Both the position numbers and the translations under genes were made by a program. From contig JAJDXK010000004.1 of NCBI GenBank assembly GCA_022823305.1, forward strand, positions 1 through 64,000: a DNA stretch of 64,000 nucleotides. The letters are read 5' to 3'. Positions 1 to 64,000 of the stretch are shown here, one piece after another; position 1 is the first letter of the stretch; each line of letters opens with the position of its first letter. Source of the stretch: Alphaproteobacteria bacterium (GTDB taxonomy: Bacteria > Pseudomonadota > Alphaproteobacteria > UBA828). A model generated the notes under the pieces. It searched no databases. It had not been told where the DNA came from and saw only the letters and a program-made list of their open reading frames with translations.

Positions 1-1
1 C

Positions 2-373
2 GATTCCGCGCACGCCATGTCGCCGGGGCTCGGCCAGGGCTGCGGCACCGCCATCTCGAATGCACTCTCGCTCGCCAACATGCTGCGCGAGGACGACGAC
101 ATCGCCCGCGTGCTCGCGCGCTGGGAGGCGCGTCAGCGGCCGATCTCCGAGCATACCCAGATCTGGTCGACCATCACCTGGCCGCTCATTCTCTGGCCGC
201 ACTGGGCCGCGCGCTTCTACTACAACATGCCGGTGCTGCACCCGTGGGTGCTGAAGCAGCGGCGCAAGCCGTCCGAGTTCTTCGCCTACGGCACCGAGAA
301 CCAGGAGCGCTGGATGCCGCCCCACCTGCGCGCGGAGGCCGGATCACCCACGCAGGCTTTTCACGCCTCTTGA
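2..373 (+). CDS. FAD-dependent monooxygenase/oxidoreductase, C-terminal part
   Basis: Only the last 123 codons are in the window; the 5' part lies upstream of position 1. The first visible residues, DSAHAMSPGLGQG, fit the second FAD-contact motif (GD...P..GQG) of group A flavoprotein monooxygenases, which binds the flavin ribityl chain. The helix after it (residues about 13-35) matches the usual FAD-proximal helix, and the remainder is the family's helical C-terminus with aromatic-rich WPLILWPHWAARFYY. Substrate cannot be told from this fragment. It ends at TGA 371-373, inside the promoter of the following toxin-antitoxin module. Confidence 0.72.
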   Translation, partial: DSAHAMSPGLGQGCGTAISNALSLANMLREDDDIARVLARWEARQRPISEHTQIWSTITWPLILWPHWAARFYYNMPVLHPWVLKQRRKPSEFFAYGTENQERWMPPHLRAEAGSPTQAFHAS

Positions 374-398
374 GGCGCGAGGCGCTACACGTTACAAT
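370..398 (+). promoter_or_regulatory. sigma-70-like promoter for higBA
   Basis: TTGAGG at 370-375 and TACAAT at 393-398 are separated by exactly 17 bp, a near-consensus sigma-70 promoter. Transcription would begin around 404-406, only a few bases before the first codon of HigB homology at 411, so the toxin message would be leaderless or nearly so. The -35 box overlaps the stop codon of the upstream monooxygenase gene. Confidence 0.65.
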
Positions 399-410
399 CC
401 TTCCGCGAGG

Positions 411-677
411 ATCAGGCACAAGGGCCTGCGCGCGCTGCACCGACGGGACGACCCGGCGCGGCTGCCCGCACACTTGGTGCCGCGGCTTCGGCGCATCCTG
501 TTCCGGCTGCAGGAGGCAACGACTCCCCGCAGCGCTGACGCGCCCGGCTTCCGCCTGCATCCTCTGACCGGCGACAGGGCGGGCCAGTGGAGCGTGCGCG
601 TCTCCGGCAACTGGCGCGTGGTATTCCGCTTCGAGGACGGCGAGGCCGTGGACGTCGATCTGGTCGATTACCATTGA
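411..677 (+). CDS. higB: HigB-type (RelE superfamily) toxin, no standard start codon
   Basis: Type II toxin of the HigB/RelE fold, expected to cleave mRNA on the ribosome. The C-terminal half carries the typical HPLTGDRAGQWSVRVSGNWR and FEDGEAVDVDLVDYH blocks. Homology runs upstream in the same frame to about 411 (IRHKGLRALHRRDDP), giving 88 residues, close to the family's usual length. No ATG, GTG or TTG exists in this frame before TTG at 474, which would leave a truncated 67-residue protein. An N-terminal S-F-R match sits in another frame at 398-406, so a small frameshift or start-codon loss is possible. The antitoxin gene follows 19 bp downstream. Confidence 0.7.
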   Translation: MRHKGLRALHRRDDPARLPAHLVPRLRRILFRLQEATTPRSADAPGFRLHPLTGDRAGQWSVRVSGNWRVVFRFEDGEAVDVDLVDYH

Positions 678-696
678 CTCGAAGGAGCTACGAACG

Positions 697-1002
697 ATGA
701 GTGACGATGGAGGCCGTGTCGGCCCCATGCTGAATCCCCCGCATCTCGGGGAACTGATCCGCGAGGGCATGGAAGAGGTCGGCTGGACCGTCACCGAGAC
801 GGCGAGCCGGCTCGGCTGCGAGCGCGGTACGCTGTCGCGTCTGCTGAACGGCCGGGCTGGCGTGTCCGCCACAATGGCGCTCGCGCTGGAAGAGATCGGT
901 TGGGGCACCGCCGAGCACTGGATGCGGATGCAGGCGAGCTACGAGCTGGCGCAGGCGCGGCGTCAGCGGGCAGGCGCAACTCACGCGTCGGTGGTGGGCT
1001 GA
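697..1002 (+). CDS. higA: HigA-type antitoxin, XRE-family HTH protein
   Basis: A 101-residue DNA-binding antitoxin of the VapI/HigA type. It should neutralise the adjacent HigB and repress the shared promoter. The helix-turn-helix spans about residues 27-60 (TVTETASRLGCERGTLSRLL), with the family's LNPPHLGELIREGM lead-in at about 12-26 and a MALALEEIGWGTAEHWMRMQ dimerisation helix. The ATG at 697 has an AAGGAG ribosome site about 11 bp upstream. Met11 at 727 matches the usual family start and could be the true initiator. Toxin-before-antitoxin order is characteristic of higBA. Confidence 0.88.
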   Translation: MSDDGGRVGPMLNPPHLGELIREGMEEVGWTVTETASRLGCERGTLSRLLNGRAGVSATMALALEEIGWGTAEHWMRMQASYELAQARRQRAGATHASVVG

Positions 1003-1045
1003 AGCCGCTGAACTTGTGCTCGAGACGGGCCGCGCGGCGCGGGAA

Positions 1046-3412
1046 TCAGGCGCGGCGGCGAGCGCGCTCGACGCAGGCCAGCGCGGCCATGTCGAGGATG
1101 GCGTCGGTGTCGATGCGGTGCTTGGCGTAGAGTGCCGGGATGTCGCCGGATTCCCCAAAGCCGGTGACACCGAGCGGATAGGCCCTGTGGCCGGCCACAG
1201 TGCCGAGCCAGGAGAGCGCCGCCGGGTGGCCGTCCAGCACGGTGACGAGCGCAGCATCCGCCGGCAGGCGCGCGAGCAGCGCCTCGGCATGGGCCGCCGG
1301 CACCGCCTCGCCGCTCGCGCGGGCTTCGGCCGCGCCGAGCAGGTCGGCATAGAGCCGGTCGGCCGAGGTGACGGCGAGCAGGCCGAGCCCCGGGATCTCG
1401 TCCGTCAGCGCCTCGTGCGCGGCCTGTACCTCGGGCGCGATGGCACCGGAAAAGGCCAGCGCGAGCGGCGCGTCCGGCGCCGGCTCCGCCAGCCAGTATC
1501 CGCCGGCCAGGATGTCGTCGCGCAGGGCCGGGCCGATCTCGCGGGCCGGCTGGTCGATGGTGCGGGTGGAAAGCCGGCAGTAGAGCGCGCCGCCCGAAGG
1601 CTCCTGCAGGTGGGCGAAGCCCCACAGCATGATCTCGGCAAGCTCGTCGGCGAACGCAGGCTCGAAGGAGATGAGCCCCGGCTGGCCCATGCCGATCAGC
1701 GGCGTGCCGACCGACTGGTGTGCGCCGCCCTCGGGCGCAAGCGTGATGCCGGACGGCGTGCCCGCGAGGAAGAAGCGCGCGTCCTGGTAGCAGGCGTAGG
1801 TGAGCGCATCGAGGCCCCGCGCGATGAAGGGGTCGTACACCGTGCCGACGGGCAGCAGCCGGCTGCCGAAGAATTCGTCCGAGAGCCCGAGCGCCGCCAG
1901 CAGCAGGAAGAGGTTGTTCTCGGCGATGCCGAGCTCGACGTGCTGGCCGTTGCGGCCGAGCGACCACTTCTGCATCGAGACCACCTTCTCGGAGCGGAAC
2001 ACGTCCTCCCGGTCGGCGCGGTCGAAGATGCCGCGCTGGTTCACCCAGCCGCCGAGGTTGGTCGAGACCGTGACGTCGGGCGAGGTGGTGACGATGCGCT
2101 CGGCGAGCGGCGTCTCGCCCTTGCCGAGCTCGTTGAGGATGCGGCCGAAGGCCTCCTGCGTCGACATGCGCGGGCCGGGGCGGAAGGGCAGCGCATCCGG
2201 CAACGGCACGGCCGGCACAGAGTACCGGGCCGGCCTGCGGTTGAAGGGGGCCGCGCCGATGAAGGCCTTGAGCGTCTCCTCCCCGACGCGCAAGCCGGCG
2301 AAGCGGGACCACTCGGCACCCTCGTCCACGTCCATGGCGGCGCGGAAGTCCGCCATCTGCTCCTCGGTCATGATGCCGGCGTGGTTGTCCTTGTGGCCGG
2401 CGAAGGGCAGCCCGAAGCCCTTGATCGTGTACGCGATGAAGCAGTGGGGCACGTCGGAATCGACCGCGCGCAGCGCCTCCAGCACCGCCTCCATGTCGTG
2501 GCCGGCGAGGTTGGTCATGAGATCCTGCAGGCCGTCGTCGTCGAAGCCCGCGAGCAGCGTCTTCACGCCCGCCACGTGGCCGATGTCCTGGCCGAGCCGC
2601 TCACGCCAGGCGGCGCCGCCCTTGAAGGTGAGCGCGCAGTAGAGTTCGTTGGGGCAGTCGTCGATCCACTGCCGGAGCGCCTCGCCGCCGGGCCGGGCGA
2701 AGGCGGCCTGCTGGCGGCGGCCGTGCTTCAGGATCACCACCTTCCAGCCGACCGCCTGGAAGAAGTCCTTGATCTTCTGGAAGAGGCGATCCGAGACCAC
2801 GCGGTCGAGGCTCTGGCGGTTATAGTCGATGATCCACCAGAGGTTGCGGACATCGTGCTTCCAGCCCTCCAGCAGCGCCTCGAAGACGTTGCCCTCGTCG
2901 AGCTCGGCGTCGCCCATCACCGCGATCATGCGGCCGGGCGCGCGCTCTTCCGGCGCGAGCTTGTGGAAGCGCACGTAGTCCTGGACCATCGAGGCGAAGA
3001 GCGTCATGCCGACGCCCAGCCCGACCGAGCCCGTGGAGATGTCCACGTCGTCGCTGTCCTTGGTCCGCGAGGGATAGCTCTGCGCTCCGCCGAAGGCGCG
3101 GAAGCCCTCGAGCTTGGCGCGGGTCTGGTTGCCGAAGAGGTACTGGATCGCATGGAACACGGGACTCGCGTGGGGTTTGACGGCCACCCGGTCGTTCGGC
3201 TCCAGCACGTCGAAGTAGAGCGCCGTCATCAGCGTCGCCACCGAGGCGCAGGAGGCCTGGTGGCCGCCCACCTTGAGGCCGTCGCGCGCAGGCCGCAGGT
3301 GGTTGGCGTTGTGCACCATCCACGACGACAGCCACAGCACCTTGCGCTCAAGCGCGCTCAGGCAGGCGAGCGTCTCCGGCGCGACGGCCGGTCTGTTGAC
3401 GAGCTGGCTCAT
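1046..3412 (-). CDS. pyruvate dehydrogenase E1-like / transketolase-family protein (AceE/MdeB type)
   Basis: A 788-residue thiamine-diphosphate enzyme of the homodimeric E1 type. It should decarboxylate a 2-oxoacid such as pyruvate or 2-oxobutyrate. The N-terminal pyrophosphate-binding domain has GDAELDEGN followed by DYNRQSLD, equivalent to the ThDP/Mg motif; the middle domain has the transketolase pyrimidine-binding features (VELGIAENN, about residues 510-520); the C-terminal domain follows. It is about 100 residues shorter than E. coli AceE and resembles the MdeB-like group. No E2 or E3 gene is nearby, so its partner complex is unknown. Start ATG 3412 is the first in frame, and a short divergent gap separates it from the methyltransferase gene. 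Confidence 0.8.
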   Translation of the reverse strand: MSQLVNRPAVAPETLACLSALERKVLWLSSWMVHNANHLRPARDGLKVGGHQASCASVATLMTALYFDVLEPNDRVAVKPHASPVFHAIQYLFGNQTRAKLEGFRAFGGAQSYPSRTKDSDDVDISTGSVGLGVGMTLFASMVQDYVRFHKLAPEERAPGRMIAVMGDAELDEGNVFEALLEGWKHDVRNLWWIIDYNRQSLDRVVSDRLFQKIKDFFQAVGWKVVILKHGRRQQAAFARPGGEALRQWIDDCPNELYCALTFKGGAAWRERLGQDIGHVAGVKTLLAGFDDDGLQDLMTNLAGHDMEAVLEALRAVDSDVPHCFIAYTIKGFGLPFAGHKDNHAGIMTEEQMADFRAAMDVDEGAEWSRFAGLRVGEETLKAFIGAAPFNRRPARYSVPAVPLPDALPFRPGPRMSTQEAFGRILNELGKGETPLAERIVTTSPDVTVSTNLGGWVNQRGIFDRADREDVFRSEKVVSMQKWSLGRNGQHVELGIAENNLFLLLAALGLSDEFFGSRLLPVGTVYDPFIARGLDALTYACYQDARFFLAGTPSGITLAPEGGAHQSVGTPLIGMGQPGLISFEPAFADELAEIMLWGFAHLQEPSGGALYCRLSTRTIDQPAREIGPALRDDILAGGYWLAEPAPDAPLALAFSGAIAPEVQAAHEALTDEIPGLGLLAVTSADRLYADLLGAAEARASGEAVPAAHAEALLARLPADAALVTVLDGHPAALSWLGTVAGHRAYPLGVTGFGESGDIPALYAKHRIDTDAILDMAALACVERARRRA

Positions 3413-3483
3413 GCGGCCTCCCCGCGCCAGAGTCTAGCGCAGACACGCGCCATCGGCCATCGCGACGCCAAGTGGTTGATCCC

Positions 3484-4155
3484 ATGAACGATTTCTCACG
3501 CGAAGACAGCGATGCGGTAGCCCGCGAGGCCGCCGCCCTCACGCTCGCGGAATACGACCGCATGGCCGAGGCATACCGTCACGGCACCGCCGACCACGAC
3601 GTGAGCCAGAACATCGCAGCCCTGCTGGAGGCCATCGAGGGCGAGCCGCCCCACGCGATCCTCGACCTCGGCTGCGGTCCGGGGCGCGACCTCCTCGCCT
3701 TCGCCGCGCTCGGCCACGAGGTCACGGGGCTGGACGGCGCGGCCGAACTGGTGGCGCTGGCACGGGCAGCAAGCGACTGCACCGTACTGCACCAGGATTT
3801 TCTGGCGCTGGAGCTGCCGCCCGCCCGCTTCGACGGCATCTTCGCCAACGCCTCGCTCTTCCACGTGCCGAGCAGCCAGATCGCGCGCGTGCTCGCCGAC
3901 CTCGCGGCGGCGTTGAAGCCCGGCGGCGTGCTCTTCTGCTCCAACCCGCGCGGCGACAACCAGGAGGGCTGGGTCGGCGGCCGCTACGGCTGCTTCTGGG
4001 ACCTCGCGACCTGGCGCGCCTACGCAACCGGCGCGGGCTTCGCCGAGCTGCACCACTACTACCGGCCGCCCGGCCGCCCGCGCGCGGAGCAGCCCTGGCT
4101 CGCCACGGTCTGGCGCAAGGGCGAGGCGGCGCCGGAAACTCCGACAGGCCGATGA
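3484..4155 (+). CDS. class I SAM-dependent methyltransferase
   Basis: A 223-residue Rossmann-fold methyltransferase. Motif I, ILDLGCGPGRDLLAFAALG, lies at about residues 59-77, followed by the acidic LDGAAELVALAR stretch that contacts SAM and a post-motif FDGIFANASLFH region that positions the acceptor. The C-terminus is typical of the UbiE/Methyltransf_25 group. The frame has an earlier GTG at 3472 but ATG 3484 (MNDFSRED) is preferred. The substrate is not evident. The gene is divergent from the E1-like gene and precedes the sox genes, with no functional link visible to either. Confidence 0.8.
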   Translation: MNDFSREDSDAVAREAAALTLAEYDRMAEAYRHGTADHDVSQNIAALLEAIEGEPPHAILDLGCGPGRDLLAFAALGHEVTGLDGAAELVALARAASDCTVLHQDFLALELPPARFDGIFANASLFHVPSSQIARVLADLAAALKPGGVLFCSNPRGDNQEGWVGGRYGCFWDLATWRAYATGAGFAELHHYYRPPGRPRAEQPWLATVWRKGEAAPETPTGR

Positions 4156-4311
4156 GGTGCATTCCACCGCCCGACGGAGGAAGGCAGGCGAGCGGCAGGC
4201 GGCGCAGGCTTTCGGGGGAGCTGAAGGCGAAGCCACCTGACGGAGGCTTGACGTGCGCCGCCGCGGGGAGCCATATCCTCCATGAGTTGGCGAGCGGGAA
4301 GAGGCTGCGTC

Positions 4312-4731
4312 ATGGCCCCGACACGCAGGGACGTATTGCTGCTGGGTGCCTCCGCCACGGCGGCCGCGCTGATCCCCGCCGGCACGGTCGAGGCGTCGAA
4401 CGGCGTTGACCGGGCCATCGACGCGTTCACGGGCGGCGCAGCGCGCCTGGAAGGCGGTGTGCTGCTCGATGCGCCGGAGATCTTCGACAACGGCGGCGCC
4501 GTACCGATCCGGGTGGTGGCCGAGGGCGCGAGACGCATCGCGCTCTTCAACGACGGAAACCCCAATCCCGGCGTCGCGGTCTTCACGTTCGGGCCGCTGG
4601 TGACGCCGGAAGCCACGATCCGCATCCGGCTGGCCGGGAGCCAGAACGTGTATGCGGTGGCGGAGATGGCGGACGGAACATTCCGCCAGACTTCCCAGAA
4701 GATCGCGGTGACGGTCGGCGGCTGCGGCTGA
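4312..4731 (+). CDS. soxY: SoxY, sulfur-carrier subunit of the Sox complex
   Basis: Periplasmic carrier protein that binds sulfur intermediates covalently during thiosulfate or sulfide oxidation. The N-terminus has a twin-arginine signal (PTRRDVLLLGASATAAALIP), so it is exported folded through Tat. The mature domain has the Ig-like SoxY fold, and the C-terminus ends VTVGGCG: the swinging-arm cysteine of SoxY, one glycine shorter than the common GGCGG tail. ATG 4312 follows GGAAGAGG at a suitable distance and starts right before the Tat motif; the earlier ATG at 4282 is less likely. soxZ begins 10 bp after the stop, as expected for the SoxYZ heterodimer. Confidence 0.92.
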   Translation: MAPTRRDVLLLGASATAAALIPAGTVEASNGVDRAIDAFTGGAARLEGGVLLDAPEIFDNGGAVPIRVVAEGARRIALFNDGNPNPGVAVFTFGPLVTPEATIRIRLAGSQNVYAVAEMADGTFRQTSQKIAVTVGGCG

Positions 4732-4741
4732 GGAGCGGGCG

Positions 4742-5068
4742 ATGGCAGAACCGACACCGCGCGTGAAGTTGCCGAAGTCGGTGGAGGCGGGCGTTCCCTT
4801 CACGGTCAAGACCCGGATCACCCATCCGATGCATACCGGGGAGCGCCACGACAGCGACGGGGAGCTCGTGCCCCGCCGGATCATCAACCGCTTCGTGGTG
4901 AGCTATGGCGGCGAGGTGGCGATTGCCGTCGATCTGGAACCGGCGGTCTCGGCCGATCCCTACATCCAGTTCGAGATGGCCGTCCCGGAATCGGGCCTTC
5001 TGGAATTCCAATGGGTCGACGATGACGGCTCGGTCTACAGCCTTCAGAAACACGTCGACGTCGACTAG
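4742..5068 (+). CDS. soxZ: SoxZ, partner subunit of SoxY
   Basis: A 108-residue SoxZ protein, the usual family length. It forms the SoxYZ heterodimer and shows the typical HPMHTGERHDSDGELVPRRI block at about residues 29-48 and a beta-rich Ig-like fold through FEWVDDDG-like residues (LEFQWVDDDGSVY). It has no signal peptide of its own, in line with co-export of SoxZ with Tat-dependent SoxY. It sits 10 bp behind soxY and 37 bp ahead of the cytochrome gene, within one transcription unit. Confidence 0.93.
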   Translation: MAEPTPRVKLPKSVEAGVPFTVKTRITHPMHTGERHDSDGELVPRRIINRFVVSYGGEVAIAVDLEPAVSADPYIQFEMAVPESGLLEFQWVDDDGSVYSLQKHVDVD

Positions 5069-5105
5069 CGCCGCCGGAGGGCACCGTGACGGGAGGGCTG
5101 GCCTC

Positions 5106-5816
5106 GTGGCGCGGGCCGCCGCCGGGCTGCTGGCCGCGGCGCTGCTGGCGGCTCTTCCCGCCGCCGGCGCAGGGAGCGCCGATGCCGAGCGCGGCCATGC
5201 GCTCTTCCAGCAATGCAAGCGCTGCCACCAGGCGGGCGCCGGCGCGGAGCACCGGATCGGCCCCCACCTCAACGATGTCTTCGGCCGCACGGCCGGCTCG
5301 CTCGCGGACTATCGCTACTCGGCGGCGATGAAGGCCGCCGGGGCCGGCGGCCTGGTCTGGACCGGGGCGACGCTCGATGCGTTCCTCGCCGATCCGCCCG
5401 CCCTGGTGCCGCACTCGCGCATGAGTTTTTCCGGCATGGCGGCAGCGGACGACAGGGCGGCCCTGCTGGCGTGGCTGCGCGGCTTTGGCGGCGGCCGCTC
5501 CGATCTGCCCTCGGCGGAGCCCACGGCCACGCCCGAGGAATACGGCCTCGACCCCGCGATTCTCGCCATCCGCGGAGACCCCGAGTACGGCGCCTATCTT
5601 GCGGGCGAATGCATCACCTGCCACCGGGCGGACGGAACGGTCGAGGGCATCCCGTCCATAACGGGCTGGCCGCCCGATGACTTCGTGATAGCCTTGCACG
5701 CCTACAGGCAGGGAAAGAGGGTGCATCCCGCCATGCAGCTCGTGGCCGGGCGCCTGTCTGATGAGGAGATCGCCGCCCTCGCCGCACACTTCCAGAGGGC
5801 GGAAGACGACCCGTGA
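5106..5816 (+). CDS. di-haem cytochrome c, SoxE/FccA-like
   Basis: A 236-residue periplasmic cytochrome with two haem sites, CKRCH (Cys37, Cys40, His41) and CITCH (Cys169, Cys172, His173). An Ala/Leu-rich signal peptide occupies about residues 1-25. The first domain resembles cytochrome c-550 (GPHLNDVFGRTAG, then M-rich YRYSAAMKAAG); the second resembles the FccA/c4 type. I chose GTG 5106 because GGGAGGG lies 8 bp upstream and the signal peptide begins immediately; GTG 5086 is in a different frame. The next gene, 17 bp downstream, encodes an FccB-like flavoprotein, so this is probably its electron-accepting partner, as in flavocytochrome c sulfide dehydrogenase or SoxEF. Confidence 0.82.
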   Translation: MARAAAGLLAAALLAALPAAGAGSADAERGHALFQQCKRCHQAGAGAEHRIGPHLNDVFGRTAGSLADYRYSAAMKAAGAGGLVWTGATLDAFLADPPALVPHSRMSFSGMAAADDRAALLAWLRGFGGGRSDLPSAEPTATPEEYGLDPAILAIRGDPEYGAYLAGECITCHRADGTVEGIPSITGWPPDDFVIALHAYRQGKRVHPAMQLVAGRLSDEEIAALAAHFQRAEDDP

Positions 5817-5833
5817 ACCAGGGGGAGCGCGCC

Positions 5834-7120
5834 ATGAACAAGTCAAATGGAAAGGGCGGCCTGAGCCGCCGCGGTTTCCTTGCCAGCGCGGCAGCTGCGA
5901 CGACGGCGCTGTCGGCCCCGGCAGTGCTGGCGGAGGGCCGTCCGCGCGTCGTGGTCGTGGGCGGCGGTGCGGGCGGCGCGACGGCGGCACGCTATATCGC
6001 CAAGGATTCGGACGACGCCGTGGACGTGACGCTGGTGGAGCCGAGCCGCGCCTACTACACCTGCTTCTTTTCGAACCTCTACATCGGCGGCTTTCGCGAA
6101 TGGGCGTCGCTCGGGCACAGCTACGGCGCGCTGGCCGCGAACCACGGCATCAACGTGGTGCACGACTGGGCGGTCTCCGTCGACCGCGACAAGCGGAGCG
6201 TGGGGCTCGCGGGCGGGGGCAGTCTCGCCTACGACCGTCTCGTGCTCTCGCCGGGCATCGACTTCCGCGATGGGTCCGTCCCCGGATGGGACCTGTCGCA
6301 GCAGAACCGCATGCCGCACGCCTACAAGGCCGGCTCGCAGACCCAGCTCCTGCGGGCGCAGATCGAGGCCATGCCGCAGGGCGGCACCTATTGCATGGTC
6401 GCGCCGCCGAACCCCTTCCGCTGCCCGCCGGGGCCCTACGAGCGCATCTCGATGGTGGCCCACGTCCTGAAGCAATCCAACCCGACGGCGAAGATCCTGA
6501 TCGCCGATCCCAAGGAGAAATTCTCCAAGCAGGGGCTGTTCGAGGACGGCTGGCAGCGCCACTACCCCGGCATGATCGAGCGCGTCGGCCCGGATTTCGG
6601 CGGCGGCAACGTCGAGGTGCGGCCCGAGGCCATGGAAGTGGTGATCGACGGCGAAGCGACGAAGGTCGACGTCTGCAACGTCATCCCGGCGCAGCAGGCG
6701 GGGCGCATCGCGGCGCTCGCCGGCATCACCGACGAGTCCGGCTGGGCGCCGATCGTGCCGCACACCATGGAGAGCCGGGCGGACGCCAATATCCACGTGC
6801 TGGGAGACGCTGCGCTGCAGGGCGACATGCCGAAGTCGGGCTTCTCGGCCAACAGCCAGGCCAAGGTCTGCGCCATGGCGGTGCGCGGGGCGCTTACCGG
6901 GTCCACGGTGTTCCCGCCGCGCTTCTCCAACACCTGCTGGTCGCTCATCGGCACCGATGACGGAGTCAAGGTCGGCGCCTCCTACGAAGCGACCGACGAG
7001 AAGATCGCCAAGATCGACGGCTTCATATCCCAGACCGGGGAAAGCGCGGAGCTGCGCAAGGCGACTTACGAGGAGTCGCTCGGCTGGTACGCCGCCATCA
7101 CCGGGGACTTGTTCGGCTGA
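5834..7120 (+). CDS. soxF: flavocytochrome c sulfide dehydrogenase flavoprotein (FccB/SoxF)
   Basis: A 428-residue FAD enzyme that oxidises sulfide and passes electrons to a cytochrome c. A Tat signal (LSRRGFLASAAAATT) begins at about residue 14. The FAD Rossmann motif VVVVGGGAGGATAARYI follows at about residues 39-55. Cys197 in FRCPPGPYER and Cys368 in NTCWS match the positions expected for the redox-active cysteine pair of FccB, and HVLGDAA is the second FAD motif. The C-terminal dimerisation domain is complete. ATG 5834 is preferred over GTG 5813 because GGGGGAG sits about 8 bp before it. It ends the soxYZ-cytochrome-flavoprotein unit. Confidence 0.88.
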   Translation: MNKSNGKGGLSRRGFLASAAAATTALSAPAVLAEGRPRVVVVGGGAGGATAARYIAKDSDDAVDVTLVEPSRAYYTCFFSNLYIGGFREWASLGHSYGALAANHGINVVHDWAVSVDRDKRSVGLAGGGSLAYDRLVLSPGIDFRDGSVPGWDLSQQNRMPHAYKAGSQTQLLRAQIEAMPQGGTYCMVAPPNPFRCPPGPYERISMVAHVLKQSNPTAKILIADPKEKFSKQGLFEDGWQRHYPGMIERVGPDFGGGNVEVRPEAMEVVIDGEATKVDVCNVIPAQQAGRIAALAGITDESGWAPIVPHTMESRADANIHVLGDAALQGDMPKSGFSANSQAKVCAMAVRGALTGSTVFPPRFSNTCWSLIGTDDGVKVGASYEATDEKIAKIDGFISQTGESAELRKATYEESLGWYAAITGDLFG

Positions 7121-7271
7121 GCTGATTGGCGGCGTTTCCGCCTTGGGCGGGGCGCTCTGACTCTTTGTCGCTCACGGCAGCCGGCCTACGGCCGACGCCT
7201 CCGCGAGGGCGCCGCATTCGCGGCGGGCCGCGGTCGCGGCCTGAAGCGCATCCGTCAAGGGCGGCCGCGCT
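7121..7271. other. convergent intergenic region with weak hairpins
   Basis: This 151-bp gap separates convergent soxF and yeeE genes. It holds short perfect hairpins, CGGCC-TAC-GGCCG at 7182-7194 and CGCCGC-ATTC-GCGGCG at 7210-7225. Neither has a T tract, so I see no clear intrinsic terminator. Confidence 0.35.
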
Positions 7272-8297
7272 TCAGCGAGCGGCGAGGAGCACGCCGACGG
7301 CCCTCGCCGAGGCTGCCATGGCGGCGAGCGCGAGCAGGGCGGCAAGGCTTGCGGTCGAGACGCCGGACAGGCCGGCGCCGACCGTGCAGCCGCCCGCCAG
7401 CACGCCGCCCACGCCCATCAGCACGGCGCCGGCGAGGTAGCGCCCGGTCTGGCGCGGCCCCTCCAGGCTCTGCCAGCGGAATTCGCCCGCCGCGAGCGCC
7501 GCCGCCAGGCTGCCCAGGATGACGCCGGCCGCCAGGCCCGTGCCGAAGCCGGCCGGAATGGACGTTGCCGCCACGGCCCAGAAGAGCGTGTCGGCCATTG
7601 GACCCGTGAAGCCCATCGACTGCACCGGGATCGGGTCGAAGTCGTCCAGCAGCACGAAGCCCGTGCCGATCCAGCCAAGCGGCACCAGCAGCCCGATGGC
7701 GCCCGCCATCGCCAGATGGGAGAGCCGCGCACGGGAGAAGAACGAGAAGAGCGCCGCGGCGGCGGCGATGACGAGCGGCCAGACTTCCCCGCCGGGCCAC
7801 GACGAGAGCGCGGCCGCCTCGCCGCCCGGAAGGGTCGCGTCGCCGAGCGCCTCGCGTATCGGCGCCAGCGCGCCCTTCATCACCGCATGCGCCGTGACGG
7901 CAAAGACGATCAGGACCAGCAGGGCGCGCAGATTGCCGGAGCCGGTCAACACGGTGAGGCGCGAGACGCAGCCGCCCGCCAGCACCATGCCGGCCCCGAA
8001 CAGCGCGCCCCCCAGCAGCGCGGATGCAAGCGGCAGGTCGGGCGCGAGAAAGCGGTGCGCCTCGAAGGAGATCAGGTCCAGGGCAACCGCCACCCGGGTG
8101 CCGGCGATCGCACACGCGAGCGCCATCACCCAGGTGCCGAGCGCCGGCAGGCAATCGCGCCATGCGCCGACCAGGCTGCGACGGAGGCAGAAGGCGCTGC
8201 GCTGCGCCAGAGCGCCGTAGGCGCAGCCGAGCACCAGGCCCAGCAGGACGGACGCCGTGAGCGGTGTCAGTTCCTCGAATCCCAGCTCCTCGAACAT
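7272..8297 (-). CDS. YeeE/YedE family sulfur (thiosulfate-type) membrane transporter
   Basis: A 341-residue polytopic membrane protein with about 9 hydrophobic segments. It carries the family's duplicated cysteine motifs GGCVSR (about residue 113) and GGCTVG (about residue 310), plus AQRSAFC near residue 35. In TsuA-like members these cysteines line a thiosulfate or sulfur-species path. ATG 8297 is preceded by AGGAGG 11 bp upstream; the open frame runs on for a long way upstream but that stretch is not coding. The gene is convergent with the sox unit, and sulfur uptake or export fits that context. Whether the substrate is thiosulfate, sulfide or a persulfide is not decided by sequence. Confidence 0.85.
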   Translation of the reverse strand: MFEELGFEELTPLTASVLLGLVLGCAYGALAQRSAFCLRRSLVGAWRDCLPALGTWVMALACAIAGTRVAVALDLISFEAHRFLAPDLPLASALLGGALFGAGMVLAGGCVSRLTVLTGSGNLRALLVLIVFAVTAHAVMKGALAPIREALGDATLPGGEAAALSSWPGGEVWPLVIAAAAALFSFFSRARLSHLAMAGAIGLLVPLGWIGTGFVLLDDFDPIPVQSMGFTGPMADTLFWAVAATSIPAGFGTGLAAGVILGSLAAALAAGEFRWQSLEGPRQTGRYLAGAVLMGVGGVLAGGCTVGAGLSGVSTASLAALLALAAMAASARAVGVLLAAR

Positions 8298-8912
8298 GGA
8301 GGGAGTTGCCTCCTGACTGCCGCACCGCCGCGCTCGGCAGGATCGCTCGCGTGCGCGAAGACCGCGGGGCTGCCGACCGTGGCTCAAAGATCGGACATTT
8401 CTCCATGGAGGAGAAGGTCTTTCGACGCGGCGACAGGCCGACGGGCTACGGGCTCTCACCCGGTCTCGGCACCGGCTGCGACCGCCCCGTTGTCGCCGGG
8501 AATCCCCCTTGCAGGTCCAGAACCTGGCCCACCCGGTGGGCGGTGAGAGCTTGCCAGTCCAGCACGATGCCGTGACCGGGGCGGACCGGCGCGCGGACCG
8601 CCGTTGACATAATTGGGTCACCAATTCAGAGTAACCGCTCGCCGCGCGATCGGCGCTCTTGCGCCGTCGCACAACCGAAGCAGCCCCGAAGGCCCGGACG
8701 CGCGGGTCGGCGGCGAGGGGCCGGGGGCCGCAACGGCGGGCGTGCCCGGACTGGCTCTCATCGCAGCCGCGACCCCGCCCGACGCATTCTGGCGATGGCG
8801 GCGTTCGGTGGGGAAACGGACAAGAGGGCGCCCGCAAGCCGTCGCCGTCCGATCGGCAACGGCACGAGCGCCCACAAGAACTGAACCGTATACACATGGG
8901 GAGGAAGCGGAC
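8298..8912. other. 615-bp intergenic region between divergent yeeE and TorT-like genes
   Basis: No coding frame here has convincing codon use or a recognisable product. The only structured element I see is the palindrome beside a TTGACA box at 8604-8626, listed separately. The region must hold both divergent promoters; the last 30 bp include GGGGAGGAAG, the ribosome site of the binding-protein gene. Confidence 0.5.
8604..8626 (+). promoter_or_regulatory. TTGACA box abutting a perfect 16-bp palindromic operator
   Basis: TTGACA at 8604-8609 is a consensus -35 element. It is followed one base later by AATTGGGTCACCAATT (8611-8626), a perfect inverted repeat of AATTGG with a 4-base centre. The symmetry is typical of dimeric GntR- or LacI-like repressor sites, and a repressor here would occlude the promoter. 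The matching -10 (near 8627-8632) is weak. It lies about 290 bp upstream of the TorT-like gene, so its target is inferred. Confidence 0.45.
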
Positions 8913-10007
8913 ATGACAGGATTGCGGAGTGCCTTCGTAGCGCTTTTTGCCGCAGGTCTGCTGCTGATGGGCGGTGTAAGCGCAGCCCAGTCGCAGGACT
9001 GGTGGCCCATCGAGGTGTTCGATCTCGGCGACCTGACGGCCGACGAGTTCGACGCGCTCGAGACCCTGCCCGAGACCGTCGACTACGTGCCGCTCGAGAA
9101 GGCCTCGCAGAAGTGGCACATCTGCGTGCTGTTCCCGCACATGAAGGACAGCTACTGGGTCAGCGTGAACTACGGCGTCATGGACGAGGCACGCCGCCTC
9201 GGCATCAAGGCGACGCTGTTCTCGGCCGGCGGCTACACCGAGCTCAACAAGCAGATCTCGCAGTTCGACGACTGCATGGCGCTCAACCCGGATGCGATCC
9301 TGATCGGCGTGATCTCGGAAGGCGGCATGAAGGCGAAGATCGCCGAGGCGCGCGAGAAGGGGATCAAGGTGATCGCCATCATCAATCCCCTCTTCGATAT
9401 CGAGGTCGATGCGCTGTCGACGGGTTCGAACAAGATCATCTGCGGCGTTGCGGCCGAGCACCTGGTCAACCTGTTCAAGGATCAGGAGAGCGCGAAGGTC
9501 GTCAGCCTGCCCGGTCCCCAAGGCTCGGGCTGGGCGGAGAAATGCCAGCAACTCGGGCTCGAGCGGGTGATCGAGGGCACCAACGTCGAGCTGCTCGAGG
9601 CGAAGTTCGGCGACACCGGCAAGAGCGTCCAGCTCAAGCTGGTCGAGGACGCGCTGCAGACCTACGACGAGATCGACGCGATCTTCGGCACCGCGGTGAC
9701 CGCGGAGGCGGCCGTCGGCGCGCTCGAGGAAGCGGGGCGTCAGGACATCGCCGTGATGGCCTGGTACATCAACCTCGGCTCGGTGGACCTGATCAAGAAC
9801 GGCGACATCGAGGGCGGCGTCACCATGTACGAGATCATCATGTCCCGTGTCGGCGTCGACCAGGCGGTCCGCATCCTCGAAGGCAAGCCCTACATGAAGA
9901 CCATGTTCACGCTTGCCAAGGTGCTGACCGAGGACAACTTCGATTCGGTGCCGGGGCACCTGCTCCTGGCGCCCTCGGACTGGGACCTGGTCTTCAGCGT
10001 GGACTGA
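8913..10007 (+). CDS. TorT-like periplasmic substrate-binding protein
   Basis: A 364-residue periplasmic-binding protein of the type 1 (ribose/TorT) fold. A signal peptide covers about residues 1-26 (LFAAGLLLMGGVSAAQS). The mature part has the TorT hallmark KWHICVLFPHMKDSYW at about residues 69-84, then GGYTELNKQISQFDDC, and two alpha/beta lobes. Family members feed RbsABC-type importers or the TorS sensor; no sensor kinase gene is in the window, while a matching RbsA/RbsC set lies convergently just downstream. The ligand is unknown. ATG 8913 follows GGGGAGGAAG at good spacing; the same frame is open far upstream but begins with no plausible signal peptide. Confidence 0.85.
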   Translation: MTGLRSAFVALFAAGLLLMGGVSAAQSQDWWPIEVFDLGDLTADEFDALETLPETVDYVPLEKASQKWHICVLFPHMKDSYWVSVNYGVMDEARRLGIKATLFSAGGYTELNKQISQFDDCMALNPDAILIGVISEGGMKAKIAEAREKGIKVIAIINPLFDIEVDALSTGSNKIICGVAAEHLVNLFKDQESAKVVSLPGPQGSGWAEKCQQLGLERVIEGTNVELLEAKFGDTGKSVQLKLVEDALQTYDEIDAIFGTAVTAEAAVGALEEAGRQDIAVMAWYINLGSVDLIKNGDIEGGVTMYEIIMSRVGVDQAVRILEGKPYMKTMFTLAKVLTEDNFDSVPGHLLLAPSDWDLVFSVD

Positions 10008-10019
10008 CCGACGACGCGG

Positions 10020-10119
10020 CTCCCCGCGGCGGGGAGTCGACGGCACCGGTCGCCGCTTGAGGCGCAACCGGTGAGGTAAGACCGGCGTGGCCGGGGCTGC
10101 TCTCGAGGCGGCCCCGGCC
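10020..10119. terminator. bidirectional hairpin terminators between convergent units
   Basis: Two perfect stems fill the gap: CTCCCCG-CGG-CGGGGAG at 10020-10036 and GGCCGGGGC with GCCCCGGCC around a 13-base loop at 10089-10119. A third imperfect stem, ACCGGTCGCC against GGCG-CA-ACCGGT, lies between them. T tracts are lacking. Position between convergent genes supports a terminating role. Confidence 0.55.
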
Positions 10120-10148
10120 ATCGCGTGCCAGTGTTGTCGAGGAAGTCC

Positions 10149-11159
10149 CTAGCGGAAGCGCGTGCGGAGCTGGTCGAGGTAGACCGCCGCGACGACCACG
10201 ATGCCGAGGATGATCTGCTGGATCGTGCCGTCGACCCGGATCAGGTTCATCCCCACCGAGAGCACCGTCACGAAAAGAGCGCCGTAGACGGCGTGGATCA
10301 CCTTGCCCTCGCCGCCGCGCAGGCTGACACCGCCGATCACCGCGGCCGCGATGCTCTGCAGCATCAGGCCGCCGCCGAGATTGGGCTCGCCCGAGCCGGT
10401 GCGCGCCGTCAGCAGCAGCGCGCCGACCGCCACGAAGACCGAGCAGATGACGTAAGCCGAGGCCAGGTGAAGGCGGCTGCGCAGGCCGGCGGTGTGCGCC
10501 GCGCGCGGATTGCTGCCGATCACGTACATGCTTCGGCCGAGCACGGAATGATTGAGGATGACGTAGGCGGTGCCGAGCACGAGAAGCGCGGCGATGACCG
10601 GCACCGGAATGCCGATCACGTCGGCGCGGCTGAGGGTGTTGGTAAGCCCTTCCGGGAGATTGAACACCGGAAATCCGTCCGAGAGCGTGGTCGCGAACCC
10701 CATGCAGATGCCGAGCATGCCGAGGGTGACCACGAAGGGATTGATCCGGAACACGGCGACGCAGACCCCGTTCACCACGCCGGTGGCGAGGCCGGCGCCG
10801 AGGCCGACAGCGATGCCGGCGAAGACGGCGAGAGCGACAGCGCCCGGACTGCCCTCGAGCACGTCCAGCATGACGAGCCCACCCGCGACGCTCACCAGCG
10901 AGATCAGCTGACCGACCGAGAGATCGAAGCCACGGGTCAGCAGCGCGAACAACTGTCCGGCCGCGAGGATCGCGAGGTAACTGCTCTGCTTGAGAATGTT
11001 GATGGCATTCTCGCCCGAGTGGAATGCGGGCTCGATGAGGCCGAAGCCGAGATACATCAACGCGATGATGATGGGCAGCGCACCGTAGAGGACGACAAAC
11101 TGGACGAGCGCCTTGAGCGGCCGCCTGCCGAGCGCCTCGGGCGGGGTCAACGCGGTCAC
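10149..11159 (-). CDS. RbsC-type ABC transporter permease (second)
   Basis: A 336-residue BPD_transp_2 (ribose/autoinducer-2 class) inner-membrane permease with 8-10 hydrophobic segments. Typical motifs are GQLFALLTRGFDLSVG at about residues 68-83, NPFVVTLGMLGI near residue 140, and IAAAVIGGVSLRGGEGK near residue 270, the coupling region for the ATPase. The GTG start at 11159 overlaps the TGA of the upstream permease by 4 bp (GTGA), so the two are translationally coupled. It pairs with the neighbouring permease as a heterodimeric channel, probably served by the TorT-like binding protein converging at 8913. Confidence 0.87.
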   Translation of the reverse strand: MTALTPPEALGRRPLKALVQFVVLYGALPIIIALMYLGFGLIEPAFHSGENAINILKQSSYLAILAAGQLFALLTRGFDLSVGQLISLVSVAGGLVMLDVLEGSPGAVALAVFAGIAVGLGAGLATGVVNGVCVAVFRINPFVVTLGMLGICMGFATTLSDGFPVFNLPEGLTNTLSRADVIGIPVPVIAALLVLGTAYVILNHSVLGRSMYVIGSNPRAAHTAGLRSRLHLASAYVICSVFVAVGALLLTARTGSGEPNLGGGLMLQSIAAAVIGGVSLRGGEGKVIHAVYGALFVTVLSVGMNLIRVDGTIQQIILGIVVVAAVYLDQLRTRFR

Positions 11160-12172
11160 TGGCCGCGCCCCTTGATCTTCATCTGGTCGAGACCGACGGC
11201 GATGATCAGCACTGCGCCGATCACGATGGTCTGGATCTTGCTGTCGACGCGCAGGAGGTTCATGCCGTTCGTCACGAGCGCAAGGAAGAGCGCGCCGAGG
11301 GCCACGAATTCGACCCGCCCGACGCCGCCGCGCAGGCTGACGCCGCCGATGACCGCGGCGGCGATGCTCTCGAGCATGAGCGTCGTCCCGAGCGTCGCCT
11401 CGCCGGAGCCGACGCGGGCGGTGAGCAGGACTCCGGTCACCGCAGCGAGGAACGAGCACATCGTGTAGGTGATCACGATGTAGGCGATGGTCGGGATGCC
11501 GGACACCCGGGACGCGTGAATGTTGCCGCCGATGGCGTAGACATAGCGCCCCAGCCGGGTCCAGTTCATGACCCACCAGAGCACGCCGATGATGCCGGCC
11601 GTCAGATAGACGACCACCGGCACGTTGAACCAGCGCAGCCGCCCGAACTCCCGCGTGAACTCGTCGGGCAGGCCGTAGACCGGAACGCCCCGGGTCACGT
11701 AGAGCGCGAGGCCGAACGCGATCGACATCGTCCCCAGCGTCACCATGAAGGGACTCACCCGGAGGAAAGCCACGGTGACCCCGTTGATCACGCCGATCGC
11801 GGAGCCCACCGCGAGCCCGACGACCAGGCCGATGACGATGGCGAGCGACGCCGCATCCGGCCACGCGGCGTACAGGTCCGCCATCACCAGGCCCGCGGCC
11901 ACACTCGTCAGCGCGACCACCGCGCCGACCGAAAGGTCGAAGCCGCCGATGACCAGGACCAGCATCTGCCCGGCGGAAATGATCATCAGGTACGAGGAGT
12001 TTCGGAGGACGTTGATCAGGTTGGCGCCGCGCCAGAACTTCGGCTCGTAGAGCCCGAAGAAGATGAAGAGCAGGATGAGAAGAATGGGGAGGAGGCCGAT
12101 CGCCGGGCTACGCTCGAGGATGCGCCGCCACGCCCTGACGGCCCTCTCCGTTGCGAGTCCGGTGTCGACCAC
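11156..12172 (-). CDS. RbsC-type ABC transporter permease (first)
   Basis: A 338-residue permease of the same family as its downstream neighbour: GQMLVLVIGGFDLSVG at about residues 68-83, SPFMVTLGTMSI near residue 140, and SIAAAVIGGVSLRGGVGR near residue 270. About 9 membrane segments are visible. The GTG start at 12172 lies 12 bp after the stop of the RbsA-type ATPase gene, and its stop overlaps the next permease start. The two permeases are diverged paralogues, which argues for a heterodimeric channel. Confidence 0.87.
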   Translation of the reverse strand: MVDTGLATERAVRAWRRILERSPAIGLLPILLILLFIFFGLYEPKFWRGANLINVLRNSSYLMIISAGQMLVLVIGGFDLSVGAVVALTSVAAGLVMADLYAAWPDAASLAIVIGLVVGLAVGSAIGVINGVTVAFLRVSPFMVTLGTMSIAFGLALYVTRGVPVYGLPDEFTREFGRLRWFNVPVVVYLTAGIIGVLWWVMNWTRLGRYVYAIGGNIHASRVSGIPTIAYIVITYTMCSFLAAVTGVLLTARVGSGEATLGTTLMLESIAAAVIGGVSLRGGVGRVEFVALGALFLALVTNGMNLLRVDSKIQTIVIGAVLIIAVGLDQMKIKGRGQ

Positions 12173-12184
12173 TGCGATTCCCTG

Positions 12185-13756
12185 CTAGCCCGCTGCTGCG
12201 CCGGCCGAAGGTGCGTCAGCACCGGTGCCGAAGAAGGACGCGAGCACGGCCTCCTCGGTAATCTCGTTACCCTCGAGGTGATTGACGATCCTGCCCTCGT
12301 GCATGACGTAGACGCGATGGGCGAGGTTCACGACTTCGGGCAGCTCCGAAGAGATCAGGAGTACGGCGGCGCCGCGCTTGGTGAGCTCGCCGAGAAACTG
12401 GTAGACCTCCGTCTTCGCGCCGACATCGATGCCCACGGTCGGCTCGTCGAAGAGAAAAACCCTGATGTCGCGCGTCAGTCCTCGCGCCAGCATGACCTTC
12501 TGGCGGTTGCCGCCGGAGAGATGGTCCACCGAGCGCTCTATCTGGGGCGGGCGAACGCGCAGCTCCTCCACGATGCGCTTGATCGCGGTCCGCTCCTGAC
12601 GGCGGCGGATGAAGCGCCAGCGCGTGAAGTCGGCAAGGTCGAGGGCGGCGACCGACGCGTTCTCGCGCACGGGCCGCGACAGCGCCAGTCCCTCGGCGAC
12701 GCGATCGGAGGGGAAGTAGCAGACGCCGCGCTTCAGCATGCCCGTCGGCGTGGGGTGCGCCACCCTCTCGCCGAGAACGTCGAGCTCGCCCACCGAGAAC
12801 TTGTCGAGGCCGAAGACCGCACGCGCGAGCTCGGACTTGCCGCAGCCGACGAGGCCCGCGACACCGACGATCTCGCCGGCACGCACCTCGAAGCTCACAT
12901 CCGACAGCCGCCCGTCCACGGTGCTGAGATTGCGCACGTCGAGCATCGCATCGCCGGCCATCGCGGCGATGTCGGGAAAGAGCGCATCGATCCTGCGGCC
13001 CGTCATCATCTCGACGAGCTTGGTCTCTTCCACGTTGCTCGCCTGAACGGTGCCGATCTTCTTGCCGTCCCGCAGCACCGTCACCCGGTCGCCGACCCGG
13101 CGAATCTCGTTGATGCGGTGCGAGACGTAGATGATCCCGACGCCCTCGCCCTTGAGTCGCTCGATCAGGGCGAAGAGCCTGTTGGTCTCGCGTTCCGTGA
13201 GCGAGGCGGTCGGCTCGTCCAGGATGAAGAGCTTGAGGTCCTGCAGCAGGGCCTTCGCGATCTCCGTCATCTGCTGCTGGGCCCGCATGAGCTGCCCGAC
13301 CCGCGCGCCCGGACGCAGGTCGAAGCCCAGGTCGTGCAGGACCTCGCGGGCCCGCGTTCGCATCGCGCCCTTGCGCAGGACGCCCCAGCGGGCCTGCTCG
13401 CGGCCGAGGAACAGGTTCTCCTCCACCGTCAGGTCGGGGGCCAGGCTGAACTCCTGGAACACCGGGCTGATTCCGGCGAGCCGGGACTGGTGAGGGGTCA
13501 GATGGGTGATGCGACGGCCGTCGAAGGTCATCGTGCCGTCATCCTGCGGATAGGTGCCGGCGACGATGTTGATGAGGGTCGACTTGCCGGCCCCGTTCTC
13601 GCCGAACAGCACGTGGACCTCGCCGCGCCGCACGTCGAAGTCCACGTCGTCGAGGGCGACCACACCGGGGAAGCGCTTGGTGATGCCGGCCATGGCGAGC
13701 AGCAGCTCGTCCTGCCCGGCCCCGGCGGCGCGATCGTCCCGGTGCGTCTCGCTCAT
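12185..13756 (-). CDS. RbsA-type ABC transporter ATP-binding protein (two NBDs)
   Basis: A 523-residue ATPase with two nucleotide-binding domains in tandem, as in RbsA/MglA. NBD1 has Walker A GENGAGKST (about residues 54-62) and Walker B LFILDEPTAS. Its signature is degraded to GQLMRAQQQM, as often in this family. NBD2 has GLVGCGKSE in place of a standard Walker A, signature LSGGNRQK and Walker B FLFDEPTVGID. ATG 13756 gives the family-typical N-terminus; the frame is open upstream but that is a shadow of the amidase gene. It heads the transporter block of the ligase-amidase-ATPase-permease-permease operon. Confidence 0.88.
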   Translation of the reverse strand: MSETHRDDRAAGAGQDELLLAMAGITKRFPGVVALDDVDFDVRRGEVHVLFGENGAGKSTLINIVAGTYPQDDGTMTFDGRRITHLTPHQSRLAGISPVFQEFSLAPDLTVEENLFLGREQARWGVLRKGAMRTRAREVLHDLGFDLRPGARVGQLMRAQQQMTEIAKALLQDLKLFILDEPTASLTERETNRLFALIERLKGEGVGIIYVSHRINEIRRVGDRVTVLRDGKKIGTVQASNVEETKLVEMMTGRRIDALFPDIAAMAGDAMLDVRNLSTVDGRLSDVSFEVRAGEIVGVAGLVGCGKSELARAVFGLDKFSVGELDVLGERVAHPTPTGMLKRGVCYFPSDRVAEGLALSRPVRENASVAALDLADFTRWRFIRRRQERTAIKRIVEELRVRPPQIERSVDHLSGGNRQKVMLARGLTRDIRVFLFDEPTVGIDVGAKTEVYQFLGELTKRGAAVLLISSELPEVVNLAHRVYVMHEGRIVNHLEGNEITEEAVLASFFGTGADAPSAGAAAG

Positions 13757-13860
13757 GAGCCTGCGGACCTCACGCGCTCCAAATCGGCCTCCCCTGCCGC
13801 CGGCCTGCGGGCATAGTAGACCTCGCTCGCGCCGATAACCATGTTGCCCCTTGCGGCTGC

Positions 13861-15273
13861 CTAGAGCGGCGGTGTGCGCCCGGCCCACGGGCGGAACACC
13901 TCGAGCGCGGCCCCGATCCGCAGCACGCCGTTGTCGTCGTGGCGCCGGCCGACGATCTGCAGGCTCGTCGGCAGTCCCGCCCTCGTGACGCCCGACGGCA
14001 CCGCGAGCGCCGGGCACTCATGCAGGAAATTGAAGGGGTAGGTCATGTAGAGCCCGCAGAAGCGCCCCTGCTCGTCCAGGCGGTAGTAGTCCGGGTCGAG
14101 GGTGTCGTTGGGCGGCGGCGGCTGCGCGCAGGTGGGCGTGAGCAGCGCGTCGCATTCGGCGAAGATCGGCCGCAGGTCCTCCCACATCTGCGTGCGGAAG
14201 CACTCGATCTTCTTGAAATCGACCGCGTTCATGGCGAGGCCCATGTCCATGTAGGAGACGAGGACCTTGTCCATCTTCTCCCGCCACTCGCCGAGATGCT
14301 GGCCGAAGCACGTGGCCTGGAGCACGCCCCAGTGCTCGACCCAGCGGTCGATGACGTCGCGGCTCCAGTTGATCTCCACCTCCCGGACCGTGGCGCCGGC
14401 CTCCTCGAGCGCCTCCGCCGCCTCCCGGGTCTGCGCCCGCACGTCGTCGTCGATGGCGTAGAAGCCGAAGTCGTAGTTCACCGCGAGCTTGAGGCCCCGG
14501 ATATCGGAGGGCGGCGGAACGGCGATCTCGGGGCCCGCCGGCAGCGACAGGAAGTCGCGGTCGTCCGGTCCCTGGGTGACGCTCAGGAAGAGCGCAGCGT
14601 CCGCGACCGTTCGCGAGAGCGGGCCGAAGTGCAGGAGGTCGTCGAACGCGGTCGGCAGCATCTGCAGCGGGATGCGCCCGAAGGTGGGCTTCAGCCCGAC
14701 GGTGCCGCAATAGGCCGCCGGGATGCGGACCGAGCCGCCCGCGTCGGTGCCCTCGGCGAGGGGCACGCAGCCGCTCGCGACCGCGGCGCCGGAGCCGCCG
14801 GACGAGCCGCCGGGCGAGCGCGTCGTGTCCCAGGGATTGTTGGTGTCGCCCCAGAGCGCGCTCTTGCAGAAGCCGGCGTAGGCGAACTCGGGCGTCGTGG
14901 TCTTGCCCACCAGGATGCTGCCCGCGGCGCGCAGACGCTCGACGATGGGCACGTCGAAGTCGGGCACCCAGTTCTCGTAGATCAGCGAGCCGAGCGTGGT
15001 GCGCTTGCCCCTTGTCGGCGTCAGGTCCTTGATGGCGATGGGCACGCCGTGCAGGGGCCCGAGCGGCTCGTTGCCCATGACCGCGCGCTCGGCCTCCCGC
15101 GCCTGCTCGAGCGCCTCCTCCGGATAGGTGAAGCAGAAGGCATTGAGCGCGCCGTTCACCTCTTCGATGCGGGCGAGGCTGTTCTCCACCACTTCGACGG
15201 GCGAGACCTTCTTCTCCCGGATCAGCCGGGCGAGAGTCGTCGCCGGTGTGTAGGCAAGGGACATGTCGGCCAT
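13861..15273 (-). CDS. amidase signature family hydrolase
   Basis: A 470-residue amidase of the AS family, cytoplasmic, which hydrolyses an amide bond to an acid and ammonia or amine. The Ser-cisSer-Lys triad is present: Lys82 in AIKDL, the serine pair in GGSSGG at 155-160, and nucleophile Ser181 in GTDAGGSVR. Length is normal. It is not GatA: no gatC/gatB neighbours are present and the substrate pocket differs. It lies 95 bp after the AMP-ligase gene and 104 bp before the ABC ATPase gene, so the operon may import a compound and then hydrolyse and activate it. The exact substrate cannot be read from sequence. Confidence 0.87.
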   Translation of the reverse strand: MADMSLAYTPATTLARLIREKKVSPVEVVENSLARIEEVNGALNAFCFTYPEEALEQAREAERAVMGNEPLGPLHGVPIAIKDLTPTRGKRTTLGSLIYENWVPDFDVPIVERLRAAGSILVGKTTTPEFAYAGFCKSALWGDTNNPWDTTRSPGGSSGGSGAAVASGCVPLAEGTDAGGSVRIPAAYCGTVGLKPTFGRIPLQMLPTAFDDLLHFGPLSRTVADAALFLSVTQGPDDRDFLSLPAGPEIAVPPPSDIRGLKLAVNYDFGFYAIDDDVRAQTREAAEALEEAGATVREVEINWSRDVIDRWVEHWGVLQATCFGQHLGEWREKMDKVLVSYMDMGLAMNAVDFKKIECFRTQMWEDLRPIFAECDALLTPTCAQPPPPNDTLDPDYYRLDEQGRFCGLYMTYPFNFLHECPALAVPSGVTRAGLPTSLQIVGRRHDDNGVLRIGAALEVFRPWAGRTPPL

Positions 15274-15368
15274 GGTATTTCGTCCTCCCTGGGCGCCTGT
15301 CGTTCCCGTGTCAGGAACCGCCGCCGATCGATCCGTCTCGCGCGCGCTTCATGCCGGCACGCCCGGTG

Positions 15369-16796
15369 CTAACCCGCTTCCACCATGCGGCGGAGCGCGC
15401 CGCGGTCCGCCTTGCCCGTGGCCCCGAGGGGCAGCTCCGCGCGCAGGTGCAGGTGATCGGGCAGCTTGAAGCGGTCGAGCCGCGTGCTCGCCCAGTCGCG
15501 CAGCCCGGCGAGATCGGGCTCGGCGCCCGGCCGGGGCACCACGCAGAGGTGAATGGCCTCGCCGCGTTCCTCGTCCCGCGCCCCGGCGGCCAGCGCCTCC
15601 CTGACATCGGGATGGTCGAGGAAGACCGCCTCGAGCTCGAGCGGGGAGACCTTGTTGCCCGCCCGATTGATGATCTCCTTGGCCCGGCCGACTAGGGCGA
15701 CGCGGCCGTCCGCCCGAACTCGCGCGAGGTCGCCGGTGCGGAACCAGTCGTCGCTGAACGCCGCCGCGCTCTGGTCGGGATCGTCCAGGTAGCCCCGCAT
15801 GATGGTGGGGGTCCTGATCTGCAGCTCGCCGTCGGGCCCGGCGATGCGATAGGCGACGCCCGGCGTCGGCCTGCCGATGGACCCGGCGCCCTCGTCGTAC
15901 TCGTCGGCGGGCACGACGAAGTCGCAGGTGTTGGTCTCGGTCAGTCCGTAGCCGTCCCAGAGCGCGGCGTCGGGCCAGGTCCGGCGCAAGGCATGACCGA
16001 GCGACGCCGGCAGCGTCTCTCCGCCGCATTGCACGAAGCCGGCGAAGGGCGGCGCCTCGCTCTCGGCCGCGTGTCGAACCAGCGCGCGCGCCATCGTCGG
16101 CACGATGGCGGTCCGCGTGATCGCGTCCCGCGCGAGGGCGTCGAGCACCGCATCCGCCCGAAAGCGCTCGTGCAAGTAGACCGCTCCGCCCCGCAGCAGG
16201 GTCAGCAACGCGACCCACTGCCCGTAGCTGAAGGTGAGCTGCAGCACCAGGAGCACCCGCTCCCGCTCGCCGTAGCGCACGACGCGGTCGATCAGCTCGA
16301 GCTTGGCGGCGTAGCGCTCGTGGGCCAGGACCACGCCCTTGGGGACGCCCGTCGAGCCGGAGGTGAACACGACAAGCGCCGCATCGTCGAGCAGCGGGCG
16401 TCGCGCCGGGGCCGGCCGGTCGAGCCGGGCGACGGGCGTCGCACCGCGCAGCACGGCCGGCGCGGGCAGGTCGGCCCGCGTGTCGACCACGAAACGCGCG
16501 CCCGTGCGCTCGGCCAGTGCGGCCGCAGTCGCATCCACCGAAGCCCGGTGAAGCGGAATCGCAACCCCGCCGGCCCGCCACACGCCGAGGAGGCCCGCGA
16601 GGTCGCGCGCGCGGTTCGAGACTGCGACCAGAACCGGCTCGTCATCCGACGCGCCCAGCCTCTGCAGCTCGCGCGCAACCGCGTCCGCGCCGGTCAGGAG
16701 GGCGCCGTAGCTGAGGCTCTCCCCCTCATCCACGAGCGCCGTGCGGGCGCGATGGCGCACGCAGGCCTCGCCGACGAGATCGCCAAGGTTGGACAT
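15369..16796 (-). CDS. AMP-dependent acyl-CoA synthetase/ligase (ANL superfamily)
   Basis: A 475-residue adenylate-forming enzyme that activates a carboxylic acid to an acyl-AMP and usually to acyl-CoA. Motif A3 is FTSGSTGVPKG (about residues 138-148), A5 is GYGLTETN (near 267), A7 is WFRTGDLA (near 347), and the A10 lysine lies in LPLGATGKADR near the C-terminus. It is somewhat shorter than typical fatty-acid ligases (500-550). ATG 16796 matches the family start. It is first in a minus-strand operon followed by an amidase and an ABC importer, suggesting activation of the acid released from an imported amide. Confidence 0.85.
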   Translation of the reverse strand: MSNLGDLVGEACVRHRARTALVDEGESLSYGALLTGADAVARELQRLGASDDEPVLVAVSNRARDLAGLLGVWRAGGVAIPLHRASVDATAAALAERTGARFVVDTRADLPAPAVLRGATPVARLDRPAPARRPLLDDAALVVFTSGSTGVPKGVVLAHERYAAKLELIDRVVRYGERERVLLVLQLTFSYGQWVALLTLLRGGAVYLHERFRADAVLDALARDAITRTAIVPTMARALVRHAAESEAPPFAGFVQCGGETLPASLGHALRRTWPDAALWDGYGLTETNTCDFVVPADEYDEGAGSIGRPTPGVAYRIAGPDGELQIRTPTIMRGYLDDPDQSAAAFSDDWFRTGDLARVRADGRVALVGRAKEIINRAGNKVSPLELEAVFLDHPDVREALAAGARDEERGEAIHLCVVPRPGAEPDLAGLRDWASTRLDRFKLPDHLHLRAELPLGATGKADRGALRRMVEAG

Positions 16797-17440
16797 CGGG
16801 CCCTCACCCGGCTGCGCCGCCGCCCGAGCCGTCCGGCCTGCAACGTCTGGACGCCGTCGGCCGGCAGCGTGGGCACTCGTCTCCGGCCACGATGATCCAA
16901 ACCGCATCCACGCACAACGGCTGCGGCGCGACGGTCGGCACAGGCGGCGGCGCCCGTCGACGCCAGCGCTCACGCAAGCCGGGCGCATGGCGAAGGCGGC
17001 GGGCAAGGCCGGCAGTGCCGGAGGTCATGTCGTGGCCGGCTTCGCCGGTGCTTGAGGTGCTCGGCCGGCCACTTCGGACATGGCCTCCCCGACAGCGCTC
17101 GACTAACATCAAGACTGGACCGTGCCGCGACGCCGGCCAATCTATTAGAAAATCTTATGGCAGCTATGAGCAGGTTGTCTTGGACGCTATATGACCGATT
17201 TGCATAGACTCTGCCTTGACTGGATTCGTACCGGTCGGTCGGCACCGCAGGCTTCCCCAAAATGGTGGTACAGGCATGAGGGATTTGCGGTATGAGGGAG
17301 CGCGAAGGGGCGTGGATTCGCTCCGCCGCAGGTGCCCTTGTGATGCCGGGCGGTACGCGCGCGGCGTCGCCGGCAAGGCCTCCCGGGCATCCCGCGGAAC
17401 GGGATCGGCCCCGCCTTCCGTGTAACGGAAATCGGCATCG
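16797..17440. other. 644-bp divergent intergenic region upstream of the sterol operon
   Basis: This gap separates the minus-strand ligase gene from the + strand sterol genes. Most of it is GC-rich with no convincing ORF, but 17135-17225 is an AT-rich island containing elements such as TTGACT (near 17216) and, on the minus strand, AAGACA-18-TAAGAT. Promoters for both directions are likely here, although no element is a confident match. A short direct repeat of ATGAGGGA occurs near 17276 and 17291. Confidence 0.4.
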
Positions 17441-18601
17441 ATGACTTCGGGATCGAGCATACCGGCAGCCTCTTCGATACCGCCCGTTCTGGTCACGGGC
17501 TCGGCCGGGCATGTCGGCGCCAACCTCGTGCGCCGGCTGCTCGACGAGGGCGTGCGGGTCCGGGTACTGCTGAGACACGGGGACAACAACGAGGGCCTGG
17601 AAGGTCTCGAGGTCGAGCGCGCGTTCGGCGACATTCGCGATCTGGACGACGCCAGGCGGGCGATCGCGGGGTGTCAGGGCGTCTATCACTGCGCGGCCTA
17701 CATCTCGACCATCGAAGGCAACCGCGCCCATCGCCGCGAGGTGTTCGAGTGCAACGTTCTCGGCACCCGCAACGTGCTGCAGGCGGCGCGGGAGGCCGAC
17801 GCCGGCCGGGTGGTCGTGACCGGCTCGTTCAGCGCGGTCGGATACGACCTGGACGATCCCTCCGCCCCCAGCAACGAGACCATGCAGTTCTACCCCATGG
17901 AGCGCACGATGCCCTACGAGCGCAGCAAGTCGCTCGTCGAGCAGGAGTGCTGGCGCGCGGCGGCGACGGGACAGGACGTGGTGGTCGCGACCTGTTGCGC
18001 GGTGGTGGGAGGCGCCGACTTCTTCCCCTCGCGTCTGGGAAGAACGCTCTGCGACTACACCAACGGCAAGCTCCGCGCCTACATCGACGGCGGTTTCGAG
18101 TTTGTCGCGGCCCGCGACATCGTCGAGGGGCACCTGCTCTGCATGCGCCACGGCCGCTCGGGCGAAAAGTACATCTTCAGCACCGAGTACAAGACCATCT
18201 CGGATATCCTGGATCTCTACGAGGAGGTCTCGGGCGTTCCGCGGCCGCGCCGGCGAATTCCGACCCGCCTCATGCTCGTCTTTGCCGAGATCGCGAGCTT
18301 CTACCTGAGCCGGGTCCACCCGGGCTTTCCCCAGCGCTTCACCCCCGGCGCCATACGCCTGCTGCGAAAGTGCCGCCACGCCGACATCTCCAAGGCGAAG
18401 CGGGAGCTCGGCTATCGGCCGACCGGCATCCGCGCCGCGGTTCACGAGGCCTACGCGTTTCACTACGGCCGCAACGCGATGACGAACCCGCACGCGAAGC
18501 GCCCGCGCGAGGACGCCGCGAGTCACCGTGTCGCGCGGGAGGAGGGCGAGCCTGCGCCGGAGCAGGGCATGCGGATGATGGCGGGCGGGAGCGCGCCATG
18601 A
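17441..18601 (+). CDS. 3-beta-HSD-type NAD(P) dehydrogenase, SdmB-like (sterol C-4 demethylation)
   Basis: A 386-residue extended short-chain dehydrogenase. The nucleotide motif TGSAGHVG is at residues 19-26 and the catalytic YxxxK is Tyr159/Lys163 with serine at 129-131. The closest functional class is the 3-beta-hydroxysteroid dehydrogenase/C-4 decarboxylase group, which includes eukaryotic NSDHL and bacterial SdmB. In C-4 demethylation it would oxidise the 3-hydroxyl and release the C-4 carboxyl as CO2. The basis for the sterol assignment is context: the next gene is an SdmA-like Rieske oxygenase overlapping by 4 bp, followed by sterol reductase, CYP51 and cyclase. HpnA-like hopanoid epimerase is an alternative by fold alone. 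Confidence 0.8.
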   Translation: MTSGSSIPAASSIPPVLVTGSAGHVGANLVRRLLDEGVRVRVLLRHGDNNEGLEGLEVERAFGDIRDLDDARRAIAGCQGVYHCAAYISTIEGNRAHRREVFECNVLGTRNVLQAAREADAGRVVVTGSFSAVGYDLDDPSAPSNETMQFYPMERTMPYERSKSLVEQECWRAAATGQDVVVATCCAVVGGADFFPSRLGRTLCDYTNGKLRAYIDGGFEFVAARDIVEGHLLCMRHGRSGEKYIFSTEYKTISDILDLYEEVSGVPRPRRRIPTRLMLVFAEIASFYLSRVHPGFPQRFTPGAIRLLRKCRHADISKAKRELGYRPTGIRAAVHEAYAFHYGRNAMTNPHAKRPREDAASHRVAREEGEPAPEQGMRMMAGGSAP

Positions 18602-19695
18602 GGGCCGCGCCCGACGCACCGCCCGGCTTCGAGGATGCCGGCAACCTGCGCCAGCAGGCGCGCGCCGCGGGCATGGACCCGAATTACTGGTATCCGGTCG
18701 AGGAAGTGCGCCGGATCAAGCCGGAGACGGTGGTCGAGGTCGTCTTCTGGAAGCGTTCCATCGCGCTCTTCAGGGGAAGGGACGGCACCTTCCAGGCGGT
18801 CGACGATCGCTGCGCGCATCGCCAGCTCAAGCTCTCCATCGGCGACGTGCAGGGATGCCGGCTGGTCTGCGCCTACCATGGCTGGGAGTACGGCGGAAAG
18901 GGGCGCCCCGCCGGGGTGCCCCACGACCGCGAGGGGCGGAGCTTTCCGAACCTTGCGCTCAGGACCTACCCGGTGAAGGTCCGCTACGGCCTGATCTGGC
19001 TCTTCCCGGGGGATCCGGCGCTGGCGGAGGAGCGCCGGATTCCGGACATTCCCGAGCTCGAGGGACGCGGCCGCTGGGCCTGCGTGCCGCTCTGCTTCAC
19101 CTGGTCGGCACACCACTCGATGGTGATCGACAACGTGAGCGACTTCACCCACGCACATCTGCACCGCCGCTACCGGCCCTTCGACGGAGCCGACCTCACC
19201 CGCTGCGAGACCCTCGGCGACAACGTGCATCTCTCCTACGACACGCACGTCGGGCGCGGGCGCATCTCGGGCCTCTTCGTCGACCATCGGCGGCTCGACA
19301 CCAACCGCATGGAGCTTTGCTACGAATACCCCTACCAGTGGTCGAACACCGATGACGCGATCAAGCACTGGCTCTTCGTGCTGCCGGTCGACGAGCGCAC
19401 CAGCCGGGTGTTCTTCCTCTTCTACTTCAAGTCCCTGAAAATTCCCTATCTGCCGGTGCACATTCCCCGTTTCGCCATGACCGCGGTCATGAAGGTCTCC
19501 AACCGCCTCCTCATCGCCCCCCTGCTCACCCAGGACCAGTTCGCGCTGGAGGCGGAGCAGCAGGGTTACGAGAATCACTGGGACGCCCGTCCCGTCGAGT
19601 TCAATCCGGTGGTCAGGGCCTTTCAGAAGGTGACCGTGCGCAAGTGGCAGGAGCATCTGGCGCGCGAAGCGGAGAGCGGCGATGCCGCCGCCTGA
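18598..19695 (+). CDS. Rieske non-haem iron oxygenase, SdmA-like sterol C-4 methyl oxidase
   Basis: A 365-residue Rieske oxygenase. The 2Fe-2S centre ligands are Cys72/His74 (CAHR) and Cys91/His94 (CAYHGW). The mononuclear iron site is in NVSDFTHAHLH, with Asp182, His185 and probably His189; the histidine spacing is tighter than in most ring-hydroxylating oxygenases. In sterol-producing methanotrophs the Rieske protein SdmA oxidises the C-4 methyl to a carboxylate for removal by SdmB. Here it starts by ATGA overlap with the SdmB-like gene and ends 14 bp inside the sterol reductase gene, so the coupling is very tight. The reductase that supplies electrons is not in the cluster. Confidence 0.83.
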   Translation: MRAAPDAPPGFEDAGNLRQQARAAGMDPNYWYPVEEVRRIKPETVVEVVFWKRSIALFRGRDGTFQAVDDRCAHRQLKLSIGDVQGCRLVCAYHGWEYGGKGRPAGVPHDREGRSFPNLALRTYPVKVRYGLIWLFPGDPALAEERRIPDIPELEGRGRWACVPLCFTWSAHHSMVIDNVSDFTHAHLHRRYRPFDGADLTRCETLGDNVHLSYDTHVGRGRISGLFVDHRRLDTNRMELCYEYPYQWSNTDDAIKHWLFVLPVDERTSRVFFLFYFKSLKIPYLPVHIPRFAMTAVMKVSNRLLIAPLLTQDQFALEAEQQGYENHWDARPVEFNPVVRAFQKVTVRKWQEHLAREAESGDAAA

Positions 19696-20782
19696 AGCGC
19701 TCGACCTCTCGTCGGCGCTCTCGGGCGAGACCCTGCTCGAGGCGGCGGCGATAGTGCTGGGGTTCATCGCCCTGTTGTTCGTGGTATCGCTGCTGTTGCC
19801 GGGTCGCCGCGTCACGGGCCCGGATGCCGACGGAAACGAGCGCGTCTACAAGCTCAACGGCCTCGCACTCTTCCTGATCGCCCTGATCGTGGCGGGTCTC
19901 GCCCAGGGCTTCGGCTGGTTCTCCCTTTCGGTGCTGCATACCCACCTTCTCGCCCTCTTCGTCGTGGCGAACGGATTCGCGTTCGCTCTCTCGGGCTGGC
20001 TCTACCTGCGCGGGATGCGCAGGCCCGATGCAGCGCCCGGGTTCTGGCGGAGTTTCTTCTTCGGTGTGGATGCCGCTCCGTCCTGGTTCGGGGTGGACAT
20101 CAAGCTCTTCAGCTACTGCCCCTCTCTCATCGGCCTTGCGCTCTTCAACGCATCGTTTGCCGCCGTGCAGTACGAGACCTACGGCGAGCTGACGCTCGCG
20201 ATGATGCTCTATCAGACCTTCACCTTCCTGTACGTGCTCAACTACTTCCAGTTCGAGCAGGGGATGATCCATACCTGGGACATCGTCCGCGAGCGCTTCG
20301 GATGGATGCTGGTCTGGGGCGATTACGTGCTGGTGCCCTTCTTCTACTGTCTCCCCGGCTGGTGGCTGGTTCACGCACCGGAGCCGCTGTCGCCGGCCGC
20401 CGCCGCCGGGATCGTCGTGCTCTTCCTCTTCGGATTCTGGCTCTTCCGCGGTTCCAACCAGCAGAAGCACCGCTTCAAGCGCGACCCCGGTGTCAAGATC
20501 TGGGGGAGGCCCGCCAAGACCCTGGACGGACGCCTGCTGGTCTCCGGATTCTGGGGCATCGGACGGCACCTCAACTACAGCGGCGAGATCTGCGTCTACC
20601 TCGCCTTCACCCTGACCACCGGGCTTACCTCCTGGGCCCCCTTCCTGCTGCCGGCGTGGCTGGCGGCTTTGCTGTGGCACCGCTCGAGACGCGACGATCG
20701 CCGCTGCCGCGCCAAGTACGGCGATCTGTGGGAGCGCTACACGCAGCGGGCGCGCTTCGCGATGCTGCCCTTCATCTATTGA
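19682..20782 (+). CDS. sterol delta14 reductase (ERG4/ERG24/DHCR family)
   Basis: A 366-residue integral membrane reductase with about 9 hydrophobic segments. The C-terminal half has the family signatures: LLVSGFWGIGRHLNYSGEI (about residues 281-299) and the terminal HRSRRDDRRCRAKYGDLWERY block before a hydrophobic MLPFIY end, matching fungal ERG24 and animal LBR/TM7SF2. These use NADPH to reduce the C14=C15 bond left by CYP51. DHCR7 and ERG4 (C24 reductase) share the fold, so position specificity rests on the adjacent CYP51 gene. The ATG at 19682 lies within the last codons of the Rieske gene, a 14-bp overlap. Confidence 0.88.
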   Translation: MPPPEALDLSSALSGETLLEAAAIVLGFIALLFVVSLLLPGRRVTGPDADGNERVYKLNGLALFLIALIVAGLAQGFGWFSLSVLHTHLLALFVVANGFAFALSGWLYLRGMRRPDAAPGFWRSFFFGVDAAPSWFGVDIKLFSYCPSLIGLALFNASFAAVQYETYGELTLAMMLYQTFTFLYVLNYFQFEQGMIHTWDIVRERFGWMLVWGDYVLVPFFYCLPGWWLVHAPEPLSPAAAAGIVVLFLFGFWLFRGSNQQKHRFKRDPGVKIWGRPAKTLDGRLLVSGFWGIGRHLNYSGEICVYLAFTLTTGLTSWAPFLLPAWLAALLWHRSRRDDRRCRAKYGDLWERYTQRARFAMLPFIY

Positions 20783-20790
20783 GAGGGGAG

Positions 20791-22200
20791 ATGGCCAACC
20801 CGTCCCACAGCGTGGAGACCCTGCCTTCGGCGAACCTCCCGCCGCGGGCGGACGAGACCCTTCCCGAGCTCGCGGGCCGCTGGCCGCTGCTCGGCCATCT
20901 GCCGGAATTCCAGAAGGATCCGGTCGCCATGCTGGGCCGCGGCTGGCGCGAGCATGGCGAGCTCTTCCGCTTCCGACTCGGGACCCGCGCGTTCGTTCTC
21001 TTCACCGGGCCCCAGGCCCACGACTTCTATTTCAGGACGCCCGAGGAGCAGCTGAACGCCAAGGCCGTCTACCGCTTCACTGTGCCCATCTTCGGACGCG
21101 GCGTGGCCTACGACACCTCCCCGGACATCATGGCGGAGCAGCTGGGGTTTCTCTTTCCGGCGCTCCGCGAGGCCGCCATGCGCAGGTTCGCCCTCGTCAT
21201 GTTCGACGAGGCGCGGCAGTTCGCCGACGCCCTCGGGACGGACGGGGAAATCGATCTGCCGCACGCGATGAACGAGCTGACGGTCAAGATCGCCAGCCGC
21301 TGCCTGATCGGACAGGAAGTCCGCGATCGGGTGGATACCGGATTCGCCGAGACCTACCACGACCTGCAGAAGGGCATTAACACCCTGGGATTCTTTCTTC
21401 CCAATCTTCCCGTCGCGTCGCATCGACGCCGCGACAGGGCCCGGCGCAGGGTGGCGGAGCTCTTCGGGCGGATCATGGCGGCGCGCCGGGATGCCGGGGC
21501 CAGCCCCGACGACTTCATGCAGACGCTCATGAACGCCCGCTACAAGAACGGCCGTGCCCTGAGCGACGACGAGATCACGGGGATCCTGCTGACGGTTCTG
21601 TTTGCGGGCCAGCACACCAGCGCGGTGCTCGCGACCTGGACCGGTCTGGAGCTGCTCAGGGCGCAATCCTACCTGGCAAGGGTGAGAGACGAGGTGGGGG
21701 ACGTCTATCGCGAAGCGGGGTCCATGGACATCGACAGCCTCCAGCGCCAGCCGGCTCTGGAGAACGCCGTCCGCGAGTGCGAACGGCTGCACCCGCCGCT
21801 GATATTGCTGGTCCGAAAGGTGCTCGAACCCTTGCGCTACGGAGGCCGCGTCGTGCCCGCCGGCACCATGGCCATGGTGTCGCCGGCGGTCTCTCACCGC
21901 CTGCCCCATATCTTCGCCGACCCGGAGCGCTTCTTCCCCGACCGTTTCGCGCCTCCCGCCTGCGAGGACAGGCAACACCGCTACGCCCTGATCGGCTTCG
22001 GCGGCGGCAAGCACGCGTGCATGGGGAAGAATTTCGCGTACATGCAGCTCAAGGCGATCTGGACCGTTCTGCTCGATCGCTTCGATTTCTCCCTCAGCGG
22101 CGCCTTTCCGCGTCCGAACTACGGAAGCTGGGTGACGGGGCCCGAGAGACCCTGCCGCGTCCGCTACCGTCGCCGCTCGCAGCCGAGCGTCTTCCGATGA
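20791..22200 (+). CDS. cyp51: CYP51, sterol 14-alpha-demethylase
   Basis: A 469-residue cytochrome P450. The CYP51-specific B-C loop motif YRFTVPIFGRGVAYD is at about residues 92-106, and the I-helix signature GQHTS is at 273-277, diagnostic of CYP51 rather than other P450s. The ExxR pair is Glu329/Arg332 and the haem thiolate is Cys410 in FGGGKHACMG. There is no N-terminal membrane anchor, as in bacterial CYP51s such as that of Methylococcus (which carries a C-terminal ferredoxin fusion absent here). It removes the 14-alpha methyl of the cyclised sterol. ATG 20791 follows GAGGGGAG directly, and the stop overlaps the next start as ATGA. Confidence 0.95.
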   Translation: MANPSHSVETLPSANLPPRADETLPELAGRWPLLGHLPEFQKDPVAMLGRGWREHGELFRFRLGTRAFVLFTGPQAHDFYFRTPEEQLNAKAVYRFTVPIFGRGVAYDTSPDIMAEQLGFLFPALREAAMRRFALVMFDEARQFADALGTDGEIDLPHAMNELTVKIASRCLIGQEVRDRVDTGFAETYHDLQKGINTLGFFLPNLPVASHRRRDRARRRVAELFGRIMAARRDAGASPDDFMQTLMNARYKNGRALSDDEITGILLTVLFAGQHTSAVLATWTGLELLRAQSYLARVRDEVGDVYREAGSMDIDSLQRQPALENAVRECERLHPPLILLVRKVLEPLRYGGRVVPAGTMAMVSPAVSHRLPHIFADPERFFPDRFAPPACEDRQHRYALIGFGGGKHACMGKNFAYMQLKAIWTVLLDRFDFSLSGAFPRPNYGSWVTGPERPCRVRYRRRSQPSVFR

Positions 22201-25200
22201 GCGGCGCCGCGTCGCGGCGTTACGACGTGGCCATTGTCGGCGCGGGGCCTGTGGGGAGCCTGTGCGCGCTCGCTCATGCGCGGAAGGGCGCCCGGGTGGC
22301 CCTGCTCGAAGCGAACCCCAGGGCCTCCGAACGCCTGGCCGGCGAATGGCTGCATCCGCCCGGCGTGCGGATTCTGCAGAACTTCGGGATCGGGCTGGAC
22401 ACCCTGCCCCGCAGCACCGCGGGCAAGGGATTCGTGCTCTTTCCCGATGACGGCTCGGAGCCGATCGTCCTTCCCTACGAGAACGGCTCGCAGGGTCTGG
22501 CCTGCGACCATGCGTTGCTCGTCTCCAAGCTGCGGGAAGCCATCGAGAACGAGGCGGACGTGGATTTCTTCACCCACACGCGGGTGAACGCGGTCGAAGA
22601 CGGGCGGCTGGCCTACACCGACAACGGCACGGTTCACTCCCTCGACGCCGAGCGGATTATCGGCGCCGACGGCCGGGCCTCCATCGTGCGCCAGTCCCTG
22701 GGCCTCTCCACGGAGCCGATGCTCTGCTCGCGGATGCTGGGAATCACCGTGAGCGACGTGAACCTGCCCTTCGAGGGCCATGGGCATGTGCTGCTCGGCG
22801 GGCCGGGGCCGATTCTCGCATACGGTGTGACAAGGGATTGCGTCCGGATCATCGTCGATGTTCCGCTGGACCGCTGGACGCGCCAGGACCGGGTCGGCTT
22901 CCTGACGGAATCCTACGCGACCCTGTTGCCGGAGGCTCTCAGGCCGGCCTTCGTCGAGGCGCTGCGGGCGGGGCAATTCCACGTTGCGGCCAATCAGTTG
23001 CGGCCGCGCGTCACATACGGGAACCCGCGTCGCGTGCTGATCGGCGATGCGGCCGGGCACTACCATCCCATGACGGCGGTCGGCATGACCCTCGGTTTCG
23101 GCGATGCGCTCGCCCTCGCCGAGGGCGGCAGCTTTCGCGACTTCGCCGCCGGGCGTTTCCGGGCGACCCAGGTGCCGGAGCTGCTTGCCATGGGGCTCTA
23201 CGAGGTCTTTGCCGACCATCGGGCCGAGGCGCTGGCGCTCAGACACGCGGTCTACTGGGGGTTGCGGGCGAATTCCGGCTACCGGGCGCGGACCTCGCGG
23301 ATACTCGCCTGCGAATCCCGCTCCGCGCTCGTGATGGGTCTCGCGTTTTTCACAACGGCGGCCCGGGCGGCGGTGGTGGAGATTCCGCTTTCCTTCCGCC
23401 GCTTCGCTCCTCTTCGGGGCCTGAAGGTCTTCGGCGCGCTCACCCTTCGTCTCTTGTGGCTCCTGCGCTGGGCTCTGCAGCTGCGCCAGTCGCGACGCCA
23501 GGGCGGGAAGAACGACGAGCGAGCCCTGGACAGTCTTGCCCACGCGCTTTTGCACTCCATGCCGCCGGGGACCGACGCTTCCGGGCCCCGCCGGCCGAAG
23601 GACCCCGAGGCGCCCGATGCCGAGCCGGCGTTGAGGAGCGCGACGGCGCAGCTCCTCGGCCTCCAGGGCGAGGACGGCGGCTGGGAAGGCGAGATGGTCT
23701 GGTGCCCCATGCTCACCGCGCAATACGTGCTGCTGCACCACATCATCGGGCGGCCGCTCGAGCCCGGCCGGCGCCGGCGCGTGCTGCGCTCCTTCGAGCG
23801 GACCCGTCTCGACGGGGGCACGTGGGGCCTGCACGAGCACGCGTCGCCCCACCTCTTCGTCACCGCCCTGGTCTACGTCGCGGCGAGACTGCTCGGCGTC
23901 GAGCGGGACGATCCTCTGGTCGAGCCGGCCCGGCGCTTCATACAGGCCGAAGGGATCGTGGGCATTCCGAGCTGGGGAAAGTTCTGGCTGGCGCTCCTCA
24001 ATCTCTACGACTGGCGCGGGGTCAACGCCGTCCTGCCGGAACTGTGGAGCCTGCCGCGCCGCCTGCCCCTGCACCCCTCGAACTGGTACTGCCACACCCG
24101 GCTCATCTACATGGCGATGGCGGCGATCTACGCGTGCCGCTTCCAGGCGCCCGTCACGCCCGCGATCGCGTCGCTGCGGGAGGAGCTGTTCCCCCAAGGC
24201 TTTGCCGAGGTGGATTTCTCCGCCTCCCGCAATCGCCTGCGGGAGGCCGACCTCTACGCGCGGCCGAGCGTGTGGCTCAAGGTGGGATACAAGGTTGCGC
24301 GCGTGTTCGACCGGCTCCACGGCAAGCGCCTGCGCGCCCGATGCACGGACGCGATCGTCCAGCAGATCAGATGGGAGCTGCAGACCACCAGCCACACGTG
24401 CATTTCTCCGGTGAGCGGCCTTCTCAACATGCTTGCGCTCTGGCTGCGCGATCCGGACGACGCCGATCTTCGCCAGGCGCTGGCGAAGCTGGACGACTGG
24501 ATCTGGGAAGACGAGGAAGAGGGCGCGCGCGTCGTCGGCGCGAGAAGCGCCTCGTGGGACAGCGGCTTCGCGCTGCAGGCGCTGGCGGCGGTGCCTGCGT
24601 TGGACGGGGTCGGGGACGCGCTGCGGCGCGGCGCCGACTTCCTGCTCGGGGAACAGATCGCCGCGAGCTTCGAGGGGTTTCGCGAAGCCTATCGAAGCGA
24701 CCCCAGGGGCGGCTGGTGCTTTGCCGGGGGGTGGCACGGCTGGCCGGTGAGCGACTGCACCGCGGAAGCGGCGCTCGGGATTCTCGCTGCCGGCCGCGGC
24801 GCCGCGCATGCGGACGCGTTGCGCGACGCGGTCGGCTTCATGCTGCGCAGCCAGAACCGCGACGGCGGATTCGGCAGCTACGAGGCGCGCCGCTCGGCCT
24901 TCGGTCTGGAGTGGATGAACCCGGCCGAGATGTTCGGCGACTCGATGACCGAGCAGTCCTATGTCGAGTGCACCGCGTCCTGCCTCGCGGCGCTCGCCGC
25001 CTGCGCGGAGGAGGTTCCGCAAAGCGCGGACGGGGCGGTGACGGGCGCGATCGCCCGGGGCGACGCCTGGCTGCGCCGGACCCAGGCGAGCGACGGCTCG
25101 TGGCGCGGTGTATGGGGGGTTCAGTTCATCTACGGCACCCTCTTCGGGATCAGGGGTCTTCTTGCCGCCGGGGCCGACCCCGGCGATCCGGCGCTGCGCT

Positions 25201-25610
25201 CGGCCTGCCGCTGGCTGCTGGAGCGCCAGCGGGCAGACGGGGGATGGGGCGAGCACCACAGCGGATGTCTGAGCGGCCGCTACGTCCCGCACGAGGAAAG
25301 CCAGGTCATCCAGAGCGCGTGGGCGTTGATCGCGCTCCTCGAGGCGGGCGAATCGAGCTGGAGCGCGATCGCGCGGGGCGCCCGCTATCTGCTCGACACG
25401 CTGGATGCGGACGGGACATGGCCCAAGCAGGACATGGCGGGCGTGTTCTTCCGAACCGCGCTGCTGGATTACGTGCTCTATCGACAGTATTTCCCGCTGC
25501 ACGCGCTCGCTCTCTACGAGCAGCGCCGCCGCGAGCGGCTGGGTCTCGCCACCCTCGCCCCGTGTGCTGCCGGCTCGTTGCCGCCCTTGCCCGAAGCGGC
25601 GTCCGCCTGA
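22197..25610 (+). CDS. squalene monooxygenase - oxidosqualene cyclase fusion protein
   Basis: A single 1137-residue frame joins two consecutive sterol enzymes. Residues 1 to about 430 are an FAD monooxygenase: VAIVGAGPVGSLCALAHARKG dinucleotide fold at about 11-31, GDAAGHYHPMTAVGMTLGFGD as the squalene monooxygenase FAD motif near 282-302, and a hydrophobic membrane-associated tail. A charged, proline-rich linker spans about 435-480. Residues 480-1130 are a triterpene cyclase: QW repeats (QNRDGGF, QASDGSW, QRADGGW) and the catalytic VSDCTAE with Asp853, the oxidosqualene form rather than the DxDD of squalene-hopene cyclase. ATG 22197 overlaps the CYP51 stop. Met455 could allow an internal start, but no ribosome site is evident there. 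Product is probably a lanosterol-type sterol. Confidence 0.92.
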   Translation: MSGAASRRYDVAIVGAGPVGSLCALAHARKGARVALLEANPRASERLAGEWLHPPGVRILQNFGIGLDTLPRSTAGKGFVLFPDDGSEPIVLPYENGSQGLACDHALLVSKLREAIENEADVDFFTHTRVNAVEDGRLAYTDNGTVHSLDAERIIGADGRASIVRQSLGLSTEPMLCSRMLGITVSDVNLPFEGHGHVLLGGPGPILAYGVTRDCVRIIVDVPLDRWTRQDRVGFLTESYATLLPEALRPAFVEALRAGQFHVAANQLRPRVTYGNPRRVLIGDAAGHYHPMTAVGMTLGFGDALALAEGGSFRDFAAGRFRATQVPELLAMGLYEVFADHRAEALALRHAVYWGLRANSGYRARTSRILACESRSALVMGLAFFTTAARAAVVEIPLSFRRFAPLRGLKVFGALTLRLLWLLRWALQLRQSRRQGGKNDERALDSLAHALLHSMPPGTDASGPRRPKDPEAPDAEPALRSATAQLLGLQGEDGGWEGEMVWCPMLTAQYVLLHHIIGRPLEPGRRRRVLRSFERTRLDGGTWGLHEHASPHLFVTALVYVAARLLGVERDDPLVEPARRFIQAEGIVGIPSWGKFWLALLNLYDWRGVNAVLPELWSLPRRLPLHPSNWYCHTRLIYMAMAAIYACRFQAPVTPAIASLREELFPQGFAEVDFSASRNRLREADLYARPSVWLKVGYKVARVFDRLHGKRLRARCTDAIVQQIRWELQTTSHTCISPVSGLLNMLALWLRDPDDADLRQALAKLDDWIWEDEEEGARVVGARSASWDSGFALQALAAVPALDGVGDALRRGADFLLGEQIAASFEGFREAYRSDPRGGWCFAGGWHGWPVSDCTAEAALGILAAGRGAAHADALRDAVGFMLRSQNRDGGFGSYEARRSAFGLEWMNPAEMFGDSMTEQSYVECTASCLAALAACAEEVPQSADGAVTGAIARGDAWLRRTQASDGSWRGVWGVQFIYGTLFGIRGLLAAGADPGDPALRSACRWLLERQRADGGWGEHHSGCLSGRYVPHEESQVIQSAWALIALLEAGESSWSAIARGARYLLDTLDADGTWPKQDMAGVFFRTALLDYVLYRQYFPLHALALYEQRRRERLGLATLAPCAAGSLPPLPEAASA

Positions 25611-25669
25611 CCGCTGTCCTGAGTGTCGGCGGCCTCGCGCAGGCGCGCGCGGCCGAAGGCCCGCGTCGA

Positions 25670-26701
25670 TCAGTCGTGCAGGGGCCCGGGCTTGCGGGCC
25701 AGGAAGAAGAACATCGGCGTGAAGACGCCGGACCTGCCGCCGGCGACCAGCGCGTCCGCCCCCGCATTCAGGATCGTGCTGACCGCGCGGGCGCCCTCGG
25801 GAAAGAGACGAAGCCTCTCGCCCACCCGCAAGGTCAGATTGGTCAGCGCCCGGCCGAGCGGCGTGCGCGGAATGCTCGACAGGCTGAGGTCGCGGCCCTG
25901 CAAGGCGCGGTACCAGGGCATCTCCGGGTCCGCTTCGGACGCGCGGTCGCGCGCCTCCAGGAGCTCGAACCCCGCCGCCTGCAATGCGGCGGAAACCTCC
26001 GCGGTGGTCGCGATATCCGGCAGCCCGTTCCCGACCATGATGTCGCTCTTGATTCGCCGGTGTTCCGCGTTGGCGGGCTCGAATTTCTCGGTGAGGCACC
26101 ACTCGTAGCCCGCGAAACAGGCGCCCGGACGCAGCACGCGCAGGACCTCGCGGAACGCGTCCGTCTTGTCGGGCGCGTGAGGCATGGACTCGATCGCCAT
26201 GGCGGCATCGTAGCGGTCGTCGTCGTCGGGAATCTCCATGTAATCGCCGTGAACGAAGCGGCACAGCGAACCGACGTCGCGGGTGTGCAGCTTCGCACGC
26301 TCGATCTGGTAGGCGTTGTTGTTGAGACCGACAAAGCTGGCGCCGGAATGGCGCGCCAGATTGCCCATCGGCCCGCCGACCCCGCACCCAAGATCGATGA
26401 CTTGCATGCCCGGTTTCAGGGACAGTTTTTCGGCGAGAATATGCTGGTGTCGCAGCAGCGACGCCTTGAAGCTCTCGCCCCGGCGGCGGGGCGCGAAGTG
26501 GAAGGACTGGCCCCAGCCGAACTCGTAGAAGTCAGTCGCCAGGTCGTAGTAGCGATTGACGAACGAGCGGTAATGCTCCTTCCTGCGCTCCAGGCCGGCG
26601 TCGTAGATTTCGGTATATCCGTCGACCGTGGACTTCACGTCGTCCGGGGCGAGACCTCCGAGGGAGCGCTGTTTCGATTGTGTTGGGGAGGAGCGGTTCA
26701 T
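25670..26701 (-). CDS. sterol C-24 methyltransferase (ERG6/SMT type)
   Basis: A 343-residue SAM methyltransferase with the sterol-specific region I YEFGWGQSFHF (Tyr59-Phe69) that lines the sterol-binding site in plant and fungal SMTs. SAM motif I is VIDLGCGVGGP at 101-111. Further SMT-like blocks are NNNAYQIERAK, GDYMEIP and the GYEWCLTEKFEP stretch, corresponding to the conserved YEW region. It should transfer a methyl group to the C-24 double bond of the sterol side chain. The gene is convergent with the fusion gene (59 bp apart) and divergent from the EXPERA-like gene. Tocopherol-type methyltransferases lack the YEFGWG motif, which makes SMT the better call. Confidence 0.9.
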   Translation of the reverse strand: MNRSSPTQSKQRSLGGLAPDDVKSTVDGYTEIYDAGLERRKEHYRSFVNRYYDLATDFYEFGWGQSFHFAPRRRGESFKASLLRHQHILAEKLSLKPGMQVIDLGCGVGGPMGNLARHSGASFVGLNNNAYQIERAKLHTRDVGSLCRFVHGDYMEIPDDDDRYDAAMAIESMPHAPDKTDAFREVLRVLRPGACFAGYEWCLTEKFEPANAEHRRIKSDIMVGNGLPDIATTAEVSAALQAAGFELLEARDRASEADPEMPWYRALQGRDLSLSSIPRTPLGRALTNLTLRVGERLRLFPEGARAVSTILNAGADALVAGGRSGVFTPMFFFLARKPGPLHD

Positions 26702-26889
26702 CGGCGCATTATGCCAGATTTGCTGTCCTTTCCCAAGACCCTGAAGTCATGTAAGGCCCTGGCACCGCGCTTGCCGGCGCCGTTATCGACGGCGTCCCGG
26801 CCGCGGCATCGTCGTCCGGGGCGCCCGGCTTTCCGCGGGGTACAATGCGACGCGCCGCAGCACCGCAGCGCCTGAGAGGACCGGATCAC
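26702..26889. other. divergent promoter region of the sterol methyltransferase and EXPERA-like genes
   Basis: This 188-bp gap separates two divergent genes and must contain both promoters. A TACAAT hexamer at 26840-26845 could be a -10 for the + strand gene but has no good -35 partner. GAGAGGA at 26874-26880 is the ribosome site for ATG 26890. Confidence 0.4.
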
Positions 26890-27624
26890 ATGCCAGAAGA
26901 GCAGGCGGACGGAGCCCCTTCCAGACCCGACGAGCACCGGAGCCGGCTGGCGATTCCGCCGCTCGCTTTCGCGGGGCTGGTCATCGCGGGTCTGACAGCG
27001 GCCGGCATCGGTGCGCGCTACGGTGTTCGCGGGGATTTCGACGTTATCCATGGACTTCTTGTCCTCTTCTTTTCCATCAATCTGGTGATCTGCCATTGGG
27101 AGATTTGCTTGTTCCTCAAACGCGATTACATAGAGAGACGCGTCCAATACTGGCGCGAGCGCCGGGAGAAAACAGGCCGGACATCAGCGGTCGAATTTCT
27201 TACCGGAAGTGTTCCATTGAAGCGAATATTATCCTCGGAGACATGGGCGGACGTCTGGGCCACATACTCACAGTTCGACAGTTCCTACGCCGACCGGCGC
27301 ACGTACGGCTACAACGTGGATATTGCCAACGGCTTGGTAACGCCGCTGCCGATGCTGCTCCTCTTCGCCGCCTTTACCATCGATTTTCTGCCCGCCCTCG
27401 TCGCCGGCATCGTCGGAGCGATGATGTTCTGGCAGCTGACCTACGCGACCTCGGTCTACTTGGTCAGCTTCTTCGTGGCCGGGCGGCAACGCCTCATCGG
27501 CAAGAGGGACGTGTACATCTACATCTGGGCGCTGAACTGCCCCTGGGTGCTCTTCCCCCTGCTGGGGCTCTACGTCTCGATACGCCTGATCGTCGACGGC
27601 GACTATGGTGTTCTCGGCTATTGA
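26890..27624 (+). CDS. EXPERA-domain protein like emopamil-binding protein; candidate sterol delta8-delta7 isomerase
   Basis: A 244-residue protein with four or five hydrophobic segments (about 21-45, 50-76, 146-166, 168-196, 209-234). Hand comparison with human EBP finds the same spacing over three blocks: WxxYxxxDSxY (Trp123, Tyr126, Asp130, Ser131, Tyr133), then 11 residues on an acid (Asp144 in place of the EBP glutamate), and NxxWxxxP (Asn216, Trp219, Pro223). EBP moves the sterol delta8 double bond to delta7. The first catalytic His/Glu pair is not aligned; His69 and Glu71 are nearby. The middle of the gene is less GC-rich than its neighbours. Start 26890 has a good ribosome site; ATG 26845 is weaker. 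Confidence 0.62.
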   Translation: MPEEQADGAPSRPDEHRSRLAIPPLAFAGLVIAGLTAAGIGARYGVRGDFDVIHGLLVLFFSINLVICHWEICLFLKRDYIERRVQYWRERREKTGRTSAVEFLTGSVPLKRILSSETWADVWATYSQFDSSYADRRTYGYNVDIANGLVTPLPMLLLFAAFTIDFLPALVAGIVGAMMFWQLTYATSVYLVSFFVAGRQRLIGKRDVYIYIWALNCPWVLFPLLGLYVSIRLIVDGDYGVLGY

Positions 27625-27828
27625 TCTTCAGTTTTCCGGAACGACAACGGCAAGCCGAGCCAATGCCCTGTCGAGGTGGCTCCAACCGGAGAAAGAACTT
27701 CATATCAGCAAGTCGGGACCGCAGGTGTGCAGGAGGATGCGGGTGGGCCGCCGTGATCCCGCAGGGTCGGATAGTGCTCGAGGGGCCCGGAGGTTCCCGC
27801 GCCGGGCGGCCGGGTCGCCTAGGCTCGC

Positions 27829-29043
27829 CTAGGCCATCGCGGTGCGGAGGCGGCGGTCGATCGCGTCGAGGAAATCCTTGGAGTTGAGCCAGCCCTGATC
27901 GGGGCCGATGAGGATGGCGAGGTCCTTGGTCATCTCGCCGGCCTCCACCGCGTCCACGCAGCAGTGCTCCAGCGTGTCGGCGAAGTCGGCGAGCGCCTCG
28001 TTGCCGTCGCGCTTGCCGCGGTGCTTGAGCCCCCGCGTCCAGGCGAAGATCGAGGCGATCGGGTTGGTCGAGGTCTCCTCGCCCCGCTGGTAGGCGCGAT
28101 AGTGCCGCGTCACCGTGCCGTGGGCGGCCTCGGCCTCCACCGTCCTGCCGTCGGGCGACATCAGCACCGAGGTCATCAGCCCCAGCGAGCCGAAGCCCTG
28201 GGCCACGGTGTCGGACTGCACGTCGCCGTCGTAGTTCTTGCAGGCCCAGATGAAGCCGCCGCCCCACTTCAGCGCGGCCGCCACCATGTCGTCGATCAGG
28301 CGATGCTCGTAGTCGAGGCCGGCGGCCTCGAAGCGGGCGGCGAACTCGGCGTCGTAGACCTCCTGGAAGAGGTCCTTGAAGCGCCCGTCGTAGGCCTTGA
28401 GGATGGTGTTCTTGGTCGACATGTAGACCGACCAGCCGCGCTCCAGCCCGTAGTTCATGCAGGCGCGGGCGAAGTCGCGGATGGACTCGTCCAGGTTGTA
28501 CATGGCGAGCGCGACGCCGCCGCCGGGAAAGTCGAACACCTCGCGCTCGATGGCCTCGCCGCCGCCCTCGGGCTCGAAGCGCACCGTGAGCCGGCCCTTG
28601 CCCGGCACCACGAAGTCGGTGGCGCGGTACTGGTCGCCGAAGGCGTGGCGGCCGATCACGATGGGCTGCTCCCAGCCCGGCACCAGGCGCGGCACGTTGC
28701 GGCAGATGATCGGCTCGCGGAAGACCGTGCCGCCCAGGATGTTGCGGATGGTGCCGTTGGGCGAGCGGTACATGCGCTTGAGGCCGAATTCCTCGACGCG
28801 GGCCTCGTCCGGCGTGATGGTGGCGCACTTGACGCCGACGCCGACCTCCTTGATCGCCTCGGCGCAATCGACCGTGACCCGGTCGTCGGTGGCGTCGCGA
28901 TGCTCGATGCCGAGGTCGTAGTAGTGAAGCTCCAGGTCCAGATAGGGCAGGATCAGCTGGTCCTTGATCCAGGCCCAGATAATTCGCGTCATCTCGTCCC
29001 CGTCGATCTCGACGACGGGGTTGGCGACCTTGATTTTCGCCAT
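27829..29043 (-). CDS. icd: NADP-dependent isocitrate dehydrogenase, eukaryote-like homodimeric type
   Basis: A 404-residue cytosolic enzyme that converts isocitrate to 2-oxoglutarate with NADPH formation. The N-terminus [20 protein letters not shown] and the substrate-binding stretch [19 protein letters not shown] are signatures of the type II (mitochondrial-like) IDH common in Alphaproteobacteria, distinct from E. coli Icd. HGTVTRHYR contains the NADP-specificity region. ATG 29043 is the first codon; the frame is open far upstream by chance. A tandem 10-bp repeat, TCGCCTAGGC twice at 27815-27834, covers the stop codon. The NADPH made here could serve the sterol reductase and oxygenases next door, though that link is only positional. 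Confidence 0.95.
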
Positions 29044-29197
29044 TCGCGGCTCTCCAGGAATGCGTTGTGGCAAGGGCCCCGGAAGGTGGGAACGGGCGGC
29101 CGGCGGGACCGCGCGCACCATAACAAAGTGGTCCGACCGGTCAAGTTGCGGGGGCGGGCGCCCGGCCGCCATTGGCAGCGAAGCGCGGCCGCCCCCG

Positions 29198-29226
29198 TTG
29201 CAAGTGGGCGCCGGGCTCATTATATG
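29198..29226 (+). promoter_or_regulatory. sigma-70-like promoter of the BI-1 gene
   Basis: TTGCAA at 29198-29203 and TATATG at 29221-29226 are exactly 17 bp apart. The -10 box includes the ATG at 29224 that is the first in-frame start of the downstream ORF, so that ATG cannot be the translation start of this transcript. The next ATG at 29269 is therefore preferred. Confidence 0.55.
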
Positions 29227-29268
29227 AATCACGGAATCCGACACTTCGCCGCACCAGAGGACGCTTCG

Positions 29269-29985
29269 ATGGCACTCGGGACGCAAGGCCGGCCTTTTGC
29301 CGGCACGACTCTGACCCAGGAGCAGATCGACCAGGGTCTCAGGAGCTACATGCTCCGGGTCTACAACTACATGGCCTCGGGCCTCGCGCTCACGGGCATC
29401 ACCGCCTACGTGATCGCCAACACCGGGCTCTTCAACGTTCTCTACGGCTCGGGCCTCGGCTTCGTGGTCATGCTGGCGCCGCTCGGCATCGTGTTCTTCC
29501 TGGGCATCAAGATCCAGAGGATGAAGCACACCACGGCCCAGTGGCTGTTCTGGGCCTTCTCGATCCTGATGGGCGCCTCGCTCTCCTACATCTTCATGGC
29601 CTACACCGCGACCAGCATCGTCCGCGTCTTCTTCATCACCATGGGGATGTTCGGGGCGATGAGCCTTTACGGCTACACGACCAAGCGCTCGCTGGTCTCG
29701 TGGGGCTCGTTCCTGATCATGGGCCTGGTCGGCGTCATCATCGCCATGCTGGTGAACATCTTCCTGCAGTCGGAGATGCTTCACTTCGTGATCTCGGTGA
29801 TCGGCGTGCTGGTGTTCCTGGGGCTCACCGCCTACGACACCCAGCGGATCAAGGACGTCTACCGCGAGAGCGACGGCCAGGCGGTGATGGTGAAGAAGTC
29901 GGTGATGGGCGCGCTCTCGCTCTACCTCAACTTCATCAACATGTTCATCCTGCTGCTGCACCTCTTCGGCGCGGCGCGTGAATAG
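29269..29985 (+). CDS. Bax inhibitor-1 / YccA family membrane protein
   Basis: A 238-residue protein with seven hydrophobic segments from about residue 28 to the end. The N-terminal [16 protein letters not shown] block and the C-terminal [11 protein letters not shown] acid motif are typical of BI-1/YbhL proteins, pH-sensitive cation-leak channels of the inner membrane in characterised members. ATG 29269 (MALGTQG) has GAGGACG just upstream and lies about 36 bp after the predicted transcription start; ATG 29224 falls inside the -10 box. A strong intrinsic terminator follows the stop codon, so this is probably a single-gene unit. Confidence 0.92.
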
Positions 29986-30011
29986 CGGCCCGACCGGATA
30001 GAGACCGGGGA

Positions 30012-30044
30012 GGGCACCGGGCAGAGAGCGCCCGGTGCCCTTTT
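30012..30044 (+). terminator. intrinsic terminator after the BI-1 gene
   Basis: GGGCACCGGGC (30012-30022) pairs perfectly with GCCCGGTGCCC (30030-30040) around a 7-base loop, followed by TTTT at 30041-30044. This 11-bp GC stem with a U run is a textbook Rho-independent terminator. Confidence 0.88.
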
Positions 30045-30053
30045 CGTCCGGCG

Positions 30054-30920
30054 ATGCTGCAGCGTTTCTGGCGCCACGCCGCACCCGCCTCCCTCGGGGC
30101 GCTGCAGCGGGCACTCACCTACTACCCCGATCACACCCGGCCGACGCCGGCCGAGGCGGGCGTTCCCGAGCTCGCGCCCGTCGTGCTGGAGACCGACGAC
30201 GGGCTCCTGCTGCTGGCCTGGCATGCGCCGCCGCGTGCGGACGGTGCGCCGAGCCTGATCTACTTCCACGGCAACGCCGGCCACATCGGCATGCGCGGCT
30301 TCAAGGTCCGTGCCTACCTCAACGCCGGCCTCGGCGTCCTGCTCACCACCTGGCGCGGCTACAGCGGCAACCCCGGCACCCCGACCGAGGACGGCCTCTA
30401 CGCCGACGGCCGGGCGGCGCGCGCCTTCCTCCGCGCGCTCGGCACGGGCGACGAGCGCCAGATACTCTACGGCGAATCGCTCGGCACCGGCGTCGCGGTC
30501 CACCTCGCCCGCGAGGCGGCGCCCGCGGCGCTGGTGCTGGAGGCGCCCTACAGCTCCATCGCGGACATCGCCACCGGGCGCATCCCGCTGTTGCCCGTGC
30601 GCCCGCTGATCGTGGACCGCTTCGATTCGGCCGCCAAGATCGGCAAGGTCGCAGCGCCGCTGCTGATCGTCCACGGCGAGCGCGACCGCACCATTCCGGT
30701 GCGGCTTGCGCGCAAGCTCCACAAGCGCGCACGGGAGCCGAAGGAGGCCGTGTTCATCCCCGAGGCAGACCACGCCGACCTCACGGAGTTCGGCCTCGCC
30801 GCCATCGTGCTGGAATTCCTCGCCCGCCACGAGCTCGCGCCAGACTCGGCCTACGGGCGCGTGGGCGCCATCCTCTCGGCCGCCACCCGGCCGCCTCCAG
30901 AGTCCGGGCGAGGGCCATGA
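30054..30920 (+). CDS. alpha/beta hydrolase (BEM46/ABHD13-like)
   Basis: A 288-residue alpha/beta-hydrolase. The oxyanion motif IYFHGNAGH lies at about residues 69-77, the nucleophile serine in LYGESLGTG near residue 143, the acid in HGERDRTIP near 206 and the histidine in [10 protein letters not shown] near 238. No signal peptide is clear. This group covers acyl-protein and lipid esterases of poorly known substrate. The last dozen codons lie inside a 40-bp sequence that is repeated at the 3' end of the dehalogenase gene, so the C-terminus may have been altered by recombination. It starts 10 bp after the terminator tail. Confidence 0.82.
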
Positions 30921-30924
30921 ATTC
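30885..30924 (+). repeat. 40-bp direct repeat, copy 1
   Basis: This 40-bp segment matches 31201-31240 in 38 positions (differences at repeat positions 12 and 38). Copy 1 overlaps the 3' end of the hydrolase gene. Read on the minus strand it would encode [13 protein letters not shown], nearly the C-terminus of the dehalogenase encoded at copy 2. Confidence 0.85.
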
Positions 30925-30990
30925 CGCTTCGCGCGCCGCCAGTCGGCTTTCGAGATAAGATCGCCACCCAGACGATCTGAGGGCCGAGCC

Positions 30991-31170
30991 ATGGAAATCG
31001 CACCGATCAGGACCGAGCGGGATCACCGGCGCGCGCTGAAGGAAATCGAGGGCCTGATGGCGGCGAAGCCCGACACGCCGGAAGGCGACCGTCTCGACGT
31101 CCTGGTGACTCTGGTCGAGGCCTGGGAGGCCAGGCACTATCCCCTCGACCTGCCCGCGTCGGCCGGCTGA
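30991..31170 (+). CDS. truncated HigA-like antitoxin remnant
   Basis: A 59-residue ORF, MEIAPIRTERDHRRALKEIE onward, that reads like the N-terminal dimerisation domain of the longer HigA antitoxin class (typically about 110-140 residues, with ALxxIExLMxAxPGTPEGDxLDxLxxLVExYE). It stops after HYPLDLPASAG, just where the C-terminal helix-turn-helix should begin. No toxin gene is adjacent. It lies between the two 40-bp repeats, so truncation by recombination is likely. It may still be expressed as an orphan; there is only a weak ribosome site (GAGGGCCGAGCC) before the ATG. Confidence 0.65.
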   Translation: MEIAPIRTERDHRRALKEIEGLMAAKPDTPEGDRLDVLVTLVEAWEARHYPLDLPASAG

Positions 31171-31198
31171 ACGAAAAAACCCGGGCGCCTCTCAAGTA

Positions 31199-31915
31199 TT
31201 ACCCGGCCGCCCCCAGAGTCCGGGCGAGGGCCATGAAGTCGGGCACCACGGCCTCCCAGTCGTCGCTGGGTTCGAGATCGGGCGTGCCCACCGGGCCGTC
31301 GCCGTACTCGTCCGGGCGGGAGACGAAGGCCGCCTTGAGCCCCGCCTTGCGGGCCGCCGCGAGATCGAAGTTGTGCGCGGCCACCATCATCACCTCTGCC
31401 GGCGCGAGGCCGAGAGCCGCGGCCGAGGCGCTGTAGACCTCGCGCTGCGGCTTGTAGCCGCGCCCGATATCGGCGCCCACGATAGCGTCCCAGGGCAGGC
31501 CGACGTTGCGCGCGAGCCGCGCCATCATCGCGATCGAGCCGTTGGAGCAGGGCGCCAGGAGATAGCGGCTGCGCAGCGCCTCCAGCCCCGGTACCGCGTC
31601 CGGCCAGGGCGGCAGCTTTTCCCAGGCCCGGTTGAGGCGGGCGCGGCCTTCGTCGTCCACCGTGTCGGCGAGGTCGAACTCGGCGAGCGTGGCGTCCAGG
31701 TTCTCGCGGTGCAGCACGTCGAGCACCACGTAGCCGCGCCGCCCGGAGCGTATCTCCTCCATCGAGGGCTGGTACTTGGCCCGCCAGGAATCGGCGAAGG
31801 CCCAGGCATCCACCTTGCGTCCGGAGCCTGCGAAGAAGGTCTCCACCTCGCGGGCGACGCCGCTGCGCCAGTCGACCACCGTGCCGAACACGTCGAAGAG
31901 CAGGGCCTGGATCAT
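31199..31915 (-). CDS. haloacid dehalogenase type II (HAD superfamily)
   Basis: A 238-residue HAD hydrolase. Motif 1 FDVFGTVVDWR (about residues 7-17) has the nucleophile Asp8 and the type II 2-haloacid dehalogenase WR pair; motif 2 is APCSNGS, and the lysine of motif 3 lies in GRGYKPQREVY. HNFDLAAARKAGLKAAFV is the motif 4 region. Family members hydrolyse (S)-2-haloacids to (R)-2-hydroxyacids, but many are general phosphatases. Its last 13 codons fall in copy 2 of the 40-bp repeat. It is separated by 53 bp from korB. Confidence 0.87.
   Translation of the reverse strand: MIQALLFDVFGTVVDWRSGVAREVETFFAGSGRKVDAWAFADSWRAKYQPSMEEIRSGRRGYVVLDVLHRENLDATLAEFDLADTVDDEGRARLNRAWEKLPPWPDAVPGLEALRSRYLLAPCSNGSIAMMARLARNVGLPWDAIVGADIGRGYKPQREVYSASAAALGLAPAEVMMVAAHNFDLAAARKAGLKAAFVSRPDEYGDGPVGTPDLEPSDDWEAVVPDFMALARTLGAAG
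31201..31240 (+). repeat. 40-bp direct repeat, copy 2
   Basis: Second copy of the repeat at 30885-30924, 38 of 40 bases identical, 316 bp apart start to start. It encodes the C-terminus of the minus-strand dehalogenase and begins at the last base of its TAA stop codon, which suggests this is the original copy. Confidence 0.85.
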
Positions 31916-31968
31916 CGCGGCCTTGGCGTCCCTTCAGAAGAAACCGGCGGGTGCGCCGCGACGCGCGC

Positions 31969-33000
31969 TCAGCGCGCCTCCACCGTCCAGGTGTGGCCGC
32001 TGCGCAGCAGCTTGTCGATGCCGGCGGGGCCCGAAGCCTCCTTGGCCTCGTCGATCTGGGCGTAGACCGCGGCCTCGTAGCTCTCCTCCGGATTGCAGAA
32101 GAGCACGCCAAGCGCCATGGGGAAGTCCGGCGGCTCCATCTCGGCCAGGATCCCGGCGAGCGGGCGGTTGGTCTGGTCGTGCACCAGCAGGTCGCCCTCG
32201 TCCACGCCGCCCTCGCCGAGGGGGACCACCTCGAGCGAGAAGGTGCCGGGCGCGAGCCGGAGCCCGCGATCGCGATCCTTGCCGAAGACGAGCGGCTTGC
32301 CGTGCTCCAGGAAGATCTGCGTCTCCGGCGCGGTCTTGCGCTCGGCGAAGGCGTCGAAGGCGCCGTCGTTGTAGACGATGCAGTTCTGAAAGATCTCGAC
32401 GAAGGAGGTCCCCTTGTGCGCGTGCGCTGCCTTCAGGATGCCGGGCAGGCGCTTCTGGTCGGTGTCGACGGCGCGGGCGACGAAGCGCGCGCCGGCGCCG
32501 AGCGCAAACCGCGTCGCCGACAGCGCGTGATCGACCGAGCCCAGCGGCGTAGACGGCGAGCGCGTGCCCTCGCGCGAGGTTGGCGAGTACTGCCCCTTGG
32601 TGAGCCCGTAGATCTCGTTGTTGAAGAGCAGGATGTTGAGGTCGACGTTGCGGCGCAGCGCGTGCAGCGTGTGGTTGCCGCCGATGGAGAGCCCGTCGCC
32701 GTCGCCCGAGACCACCCAGACGTCGAGTTCCGGGTTCGCGAGCTTGACCCCGGTCGCGATCGCGGGCGCGCGGCCGTGGATGGTGTGGAAGCCGTAGGTC
32801 GCCATGTAGTAGGGGAAGCGCGCCGCGCAGCCGATGCCGGAGACGAACACCACGTCCTTGGTCTCCGTCCCGATCTCGGCCAGCGCCTTGCGCACCGCCT
32901 TGATGATGGCGTAGTCGCCGCAGCCCGGGCACCAGCGCACCTCCTGGTCGGAGGTGAAGTCCTGGGGTGTCAGCGCGGGGATCGCGACCGTATCGTTCAT
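31969..33000 (-). CDS. korB: 2-oxoglutarate (2-oxoacid):ferredoxin oxidoreductase beta subunit
   Basis: A 343-residue ThDP-binding subunit. CPGCGDYAIIKAVRKAL at about residues 24-40 carries cluster-ligand cysteines, GDGDGLSIGGNH near residue 100 is the ThDP/Mg motif and NNEIYGLTKGQ follows. It catalyses oxidative decarboxylation of a 2-oxoacid with reduction of ferredoxin, or the reverse carboxylation. Its start lies one base after the alpha-subunit stop, so the two form an operon. PorB-type pyruvate specificity is possible; the KorB-like length and the two-subunit architecture favour 2-oxoglutarate. Confidence 0.88.
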   Translation of the reverse strand: MNDTVAIPALTPQDFTSDQEVRWCPGCGDYAIIKAVRKALAEIGTETKDVVFVSGIGCAARFPYYMATYGFHTIHGRAPAIATGVKLANPELDVWVVSGDGDGLSIGGNHTLHALRRNVDLNILLFNNEIYGLTKGQYSPTSREGTRSPSTPLGSVDHALSATRFALGAGARFVARAVDTDQKRLPGILKAAHAHKGTSFVEIFQNCIVYNDGAFDAFAERKTAPETQIFLEHGKPLVFGKDRDRGLRLAPGTFSLEVVPLGEGGVDEGDLLVHDQTNRPLAGILAEMEPPDFPMALGVLFCNPEESYEAAVYAQIDEAKEASGPAGIDKLLRSGHTWTVEAR

Positions 33001-33001
33001 C

Positions 33002-34867
33002 TCAGGCCTCCGAATGGGCGTGGATCGCGTCCATGATCTCGACGATCTTGAAGGGCTTGCCGGTGACCTTGGGCACGCTCACGGCGGGCACCAGGTAGCG
33101 CTCACGCAGCACCGTGGCGAGCTGGCCCATGTTCATCTCCGGCACCAGCACCTTGTCGAAGCCCGCGAGCAGCTCGCCGAGGTTGCGCGGCAGGGGGCTC
33201 AGGTGGCGCAGGTGAATGTGCGAGACCGAGATGCCGGCGCTGCGCGTACGCTCAACGGCGCGGCTGATCGGCCCGTAGGTGGAGCCCCAGCCGACCACCG
33301 CGAGCGGGCCCCGGTCGGGCCCCTGATCGACCGTCTGCTCGGGAATGTCGTCGGCGATGCGGGCGATCTTCTCGTGCCGCACGTCGGTCATGCGCTGGTG
33401 ATTCGCGGGGTCGTAGGAGACGTTGCCCGAGGAGTAGTCCTTCTCCAGTCCGCCGATGCGGTGCTCCAGGCCGGGCGTGCCGGGCCGGACCCAGGGCCGG
33501 GCCAGCGTCTCCGGGTCGCGCTCGTAGGGCTGGAAGCCCTCGGTCTCGGTGCGGAACGCCACGGGGAAGGGCTCGAGCGCGCCGACATCGGGCAGCCGCC
33601 ACGGCTCGGCCGCGTTGGCGATGAAGGTATCGCTCAGCAGCACCACCGGCGTCATGTAGCGGGTGGCAAGGCGGACCGCCTCGATCGCCACATCGAAGGC
33701 CTCCGCCGACGAACGCGCCGCAAGCACCACCAGCGGCGCATCCGCGTTGCGGCCGTAGACGGCGAGGTAGAGGTCCGACTGCTCGGTCTTGGTCGGCATT
33801 CCGGTCGACGGGCCCGCGCGCTGCGAGTTGATGAGGATCAGCGGCAGCTCGGCGGTAATCGCGAGGCCAAGCGCCTCGGTCTTGAGCGCGACGCCGGGGC
33901 CGGAGCTGGAGGTGACGCCGAGCGCGCCGGCGTAGGACGAGCCGATGGCGGCGCAGGCCGCGGCGATCTCGTCCTCGGCCTGGAAGGTCACCACGTCGTA
34001 GGCCTTGAGCCGGGCCAGCACGTGCAGCACCGAGGACGCCGGCGTGATCGGATACGAGCTGAACACGAGCTTCAGCCCGGCGAGCTTCGCGCCCGCCACG
34101 AGGCCCCAGGCCATCGCTTCCGTTCCGGTGACGGTACGGTAGAGGCCCGGGCGGAAGGTCGCGGGCTTGATCTCGTAGACCAGCGCGCCGTCGGGCAGCT
34201 CCGCCGTCTCGCCGAAGGCGTGGCCTGCCTTGAGGCAGGCGATGTTGGCTTCCGCGATGCTGGGCAGCTTCGCGAACTTGGTGCCGAGCCACTCGACGGT
34301 CGCCGCGAGGTCGCGGTCGTACATCCAGTAGATCAGGCCGAGGGTCCACAGGTTCTTGGCGCGCAGCCCCTCCTTCTTCGTGACCTCGCACTCCTTCACC
34401 GCCTCCAGCGTCAGCTTGGAGATGTCGATCGCCATGACCCGGTAGCGCGACAGGCTGTCGTCGTCGAGCGGGTTGGCCTCGTAGCCCGCCTTCTGCAGGT
34501 TCTTGTCAGTGAAGGTGCCGGTGTCGACGATGACGAGCCCGCCCTCGCGCAGGTCGCCGACGTTCGTCTTGAGCGCCGCCGGGTTCATGCAGATCAGCAC
34601 GTCCGGCACGTCGCCCGCGGTCATCACGTTGCGCGAGCCGAAATTGATCTGGAAGGCGGAGACGCCGTAGGTGGTGCCCACCGGCGCCCTGATCTCCGCC
34701 GGGAAGTCGGGGAAGGTGGTGAGGTCGTTTCCCGCGAGCGCGGTGGTCTCGGTGAAGCGCCCGCCGGTGAGCTGCATGCCGTCGCCGGAATCCCCGGCGA
34801 AGCGGATCACGGCCGCGTCCAGCTCCTCTCGCGGCACCTCCTCAAGCGTCAATGCTGCTTCTGCCAT
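33002..34867 (-). CDS. korA: 2-oxoacid:ferredoxin oxidoreductase alpha subunit (gamma-alpha fusion)
   Basis: A 621-residue subunit in which the gamma domain (residues about 20-200, VIRFAGDSGDGMQLTGGR) precedes the pyrimidine-binding alpha domain with SYPITPASSVLH near residue 265 and SSSGPGVALKTEALGLA near 320. This fused arrangement is typical of the KorAB enzymes of aerobic bacteria. With KorB it forms the complete oxidoreductase; the low-potential electrons go to ferredoxin. The next minus-strand gene upstream encodes a ferredoxin-NADP reductase, a plausible partner. Confidence 0.89.
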   Translation of the reverse strand: MAEAALTLEEVPREELDAAVIRFAGDSGDGMQLTGGRFTETTALAGNDLTTFPDFPAEIRAPVGTTYGVSAFQINFGSRNVMTAGDVPDVLICMNPAALKTNVGDLREGGLVIVDTGTFTDKNLQKAGYEANPLDDDSLSRYRVMAIDISKLTLEAVKECEVTKKEGLRAKNLWTLGLIYWMYDRDLAATVEWLGTKFAKLPSIAEANIACLKAGHAFGETAELPDGALVYEIKPATFRPGLYRTVTGTEAMAWGLVAGAKLAGLKLVFSSYPITPASSVLHVLARLKAYDVVTFQAEDEIAAACAAIGSSYAGALGVTSSSGPGVALKTEALGLAITAELPLILINSQRAGPSTGMPTKTEQSDLYLAVYGRNADAPLVVLAARSSAEAFDVAIEAVRLATRYMTPVVLLSDTFIANAAEPWRLPDVGALEPFPVAFRTETEGFQPYERDPETLARPWVRPGTPGLEHRIGGLEKDYSSGNVSYDPANHQRMTDVRHEKIARIADDIPEQTVDQGPDRGPLAVVGWGSTYGPISRAVERTRSAGISVSHIHLRHLSPLPRNLGELLAGFDKVLVPEMNMGQLATVLRERYLVPAVSVPKVTGKPFKIVEIMDAIHAHSEA

Positions 34868-34978
34868 CGCTCTGTCGGTCTCCGTCGGGCCGGGGGGAGG
34901 CGGGGTTAATTCCCTACTCCCGCCGGCCCGGGATGTCTAGTGGTCTGACCATTTCCGGGCCCCTCGGACCGTCCGAAT

Positions 34979-36301
34979 TCAGCCCGCGGCCCGGTGCCCG
35001 TCCAGAACGGCGAGGAAGTCCTCCCGCCGGTAGAGCTTGCGGCGCGGCGCGCCCTCGGCTGCGGCCGCGATCTCGGCCGCCTCGATCCGCCGCCAGTCCT
35101 CGAAATCGACCCAGCGACAGCCGCGCGCGCGCAGCAGCGCCTCCAGCCCCTCGCGACCGGGCTTGCCGGAGCCTGCGCCCAGATCGTCGAGGATCTGCTG
35201 GGCGCAATCCCTGCCGTCCGGCTTGTTGGTGCCGATCACGCCGGTGGGCCCGCGCTTGATCCAGCCCACCGCATAGAGGCCGGGCGCGACACGCCCTTCG
35301 TCGTTCACGACGACACCGTACTTGTGGTCGAAGGGGGCGCCGTCGACCGGCAGGGAGAGGTAGCCCACCGCCGCGACCACGAGGCCGCAGGGGATCTCGA
35401 AGTGCTCGCCGGTGCCGACGGCGCGGCCGTTCTCGACCCGCGTGCGCTCGAAGCGCACCGCCTCCGCGCGCCCATCGCCCAGGATCTCCACCGGGCTCGC
35501 GAAGAACACGAAGTGCACGCGCTTCGCCTTCTCGCCCGCCTCGCGCGTGGAGAAGGCGCGCAGCGTCTCCAGGTTCTTCTCGCGCACGCGCCGGTCGCGC
35601 GGCGACATCTCGCCGGTCACCTCGTCGGGCAGGTCGGCGGCCGCGACCTGCGGCACGCAGGCGTCGAGATGGCCCATCTCGCGCAGCTCGACGTTGGTGA
35701 ACTTGGCCTCCACCGGGCCGCGCCGGGCCACCATGTAGACGTCGCTGATCGGCGAGCTGTGGATGGGCTCGGCCGCATAGGCGGGGAGGTCGGTGGCCGC
35801 CATCTCCGCCGGGGTCTTGACCAGCACCCGCGCCACGTCGATGGCGACGTTGCCGGCACCGATGATGACCACGCTCGACGTGTCGAGGTCGGGCGTGCGG
35901 TCGACGAAATCGGGATGCGCGTTGTACCAGTTGACGAAGCTCGCCGAGCCGACGACGCCGGGCTTGTCCTCGCCGGGGATGCCGAGCTTGCGGTCGTGGG
36001 CGGCGCCGACCGCGAGCACCACGGCGTCATACGTCTCGCGCAACTCGTCGAGCGAGAGCGCCTTGCCGATGTCGACGTGGCCGTAGAAGTTGACGCGCGC
36101 GTCGGAGGCCGTGCGGGCGAAGCCGCGCATCACGTTCTTGGTCTTCTCGTGGTCGGGCGCGACGCCGAAGCGGATCAGCCCGTAGGGCGTCGGCAGGCGG
36201 TCGAGGATGTCGATGCGGCACCCCTCGTCGGCCTTGAGCAGCGCGTCCGCCGTGTAGAAACCCGCCGGGCCCGAGCCGACGATGGCCACGTTGAGCGTCA
36301 T
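34979..36301 (-). CDS. ferredoxin/adrenodoxin-NADP+ reductase (FprA type)
   Basis: A 440-residue flavoprotein of the adrenodoxin-reductase class. FAD motif VAIVGSGPAGFYTADALLK is at residues 5-23, YGLIRFGVAPDHEK near 40 is a class hallmark, and the NADP motif VVIIGAGNVAIDVARVL lies near residues 145-161; AVGWIKRGPTGVIGTN marks the C-terminal FAD contact. It transfers electrons between NADPH and ferredoxin. It is 111 bp upstream of korA on the same strand. In a sterol producer it could also feed CYP51 through a ferredoxin, as adrenodoxin reductase does; this is inference. ATG 36301 fixes the motif at the N-terminus; the upstream open frame is spurious. Confidence 0.9.
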   Translation of the reverse strand: MTLNVAIVGSGPAGFYTADALLKADEGCRIDILDRLPTPYGLIRFGVAPDHEKTKNVMRGFARTASDARVNFYGHVDIGKALSLDELRETYDAVVLAVGAAHDRKLGIPGEDKPGVVGSASFVNWYNAHPDFVDRTPDLDTSSVVIIGAGNVAIDVARVLVKTPAEMAATDLPAYAAEPIHSSPISDVYMVARRGPVEAKFTNVELREMGHLDACVPQVAAADLPDEVTGEMSPRDRRVREKNLETLRAFSTREAGEKAKRVHFVFFASPVEILGDGRAEAVRFERTRVENGRAVGTGEHFEIPCGLVVAAVGYLSLPVDGAPFDHKYGVVVNDEGRVAPGLYAVGWIKRGPTGVIGTNKPDGRDCAQQILDDLGAGSGKPGREGLEALLRARGCRWVDFEDWRRIEAAEIAAAAEGAPRRKLYRREDFLAVLDGHRAAG

Positions 36302-36507
36302 TCCCCCCTCGCCTCCCCGGCGCGCCCGCCGGCCCGTGCCGGAGCCATGCCGTGGCGCGGCGCGCACTATGCCAGCGATGGGGGCCGGTTTGAATGGTTT
36401 TCCGCCCATCCGGGCCGTCTGCGCGCGGTGGTGTGCCCGCGGCCCTTCCCTGCCGGCCCGCGCCCGCGCACAATGGGTTCGTCGCAGGGGGAGGGGAAGC
36501 GCGCGCC

Positions 36508-36996
36508 GTGTCATACGCCGTCATACGCCGCCGGCCGGCGGCGCGGGGCGAAGCCGAGTCGGAGGGCGCCACGCCCTTCGTGATCGAGGAGAGCGCCGCC
36601 CACCTGGTCTCGCTCGCCGCCCGGCTCTTCTCCCGGGCGCTGCAGGAGCGGCTCGGCCGCTACGGCGTCTCGGTCGCGCAGTGGTCGATGCTGCTGCTGC
36701 TGTGGGAGGAGGAGAGCCTCACCCAGAAGGAGCTGAGCCGCCGCCAGCAGATCGAGGAGCCGACGACGGCGCGCACGCTGCAGCGCATGGAGCGCGACGG
36801 GCTGATCCGCCGCGTGCGGGACGGCGACGACAGCCGCCGCCGCCGTGTCGTGCTGACCGAGCGCGGGCGCGAACTCTGCGGCGAGCTGGTGCCGGCGGCG
36901 CTCGAGGTCAACGCGCTCGCGACCCACGGCCTCTCGGAGGACGAGAAGAAGCGCCTCCTCAGCCTGCTGGGCTATGTCGTGGCCCGCCTCGGATGA
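36508..36996 (+). CDS. MarR-family transcriptional regulator
   Basis: A 162-residue winged-helix regulator. The HTH lies at about residues 70-95 (LTQKELSRRQQIEEPTTARTL), followed by the wing DGDDSRRRRVVLTERG. GTG 36508 has a strong GGGGAGGGGAAG site about 11 bp upstream, and Met 36394 in the same frame would add an implausible arginine-rich leader. The start contains a small tandem repeat (CGTCATACGC twice). It lies 22 bp before the PLP decarboxylase gene and is divergent from the FprA gene, so it may control either neighbour. Confidence 0.87.
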   Translation: MSYAVIRRRPAARGEAESEGATPFVIEESAAHLVSLAARLFSRALQERLGRYGVSVAQWSMLLLLWEEESLTQKELSRRQQIEEPTTARTLQRMERDGLIRRVRDGDDSRRRRVVLTERGRELCGELVPAALEVNALATHGLSEDEKKRLLSLLGYVVARLG

Positions 36997-37018
36997 GATA
37001 ATCCCGAAAGAGCATCAC

Positions 37019-38533
37019 ATGGACGATACCGTCGGGAAGAAGGGAACCGCTCCTCCGCGCGCCGGTGAGGCGACGGAGGTGAGGTCGGGCGTCGAGGCGC
37101 CCGGCGATCTGCAGCTGCCGCCCGGCGAGATGCTCGACCTCGCCCACAAGGTGGCCGAGCTCCTGGTGGAGCGGAGCGCAAACCTGCCCGAGGAGAATGC
37201 CTGGGAGGGTGAGTTTCGCCAGGTTCTCGACGACCAGTTGCTGGAGGAGCCCCCCGAGGAGGGCCGGCCCGCCGCCGAGGTCATCGATAAGGCGGCGCGC
37301 GAGATTCTGCCCTATTCCTCCCGTATGGATCACCCGCGCTGCTTCGGCTTCGTCCCTTCGTCGCCCACCTGGCCCGGCGTTCTGGCCGACTTCATGGCCG
37401 CGGGCTACCACGTCAACCCATGCACCTGGCTGGTGGCAAGCGGCCCGAGCCACCTGGAGCTCGTCGTCATCGACTGGTTTCGCCGCTGGCTCGGCTATCC
37501 CGAGGGCGCGGGCGGGCTCCTGACCAGCGGCGGCTCGGCGGCCAGCGTCGATGCCTTCGTCGCCGCGCGCGAGGCGGCGGGCCATCCCGAACGCACCACC
37601 GTCTACATGAGCGACCAGAGTCACAGCGCGCTCTCCCGTGCGGCGATGATCGTCGGCGTCCGGCGCGACCGCATCCGCAGGGTCGCGAGCGACGAGCACT
37701 TCCGCCTGGACATGGATGCCCTCGCCCGCCAGATGGCCGAAGACCGCACCGCCGGGTTGTCGCCCATCGCCGTTGCCGCGAATGCCGGTACGACGGCAAC
37801 GGGCGCCATCGATCCGCTCGAGGCGCTGGCCGACTTTTGCGAGGCGGAGGGGCTGTGGCTGCACGTCGACGCCGCCTACGGCGGTTTCGCGATCCTGACC
37901 GAGGAGGGCAAGCGGCTCCTGCGCGGGATCGAGCGCGCCGATTCCATCGGGCTCGACCCGCACAAGTGGCTCTTTCAGCCCTACGAGACGGGATGCCTGC
38001 TGGCGAAGGATCGGAACACCCTCAAGAGCGCCTTCGCCGTCAGGCCGGACATCCTTCAGGACACCGTATGGGGAAAGGACCACCCCAACTTCGCCGATTA
38101 CGGCCTGCAGCTGAGTCGCTCGTTTCGGGCACTGAAGGTCTGGATGTCGATCCAGACCTTCGGGATGGCCTCGTTCAGACGTGCGATCGCGAAGGGCATG
38201 GAGCTGGCCGCCCGCGCCGAGGACTACGTTCGCGCCAGTCCGGTCCTCGAGGCCACGAACATGCCGTCACTGGGGATCGTCTGCTTCCGCGTCAATCCGG
38301 CGGACGACGACCTCGACGAGGAGACGCTGGAAGAGGTCAACAGGACCGTGCTCGCCCGCATGTTCTGGGACGACCGCGCGTTCATGTCGTCGACGATGCT
38401 GCATGGAACGTTCACGCTCCGCATGTGCATCGTCAACCACACCACGACCTGGGACGACGTGCGCGAGACCCTGGAATCCGTCGAGCGCTTCGGCCGGGAT
38501 GCGTTGACGAAGGCGGGGCACGGCCGCCCGTAG
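37019..38533 (+). CDS. group II pyridoxal-phosphate amino acid decarboxylase
   Basis: A 504-residue decarboxylase of the aromatic-amino-acid/glutamate group. The PLP lysine is Lys316 in LDPHKWLFQPYE, and HVDAAYGG near residue 282 carries the aspartate that contacts the pyridine nitrogen. TSGGSAASVDAFVAAR is the phosphate-binding turn. The fold and length match tryptophan/tyrosine decarboxylase-like proteins. The first 50 residues are a poorly conserved extension. Its amine product is unknown. It directly follows the MarR-type gene, suggesting co-transcription. Confidence 0.87.
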   Translation: MDDTVGKKGTAPPRAGEATEVRSGVEAPGDLQLPPGEMLDLAHKVAELLVERSANLPEENAWEGEFRQVLDDQLLEEPPEEGRPAAEVIDKAAREILPYSSRMDHPRCFGFVPSSPTWPGVLADFMAAGYHVNPCTWLVASGPSHLELVVIDWFRRWLGYPEGAGGLLTSGGSAASVDAFVAAREAAGHPERTTVYMSDQSHSALSRAAMIVGVRRDRIRRVASDEHFRLDMDALARQMAEDRTAGLSPIAVAANAGTTATGAIDPLEALADFCEAEGLWLHVDAAYGGFAILTEEGKRLLRGIERADSIGLDPHKWLFQPYETGCLLAKDRNTLKSAFAVRPDILQDTVWGKDHPNFADYGLQLSRSFRALKVWMSIQTFGMASFRRAIAKGMELAARAEDYVRASPVLEATNMPSLGIVCFRVNPADDDLDEETLEEVNRTVLARMFWDDRAFMSSTMLHGTFTLRMCIVNHTTTWDDVRETLESVERFGRDALTKAGHGRP

Positions 38534-38551
38534 ACGCGCCTCTTCCCTGCA

Positions 38552-38575
38552 TCCCGCCCGTGGCTCAGGGCGGGA
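38552..38575. terminator. bidirectional terminator hairpin
   Basis: TCCCGCCC (38552-38559) and GGGCGGGA (38568-38575) form a perfect 8-bp stem with an 8-base loop, between the convergent decarboxylase and LysM genes. There is no U tract on either side, so efficiency is uncertain. Confidence 0.6.
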
Positions 38576-38593
38576 ACGCGCGGAGCACCCTCC

Positions 38594-40945
38594 TTAGCCG
38601 CCGCCGACCTTCGGCAGGGTGAATATCTGGCCCGGATAGATCAGCGCCGGGTCCCTGATCTGGCTGCGGTTGGCCTCGTAGATCTCGGTGAAGTGCACGC
38701 CGCCGCCGAGGGTGCGCCGGGCGATGCGCCAGAGGCTGTTGCCTGGCTGGACCACGACGATGGCATCGCCGAAGGTGAGCAGCTCCGGCCGGGCGCGGAT
38801 CAGGGGCGTCTCGATGCGGGCCAGCACGATCCCGGCCTCGTCGACCTGGTCGATCCGGAGCGTGTAGGTGCCGGGCTCGATCTCGGCCTCGGTCTCCACC
38901 TCCCACTCGCCCTCCGTGTCGCTCTCGACCGTGCCCACGTGCTCGTCGTCGACGTAGACGTTGAGGTCCGCCTCGGGCTCGGCCTTGCCGGCGATGGTCA
39001 TGTCGCCCTTGTCGTCGTAGTCCACAGTGCCGACGACGAGCGACTCGTCGTCTTCGGATGCCACCCCCTCGCCCTCCGAGAGCACATCCGAAGCTGGCTC
39101 CTCGCCTTCCGCCACTGCCTCGGCTGCCGGCGCCTCACCGGCAGTCGCCGCGTCGGGGGACGCCGCCGCGCTCTCCAGCACAGCGTCCGTGGCCGCCGCA
39201 CTCTCCGCTGCGGCGCCGGGCTCGTCCGTGCTGGCGGCGTCCGCAACCGCGACCTCCGTGTCGGTCTCGCCCGCCGGATCGGCGTCGTCGGCGCCCGGCT
39301 GCTCGGTGCCGACCTCTCCCGCGCCCGTGGCGTCGGGGCCGGTCTCGTCGGTGCCTGCCGCGCCCGGCTCGGAGGAGGCCGTCGCGGCCGCGCCGGTCTC
39401 CGGCTCGGCGAGGCGGGCCACGTCGATGGCTTCCTCCGCTTCCGGCGCGTCTTCGGCTTCCGCTGCCGCCGTCGGCTTCTGCAGGACGGTGCTGCTGCCG
39501 TCGCCGTCGCGCGGCACCAGGACCGCGAGCGTCGACCTCTCGTCGTCGCCGGCTTCCGGATCGGGCACGGAGAGGACGAGCACCTGCTCCGACTCCACCT
39601 GTGTGCCGTCCGGCAGTGTCTCGACCAGCGACAGCTCGTGATCGCCGGGGGCGATGGGCTTGTCGGGCAGCAGCACCCACTCGCCGCGCCGGTCGGCGGT
39701 CACCGAGCCGATCTCCTCCGAGCCGCTCCGCAGCGTCACCTCGGCGCCGGGCTCGGCCCGGCCGGCGAAGACCCCGTTGCCGTCGGGCGAAATCCGCACC
39801 GTGTCGAAGCTCGGCGGTATCGCCGCGACGCCCGACTCCTCGGCGGGCGCCGCAGCCGCCGGCTCCTCCGTCGGCGACTGGCCCTCGGTCTGCTCTGCAC
39901 CGGCGGCGTCCGACGTGGCCTCCACCGCCTCGTCGGGCGTAACGCGCGCCTCGGTGATGGCCTCCTCGTCCTCCCCGGACGGCTCTCCGGTGCTCCCGGT
40001 TGCCGCCTGGGACTGCGCCGCACCTGCATCCTCGGCCTCGCGGGAAGCTTCCGCCGTCCCTGCACCCGCAGTCGGCTCCGCGCCTTCCGCCGTTGCGGAT
40101 GTGGCAGCCTGCGTCGCCGCCTCTCCGTCATCACCGCCCTCGCCGGCGCGCTGTGCCGTCGCCGCGGTCTCCGCGTCGTCGGAAGCTGCGGCCGTCGCCG
40201 CCGCTCCTTCGTCGCTGGACGCTTCGGCGGCAGGCGCGGCGCCCTCCCCGGTCGAGGCAGCCGCCATTTCCTGCTCGTCGGCCGCTGACGCGGCGACGGC
40301 GGTCTCGCCGGCCCCGTCGGCGGCGGTACCCCCACCGGCATCGCCGCTCACCGGCTCTCCCGACTCCGCGACATCCTGCGCCGCGTCGTCCTGTTCGCCC
40401 GTCGCCGCATCGTCCGCCGCCGGCGCAGCCGTGCCGGCGGTCGCACCGGCGTCCGCCTCCGCCGCGTCGCCGACATCGGTCGCGGCCGTCACATCGCTTG
40501 CAGCGGCCGTCCCGGTGTCGCCCGTCGAGTCTTCTTGCGCCGCGACGCTGTCATGCGATGTCTCGTCGCCAGCCGCGGGCCCGGCACCCGCTGCATCGGC
40601 GGTGGCCGTGTCATCGCCGGCCGCCTCGGCAGCCGCCTGCTGCTGGTCGCCAGCGCCGGCGGCGCTCTCGGCCGTCTCATCCGGCGCGGCCCCGGCGGCC
40701 GCGGTCGCCTCGGAAGCATCCGGCGTATCCGCCGTTGCCTCGTCTGCCGCGGACTCTGCCGCACGCTCGGCGATGTCGACCGTCTGCCCCGAGGACTCGT
40801 CCGATTCCGGCCCGCCCGGCAGGAACACGCCGAGAAGAACGCCGATGACCACCACGGCGCCGGCGACCGGCGCCGCGATGCGGATCGTCTCGCGTCGTCG
40901 CATGAAAGCGACCGCGCGCTGAACGACCTGACCGCTCTCGCTCAT
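38594..40945 (-). CDS. LysM-domain envelope protein with two Ig-like domains and long acidic low-complexity linkers
   Basis: A 783-residue protein anchored by one membrane segment at about residues 21-45 (AAPVAGAVVVIGVLLGVFLP). A very long Ala/Glu/Thr/Asp/Gly-rich region follows to about 385, then a first Ig-like domain (near 390-475, GNGVFAGRAEPGAEVTLRSG), a second disordered stretch, a second Ig-like domain (near 640-725, DMTIAGKAEPEADLNVYVDD) and a C-terminal LysM (VVVQPGNSLWRIARRTLGGG, YPGQIFTLP). LysM binds peptidoglycan glycan, so the linker may span the periplasm. ATG 40945 is chosen; GTG 40978 would add 11 residues. No partner gene is evident. Confidence 0.85.
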   Translation of the reverse strand: MSESGQVVQRAVAFMRRRETIRIAAPVAGAVVVIGVLLGVFLPGGPESDESSGQTVDIAERAAESAADEATADTPDASEATAAAGAAPDETAESAAGAGDQQQAAAEAAGDDTATADAAGAGPAAGDETSHDSVAAQEDSTGDTGTAAASDVTAATDVGDAAEADAGATAGTAAPAADDAATGEQDDAAQDVAESGEPVSGDAGGGTAADGAGETAVAASAADEQEMAAASTGEGAAPAAEASSDEGAAATAAASDDAETAATAQRAGEGGDDGEAATQAATSATAEGAEPTAGAGTAEASREAEDAGAAQSQAATGSTGEPSGEDEEAITEARVTPDEAVEATSDAAGAEQTEGQSPTEEPAAAAPAEESGVAAIPPSFDTVRISPDGNGVFAGRAEPGAEVTLRSGSEEIGSVTADRRGEWVLLPDKPIAPGDHELSLVETLPDGTQVESEQVLVLSVPDPEAGDDERSTLAVLVPRDGDGSSTVLQKPTAAAEAEDAPEAEEAIDVARLAEPETGAAATASSEPGAAGTDETGPDATGAGEVGTEQPGADDADPAGETDTEVAVADAASTDEPGAAAESAAATDAVLESAAASPDAATAGEAPAAEAVAEGEEPASDVLSEGEGVASEDDESLVVGTVDYDDKGDMTIAGKAEPEADLNVYVDDEHVGTVESDTEGEWEVETEAEIEPGTYTLRIDQVDEAGIVLARIETPLIRARPELLTFGDAIVVVQPGNSLWRIARRTLGGGVHFTEIYEANRSQIRDPALIYPGQIFTLPKVGGG

Positions 40946-41024
40946 CCGTTGCACTCGCGAATTGCTGGGTGCCGCCACGATACACGAGTCGCGTGAATCG
41001 GGACAGCGCGCTCGGCCCCGCGCC

Positions 41025-41993
41025 TCACCAGTCGCCTCCGAACGAGCCGGCCGCGGGCGCCGCCGCGGCGCCGGTGGAGCTCACCCGGTTGCGGATCGCC
41101 GGCAGGCTCTTCAGGTAGGCCGCGATCGCCTCCAGGTCCGCCTGGGTCAGGTGGCGCAGCCCGTCGTCGATGGCCTCGCGCATCTCGCCCTGCACGTCGT
41201 CGCCGGCGGGCGTGAAGCCGGTGCGCAGGAAGAACACGAGGTCGAGCTCCGACCACGCGCCGATGCCGGTCTCGACATCGGGGGTGATGTTGGGGACCGA
41301 GAGGCCGCCGGGCCCGTAGCGGGAGCCCGCCATGTGGCGGGCGCGCTTGGTGGCGCCGAGCATGTTGCGCGGCGTGTGGCACTCGGCGCAGTGGCCCAGC
41401 GCCTCGACCAGGTAGCGGCCGCGCGCCACGCGCTCGTCCGCTCCCGGATCGGGCCGGTCCGGCCCGCGCTCGAAGAAGAGCCAGCGCCAGGGATGGAGGA
41501 AGAGGCGCACGCTGAAGGGAAAGCGCAGCGCGTGCGGCCGGTTGGGCGCCCTGACCGGCTCCACCGTGTCGAGATAGGCCTTGAGGTCGAGCATGTCCTC
41601 GCGCCGCATGTGGGTGTAGGCGGTGTAGGGGAAGGCCGGGTAGTAGGTGCGGCCCGCCGGCGACCTGCCCTCGCTGAGCGCGCGGACGAAGTCCTCGTCC
41701 GACCAGCCGCCGATGCCGGTTTCCGCATCGGGCGTGATGTTGGGAGCGACGATCGCCCCCCAGGGCGAGGACAGCATGCGCCCGCCCGCGAGAAAGGCGC
41801 CGCCATTTGCGACGTCGGTGTGGCAGGTGGCACAGCCTGCGGCGTGCAGGATGTAGGCGCCACGGGCCGCCGGGTCCTCGCTCGCGGGGTCCGCTTCCGC
41901 GGCCGCCGCCGCGCCGGCCAGCATCGCGCTCGCCAGCAGGGCAAGCGGCAGACGTGTCAGGAGGGCGCCAAGCCTTGTCATCGCGTCCTGCAC
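41025..41993 (-). CDS. di-haem cytochrome c
   Basis: A 322-residue exported cytochrome with signal peptide at about residues 1-32 and two haem motifs, CATCH near 54-58 and CAECH near 208-212. Each domain contains the recurring NITPD.ETGIG.WS block, typical of the cytochrome subunits of membrane alcohol or gluconate dehydrogenases, though those have three haems and this has two. The C-terminus is a flexible Ala/Gly tail. It is not next to a dehydrogenase gene, so its electron donor is unknown. An internal ATG at 41981 is an alternative start. Confidence 0.87.
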   Translation of the reverse strand: MQDAMTRLGALLTRLPLALLASAMLAGAAAAAEADPASEDPAARGAYILHAAGCATCHTDVANGGAFLAGGRMLSSPWGAIVAPNITPDAETGIGGWSDEDFVRALSEGRSPAGRTYYPAFPYTAYTHMRREDMLDLKAYLDTVEPVRAPNRPHALRFPFSVRLFLHPWRWLFFERGPDRPDPGADERVARGRYLVEALGHCAECHTPRNMLGATKRARHMAGSRYGPGGLSVPNITPDVETGIGAWSELDLVFFLRTGFTPAGDDVQGEMREAIDDGLRHLTQADLEAIAAYLKSLPAIRNRVSSTGAAAAPAAGSFGGDW

Positions 41994-42136
41994 CCGATCG
42001 CACCGTCAACAGCGAGGGAGGCCCAGGAATAGCCGGATTCGCGCGAATTGTAACCGAACCTTGTCGGCACGGCTGGCGGCGGCCGGCAGCCTCTGCTACA
42101 GAGCGGCACCTCCCCGACAGCAGGATCGGTACGGCA

Positions 42137-42685
42137 ATGGCGGCCATCGCCTCGCTCTGTGTCTTCTGCGGCTCGCAAACGGGCCGCGACCCGGCCCATG
42201 CGGCGGCCGCCCGTGAGCTCGGGACCGCGCTCGCCGAGCGCGGCATCACGCTGATCTACGGTGCCGGCGGCATCGGCCTGATGGGGGTGCTGGCCGATGC
42301 GGTGCTGGCCGGCGGCGGCAAGGTCGTCGGCGTGATTCCGGAGAAGCTGGAAAGCCTCGAGGTGGCACATCGAGGGCTGACCGAGATCGTGGTCACCGAA
42401 GACATGCTCCGGCGCAAGCGGATCATGATCGATCGCTCCGACGGCTTCGTCATCCTGCCCGGCGGCTTCGGCACGCTGGACGAGTTCTTCGAGGTGCTGA
42501 CCTGGAGACAGCTCGGGCTGCACGACAAGCCGGTGGTCGTGCTCGACGGCGCGGGCTACTGGGCGCCGCTGCTCGGCCTGCTCGACCACCTGAGCGCCGA
42601 GGGCTTCGCGCCGCAGGCCTCGCCCGGTCTCGCCACGGTGGTGCGCAGCACCGACGCGCTGTTCCGCGCGCTGGAGGCGGCATGA
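42137..42685 (+). CDS. LOG family protein (putative nucleotide 5'-monophosphate phosphoribohydrolase)
   Basis: A 182-residue protein with the LOG hallmark PGGFGTLDE near residues 113-121 and the paired arginine in DMLRRKRIMID. Family members cleave cytokinin riboside 5'-monophosphates or AMP to the free base and ribose 5-phosphate. The N-terminus SLCVFCGSQTGRDPAH is also conserved. ATG 42137 matches the family start; the long upstream open frame overlaps the divergent cytochrome gene's promoter region and is not coding. It converges on the amidase gene at 42756. Confidence 0.92.
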   Translation: MAAIASLCVFCGSQTGRDPAHAAAARELGTALAERGITLIYGAGGIGLMGVLADAVLAGGGKVVGVIPEKLESLEVAHRGLTEIVVTEDMLRRKRIMIDRSDGFVILPGGFGTLDEFFEVLTWRQLGLHDKPVVVLDGAGYWAPLLGLLDHLSAEGFAPQASPGLATVVRSTDALFRALEAA

Positions 42686-42755
42686 GGGCCTGGGCCGCGC
42701 CCGGCGATTGCCGGCAGCCTTTCTCTCTCGCTCTCCCCCGAAGGCCGGCGCGGGG

Positions 42756-44195
42756 TTAGCCGAGCGACCAGACGCCGGTGCCCGGATGGCGCGCCCGCCA
42801 GGGCCGCGCCTCCTCGAGCTGGGCGGCGAGGCGGAAGAGCGTCGCCTCGTCGGCCATGCGCCCGCCGAAGTGGACGCCGACGGGGAGCCCCTCGTCGTTC
42901 CACGAGAGCGGCAGCGTGATCGCCGGGTTGCCGGTGCAATTGAAGACCGGCGTGAAGGGGATGAACGCCATCAGCCGCTCGAAGAAGAGCTCTGCATCGT
43001 CGTCGGCGAAGAGGTGGCCGTGCGGTGGCGGTGCGCTGCCGAGCGTCGGCGTCAGCCAGATGTCGTAGTCCTCGTAGAAGCGCGCGAACTCGCGCGTCGT
43101 CGCATGCACGTCGCTGATCGCCTGCACCAGGTCGGCGCCGCTCAGCTTGCGCCCCTCCTCCAGCAGAAGGAGGTTGTTGGCCTCGGTGTTCTCGGCAGAC
43201 GGCGTCTGCCCTGTGGCCTCCGCGTAGCCGTCGAAGGCCCAGGCCTCGTTCGCCTGGAAGATCCTGGTCCAGCCGTCGAACATGGTCTCGACATCGAACT
43301 CGGGCGCGGCCGGCTCGACGACGTGGCCGAGGTCCTCCAGCAGCTTGCCGGCGTCCTCCGCCGCGCGGACGCAGTCGGCGCTCACCGCGGTCCCCGCCGG
43401 CGCCTCGGTGGAAAGCCCGATCCTGAGCCTGCCCGCATCCGCCCCCACCTCGTCGAGGAAGGGCCGCTCCGGCGGCGGGGCGTAGTAGGGCTCGCCGATG
43501 CCGGGGCCGGCGGTGGCGTCGAGCAGGGCGGCGCAGTCCCGCACCGTGCGCGTCACCACGTGCTCGACGGCGATGCCGTTCCACAGCTCGCCGAAGTCGG
43601 GGCCGTTGGGCGTGCGCCCGCGGCTGGGCTTGAGCCCGACCAGGCCGCAGGCCGACGCGGGAATGCGGATCGAGCCGCCGCCGTCGTTGGCGTGGCCCGC
43701 CGGCGCGATGCCCGCCGCCACCCCTGCCGCCGAGCCGCCGCTGGAGCCGCCGGGGGAATAGCCCAGCTTCCACGGGTTGTGGGTCGGTCCGTTGGCCACC
43801 GGCTCGGTGGAGCCGCTGGAGCCGCCCTCCGGCGTGTTGGTCTTGGCGAAGATCACCGCGCCGGCGCGCTTCCACCGCGCCACCATCTCGCTGTCGAAGT
43901 CGCGGGTCCAGCCCTTGAAGAAGCGGCTGCCGCAATCGGTCGGCACCCCTGCGTAGGACTGGGTCAGGTCCTTGAGCAGGAAGGGCACCCCCTCGAAGGG
44001 CCCGTCGGGCACGCCAGCCGCGATCGCGGCCCGCGCCTCCCCCTCCATCGAGCGGACGATGGCGTTGAGGTCGCCGTTGAGCGCCTCGGCGGCCTCGAGC
44101 GCGCAGGTCAGCAGCTCGTCCGCGGTCACCTCCCCCTTCTTCACAAGCGCTGCCAGCCCCAGCGCATCGTGGGCAGCGTAGTCCCCGAGTTTCAT
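42756..44195 (-). CDS. amidase signature family hydrolase
   Basis: A 479-residue AS-family amidase. Catalytic lysine is in LLKDLTQ (near residue 78), cis-serine in [12 protein letters not shown] (near 148-160) and nucleophile serine in [12 protein letters not shown] (near 174). The sequence between is variable, and the C-terminal half resembles aryl- or alkyl-amide amidases rather than GatA. It lies 58 bp downstream of a peptide-binding-protein gene on the same strand, which suggests it hydrolyses an imported amide or peptide derivative. It is clearly distinct from the other two amidases in the window. Confidence 0.86.
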
Positions 44196-44253
44196 CGTTC
44201 CCTCTCCCGATCGCGGTCTCCGCTCGGCCGCGTTCCGCGCGCTGCGTGCCGCC

Positions 44254-45846
44254 CTATTCCTCGTCGAGCCAGAGGATGGAGAAGTCGTACCAGTTCTCCG
44301 GCGGGTTCACGAAGCCCTTGACGCTGGGGTGGAGCACCAGCGGGTTGTAGTAGACGAACTTGGGCGCGTAGGCGAAGTCCTGGCCCATGATGATCTCGTT
44401 GGCCTGCCGGTAGAGCGCCGCCGCCCTGGCCTCGTCCTTCTCGGCCAGCGCCTGGTTGAAGAGCGCGTCGACCTCCTCGTTGCAGTACCAGCCCACGTTG
44501 AAGCCGTTGGGCGGCTGGGAGTCGCAGCGCGACATCACCTGGGTCCAGTAGGGGACCGACCAGCCCCAGCCGACCTCGTTCATGTGCAGGCCCTCGGGCA
44601 TGCCCTGGACCCACTTGCCCAGATAGGTGATCCACTCGATCTTGTTGAGCTTCACGTCGATCCCGATCTTCTTGAGATCGCGCTGGATCCACTTCTCCCA
44701 GACCTCGTTGTAGCCGTACTCGTAGATGTCGAACTCGATGGCGAGCCCGTCGCCGTAGCCGGCCTCGGCGAGCAACGCCTTCGCGCCCTCGGGATCGTAG
44801 GGCGCCGACACGTAGCCCGGCTGGTAGGCGAAGGTGCCGGGCGAGAGCATGCCGTACTCGGCCCGTCCCGTGTCCTTCAGGATCTCGCGCGCGATCCCCT
44901 CGCGGTCGATCGCCATGTTGATCGCCTTGCGGACGCGCACGTCCGACATGATCGGGTCCCTGTGGTTGAAGAAGAGCAGCCAGATCGAGGGGATGTTCTC
45001 GTTGGTCGAGATCACGAAGCCCTCTTCCTGGAGGCCCTCCAGCTCGTCCCAGGGCGCCTCGTTGATCATGTGCACCTCGCCCGCGCGCATGGCGGCGAGC
45101 CGCGTCGCCTGGTCCGAGAGCGGACGGAAGATCAGCGTGTCGATGTTGGCGTTGGTGCCCCAGTAGTCGTCGAAGCGCTCCAGCACCACCTTGATGTTCT
45201 GCTCGCGCTCCACGAACTTGAAGGGCCCGGTGCCGACCGGGGCCAGCGGGAAGCCCTCGTTGCCCACCTTCTCGATCTGGGTGGGGCTGATGATCATCGG
45301 CATGCCGCAGGCCTGCACACCGAACTGGAGCCACTCGAAGTTGGGCTCGTTGAGCGTGATGGTGACCTCCATCGGCCCGGTCACCTCCACCGACTTCATC
45401 CAGCGCGTGTAGTAGCCGAGGAAGGCCGCGGCGGTGTCGTAGAAGTGCGGCGCGTCGGGAGTGAAGAAGCGGTCGTAGTTCCACTTGACGACCTCGGCGT
45501 CCACGCCGGTGCCGTCGTGGAACCTGACGCCCTCCCTGATCTGGAAGGTGTAGACCGTGCCGTCCTCGGAGCGCTCCCACGATTCCGCGATCGCGGGCTT
45601 GAGCTTCGCGCTCTTCGCCTCCGGGTCGGCCAGGTCGAGCATGACCAGCCCTTCGAACATGTTGTGGATGGCGTTGGTGGTGTACCAGCTGCAGGTGGCG
45701 TGCGGGTCCAGGATGTTCATCTCGCTGGACATGCCCCACACGAAGGTGCCGCCCTGGCGGGGCTCCTCGGCCCCGGCGGCGCCGGCGCCGGCAAGGCCGC
45801 CGGCGACGATGGCTGCAGCGAGTATGCGAGCCAGCCCTGTGCTCAT
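44254..45846 (-). CDS. extracellular solute-binding protein, family 5 (peptide/nickel ABC type)
   Basis: A 530-residue periplasmic binding protein with a signal peptide of about 27 residues (AAAIVAGGLAGAGAAGAEE). Family 5 signatures include the RPAIAESWERSEDGTVYTFQIR-like segment at the N-domain and YDPEGAKALLAEAGYGDG in the hinge region. It is a close paralogue of the protein at 48389, and both have an unusual set of conserved cysteines (CSWYTTN, VQACGMP, SRCDSQPPNGF, GWYCNEEVD). No permease genes flank it; it may use the Dpp-like permease at 50126-54006. The amidase follows downstream. Confidence 0.88.
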   Translation of the reverse strand: MSTGLARILAAAIVAGGLAGAGAAGAEEPRQGGTFVWGMSSEMNILDPHATCSWYTTNAIHNMFEGLVMLDLADPEAKSAKLKPAIAESWERSEDGTVYTFQIREGVRFHDGTGVDAEVVKWNYDRFFTPDAPHFYDTAAAFLGYYTRWMKSVEVTGPMEVTITLNEPNFEWLQFGVQACGMPMIISPTQIEKVGNEGFPLAPVGTGPFKFVEREQNIKVVLERFDDYWGTNANIDTLIFRPLSDQATRLAAMRAGEVHMINEAPWDELEGLQEEGFVISTNENIPSIWLLFFNHRDPIMSDVRVRKAINMAIDREGIAREILKDTGRAEYGMLSPGTFAYQPGYVSAPYDPEGAKALLAEAGYGDGLAIEFDIYEYGYNEVWEKWIQRDLKKIGIDVKLNKIEWITYLGKWVQGMPEGLHMNEVGWGWSVPYWTQVMSRCDSQPPNGFNVGWYCNEEVDALFNQALAEKDEARAAALYRQANEIIMGQDFAYAPKFVYYNPLVLHPSVKGFVNPPENWYDFSILWLDEE

Positions 45847-46008
45847 GGATCGTCCCTCCCTCGCTCGCCCCGTGGCCGCGCTTCGACGCTTCTTTGGCGC
45901 TCTTCTCGGGTAGGGGCGCGGGAGAGCGCGGCGCCCCCGGCCTTTTGCAGGACGGTAGCGCCCGAACGCCCCGCCGGCAAGAGAACCGGCGCCGCGCGCT
46001 GGAAGAGG

Positions 46009-46671
46009 TCAGTAGCCCCTGGGGGGCTCCGCGATGTCGTCCTCGCGCCCGGCCGCGGTGACGATGGCGGCGTCCACCGCCTCGGCCATCAGGTCGAGGC
46101 TCATCGACGGGAACTCGTGCTCGGGGTACGAGGCCTGCGCCACGTAGCCCGGCGTGCACGGCACGTGGATGAAGCCCGCGCGCGTCGGCAGCGCCTTCTC
46201 CTGCGCGAGGTGCAGCGTCGTGTACATGATCTGGTTGCAGAGGTAGGTGGACGCCGTGTTCGAGACCTTGGCCGGGATCGCGCGCTCGTGCATCGCCGCC
46301 ACCATGGCCTTGATCGGCAGCGTCGAGCGGTAGGCGAAGGGTCCGTCGGCGAAGACGGGCTCGTCCACCGGCTGGGCACGGGCGTTGTCCGGCACGGGGA
46401 AGTCCTTGACGTTGGCCGCGGTGCGCTCGACCGAGACCACCGGGCTGCCGGGATAGAGCCCGAGGCTGATCCAGATGTCCGGGCGGTGGCTCTCCAGCGC
46501 CTCGTCGACCAGCGGCGCGATCCGCGTGCTGTCCACCGGCACGGGCAGCGTGACCAGCTCGATGTCGACATAGTTGCGCTCCCGCGCGCACTCCAGCAGG
46601 TCGATGGTGGGGTTCTCGCTCGCGTGAGACCAGGGCTCGTAGCCGGTCAACACCACACGCTTCGCCGTCAT
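46009..46671 (-). CDS. pyroglutamyl peptidase I (C15 cysteine peptidase)
   Basis: A 220-residue cytoplasmic peptidase that removes N-terminal pyroglutamate. The C15 triad is visible: Glu in VERTAANVKDF (near residue 80), Cys in SNTASTYLCNQIMYTT (near 145) and His in GFIHVPCTPGY (near 168). Length matches the family. ATG 46671 gives the family-like MTAKRVVLTGYEPW start. It sits between two binding-protein genes and two amidase genes, in line with use of imported peptides with blocked N-termini. It is divergent from the amidase at 46835. Confidence 0.88.
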   Translation of the reverse strand: MTAKRVVLTGYEPWSHASENPTIDLLECARERNYVDIELVTLPVPVDSTRIAPLVDEALESHRPDIWISLGLYPGSPVVSVERTAANVKDFPVPDNARAQPVDEPVFADGPFAYRSTLPIKAMVAAMHERAIPAKVSNTASTYLCNQIMYTTLHLAQEKALPTRAGFIHVPCTPGYVAQASYPEHEFPSMSLDLMAEAVDAAIVTAAGREDDIAEPPRGY

Positions 46672-46834
46672 GGCACCGCCTCCCGGTGTCTGCAACCGCC
46701 GCAGGCTCGCGCGGATCGCCCGCCGGCGCAACCGCGCCCCGCTGCGGCGCCGCGGGCGCCGGGCAATGCAGGCGCGTCCGCTTGTGGCTATGCTCCGCCG
46801 CACGGGCCGGACAGCCGACACGGGGGAGAAGACG

Positions 46835-48271
46835 ATGGCATCCGACGATCTCTGCTACATGACCGCGACCGAGGCGCTGACGCGCTTCCACGCGAAGACG
46901 CTCTCGCCGGTGGAGCTGATGTCGGCGGTCATCGCCCGTTCCGAGGCGGTGAACCCCAAGGTCAACGCCTATACCTACACCTTCTACGAGCGCGCGCTGG
47001 AGCAGGCGCGGGCGGCGGAGGAGGCCTACGCGTCCGGCGGCGAGACGCGCCCGCTGGAAGGCCTGCCGGTGGTCATCAAGGACTTCCACGCCGTCAAGGG
47101 CGAGATCACCACCTACGGCTCGCGCGTCTTCGCCGACCACGTGCCGGACCACTCGGTGCCCACGGTCACGCGTCTGCTCGATGCCGGCGCCATCATGCAC
47201 GCGCGCACCACCACGCCGGAGATGGCCCACGCGCCGCACTCCTCCAGCCTGCTGTGGGGAAAGACGCGCAACCCGTGGAACCTCGACTTCGGCCCCGGCG
47301 GCTCCTCCGGCGGGGCGGGTGCGGCGACCGCGGCCGGCATGACGACGCTCGCGGACGGCACTGACGGCGGCGGCTCGATCCGCATCCCCGCGGGCTCGTG
47401 CGGCGTCTTCGGCTTCAAGCCGCCCTTCGGCCGCAACCCGACCGACCGCGCCCATCCGCGCGAATCGCTGCTGCACTACGGGCCCCTCACCCGCAGCGTC
47501 GCCGACGGCGCTCTGATGCAGAACGTGATGGCCGGCCCCCACCCGGACGACATGTGCTCGCTCAGGCCCAAGCTGGAGATCCCGGGCGAGCTGGAGCCGG
47601 TCAAGGACTGGAAGGTCGCGTTCTCCATGGACCTCGGCTACTTCGAGGTGGACGAGGAGGTGCAGGCCAACACGCGCGAGGCGCTCCAGACCTTCCGCGA
47701 CCTCGGCTGCACGGTGGACGAGGTCGATGTCGGCTGGGACAAGAGCGTCCTCGACGCCTGGACCGTGATCTGGGAAGGGCTGTTCTGGGCCACGACGGGC
47801 GCCGACTATCCGCGCATCAAGTACGACCTCGAGGGCTTCGTGCGCGGCATCCTGGAGCGCGGCGCCCAGCACAGCCTGTCGCGCTTCTACCAGACCAACC
47901 TCGTGCGCGGCGAGATGTACCAGACGCTCGCCCCCATCCTGGAGGCCTACGACATCCTCGTCTGCCCCACCAACGGGCTGCCGGCGCTCCCCATCGACCA
48001 CGATCTGGCCGACACCGACTTCCGCATCAACGGCAGGACGCTCACCACCTCCAACCACCCCGGCGACGTCTACGTGCAGTGGCAGCTCAACTATCCCTTC
48101 AACCTGGTGCCGGAATGCCCGGTGGCGAGCGTGCCGAGCGGCTTCGGCTCCAACGGGGTGCCCACCGGAATCCAGATCGTGGGCCGCACCTACGACGATG
48201 TCTCGGTGTTCCGCGCCGCCGCCGACTACGAGCGCGCCCGGCCCTGGGCCCAGCATCGGCCGCCGGTCTGA
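46835..48271 (+). CDS. amidase signature family hydrolase
   Basis: A 478-residue AS-family amidase with lysine in VVIKDFHAVKG (near residue 77), GPGGSSGGAGAATAAG (near 151-166) and nucleophile serine in [13 protein letters not shown] (near 174). ATG 46835 follows GGGGGAGAAG closely. The C-terminus VGRTYDDVSVFRAAADYERARPW is typical. It is the first gene of a + strand unit continuing with the binding protein at 48389 and DppBCDF-like genes, so its substrate is probably delivered by that importer. It is more similar in layout to the amidase at 13861 than to that at 42756. Confidence 0.87.
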   Translation: MASDDLCYMTATEALTRFHAKTLSPVELMSAVIARSEAVNPKVNAYTYTFYERALEQARAAEEAYASGGETRPLEGLPVVIKDFHAVKGEITTYGSRVFADHVPDHSVPTVTRLLDAGAIMHARTTTPEMAHAPHSSSLLWGKTRNPWNLDFGPGGSSGGAGAATAAGMTTLADGTDGGGSIRIPAGSCGVFGFKPPFGRNPTDRAHPRESLLHYGPLTRSVADGALMQNVMAGPHPDDMCSLRPKLEIPGELEPVKDWKVAFSMDLGYFEVDEEVQANTREALQTFRDLGCTVDEVDVGWDKSVLDAWTVIWEGLFWATTGADYPRIKYDLEGFVRGILERGAQHSLSRFYQTNLVRGEMYQTLAPILEAYDILVCPTNGLPALPIDHDLADTDFRINGRTLTTSNHPGDVYVQWQLNYPFNLVPECPVASVPSGFGSNGVPTGIQIVGRTYDDVSVFRAAADYERARPWAQHRPPV

Positions 48272-48388
48272 GTGGAATATCGCCATTTGGCCACAGCGCC
48301 CGAAGTTTGTACGCTGCGGACCCAGGCGCGGGGGAGACGGCCAGCGAGCCGGCCCGGTGCGCGCGCAAGCAAGGGAGGGAGAACCCAC

Positions 48389-49990
48389 ATGTTTCGATCG
48401 TTGCGAACGGTAGCCTTGGCCGGCGCCGTTACCGTGGCCGGTGCCTCGTTGGCGCTGGGCGCGCTCGACACGAAATCCGCCAAGGCGGAGCAAGGGGGGA
48501 CGCTGATCTGGTCGATCCCCGCGGCGATGAGCCTGTTCGATCCGCCGCAGTCCTGCGGCTGGCTTACCAAGAACGCCACCCACATGATCTTCGACGGCCT
48601 GGTCGAGCTGGAGCTCGGCAAGCCCGAGAAGGGGTGGGCGACGCTTCGTCCGGCACTGGCCGAGTCATGGACCGTCTCCGAGGACGGCATGACCTACACC
48701 TTCAACCTGCGCAAGGGTGTCAAGTTCCACGACGGCACGCCCTTCAACGCCGAGGTGGCGAAGTGGAACTACGACCGCTTCTCCAACCCCGACGCGCCGC
48801 AGTACAACGAGGTCGCCAACGCCTACCTGAACTTCTACGCGCGCTGGATCGCGTCCACCCGCGTGGTCGACGAGCACACCTTCGAGATCGTGCTCACCCA
48901 GCCGCACTACGAGTGGCTGCAGATCGGCCAGTCCTCGTGCGGGCAGCCGGAGATGATCAGCCCGACCGCGTGGGAGATTCACGGCGATCAGGACATCGCG
49001 CTGCATCCGGTCGGCACCGGGCCGTTCAAGTTCGTCGAGCGTGAGATCGACGTGATGGTCGTGCTCGAGCGCAACGACGACTACTACGGCGAGCCGGCGA
49101 AGCTCGACTACATGGTCTATCGCCAGATCACCGACCCGGCGACGCGCATCGCGGCGCTCCGGGCCGGCGAGATCAACATGGTCACCGAGCCGACCTGGGA
49201 CGAGATCGAGAACCTGGTGGACGAGGGCTTCCAGCTCCTGCTGCAGCCCAACGTGCCCTCGGTCTGGTACGCCGCGTTCAACATGCAGCACCCGGCGCTA
49301 CAGGACGTTCGCGTGCGCAAGGCGATCAACATGGCGATCGACCGCGAGGGCGTGGCCCGCGAGGTGCTGAGAGGCACCGGCAAGGCCGAGCACGGCATGC
49401 TGTCGGCCGGCACCTTCGCCTACGATCCCGACTACAACCCCTATCCCTACGATCCCGAAGGCGCGAAGGCGCTGCTGGAGGAGGCCGGCTACGGTGACGG
49501 GCTGGAGCTCACCTTCGAAATCTTCGACTACGGCTGGAACGAGGCGTGGGAGAAGTGGATGCAGCGCGACCTCAAGAAGGTCGGCATCGACCTCAAGCTC
49601 AACAAGCTGGAGTGGATGACCTATCTCGGCAAGTGGCTCCAGGGCATGCCGGAGACCGTGGCGATGAACAGCATGGGCTGGGGCTGGTCGGTGCCCTACT
49701 GGACCGCCCACGCCACGCGCTGCGACCATCACCCGCCGAACGGCATCAACGGCGGCTGGTACTGCAACGAGGCGGTGGACGCGCTCTACCAGCAGGCGAT
49801 CCAGACCAAGGATCAGGCCGAGGCGACCAAGCTCTATCGCGAGGCCAACCGCATCATCATGGAAGAGGACGTCGCCTTCGTGCCGGTGTTCAGCTACCAC
49901 AATCCGATCATTCTGGCGCCCAACGTGAAGGGCTTCGTGAACGGTCAGGAGAACTGGTACGACTACACCCTGCCCTGGGTTGAGGAGTAG
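48389..49990 (+). CDS. extracellular solute-binding protein, family 5 (peptide/nickel ABC type)
   Basis: A 533-residue periplasmic binding protein with a signal peptide to about residue 33 (VTVAGASLALGALDTKSAKAE). It is a paralogue of the minus-strand protein at 44254 over the full length and shares its four cysteine positions (CGWLTKN, SSCGQPE, TRCDHHPPNGI, GWYCNEAVD), which may form two disulfides. GGGAGGGAGAA upstream of ATG 48389 is a strong ribosome site. It heads the permease/ATPase set at 50126-54006 and is followed by a long hairpin that could set its level above that of the permeases. Confidence 0.9.
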   Translation: MFRSLRTVALAGAVTVAGASLALGALDTKSAKAEQGGTLIWSIPAAMSLFDPPQSCGWLTKNATHMIFDGLVELELGKPEKGWATLRPALAESWTVSEDGMTYTFNLRKGVKFHDGTPFNAEVAKWNYDRFSNPDAPQYNEVANAYLNFYARWIASTRVVDEHTFEIVLTQPHYEWLQIGQSSCGQPEMISPTAWEIHGDQDIALHPVGTGPFKFVEREIDVMVVLERNDDYYGEPAKLDYMVYRQITDPATRIAALRAGEINMVTEPTWDEIENLVDEGFQLLLQPNVPSVWYAAFNMQHPALQDVRVRKAINMAIDREGVAREVLRGTGKAEHGMLSAGTFAYDPDYNPYPYDPEGAKALLEEAGYGDGLELTFEIFDYGWNEAWEKWMQRDLKKVGIDLKLNKLEWMTYLGKWLQGMPETVAMNSMGWGWSVPYWTAHATRCDHHPPNGINGGWYCNEAVDALYQQAIQTKDQAEATKLYREANRIIMEEDVAFVPVFSYHNPIILAPNVKGFVNGQENWYDYTLPWVEE

Positions 49991-49995
49991 GGACC

Positions 49996-50046
49996 AGGCA
50001 GCAGCCAGTGAGGCCGCCGGGCATCGCGCCCGGCGGCCGGCTGCCT
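49996..50046 (+). promoter_or_regulatory. long intercistronic hairpin between binding protein and permease genes
   Basis: GGCCGCCGGGC (50012-50022) and GCCCGGCGGCC (50028-50038) form a perfect 11-bp stem with an ATCGC loop. An outer pairing AGGCAGC (49996-50002) with GCTGCCT (50040-50046) extends it. There is no T tract. Such stems commonly protect upstream mRNA or act as partial terminators, which favours more binding protein than permease. Confidence 0.65.
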
Positions 50047-50125
50047 GTAGCGCAGGGACGGGCCGCGACGGGCGCGGCTCCCTCCCCGTGAGCGCCCCCA
50101 CACTGCCGGAAGCCGACGCCAGCCC

Positions 50126-51094
50126 ATGACGCGCTTCATCGTCATGCGTCTCCTGACGATCGTCCCGATCATGTTCGGGGTGTCGTTCTTCGTCTTCATC
50201 CTCGCCCATCTCGCCCCCGGCGACGTCACCACGACCCTCACCGGCCCCTACGCCACCGAGGAAACGCGCGAGCAGATTCGCGAATCCCTCGGGCTCAACG
50301 AGCCGCTGCCGGTGCAGTACGGCAAGTGGCTCAGCCACATCCTCCAGGGCGAGTTCGGCAAGTCCATCGCCAACCGGCGCATGGTCGCCGAGCTGATCTT
50401 CCCCAAGTTCGCGAACTCCGCGATCCTGGCGCTGACCAGCGCGGCGATGGCCTACGTCATAGGATTGTTCGCCGGCATCTTCGCGGCGTCGCGGCCCTAC
50501 GGCTATTTCGACCGATTTACCATCGCCGGAACGCTGATGTTCGGCAGCATTCCGCCCTACTGGTTCGGGCTGCTGCTGGTGCTGTTGTTCTCGCTGACCT
50601 GGCGCTGGCTGCCGGCGACGGGCATGACCAAGATCGTCGGCGGCGGCGGGCCCATCGACGTGATCCTCCATCTGATCCTGCCAACCATCGCCGCGGGCGC
50701 CGCGCCGGCGGCGATCATCGCGCGCACCGTGCGCGCGACCATGCTCGAGATCCTGAGCCAGAACTACATCAAGGTCGCCCGCGCCAAGGGGATCCGGCGC
50801 GGCGTGATCCTGCGCAAGCACGCGCTGCGCAACGCGCTGCCTCCCATCGCCACGATCTGCGGCCTGCAGCTCGGCTACCTGCTGGGCGGCGTGCTCTTCG
50901 TCGAGGTGATCTTCGCCTGGCCCGGCATCGGCTATCAGCTCTGGCAGGCGATCCAGGCGCGCGACATCCCCACCATCCAGGGGGCCTCGCTCATCATCGC
51001 CGTCGCCTTCGTGCTGGTGAACCTCGCGGTCGACGTGTTCAACGCCTACACCGACCCGAAGATCCGCATCTCCGAGGGGGTGCGCTCTCGATGA
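50126..51094 (+). CDS. peptide ABC transporter permease, DppB-like
   Basis: A 322-residue inner-membrane permease with six hydrophobic segments. The N-terminal [20 protein letters not shown] segment, [15 protein letters not shown], and the EAA loop [19 protein letters not shown] near residue 212 are typical of DppB/OppB. ATG 50126 begins MTRFIVM. The stop overlaps the next start by ATGA, so the two permeases are coupled. It forms a heterodimeric channel with the following protein. Confidence 0.92.
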
Positions 51095-52017
51095 CCGACG
51101 CGCCGAGCCTGCACGGCGAGTCGCTGCGCCAGCGCTCCGCGGCGGAGCTCCGCCGCGAGAACCTGCACATCATGTGGCGCACGCTGACGCTCGCCTGGCA
51201 CGCCTATGCCAAGGACAAGGCGGCGGTGGGCGCGCTGATCTTCCTCGTCATCGTGGTGCTGATCGCCATCCTCGCGCCCTGGATCAGCCCGCACGACCCG
51301 ACCGAGGCGGTGGGCACGCGCGGCGGCCTGCCGGGGACCGACGGCCTCGTCCTCGGCGGCGACATGGACGGGCGCGACATGCTCTCGCGCCTCTTCTGGG
51401 GCGGGCGCGTGTCGCTGCTCATCGGCGTGGTGCCGACCGTGGCGGCTACCGCCATCGCCGTGGTGCTGGGTCTCTTCGCCGGCTACGTCGGCGGCTGGGT
51501 GGACCAGGTGGTGATGCGCGTGCTCGATGTCTTCTTCGCCTTCCCGCTGGTGCTGCTGGCCATCGTCATCGCCGGCATCCTGGACCCCGGCGTCGCCACG
51601 CTGATCCTCTCCATCACCGTGGCGCTGGTGCCCTACATCTCGCGCCTGGTGCGAACCACCACGGTCTCGGTCAAGCAGGAGCCCTACATCGAGGCCGCGC
51701 GCGCCGGCGGCGCCACCACGCCCACCATCCTCGCGCGCTACGTCCTGCCCAACATGCTGGCGCCGGTGATCGTCTACTCGACCACGCTGATCGGCCTGAT
51801 GATGGTGGTGGGCTCCGGCCTCAGCTTCCTCGGCCTCGGCATCCAGCCGCCCGACGCCGACTGGGGCACCATGGTCTCCGACGGCCGCGCGGTGCTGAAG
51901 AAGGCGCCGCACGCGACCGCCTTCCCCGGCTTCGTCATCGTCATCGTCTCGCTCGCCTTCTCCTTCGTCGGCGACGGGCTGCGCGATGCGCTCGACCCCC
52001 GCGCCAGGGTGCGCTGA
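51091..52017 (+). CDS. peptide ABC transporter permease, DppC-like
   Basis: A 308-residue permease with an N-terminal cytoplasmic extension of about 45 residues, then six membrane segments. The OppC/DppC features are [19 protein letters not shown] near residues 88-106 and the EAA loop [20 protein letters not shown] near 200. ATG 51091 overlaps the DppB-like stop. It ends 10 bp before the first ATPase gene. Confidence 0.92.
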
Positions 52018-52027
52018 GGAGGGCGGC

Positions 52028-53014
52028 ATGAGCGACGCTGTCCTGAAGGTCGACGATCTGCGCACCCACTTTCGGCTGCGCGCCGGCACGCTCAAGGCGG
52101 TCGACGGGCTCTCCTTCGAGCTGCAGGCCGGCCGCGTGCTCTGCATCGTGGGCGAATCCGGCTCGGGCAAGAGCGTGACGGCGCAATCGATCATGCGCCT
52201 GATCATGCCGCCGGGGCGCATCGTCCAGGGAGGCATCACCTTCCGCGACCAGGACCTGCTGGCGCTCACCGAGCGCGAGATGGAGGACCTGCGCGGCAAC
52301 CGCATCGGCATGATCTTCCAGGACCCGATGACCTCGCTCAACCCGGTGTTCACCATCGGCGAGCAGATCGTCGAGACCATCGTCGCCCACACCAGCCTGA
52401 GCGGCGAGGACGCCCGCGCCAGGGCGGTGGAGCTGATGCGCCTCGTCGGCATCCCCGAGCCCGAGGGCCGGCTCTCGGACTACCCGCACCAGTTCTCGGG
52501 CGGCATGCGCCAGCGCGTGCTGATCGCCATCGCCATCGCCTGCGAGCCCGACATCCTGATCGCCGACGAGCCGACCACCGCGCTCGACGTCACCATCCAG
52601 GCCCAGATCCTGCGCCTGCTCTCCGACGTGCAGAAGAAGCTCGGCAGCGCCATGATCCTGATTACCCACGACCTCGGCGTCGTCTCGGCCATGGCCGACG
52701 AGGTGCTGGTGATGTATTCCGGGCGCATGGTGGAATACGGCGACGTGAAGACGATCTTCCGCAACCCCCGGCACCCCTACACGCAAGGGTTGCTGGATTC
52801 GATCATCAAGCTGGACGATTCGCGCGAGTCCGAGCTGCGCTCGATCTCCGGCCTGCCGCCCATTCCCATCGACCCGCCGCCGGGCTGCGCCTTCCGCGAC
52901 CGCTGCGTGAAGGCCTTCGACCTCTGCGGCGAGCAGGACCCGCCCTGGGTCGAGACCGGGACCGGGTCGACCGCCGTCTGCCACGCCGTCGCGGCGGAGG
53001 AGGCCGCGCCATGA
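52028..53014 (+). CDS. peptide ABC transporter ATP-binding protein, DppD-like
   Basis: A 328-residue ATPase with Walker [10 protein letters not shown] (about residues 42-50), signature FSGGMRQRV (near 158), Walker [13 protein letters not shown] and H-loop ITHDLG. The C-terminal oligo_HPY extension ends with a cysteine-containing [10 protein letters not shown] stretch that often binds an iron-sulfur cluster in this family. ATG 52028 lies after GGAGGGCGGC. The stop overlaps the next start (ATGA at 53011). Confidence 0.93.
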
Positions 53015-54006
53015 GCGATGGCGGGAACGGCGCCGGCGGCGGCCCGCTGCTCTCGGTCGAGGGGCTGGTCAAGCACTTCAAGCTCGACCCCAAGGGCCTG
53101 TTCGAGGCGCCGCCCATCCTGCGCGCGGTCGACGGCGTCGACTTCGACGTGCGGCGGGGCGAGACGCTCGGCCTGGTGGGTGAATCGGGCTGCGGCAAGT
53201 CCACCACCGCACGCCTCGTCCTGCGCCTGATCGAGCCGACCGCAGGCTCCGTCGTCCTCGACGACGTGGACGTGCTGGCCTGCTCCAAGAAGGAGCTGCT
53301 CGCGCTCAGGCGCGAGATGCAGATCGTCTTCCAGGACCCGCTCAGCTCGCTCAACCCTCGCATGTCGGTCGGCAACTCCATCGCCGAGCCGCTCCGCTTC
53401 CACGGCATCGGCGACAAGGTGGACCGCTTCGACCGCGCGCGCGAGTTCCTCGAGGTGGTCGGCCTCAGCACCGACTATTACGACCGCCTGCCGCACGAGT
53501 TCTCGGGCGGGCAGAACCAGCGCGTCGCCATCGCCCGGGCGCTCATCCTGCAGCCCAAGCTGCTGATCCTGGACGAGCCGGTCTCGGCGCTGGACGTCTC
53601 GATCCGCGCCCAGATCCTGCGCCTCCTGATCGACCTGCAGGGGCGCTTCCAGCTCACCTACGTGTTCATCTCCCACGACCTCTCGGTGGTGAAGCGCTTC
53701 TGCAACCGCACCGCCGTGCTCTACCTCGGCCGCATCGTCGAGATCGCCGAGAGCGAGAGCCTCTATCGCGAGCCGCTCCACCCCTATTCGCAGGCGCTCA
53801 TCAGCGCGATCCCCGAGGCCAACCCGGACGGGCCCCGCGCGGATTCGCTCGGCGGCCTCGAAGGCGACGTGCCGAGCCCGATCAGCCCGCCCCCGGGCTG
53901 CCCCTTCCACACGCGCTGCCCCCACCGCATGCCGGTCTGCTCGGAAGAGGTGCCCGCGCTCAAGGAGGTGCGCGACGGCCACAAGGTCGCCTGCTTCCTC
54001 CACTGA
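53011..54006 (+). CDS. peptide ABC transporter ATP-binding protein, DppF-like
   Basis: A 331-residue ATPase with Walker A GESGCGKST (near residues 58-66), signature FSGGQNQRV, Walker B LLILDEPVSALD and H-loop ISHDLS. The C-terminal PPPGCPFHTRCPHRMPVC cysteine cluster is typical of DppF/OppF. It pairs with the DppD-like protein as a heterodimeric motor. It closes the amidase-binding protein-DppBCDF unit that begins at 46835. Confidence 0.93.
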   Translation: MSDGGNGAGGGPLLSVEGLVKHFKLDPKGLFEAPPILRAVDGVDFDVRRGETLGLVGESGCGKSTTARLVLRLIEPTAGSVVLDDVDVLACSKKELLALRREMQIVFQDPLSSLNPRMSVGNSIAEPLRFHGIGDKVDRFDRAREFLEVVGLSTDYYDRLPHEFSGGQNQRVAIARALILQPKLLILDEPVSALDVSIRAQILRLLIDLQGRFQLTYVFISHDLSVVKRFCNRTAVLYLGRIVEIAESESLYREPLHPYSQALISAIPEANPDGPRADSLGGLEGDVPSPISPPPGCPFHTRCPHRMPVCSEEVPALKEVRDGHKVACFLH

Positions 54007-54042
54007 TCTGCGAGACCGCGCGCCGCGGCACGCGGAGCCCGC

Positions 54043-54807
54043 TCAGCTTGCGGGCGTGGGACCGCCCGTTTGCCAGCCCGTGCCGCCTGTGCCCACCAGC
54101 CTGCGGTAGGCGACCGAGACCACGGCCACGGGGATGCCCACGGTCAGGAACGTGAGCGCGTTGAAGAACGAGACCATGGCGCCGGGGCCGAAGCTCGCCA
54201 GCACCAGCGAGCCGAAGATGCCGCCCAGCAGGAACACCAGCACCGTGATCGCCACGAAGGAGAGCAGAATCGCGCCGACGAGCTGCATCGTGGCGCCGCG
54301 CAGGGCACGCCGGGCTGCGCCGAATCCCCGATACTCGTCGATCGCCGTCGCGGGGAAGGCAAACGCGAAGGGCGCCGCGACGAAGAGCGTGATCACCAGC
54401 AGCAGCAGGACCAGGAACAGGTTTTGCGCCTCGATCGCGAGCAGGATGATCTCCTGCGGCAGCAGGAAGAGCATGATCCGCGCGAAGTACTTGACGTCGC
54501 GCATGCCCGGCCAGAACTGCACCGGCACGCCGGTGTCGCGGGTGCCGAGCAGCAGGTAGCGGTGCCAGGCGACCGCGAAGACCGAGAGCAGGAAGAGCCG
54601 GGCGACGGCGTGGATGATGAGCAGCTCGGGCGAGGCCATGGTCTGGAGGTCGAGCCGCATCACCGCCGGTAGCAGCACCGCCAGCGCCATGGGCGCCAGC
54701 GCGAGCCCCAGCATGGTGCGGAAATTGCGGAAGGTCAGGCGAAAGGCCTCGCCGACCGTTGCGTAGACCGCGAGCCGCGGAGGGGAGGGTGGTCCGTGGC
54801 CGTGCAT
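54043..54807 (-). CDS. hypothetical integral membrane protein
   Basis: A 254-residue protein that I do not recognise. It has about six hydrophobic segments (about 31-50, 65-84, 108-126, 128-150, 172-200 and 208-232), separated by short polar loops such as RYLLLGTRDTGVPVQFWPG. The layout resembles YciC/DUF-type small bacterial membrane proteins. Its start lies directly against the stop codon of the upstream FtsX-like gene with no spacer, so the two are probably co-transcribed and it may be an accessory to that exporter. Confidence 0.7.
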   Translation of the reverse strand: MHGHGPPSPPRLAVYATVGEAFRLTFRNFRTMLGLALAPMALAVLLPAVMRLDLQTMASPELLIIHAVARLFLLSVFAVAWHRYLLLGTRDTGVPVQFWPGMRDVKYFARIMLFLLPQEIILLAIEAQNLFLVLLLLVITLFVAAPFAFAFPATAIDEYRGFGAARRALRGATMQLVGAILLSFVAITVLVFLLGGIFGSLVLASFGPGAMVSFFNALTFLTVGIPVAVVSVAYRRLVGTGGTGWQTGGPTPAS

Positions 54808-57267
54808 TCATTCCACTCGCAGCAGCGGCGCCGCCTTGCGGCCGAGCGCGCGCCAGGTGCTCGCGAATCCGAGAACGAGCGTCATGGTTATACAGGCTGC
54901 GGCGGTCACGGCCACATATTCGGGCAGAAAGCGCCATTGCAGGTCGAGAACCTGGGCGACGAAGGCCCAGGCGGCGAGCGTGCCGACGGCGATCGCGATG
55001 CCGGCGACGGCGCAGCCGAGCAGGACGTGCTCGGCGAGGAAGGCGCGCAGCAGGTCGCTGCGGCGCGCGCCCAGCACCTTGAAGACGACGGCGTCGTGGA
55101 CGCGGCGCTCGTGGCCGGCCGCGGTCGCGCCCGCCAGCACCAGCAGGCCGGCCGCCACCGTCAGCCCCGCCACCGCCTGGATCGCCGCACCCACGCGTCC
55201 CATGATCTCGTCCAGCGCCTCGATGATCGCGCGCACGGGGACCGCCGTGATGTTGGCGAAGCTCTCGGTCACCGCGCGCTCCAGCTCGGGCTCCGCCTCA
55301 GGGGTCGCATGGGCGGTGGCGAGCTGCGTCTGCGGCGCGCCCTCGAGAACTCCGGGCGAGAATACCACGACGAAGTTGATGTCGAAGGCGGTCCAGTCGA
55401 CGCGGCGCAGGCTCGCCACCTCGGCCGTGAACTCGCGCCCCAGCACGTTGATCGAGAGGCTGTCGCCGATGCCGATGCCGAAGTCGTGCGCCACGTCCTC
55501 CGTGAGCGAGACCAGCGGCGGCCCCTCGTGGTCGGCGCTCCACCACCGGCCGGCCGTGATCTCCGCATTGGGCGGCGCGGTCGCGGCGTAGGTGAGGCCG
55601 AGATCGCTCTGGACCACCCACTGCGAGCCGGGCGCGATCTCGGCCTCGCGCACCGGCACGCCCGCGATGCGCACGACGCGCCCGCGCAGCATCGGCACGA
55701 GGCGGCCCCTGTCGACGCCCTCGGTTCTCTCGATCAGCCGCTCGAAGGGCGCGACCTGGTGCTTCTGGATGTCGAGGAAGAAGAACGCCGGCCGCTCGTG
55801 TTCCCGCTGCTCGCCGATCTGGGCGCTGAGGTTCCCCTGCACCAGCGCGATCGCCACCAGCACCGCGAGCCCCGTGCCGAGCGACATGGCGACCGGCACC
55901 GTGGGCGCGCCCGGCCGGGCCAGATTGGCGAGGCCGAGCCTGAGCGCGGGCCAGCGCCGCGGCCGCGTCCGCCGCGCCGCGAGGATCACCAGCGCGGCCG
56001 CGGCCCGGAAGAGCGCGAGCGCCGCCGGCGCGCCGATGACGAAGCCCAAAGCGATGCTCATGCGGGGCGCGGTGGCGACGGCGATCCCCGCCAGCGCGCA
56101 GGCCGCGAGCACCGTGCCTGCGATCGCCAGGGGCGGCGGCCAGCCCGAGGCGGGCGAGGCCGCGCCGCGGAAGAGCACGCCGGGCCTTGTGCGGGCGGCG
56201 CGTCCCAGCGGCCAGAGCGAGAAGGCCAGCATCGTCAGCATGCCATAGGCCGCGGCCAGTGCGAGCGGCGCCGGGTGGACCGCGCCGGCGAGCGGCACCG
56301 GCAGCGCGTCGCCGAGGAGGACGGCGAGCACGGGCGGCGCCGCAGCGCCGATCACCAGCGCCGCGCCGATGGCGCCGAGCCCCAGAACGCCGAGCTGCAT
56401 CAGGAAGGCGCGCTGCACCGTGGCGCGCGTGGCGCCGACGCACTTGAGCGTCGCGATGGTGTGCAGCTTGCCGTGCAGGTGGCTTGAGACGGCGCTCGCG
56501 ATGCCAATTCCGCCCACCAGCAGCGCGGCGAGCCCGGCCAGCGTGAGGAAGAGGCCGACGCGGTCGAGCTGGCGCCGGAGCGAGGGGTTGGCGTCGCGGG
56601 CGTCGCGCTGGCGCCAGCCGGCATCGGGAAACGCCGCGTCCAGGGCCACCGTCCATTCCGCGAGTGTGGCGCCGTCGGGGATCAGCGCGCGGTAGCGGTG
56701 GCGGATCAGGGCGCCCGGCTGCACCAGCCCGGTCTCCTCCAGCGCCGCGTGACCCGTCATCAGCCGGGGGCCGAGAGCGAAGCCGCCGCCCAGCCTGTCG
56801 GGCTCGCGCTCGAGCACGGCGCGCAGGGGGAGCAGCGCCGCGCCGACGCGCACGCTCTCGCCGATCTTGATGCCGAGGCGGTCGAGCAGCCCCCGGTCGG
56901 CGACCGCGCCGCCGCCTTCCAGCGCCTCGGCAAGCGGTATGCCGCCCTCCAGCGTGACCGTGCCGGCCAGCGGGTAGGCGCCGTCCACCGCCTTGATCTC
57001 GACCAGGGAGCGGCGCGCGCGGTCCTGCGTATGGGCCATACCGCGCATGGTGACGACGTGAGAGAGCGCGCTGCCCTTCTCCTCCAGATACGCGCGCGCT
57101 GCATTCGCGAGCGGCTGCGAGAACTGCATCAGCTCGACGTCGCCGCCGAGGATGGTGCGCGCATCGCGGGCGAGGCCCGCCTTGAGCGCGTCGCCGAGGG
57201 AGCCGACCGCGGCTGTAGTGGCGACGCCCAGCACCAGGCAGGCGAGGAAGACGCGGAAGCCGCGCAC
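54808..57267 (-). CDS. ABC transporter permease, FtsX-like (YbbP type)
   Basis: At least 819 residues, with four C-terminal-half membrane segments of the FtsX fold repeated in two blocks (GLAALLVGGIGIASAVSSHL in the first, AGLTVAAGLLVLAGATAAGH in the second) and large periplasmic MacB-like domains between. E. coli YbbP is the closest functional match. The first standard start is GTG 57267, but the conserved N-terminal WRIARRELRGG continues upstream in frame to a CTG at 57333 (reading STASHQALAAWRIARREL), so the true protein is probably 22 residues longer. It follows its ATPase gene closely on the minus strand, as ybbA-ybbP. Confidence 0.85.
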   Translation of the reverse strand: MRGFRVFLACLVLGVATTAAVGSLGDALKAGLARDARTILGGDVELMQFSQPLANAARAYLEEKGSALSHVVTMRGMAHTQDRARRSLVEIKAVDGAYPLAGTVTLEGGIPLAEALEGGGAVADRGLLDRLGIKIGESVRVGAALLPLRAVLEREPDRLGGGFALGPRLMTGHAALEETGLVQPGALIRHRYRALIPDGATLAEWTVALDAAFPDAGWRQRDARDANPSLRRQLDRVGLFLTLAGLAALLVGGIGIASAVSSHLHGKLHTIATLKCVGATRATVQRAFLMQLGVLGLGAIGAALVIGAAAPPVLAVLLGDALPVPLAGAVHPAPLALAAAYGMLTMLAFSLWPLGRAARTRPGVLFRGAASPASGWPPPLAIAGTVLAACALAGIAVATAPRMSIALGFVIGAPAALALFRAAAALVILAARRTRPRRWPALRLGLANLARPGAPTVPVAMSLGTGLAVLVAIALVQGNLSAQIGEQREHERPAFFFLDIQKHQVAPFERLIERTEGVDRGRLVPMLRGRVVRIAGVPVREAEIAPGSQWVVQSDLGLTYAATAPPNAEITAGRWWSADHEGPPLVSLTEDVAHDFGIGIGDSLSINVLGREFTAEVASLRRVDWTAFDINFVVVFSPGVLEGAPQTQLATAHATPEAEPELERAVTESFANITAVPVRAIIEALDEIMGRVGAAIQAVAGLTVAAGLLVLAGATAAGHERRVHDAVVFKVLGARRSDLLRAFLAEHVLLGCAVAGIAIAVGTLAAWAFVAQVLDLQWRFLPEYVAVTAAACITMTLVLGFASTWRALGRKAAPLLRVE

Positions 57268-57337
57268 GCCGCCGCGCAGCTCGCGCCGGGCGATGCGCCA
57301 TGCCGCCAGGGCCTGGTGGGACGCAGTGCTCAGGGGA

Positions 57338-58016
<679 letters not shown>

Positions 58017-58018
<2 letters not shown>

Positions 58019-58673
58019 GTCACCCCGCCCTGCCCCGAGCCGCACCGCGTCGTGGATCGCGGCCGCGCTCTGCGCCTGGCTGCTGCTTTCCGGCCCGCCG
58101 GCCGCGGCCGGGGAGCCCGCCATCGTCGTCCTCGGCGACAGCCTCACCGCCGGCTACGGGCTCGCGCAGGAGGATGCCTTCCCGGCCCGGCTCGAGGCCG
58201 CGCTCCGGGCGGAGGGCCACGCCTGGCGGGTGATCGACGCCGGCGTCTCCGGCGATACCAGCGCCGGCGGGCTGGCCCGGCTCGACTGGGTGCTGGCGGA
58301 CGAGCCCGGAATCGTCCTCGTCGAGCTCGGCGCCAACGACGGCCTGCGTGGCCTTCCGACCGAGCAGCTCGAAGCCAATCTCGACGCCATTCTCGCGCGC
58401 ATCCGTGCGGCCGGCGCGGCGGCGCTGCTCGCCGGCATGGAGGCCCCGCGCAACTTCGGCGCGGACTACGGGGCCGCCTTCCGCGCGGTGTATGAGCGGC
58501 TCGCCGCCAGGCATGACGTGGCGTTCTATCCGTTCTTCCTCGAGGGGGTGGCCATGAAGCCCGCGCTCAACCAGGCGGACGGCATCCATCCCAACGTGGC
58601 CGGGGTGGCCGAGATCGTGCGCCGCATACTGCCGCATGTGGTGGCACTCGTCACCGGTCGCAAGGGCGGCTGA
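58017..58673 (+). CDS. arylesterase / SGNH lysophospholipase (TesA-like)
   Basis: A 218-residue periplasmic SGNH hydrolase. Signal peptide at about residues 1-31 (ALCAWLLLSGPPAAAG), block I VLGDSLTAGYGL with the nucleophile serine near residue 41, block III GANDGLRG, and block V DGIHPN with Asp and His. The family hydrolyses aryl esters and lysophospholipids. The start codon overlaps that of the divergent ABC ATPase gene by two bases, leaving no intergenic DNA, so the promoter must lie inside the neighbouring coding sequence. Confidence 0.92.
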
Positions 58674-58694
58674 GGGGCGGAGGAGGCGCGCCCG

Positions 58695-59255
58695 ATGATC
58701 CGCCTCTTCGTCGCGCTCTCCCTGCCGGAGGAGGTTCGCCTGCGCCTCGAAGGCCTGCGCGGCGGCCTGCCCGGCGCGCGCTGGCAGAACGCAGAGCAGA
58801 TGCACCTGACGCTGCGCTTCATCGGCGAGGTCGACGGCGGCGCCTTCGCCGAGATCAGGGACGCGCTCGCGCAGATCCGGGCGGAGGCGTTCACGCTCGC
58901 GCTGGAGGGCGTGGGGCACTTCCCGCCGCGCGGCCGGGTGCGCATCCTGTGGGCGGGCGTGGTGCCGAACCCAGCGCTCACCCACCTGCACGAGCGCACC
59001 GAGGCCGCCGTCACCGGCCTCGGCTTCGAGCCCGACGGCCGCAACTACGCGCCCCACGTCACGCTGGCGCGCTTCGCCTCCAAGGTGCCGGCGCAGCGGC
59101 TGCAGGACTTCATCGCCTATCACGGCCTCTATACGAGCGGGCCCTTCCCGGTTCGCTCCTTCGAGCTCTTCTCCAGTCATCTGGGGGCGGGCGGGGCGCA
59201 GTATGCCGTCGAGGCGAGCTATCCCCTCGCGCCCGCGGCAGAGGGCGGCGGCTAG
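58695..59255 (+). CDS. thpR: RNA 2',3'-cyclic phosphodiesterase
   Basis: A 186-residue 2H phosphoesterase with paired HxTx motifs HLTLRF (near residues 36-41) and HVTLARF (near 118-124). These histidines catalyse opening of 2',3'-cyclic phosphate at RNA ends. The N-terminus MIRLFVALSLPEEVR is characteristic of ThpR/LigT. It starts 21 bp after the arylesterase stop and probably shares its transcript. Confidence 0.93.
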   Translation: MIRLFVALSLPEEVRLRLEGLRGGLPGARWQNAEQMHLTLRFIGEVDGGAFAEIRDALAQIRAEAFTLALEGVGHFPPRGRVRILWAGVVPNPALTHLHERTEAAVTGLGFEPDGRNYAPHVTLARFASKVPAQRLQDFIAYHGLYTSGPFPVRSFELFSSHLGAGGAQYAVEASYPLAPAAEGGG

Positions 59256-59270
59256 GCTGGGCGCAGCGCC

Positions 59271-59669
59271 TCAGCCGGCGGCCTCGATGCGTTCCATGTC
59301 GTCGTCGGACAGGCCGAAGTGGTGGCCGATCTCGTGGATCAGCACATGGCGCACCACCGCCTCCAGGCTGTCGCCGGTCTCGATCCAGTAGTCCAGCAGA
59401 GGCCGGCGGTAGAGGAAGATCATGTCCACGTCCTCCCGCACGTCGTGGGCCCCGCTCTGATCGAGGGAGACGCCGTGGTAGAGGCCGAGCAGGTCGTAGG
59501 GGCTCTCCAGCTCCATCTCCTGCTGCACCTCGTCGCTGGGGAAGTCCGCGACCTGGATCATCACCGGGTCCACCTTCTCGCGCAGGAAGGCGGGGATGCG
59601 GCGGTACTCGCGGTCGGCGATGTGCTCGATGTCGGCGGCGCTCGGCGGGGGTGTCTCGGTGCGGCTCAT
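59271..59669 (-). CDS. metallopeptidase family protein (zincin-like)
   Basis: A 132-residue zincin-like protein with the HEIGHHFGLSDDDM motif near residues 112-125: two zinc histidines and the catalytic glutamate in HExxH, with a third ligand likely in the following turn. The family of small cytosolic putative zinc proteases (TTHA0227-like) has no well-defined substrate. It is convergent with thpR, 15 bp apart. Confidence 0.88.
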   Translation of the reverse strand: MSRTETPPPSAADIEHIADREYRRIPAFLREKVDPVMIQVADFPSDEVQQEMELESPYDLLGLYHGVSLDQSGAHDVREDVDMIFLYRRPLLDYWIETGDSLEAVVRHVLIHEIGHHFGLSDDDMERIEAAG

Positions 59670-59724
59670 GGCGGCAGCCTAGTGCCATTGCGGCCTGAGA
59701 GGAATCGCGCTGCAGTGGTACCGA

Positions 59725-59748
59725 CCCAGATATCGGCCCAGATATCGG
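59725..59748 (+). repeat. tandem 12-bp repeat, possible operator
   Basis: CCCAGATATCGG occurs twice in perfect tandem (59725-59736 and 59737-59748). Each copy contains the palindrome GATATC. It directly abuts the TTGCAA -35 candidate, so it could be a binding site for a regulator with helical-phase spacing. Confidence 0.6.
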
Positions 59749-59749
59749 G

Positions 59750-59778
59750 TTGCAAACCCCGCCCTGCCCGCATAACGT
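59750..59778 (+). promoter_or_regulatory. candidate promoter of the NYN leader
   Basis: TTGCAA at 59750-59755 and TAACGT at 59773-59778 are separated by exactly 17 bp. The -35 is good; the -10 is a partial match. A transcript would begin near 59785. Confidence 0.45.
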
Positions 59779-59846
59779 GCAATGCAATAAAACCCATCGG
59801 ACTACCGCCCGAACGGGGAGATACGGAGTTCGATCATCAACACCCC

Positions 59847-59873
59847 AGGGACGCCTCGTGCGTCCCTGTATTT
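59847..59873 (+). terminator. terminator-like hairpin just upstream of the NYN start codon
   Basis: AGGGACGC (59847-59854) and GCGTCCCT (59860-59867) form a perfect 8-bp stem with loop CTCGT, followed by GTATTTTG. It lies after the candidate promoter and before ATG 59887, so it could attenuate the NYN gene or end a short leader RNA of roughly 90 nucleotides. Confidence 0.55.
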
Positions 59874-59886
59874 TGTGCGATCCGAA

Positions 59887-60525
59887 ATGGCCGATGACAA
59901 TCCAGCTCCGCCACCGCGTCACCGCGTGAGGGTGTTCGTCGATTTCTGGAACTACACCCTCTCCATGCGGGACGCGGACGAGGCGTTCCGCACGGACTGG
60001 TCTCAGCTTGGACCGGTGCTCGCCCGCTCGGCTGCGGCTGTCGTTGATGCCGCCGCAACGGGCGACTATCAGGGCCTGAACTTCTACGGCTCCTACGATC
60101 CGGCCAGCGAAGCGGACCGGAACCTTCACCGATGGGCGACGAGAGTGGTGGACACGTTTCCCGGCGTGAGCGTGTCGATCGTCCCGCGCCAGAGGAAGCG
60201 TTCGCCGCCCGCGTGCCCCACGTGCCGCGTGTCGGTAGCCATATGTCCTGCCTGCGGTGCCGACATGCGTGGGACCGAGGAGAAGGGCGTCGATGTCCGC
60301 ATGGCAACGGACATGACCAGCCTTGCCTGGGTCGACAACTACGACGTCGCGGTTCTGGTGTCGTCCGATCGCGACTTCGTGCCGGTTGCAGAGTTCCTTC
60401 AGACCAGAGGCATCAAGGTGATCCACGGGGCCTTCCCACCAAGGGGCGCGCAGTTGACTGCCAGATGCTGGGGGAGCATCGACATTGCCGGCTTGCGGGA
60501 AGAGTTCCGCTTCAACCGACCTTAG
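59887..60525 (+). CDS. NYN-domain (PIN-like) nuclease with inserted zinc ribbon
   Basis: A 212-residue protein of the NYN/LabA-like PIN superfamily, a predicted metal-dependent RNase. FVDFWNY near residues 16-22 gives the first catalytic aspartate, and SSDRDFVPVAEFL near 160-172 the second acid pair. Between them is CPTC-x5-CPAC (near residues 110-122), a four-cysteine zinc ribbon that is an insertion relative to compact NYN proteins. ATG 59887 is used; an upstream alternative at 59875 is in the hairpin tail. No neighbour indicates its RNA target. Confidence 0.8.
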   Translation: MADDNPAPPPRHRVRVFVDFWNYTLSMRDADEAFRTDWSQLGPVLARSAAAVVDAAATGDYQGLNFYGSYDPASEADRNLHRWATRVVDTFPGVSVSIVPRQRKRSPPACPTCRVSVAICPACGADMRGTEEKGVDVRMATDMTSLAWVDNYDVAVLVSSDRDFVPVAEFLQTRGIKVIHGAFPPRGAQLTARCWGSIDIAGLREEFRFNRP

Positions 60526-60604
60526 CCCTCAGGCCGCCGGAAGCCCCTCCAATAGATTATTCTGGTGCCGCTGTTGTGCCTGCGGGATAGGTGCGTCCGG
60601 CCGC

Positions 60605-60610
60605 TATAAT
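60605..60610 (+). promoter_or_regulatory. perfect TATAAT -10 hexamer before the transketolase pair
   Basis: TATAAT lies 39 bp upstream of the GTG start at 60649. No good -35 lies at 16-18 bp, so it may depend on an activator or be coincidental, though such AT-rich hexamers are rare in this DNA. Confidence 0.4.
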
Positions 60611-60648
60611 GGCGCGGCACGACGGGGCGGCGCAGGGAGGCCGGTAGG

Positions 60649-61482
60649 GTGAGCAACAGGGCGGCGCTGCTGGAGGCCTTGCGCGCGCGGGCGCTCCGGA
60701 TCAGGCGCGACACGTGGCGGGCGCTGCACGCGGCGGGCTCCGGCCACATGGGCGGTTCGCTCTCGGCGGCCGACCTGCTGGCCGCGCTCTACTTCCACTA
60801 TCTCAGGCTCCGGCCCGACGAGCCCGACTGGCCGGAGCGCGACCGCTTCGTGCTGTCCAAGGGGCACGCCAACGCGGCGCTCGGCGCGGTGCTGGCCCAG
60901 GCGGGGTTCGTCGAGGATCGCTTCGTGGATTCCTTCTACGCCTACGAATCGCCCTTCGGCATGCACCCCGACATCAAGGTCCCGGGCGTCGAGATGTGCA
61001 CCGGCGCCCTCGGCCACGGCCTCTCAATCGGTCTCGGCATGGCGCTCGGCGCGCGTCTCAGGGAGCAGGACTGGCGCACCGTGGTGATGCTGGGCGACGG
61101 CGAGCTGCAGGAGGGCTCCAACTGGGAGGCAGCGATGGCCGCCGCGCACCTCGCGCCGCTCCGGCTCACGGCCATCCTCGACTACAACAAGGTGCAGCAG
61201 AGCGGCCACGTCGCCGAGATGCTGGGGCTGGAGCCCCTGGCCGACAAGTGGCGCGCCTTCGGCTGGTCCGTGCGCGACTGCGACGGGCACGACATGGGCG
61301 CGATCGTGGATGCCCTCGACGCGCTGCCCGCGGCGCCCGACGGGCCCGCGCTGCTGATCGCGCACACGGTCAAGGGCAAGGGCGCGCGCTTCGCCGAGGA
61401 CACCTACCTCTGGCACAACAACGCGGTGAGCGAGGAGGTCTACGAGAAGGCGCTCGCCGAACTGGGCGGGTCGGCCGAATGA
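60649..61482 (+). CDS. transketolase, N-terminal subunit
   Basis: A 277-residue ThDP-binding half of a split transketolase. GHMGGSLSAADLLAALYF near residue 24 and GDGELQEGSNWEA near 147 are the pyrophosphate-binding motifs, followed by DYNKVQQSG. With the next gene it reconstitutes a complete enzyme that transfers two-carbon ketol units in the pentose phosphate pathway, or a related DXPS-like reaction. GTG 60649 follows AGGGAGG. The stop overlaps the start of the second subunit (ATGA). Confidence 0.9.
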   Translation: MSNRAALLEALRARALRIRRDTWRALHAAGSGHMGGSLSAADLLAALYFHYLRLRPDEPDWPERDRFVLSKGHANAALGAVLAQAGFVEDRFVDSFYAYESPFGMHPDIKVPGVEMCTGALGHGLSIGLGMALGARLREQDWRTVVMLGDGELQEGSNWEAAMAAAHLAPLRLTAILDYNKVQQSGHVAEMLGLEPLADKWRAFGWSVRDCDGHDMGAIVDALDALPAAPDGPALLIAHTVKGKGARFAEDTYLWHNNAVSEEVYEKALAELGGSAE

Positions 61483-62459
61483 GCCAGCCACGGCAGGACA
61501 ACGGCGCCGCGCCTGCCTGGGTCAAGGCGGCGGCCGACCAGTCGCGCCTTGCCTTCGGCCTCGCCGTGACCGAGCTTGGCAAGCGGGACGAGCGCGTGGT
61601 CGCGGTCTCCGCCGACACCCTCGACCTGATCGGCCTGCGCGGCTTCATCGAACACGCGCCCGCGCGCGTCATCGACGTCGGCATCGCCGAGCAGAACGCC
61701 ATGGGCGTCGCCGCCGGCCTCGCCACCACCGGCATGCGCCCCTTCGTCTGCGGCTACGCGCCCTTCATCACCGCGCGCTCGATGGAGCAGATCCGCAACG
61801 AGGTCGCCTACGCCGACCAGCGCGTGGTGATCGGGGCCGCGGCCAGCGGCGTCTCGCTCGCGGTCTCCGGCGGCACCCATCACGCGCTGGAGGACCTGGC
61901 GCTGATGCGGAGCCTGCCCAACATGACGGTGATCGTGCCGGCAGACGCGCACGAGGCCTGGCACGCGACGCTCGCCACCGATGCGATCGAGGGCCCCGTC
62001 TATCTCCGCCTCGGCGGGCGCGTGCCGGAGCGCGCGGTAATGCCGACGGACGGCCCCTTCCGCCTCGGCCGGGCGACACGGCTCGCAGACGGCGCGGACG
62101 TGACGGTGATCGCCTGCGGCGCGCTGGTGGCGCCGGCCCTCGATGCCGCCGCCGCGCTCGCCATCCAGGGCATCGGCGCACGCGTCCTCAACATGTCCAC
62201 CGTCAAGCCGCTGGACGAGGAGGCGATCCTCGCGGCGGCCGAGGAGACGCGCGGCATCGTCACCGCCGAGGAGCACCACCTCACCGGCGGGCTCGGCGGC
62301 GCCGTGGCGGAGCTTCTCGCGGTCCGCCGGCCGACGCCCATGCGCATGGTCGGCATGCCCGACGAATTCGCGTGCGTGGGGCCGACCGACCGCATCCGTG
62401 CCCGCTACGGCATGAGCGCGCAGCACATCGCGGATGCCTGTCTCGAGCTGACGGGCTGA
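61479..62459 (+). CDS. transketolase, C-terminal subunit
   Basis: A 326-residue half with the pyrimidine-binding domain (DVGIAEQNAMGVAAGLA near residue 67, containing the glutamate that activates ThDP) and the C-terminal Transketolase_C domain (VTAEEHHLTGGLGGAVAELL). It is translationally coupled to the N-terminal subunit by ATGA overlap. Split transketolases of this kind often serve a specialised sugar or cofactor pathway, but nothing nearby names one. It converges closely on the OsmC gene. Confidence 0.9.
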   Translation: MSQPRQDNGAAPAWVKAAADQSRLAFGLAVTELGKRDERVVAVSADTLDLIGLRGFIEHAPARVIDVGIAEQNAMGVAAGLATTGMRPFVCGYAPFITARSMEQIRNEVAYADQRVVIGAAASGVSLAVSGGTHHALEDLALMRSLPNMTVIVPADAHEAWHATLATDAIEGPVYLRLGGRVPERAVMPTDGPFRLGRATRLADGADVTVIACGALVAPALDAAAALAIQGIGARVLNMSTVKPLDEEAILAAAEETRGIVTAEEHHLTGGLGGAVAELLAVRRPTPMRMVGMPDEFACVGPTDRIRARYGMSAQHIADACLELTG

Positions 62460-62471
62460 AGGCGCCGGCGC

Positions 62472-62999
<528 letters not shown>

Positions 63000-63087
63000 G
63001 GTCTCTCTCCCTTCTGCGGCCGGGCACCCGGCCGCGGTCCATGTGGTTGTTGATCCATCAATACGGTCTTTTTCCCGCTCTTGGGAG

Positions 63088-63753
63088 TCAGGGCTGCCCG
63101 TCCGCGCCGGCGACGGCGGCCATGAAGGCGGCGAGGCGGGCGCTATCGAGCGCGCCGGCGCTGCGCACGCCGGTGCAGAGGTCGACGCCCCAGGGGCGCA
63201 CGCGGCGGATCGCGTCTGCGACATTGCCGGCATTCAGCCCGCCGGCGAGGAAAACGGGGCGGGGCACCTCGGCCACGATGCGCCGGCTGAGCCGCCAGTC
63301 GTGCACCCGCCCGGTGCCGCCCAGCTCCTTCACCCTGGCCGCGGGGTTGCCGGAATCGAGCAGGAGGCCGTCCACCAGCGGCGCGATGCGCCTGGCCTCG
63401 GCCACCGCGTCCTCGCCCCGCACGTGGATCACCTGCACCAGTGCGATGCCGGGGAGCGCCTGCCGCAGCACCGGGTAGGCGCCCGCCGCCAGCGCGTCGC
63501 AGAGCTGCAGGGTGTTGACGCCGCAGCGGCGCTGCTGGGCGACGATGGCGTCAGGCTCGGTCGCCGAGGTGAGGAGGAAGGTGCCCGCGGCAGGCGGCGC
63601 AATGGCGGCGATCTCGGCGATCAGGTCTTCCGCGATCACGCCCGGCCCGCTCGGCATGGCGGAGACGAGGCCGAGCGCGTCCGCGCCCGCGCCCATGGCG
63701 GTGCGCGCCTCGCCCGTGCTGGCGATGCAGCAGATCTTCACCCGCGTCCGCAT
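63088..63753 (-). CDS. phosphoribosylanthranilate isomerase family protein (TrpF-like)
   Basis: A 221-residue (beta/alpha)8 protein of the TrpF family. The catalytic general base cysteine is in VKICCIAS (normally KICG), and the general acid aspartate in LLLDSGNPAARVKELGGTGR near residue 132. The phosphate-binding loops are FLAGGLNAGNV and GVDLCTGVR, the latter replacing the usual GVDVSSGVE. It is not next to other trp genes, so it may be a paralogue with another role. It is 88 bp from OsmC and faces the same way as the luciferase-like gene. Confidence 0.78.
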   Translation of the reverse strand: MRTRVKICCIASTGEARTAMGAGADALGLVSAMPSGPGVIAEDLIAEIAAIAPPAAGTFLLTSATEPDAIVAQQRRCGVNTLQLCDALAAGAYPVLRQALPGIALVQVIHVRGEDAVAEARRIAPLVDGLLLDSGNPAARVKELGGTGRVHDWRLSRRIVAEVPRPVFLAGGLNAGNVADAIRRVRPWGVDLCTGVRSAGALDSARLAAFMAAVAGADGQP

Positions 63754-63790
63754 CGGTCCGGAGCGTGCCGGCGCGCGGAGATGGCCGAGG

Positions 63791-64000
63791 TCAGGCCGCG
63801 GCGCGATCGCCGAGCGCGCGTCGCAGCCTTGGCATGACCTCGCCGGCCATGAGCCGCATGGAGTTGAGCAGGTGCCTCTTGTGGGTCTCGTCGAGGCAGT
63901 CGGTCGCGGTCATGAGGATGGTGCCGAAGGGCCCCACCTCCTCGCGCAGCGCGAGGATCTGCTCGGCCACCGAGTCCGGGTCGCCGGCGATGGAGAAGCT
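63791..64000 (-). CDS. LLM-class flavin-dependent oxidoreductase, C-terminal end (partial)
   Basis: Only the last 69 codons are in the window; the gene continues beyond 64000. The sequence, SFSIAGDPDSVAEQILALRE and then GPFGTILMTATD, is the conserved C-terminal GDPxxVAEQI block of bacterial-luciferase-like monooxygenases, which use FMN or F420. The stop codon is TGA at 63793-63791. Substrate cannot be judged from this piece. Confidence 0.75.
   Translation of the reverse strand, partial: SFSIAGDPDSVAEQILALREEVGPFGTILMTATDCLDETHKRHLLNSMRLMAGEVMPRLRRALGDRAAA

Follow-up and report, generated by a model that had tools for sequence, protein, structure and literature searches.

A fused squalene monooxygenase-oxidosqualene cyclase of the MsbE type within a predicted sterol gene cluster of an alphaproteobacterium

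The cultured sterol producer Methylococcus capsulatus encodes squalene epoxidase (MCA2872) and the oxidosqualene cyclase Osc (MCA2873) at neighbouring locus numbers (Wei et al. 2016, PMC4919349), that is, as two separate genes for the same two enzymatic steps that are fused at the locus described here. Mohanty et al. 2020 (PMC7074536, GenBank MT026193) described a bifunctional enzyme, MsbE, in the msbA-F cluster of a gammaproteobacterium symbiotic with the sponge Melophlus sarasinorum. Clusters of steroid genes (CSGs) were subsequently found in 115 of 537 Ircinia MAGs from ten phyla, with purifying selection on the CSGs and horizontal transfer inferred, although the gene was annotated as lanosterol synthase only and the term 'fused' does not occur in that paper's text (Kelly et al. 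2022, PMC9531527). Methyltransferases of such clusters were assayed in vitro by Brown et al. 2023 (PMC10070321), who refer to the fusion in their methods alone, where 'fused SMO/OSC homologs' were trimmed ahead of tree construction. Our search of open-licence papers found no assay of any fused protein.

We analysed a window of 64,000 nucleotides from an alphaproteobacterial contig (JAJDXK010000004.1) in which one gene (22197-25610, + strand, 1137 aa) encodes a squalene monooxygenase fused to an oxidosqualene cyclase. The initial annotation had taken such a fusion to be new and the two activities to be encoded by separate adjacent genes in bacterial sterol producers. The latter is true of cultured producers, Methylococcus among them, and fails for sponge symbionts, and the claim of novelty was not upheld, MsbE having been published as bifunctional in 2020 and fused homologs having been mentioned in 2023. 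The window gene is one more member of the described MsbE-type fusion, which is common in sponge-associated bacteria. As in MsbE, an N-terminal epoxidase and a C-terminal cyclase with the diagnostic valine lie in one protein, and the neighbouring genes correspond to MsbA (NAD(P) oxidoreductase), MsbB (Rieske), MsbC (C14 reductase), MsbD (14-demethylase) and MsbF (SMT); this likeness is one of description and gene roles, and the host here belongs to the Alphaproteobacteria whereas that of MsbE is gammaproteobacterial. The locus also shares with the Ircinia CSGs (PMC9531527) the core ERG24-CYP51-LSS and an SMT on the opposite strand. Less documented before are the regularity of the fusion and the presence of an EBP-like neighbour at 26845-27624.

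The fused frame begins with an ATG at 22197 and reaches its stop codon at 25608-25610 with no internal stop over 1137 aa. Long open frames come cheaply in this high-GC window, which also holds frames of 1407 aa on the opposite strand and 1345 aa in another + frame, so openness of the fusion ORF was not taken as proof of coding. Third-position GC stayed between 0.77 and 1.00 along the whole ORF with no dip or change of phase at the linker. Pfam searches identified FAD_binding_3 (aa 9-308, 2e-25) and the SE squalene epoxidase domain (aa 154-386, 2e-24, above cut-off) in the N-terminal half, followed by SQHop_cyclase_N (aa 480-773, 6e-51) and SQHop_cyclase_C (aa 784-1108, 1e-51). The initial description of a single uninterrupted frame of 1137 codons with both domains was therefore borne out by the ORF, Pfam, third-position GC and the frames of congeners, and the motifs it had listed (GxGxxG, GDAAGHYHP, VSDCTAE and QW repeats) are all present as GAGPVG, GDAAGHYHPMT, VSDCTAE and QW-like repeats. 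An AlphaFold2 model of the fusion, made with 45 fused relatives as input (mean pLDDT 81, pTM 0.76), gave fold matches of its two halves to human oxidosqualene cyclase (OSC; 1.9e-38) and human squalene monooxygenase (SQLE; 7.6e-21). Each half resembles its human counterpart, lanosterol synthase (LSS, 1w6k) and squalene monooxygenase (6c6r), in fold and catalytic residues, although in human these are separate proteins.

The core of the FAD squalene-epoxidase domain occupies aa 1-401 (22197-23400, + strand) and combines the SE Pfam domain with the FAD motifs of a squalene monooxygenase. Human squalene monooxygenase was its best PDB match by sequence (1.9e-26) and, among FAD monooxygenases, its closest fold (6c6r, TMt 0.79), the match reaching helices to about aa 450; the human enzyme carries an additional regulatory region at its N-terminus. 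The C-terminal helices of the epoxidase and the linker (aa 401-481; 23397-23640, + strand) were delineated from the alignment, dN/dS and the model. A linker of about 45 residues had been proposed, and a charged, Pro-rich sequence does extend over residues ~437-482. In the AlphaFold model, however, helices continue to ~450 and confidence is very low only at aa 459-468, so the real, flexible joint is shorter than 45 residues.

The oxidosqualene cyclase domain (aa 480-1108; 23634-25520, + strand), with VSDCTAE at aa 851-857, matched human lanosterol synthase far better than squalene-hopene cyclase (SHC) by sequence (E = 5e-131 vs 4e-53). A squalene-hopene cyclase identity was rejected on this comparison and on a TIGR01507 score of 269 bits against a cut-off of 431. 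Alignment to human LSS placed D853, C854, C925, H633, W787, Y895, W973, F1084 and V851 at the positions of D455, C456, C533, H232, W387, Y503, W581, F696 and V453, and all nine, which include every catalytic OSC position checked, are invariant in 45 fused proteins. The domain thus has the features of a lanosterol-type OSC, with DCTAE, the equivalents of D455, C456, C533, H232 and F696, and a valine at the V453 position. The score for the NCBIfam 2,3-oxidosqualene cyclase model TIGR03463 was 751 bits, below its cut-off of 851, although with E = 8e-226, and the cyclase half lies above the cut-off of the broader TIGR01787.

Upstream of the fusion and on the same strand are four genes with short overlaps at their junctions. 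They encode an SdmB/MsbA-like NAD(P)-dependent sterol C4-decarboxylase/dehydrogenase (17441-18601; 3Beta_HSD/Epimerase, with NCBIfam SdmB as best match, below cut-off), an SdmA/MsbB-like Rieske sterol C4 monooxygenase (18598-19695; Rieske and VanA_C, with NCBIfam 4beta-methylsterol monooxygenase at 4.5e-119, below cut-off), an ERG24/MsbC-like delta14-sterol reductase (19682-20782; ERG4_ERG24, 4.5e-67) and a CYP51/MsbD-like cytochrome P450 (20776-22200; p450, 1.2e-56) that overlaps the start of the fusion by 4 nt. The P450 is called a sterol 14-demethylase on the strength of its position and the literature, no CYP51-specific model being involved. Downstream of the fusion and on the opposite strand lies a sterol C24-methyltransferase of the SMT/ERG6/MsbF type (25670-26701; Sterol_MT_C, 3.6e-20, and Methyltransf_11), so that homologues of MsbA-D and MsbF, judged by gene roles, are all in the cluster. 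The genome holds three genes of the squalene/phytoene-synthase family, which could supply squalene, and, elsewhere, a separate gene resembling hopene cyclases (C107); a search of the genome for a second squalene-epoxidase-like gene of comparable score found none.

To place the fusion among its relatives, we scanned one genome per species from ~85,000 species and obtained 247 cyclase relatives, the best 80 of which were examined. Epoxidase and cyclase share one open frame in 78 of these 80, three of the 80 being the same congener contigs as in our comparison of the genus, where the fusion occurs in three other species at 88-91% identity with no indels in the linker. The initial annotation had named a frameshift at 23400-23700 as what would overturn the fusion and had called for a search for fused homologues across the linker; that search, with fused genes in nearly all of the best relatives and a homologous linker, excludes such a frameshift, the fusion being kept across many independent assemblies. 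In favour of an artefact, in which a lost stop codon or a frameshift had merged two normal adjacent genes, breaks of this gene do occur in relatives: of the sole two of the best 80 in which the same arrangement is interrupted, one changes frame inside the linker (L073, 9718-10001), and the other changes frame within the epoxidase and has a stop in the linker (L099, 8569-11926). Such an artefact is nevertheless hardly credible for the window copy, as the frame is unbroken there and in its congeners, the linker matches those of relatives in sequence and length, and third-position GC remains in phase throughout. Among congeners dN/dS was 0.13-0.19 in the cyclase, 0.21-0.28 in the epoxidase and 0.30-0.53 in the linker, placing all parts of the gene under purifying selection; on these values and the intact motifs, a pseudogene was rejected for the window copy. 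The gene is confirmed as a genuine epoxidase-cyclase fusion and not a sequencing artefact. One of the three congeners (G005; L007/L030), counted among the 78, has a TAG in frame at codon 650 that interrupts the cyclase half although its fused gene is intact elsewhere; this is either a sequencing error or early decay.

Given a real fusion, the cyclase might still form parkeol, cycloartenol or a mixture in place of lanosterol. The positions of human LSS T381 and C449 are occupied by A782 and H847, and a histidine at the latter position is also found in plant cycloartenol synthases; these sites tune the product and do not define the family, and something other than pure lanosterol may be formed. 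The valine at the V453 position, retained in every one of the 45 fused proteins, argues however for lanosterol, for which it is the literature marker (including Mohanty et al. 2020, PMC7074536), and the adjoining genes for C14 and C4 demethylation suit lanosterol, so that we regard another triterpenol as unlikely. It is more improbable still that the N-terminal domain has lost squalene epoxidation or acts on another substrate, with oxidosqualene arriving from elsewhere, for example a sponge host. Consistent with such a loss, the epoxidase half is more divergent than the cyclase half in nearly every relative (77 vs 84% identity in L027, 57 vs 72% in L094) and reaches only 2e-26 to human SQLE. 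Set against this, however, are an SE domain that scores over its cut-off, the FAD and GD motifs, a fold closest to that of human SQLE, dN/dS of 0.21-0.28 and a genome in which no other squalene-epoxidase-like gene scores comparably.

The relatives suggest a common origin of the fused genes. The linker-spanning region was alignable across 78 sequences, and a stretch of 115 residues containing the linker is exactly 115 aa long in 55 of the 78; a homologous linker of near-constant length argues for a single fusion event. Trees of the two halves had 20 strong splits in common (of 34 strong in the cyclase tree and 42 in the epoxidase tree), and a few strongly supported disagreements, around L036/L048 and L051/L068, may reflect limited recombination between the halves. 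The unfused outgroup consisted of two plasmid sequences, from Streptomyces and Planktothrix, the former on a very long branch. Judged by record title, the best 80 of the 247 relatives come from at least eight phyla (Pseudomonadota, Actinomycetota, Nitrospirota, Chloroflexota, Acidobacteriota, Binatota, Rhodothermota and Gemmatimonadota), which are interleaved in the cyclase tree. A sponge is named in the records of two of these loci (L027 and L064), and from their sample names we take many others to be sponge or coral metagenome bins. Within the family the fusion was present in 4 of 21 genomes, with no match in four of the eight genomes of the genus and 13 in the rest of the family, although several of these non-matching genomes are incomplete, two of the four in the genus reaching just 62-67% completeness. 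Among 398 genomes of the phylum no cyclase besides the window's own gene was found at E ≤ 1e-60. Patchiness within the genus and interleaving of phyla fit horizontal transfer without proving it. The neighbours reappear in most relatives whose flanks are long enough, in the best 80 of 247 as CYP51-like (56), SdmB (53), SdmA (52), ERG24 (52) and SMT (39) genes, and the fusion family probably arose from one fusion event, its homologies suggesting spread over phyla by transfer with the cluster.

Beyond the methyltransferase lies a gene for a membrane protein of 259 aa (26845-27624, + strand) that gave nothing above cut-off in Pfam or NCBIfam. Its AlphaFold2 model (pLDDT 83, pTM 0.77) retrieved human EBP as the first and second matches in a PDB fold search (probability 1.00; TMt 0.66 and 0.57; E 0.017 and 0.18). 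Homologues lie near the sterol cluster in 22 of the 80 relatives (best 80 of 247), and 12 of these 22 match the EXPERA/EBP Pfam model weakly (best E 0.005). Its invariant residues E86, D159, N231 and W234 presumably correspond to E80, E122, N193 and W196 of EBP, based on a manual alignment with the human sequence. Those EBP residues are among the ones needed for its activity (PMC4263179). The modelled fold and these positions make this protein a candidate sterol delta8-delta7 isomerase of the cluster. A 65% identical EBP-like homologue (L113, 8877-9623) occurs in a genome of the same genus (G007) that has no fused epoxidase-cyclase and no sterol gene within 16 kb beside the homologue.

By homology, the window gene most probably (with a probability of about 0.9) encodes a bifunctional, membrane-associated MsbE-type enzyme that would convert squalene through 2,3-oxidosqualene to a lanosterol-type sterol. 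The N-terminal flavin domain would use O2 to form 2,3-oxidosqualene from squalene, and the DCTAE aspartate D853 of the C-terminal cyclase would then protonate the epoxide to start cyclisation. Products of the next genes in the cluster would remove the C14 and C4 methyls and alkylate C24. The two-step sterol synthase suggested initially is plausible for a real fusion, within a sterol cluster, of both domain types. We infer that oxidosqualene could be handed over directly between the active sites, whose relative placement in the model carries only a fair pTM; the benefit of fusion may just as well lie in equal dosage or a shared membrane anchor. A wider reading, possible but rather doubtful, is that a single ancient fusion gave a channelling two-step synthase across sponge-symbiont phyla, kept since free oxidosqualene is costly or diverted, a point to which the hopene-cyclase-like gene of the source genome is relevant, and that with a cryptic EBP-type isomerase the cluster makes a side-chain-alkylated delta7-type sterol de novo. 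A fused epoxidase-cyclase makes the commitment to sterol synthesis a one-gene trait, which would ease its transfer between bacteria, and bears on a possible bacterial source of sponge sterols and on the sterane biomarkers read from them.

Some further observations concern other genes. In the window, a 949-aa frame on the - strand (7272-10121) has a Sulf_transp (sulphur-transport) domain only in its last third, the remaining two-thirds being without a Pfam match and perhaps not all coding. On a plasmid of Streptomyces sp. YIM 121038 (L024, 6004-10039), consecutive genes encode a cyclase, a squalene/phytoene synthase and an FAD oxidoreductase, the very divergent cyclase keeping SDCT. Plasmid p2 of Planktothrix agardhii (L025, 3145-16304) encodes an oxidosqualene cyclase that is not fused and shares 57% identity with the fused one, together with a separate FAD monooxygenase, a squalene/phytoene synthase and several P450 genes.
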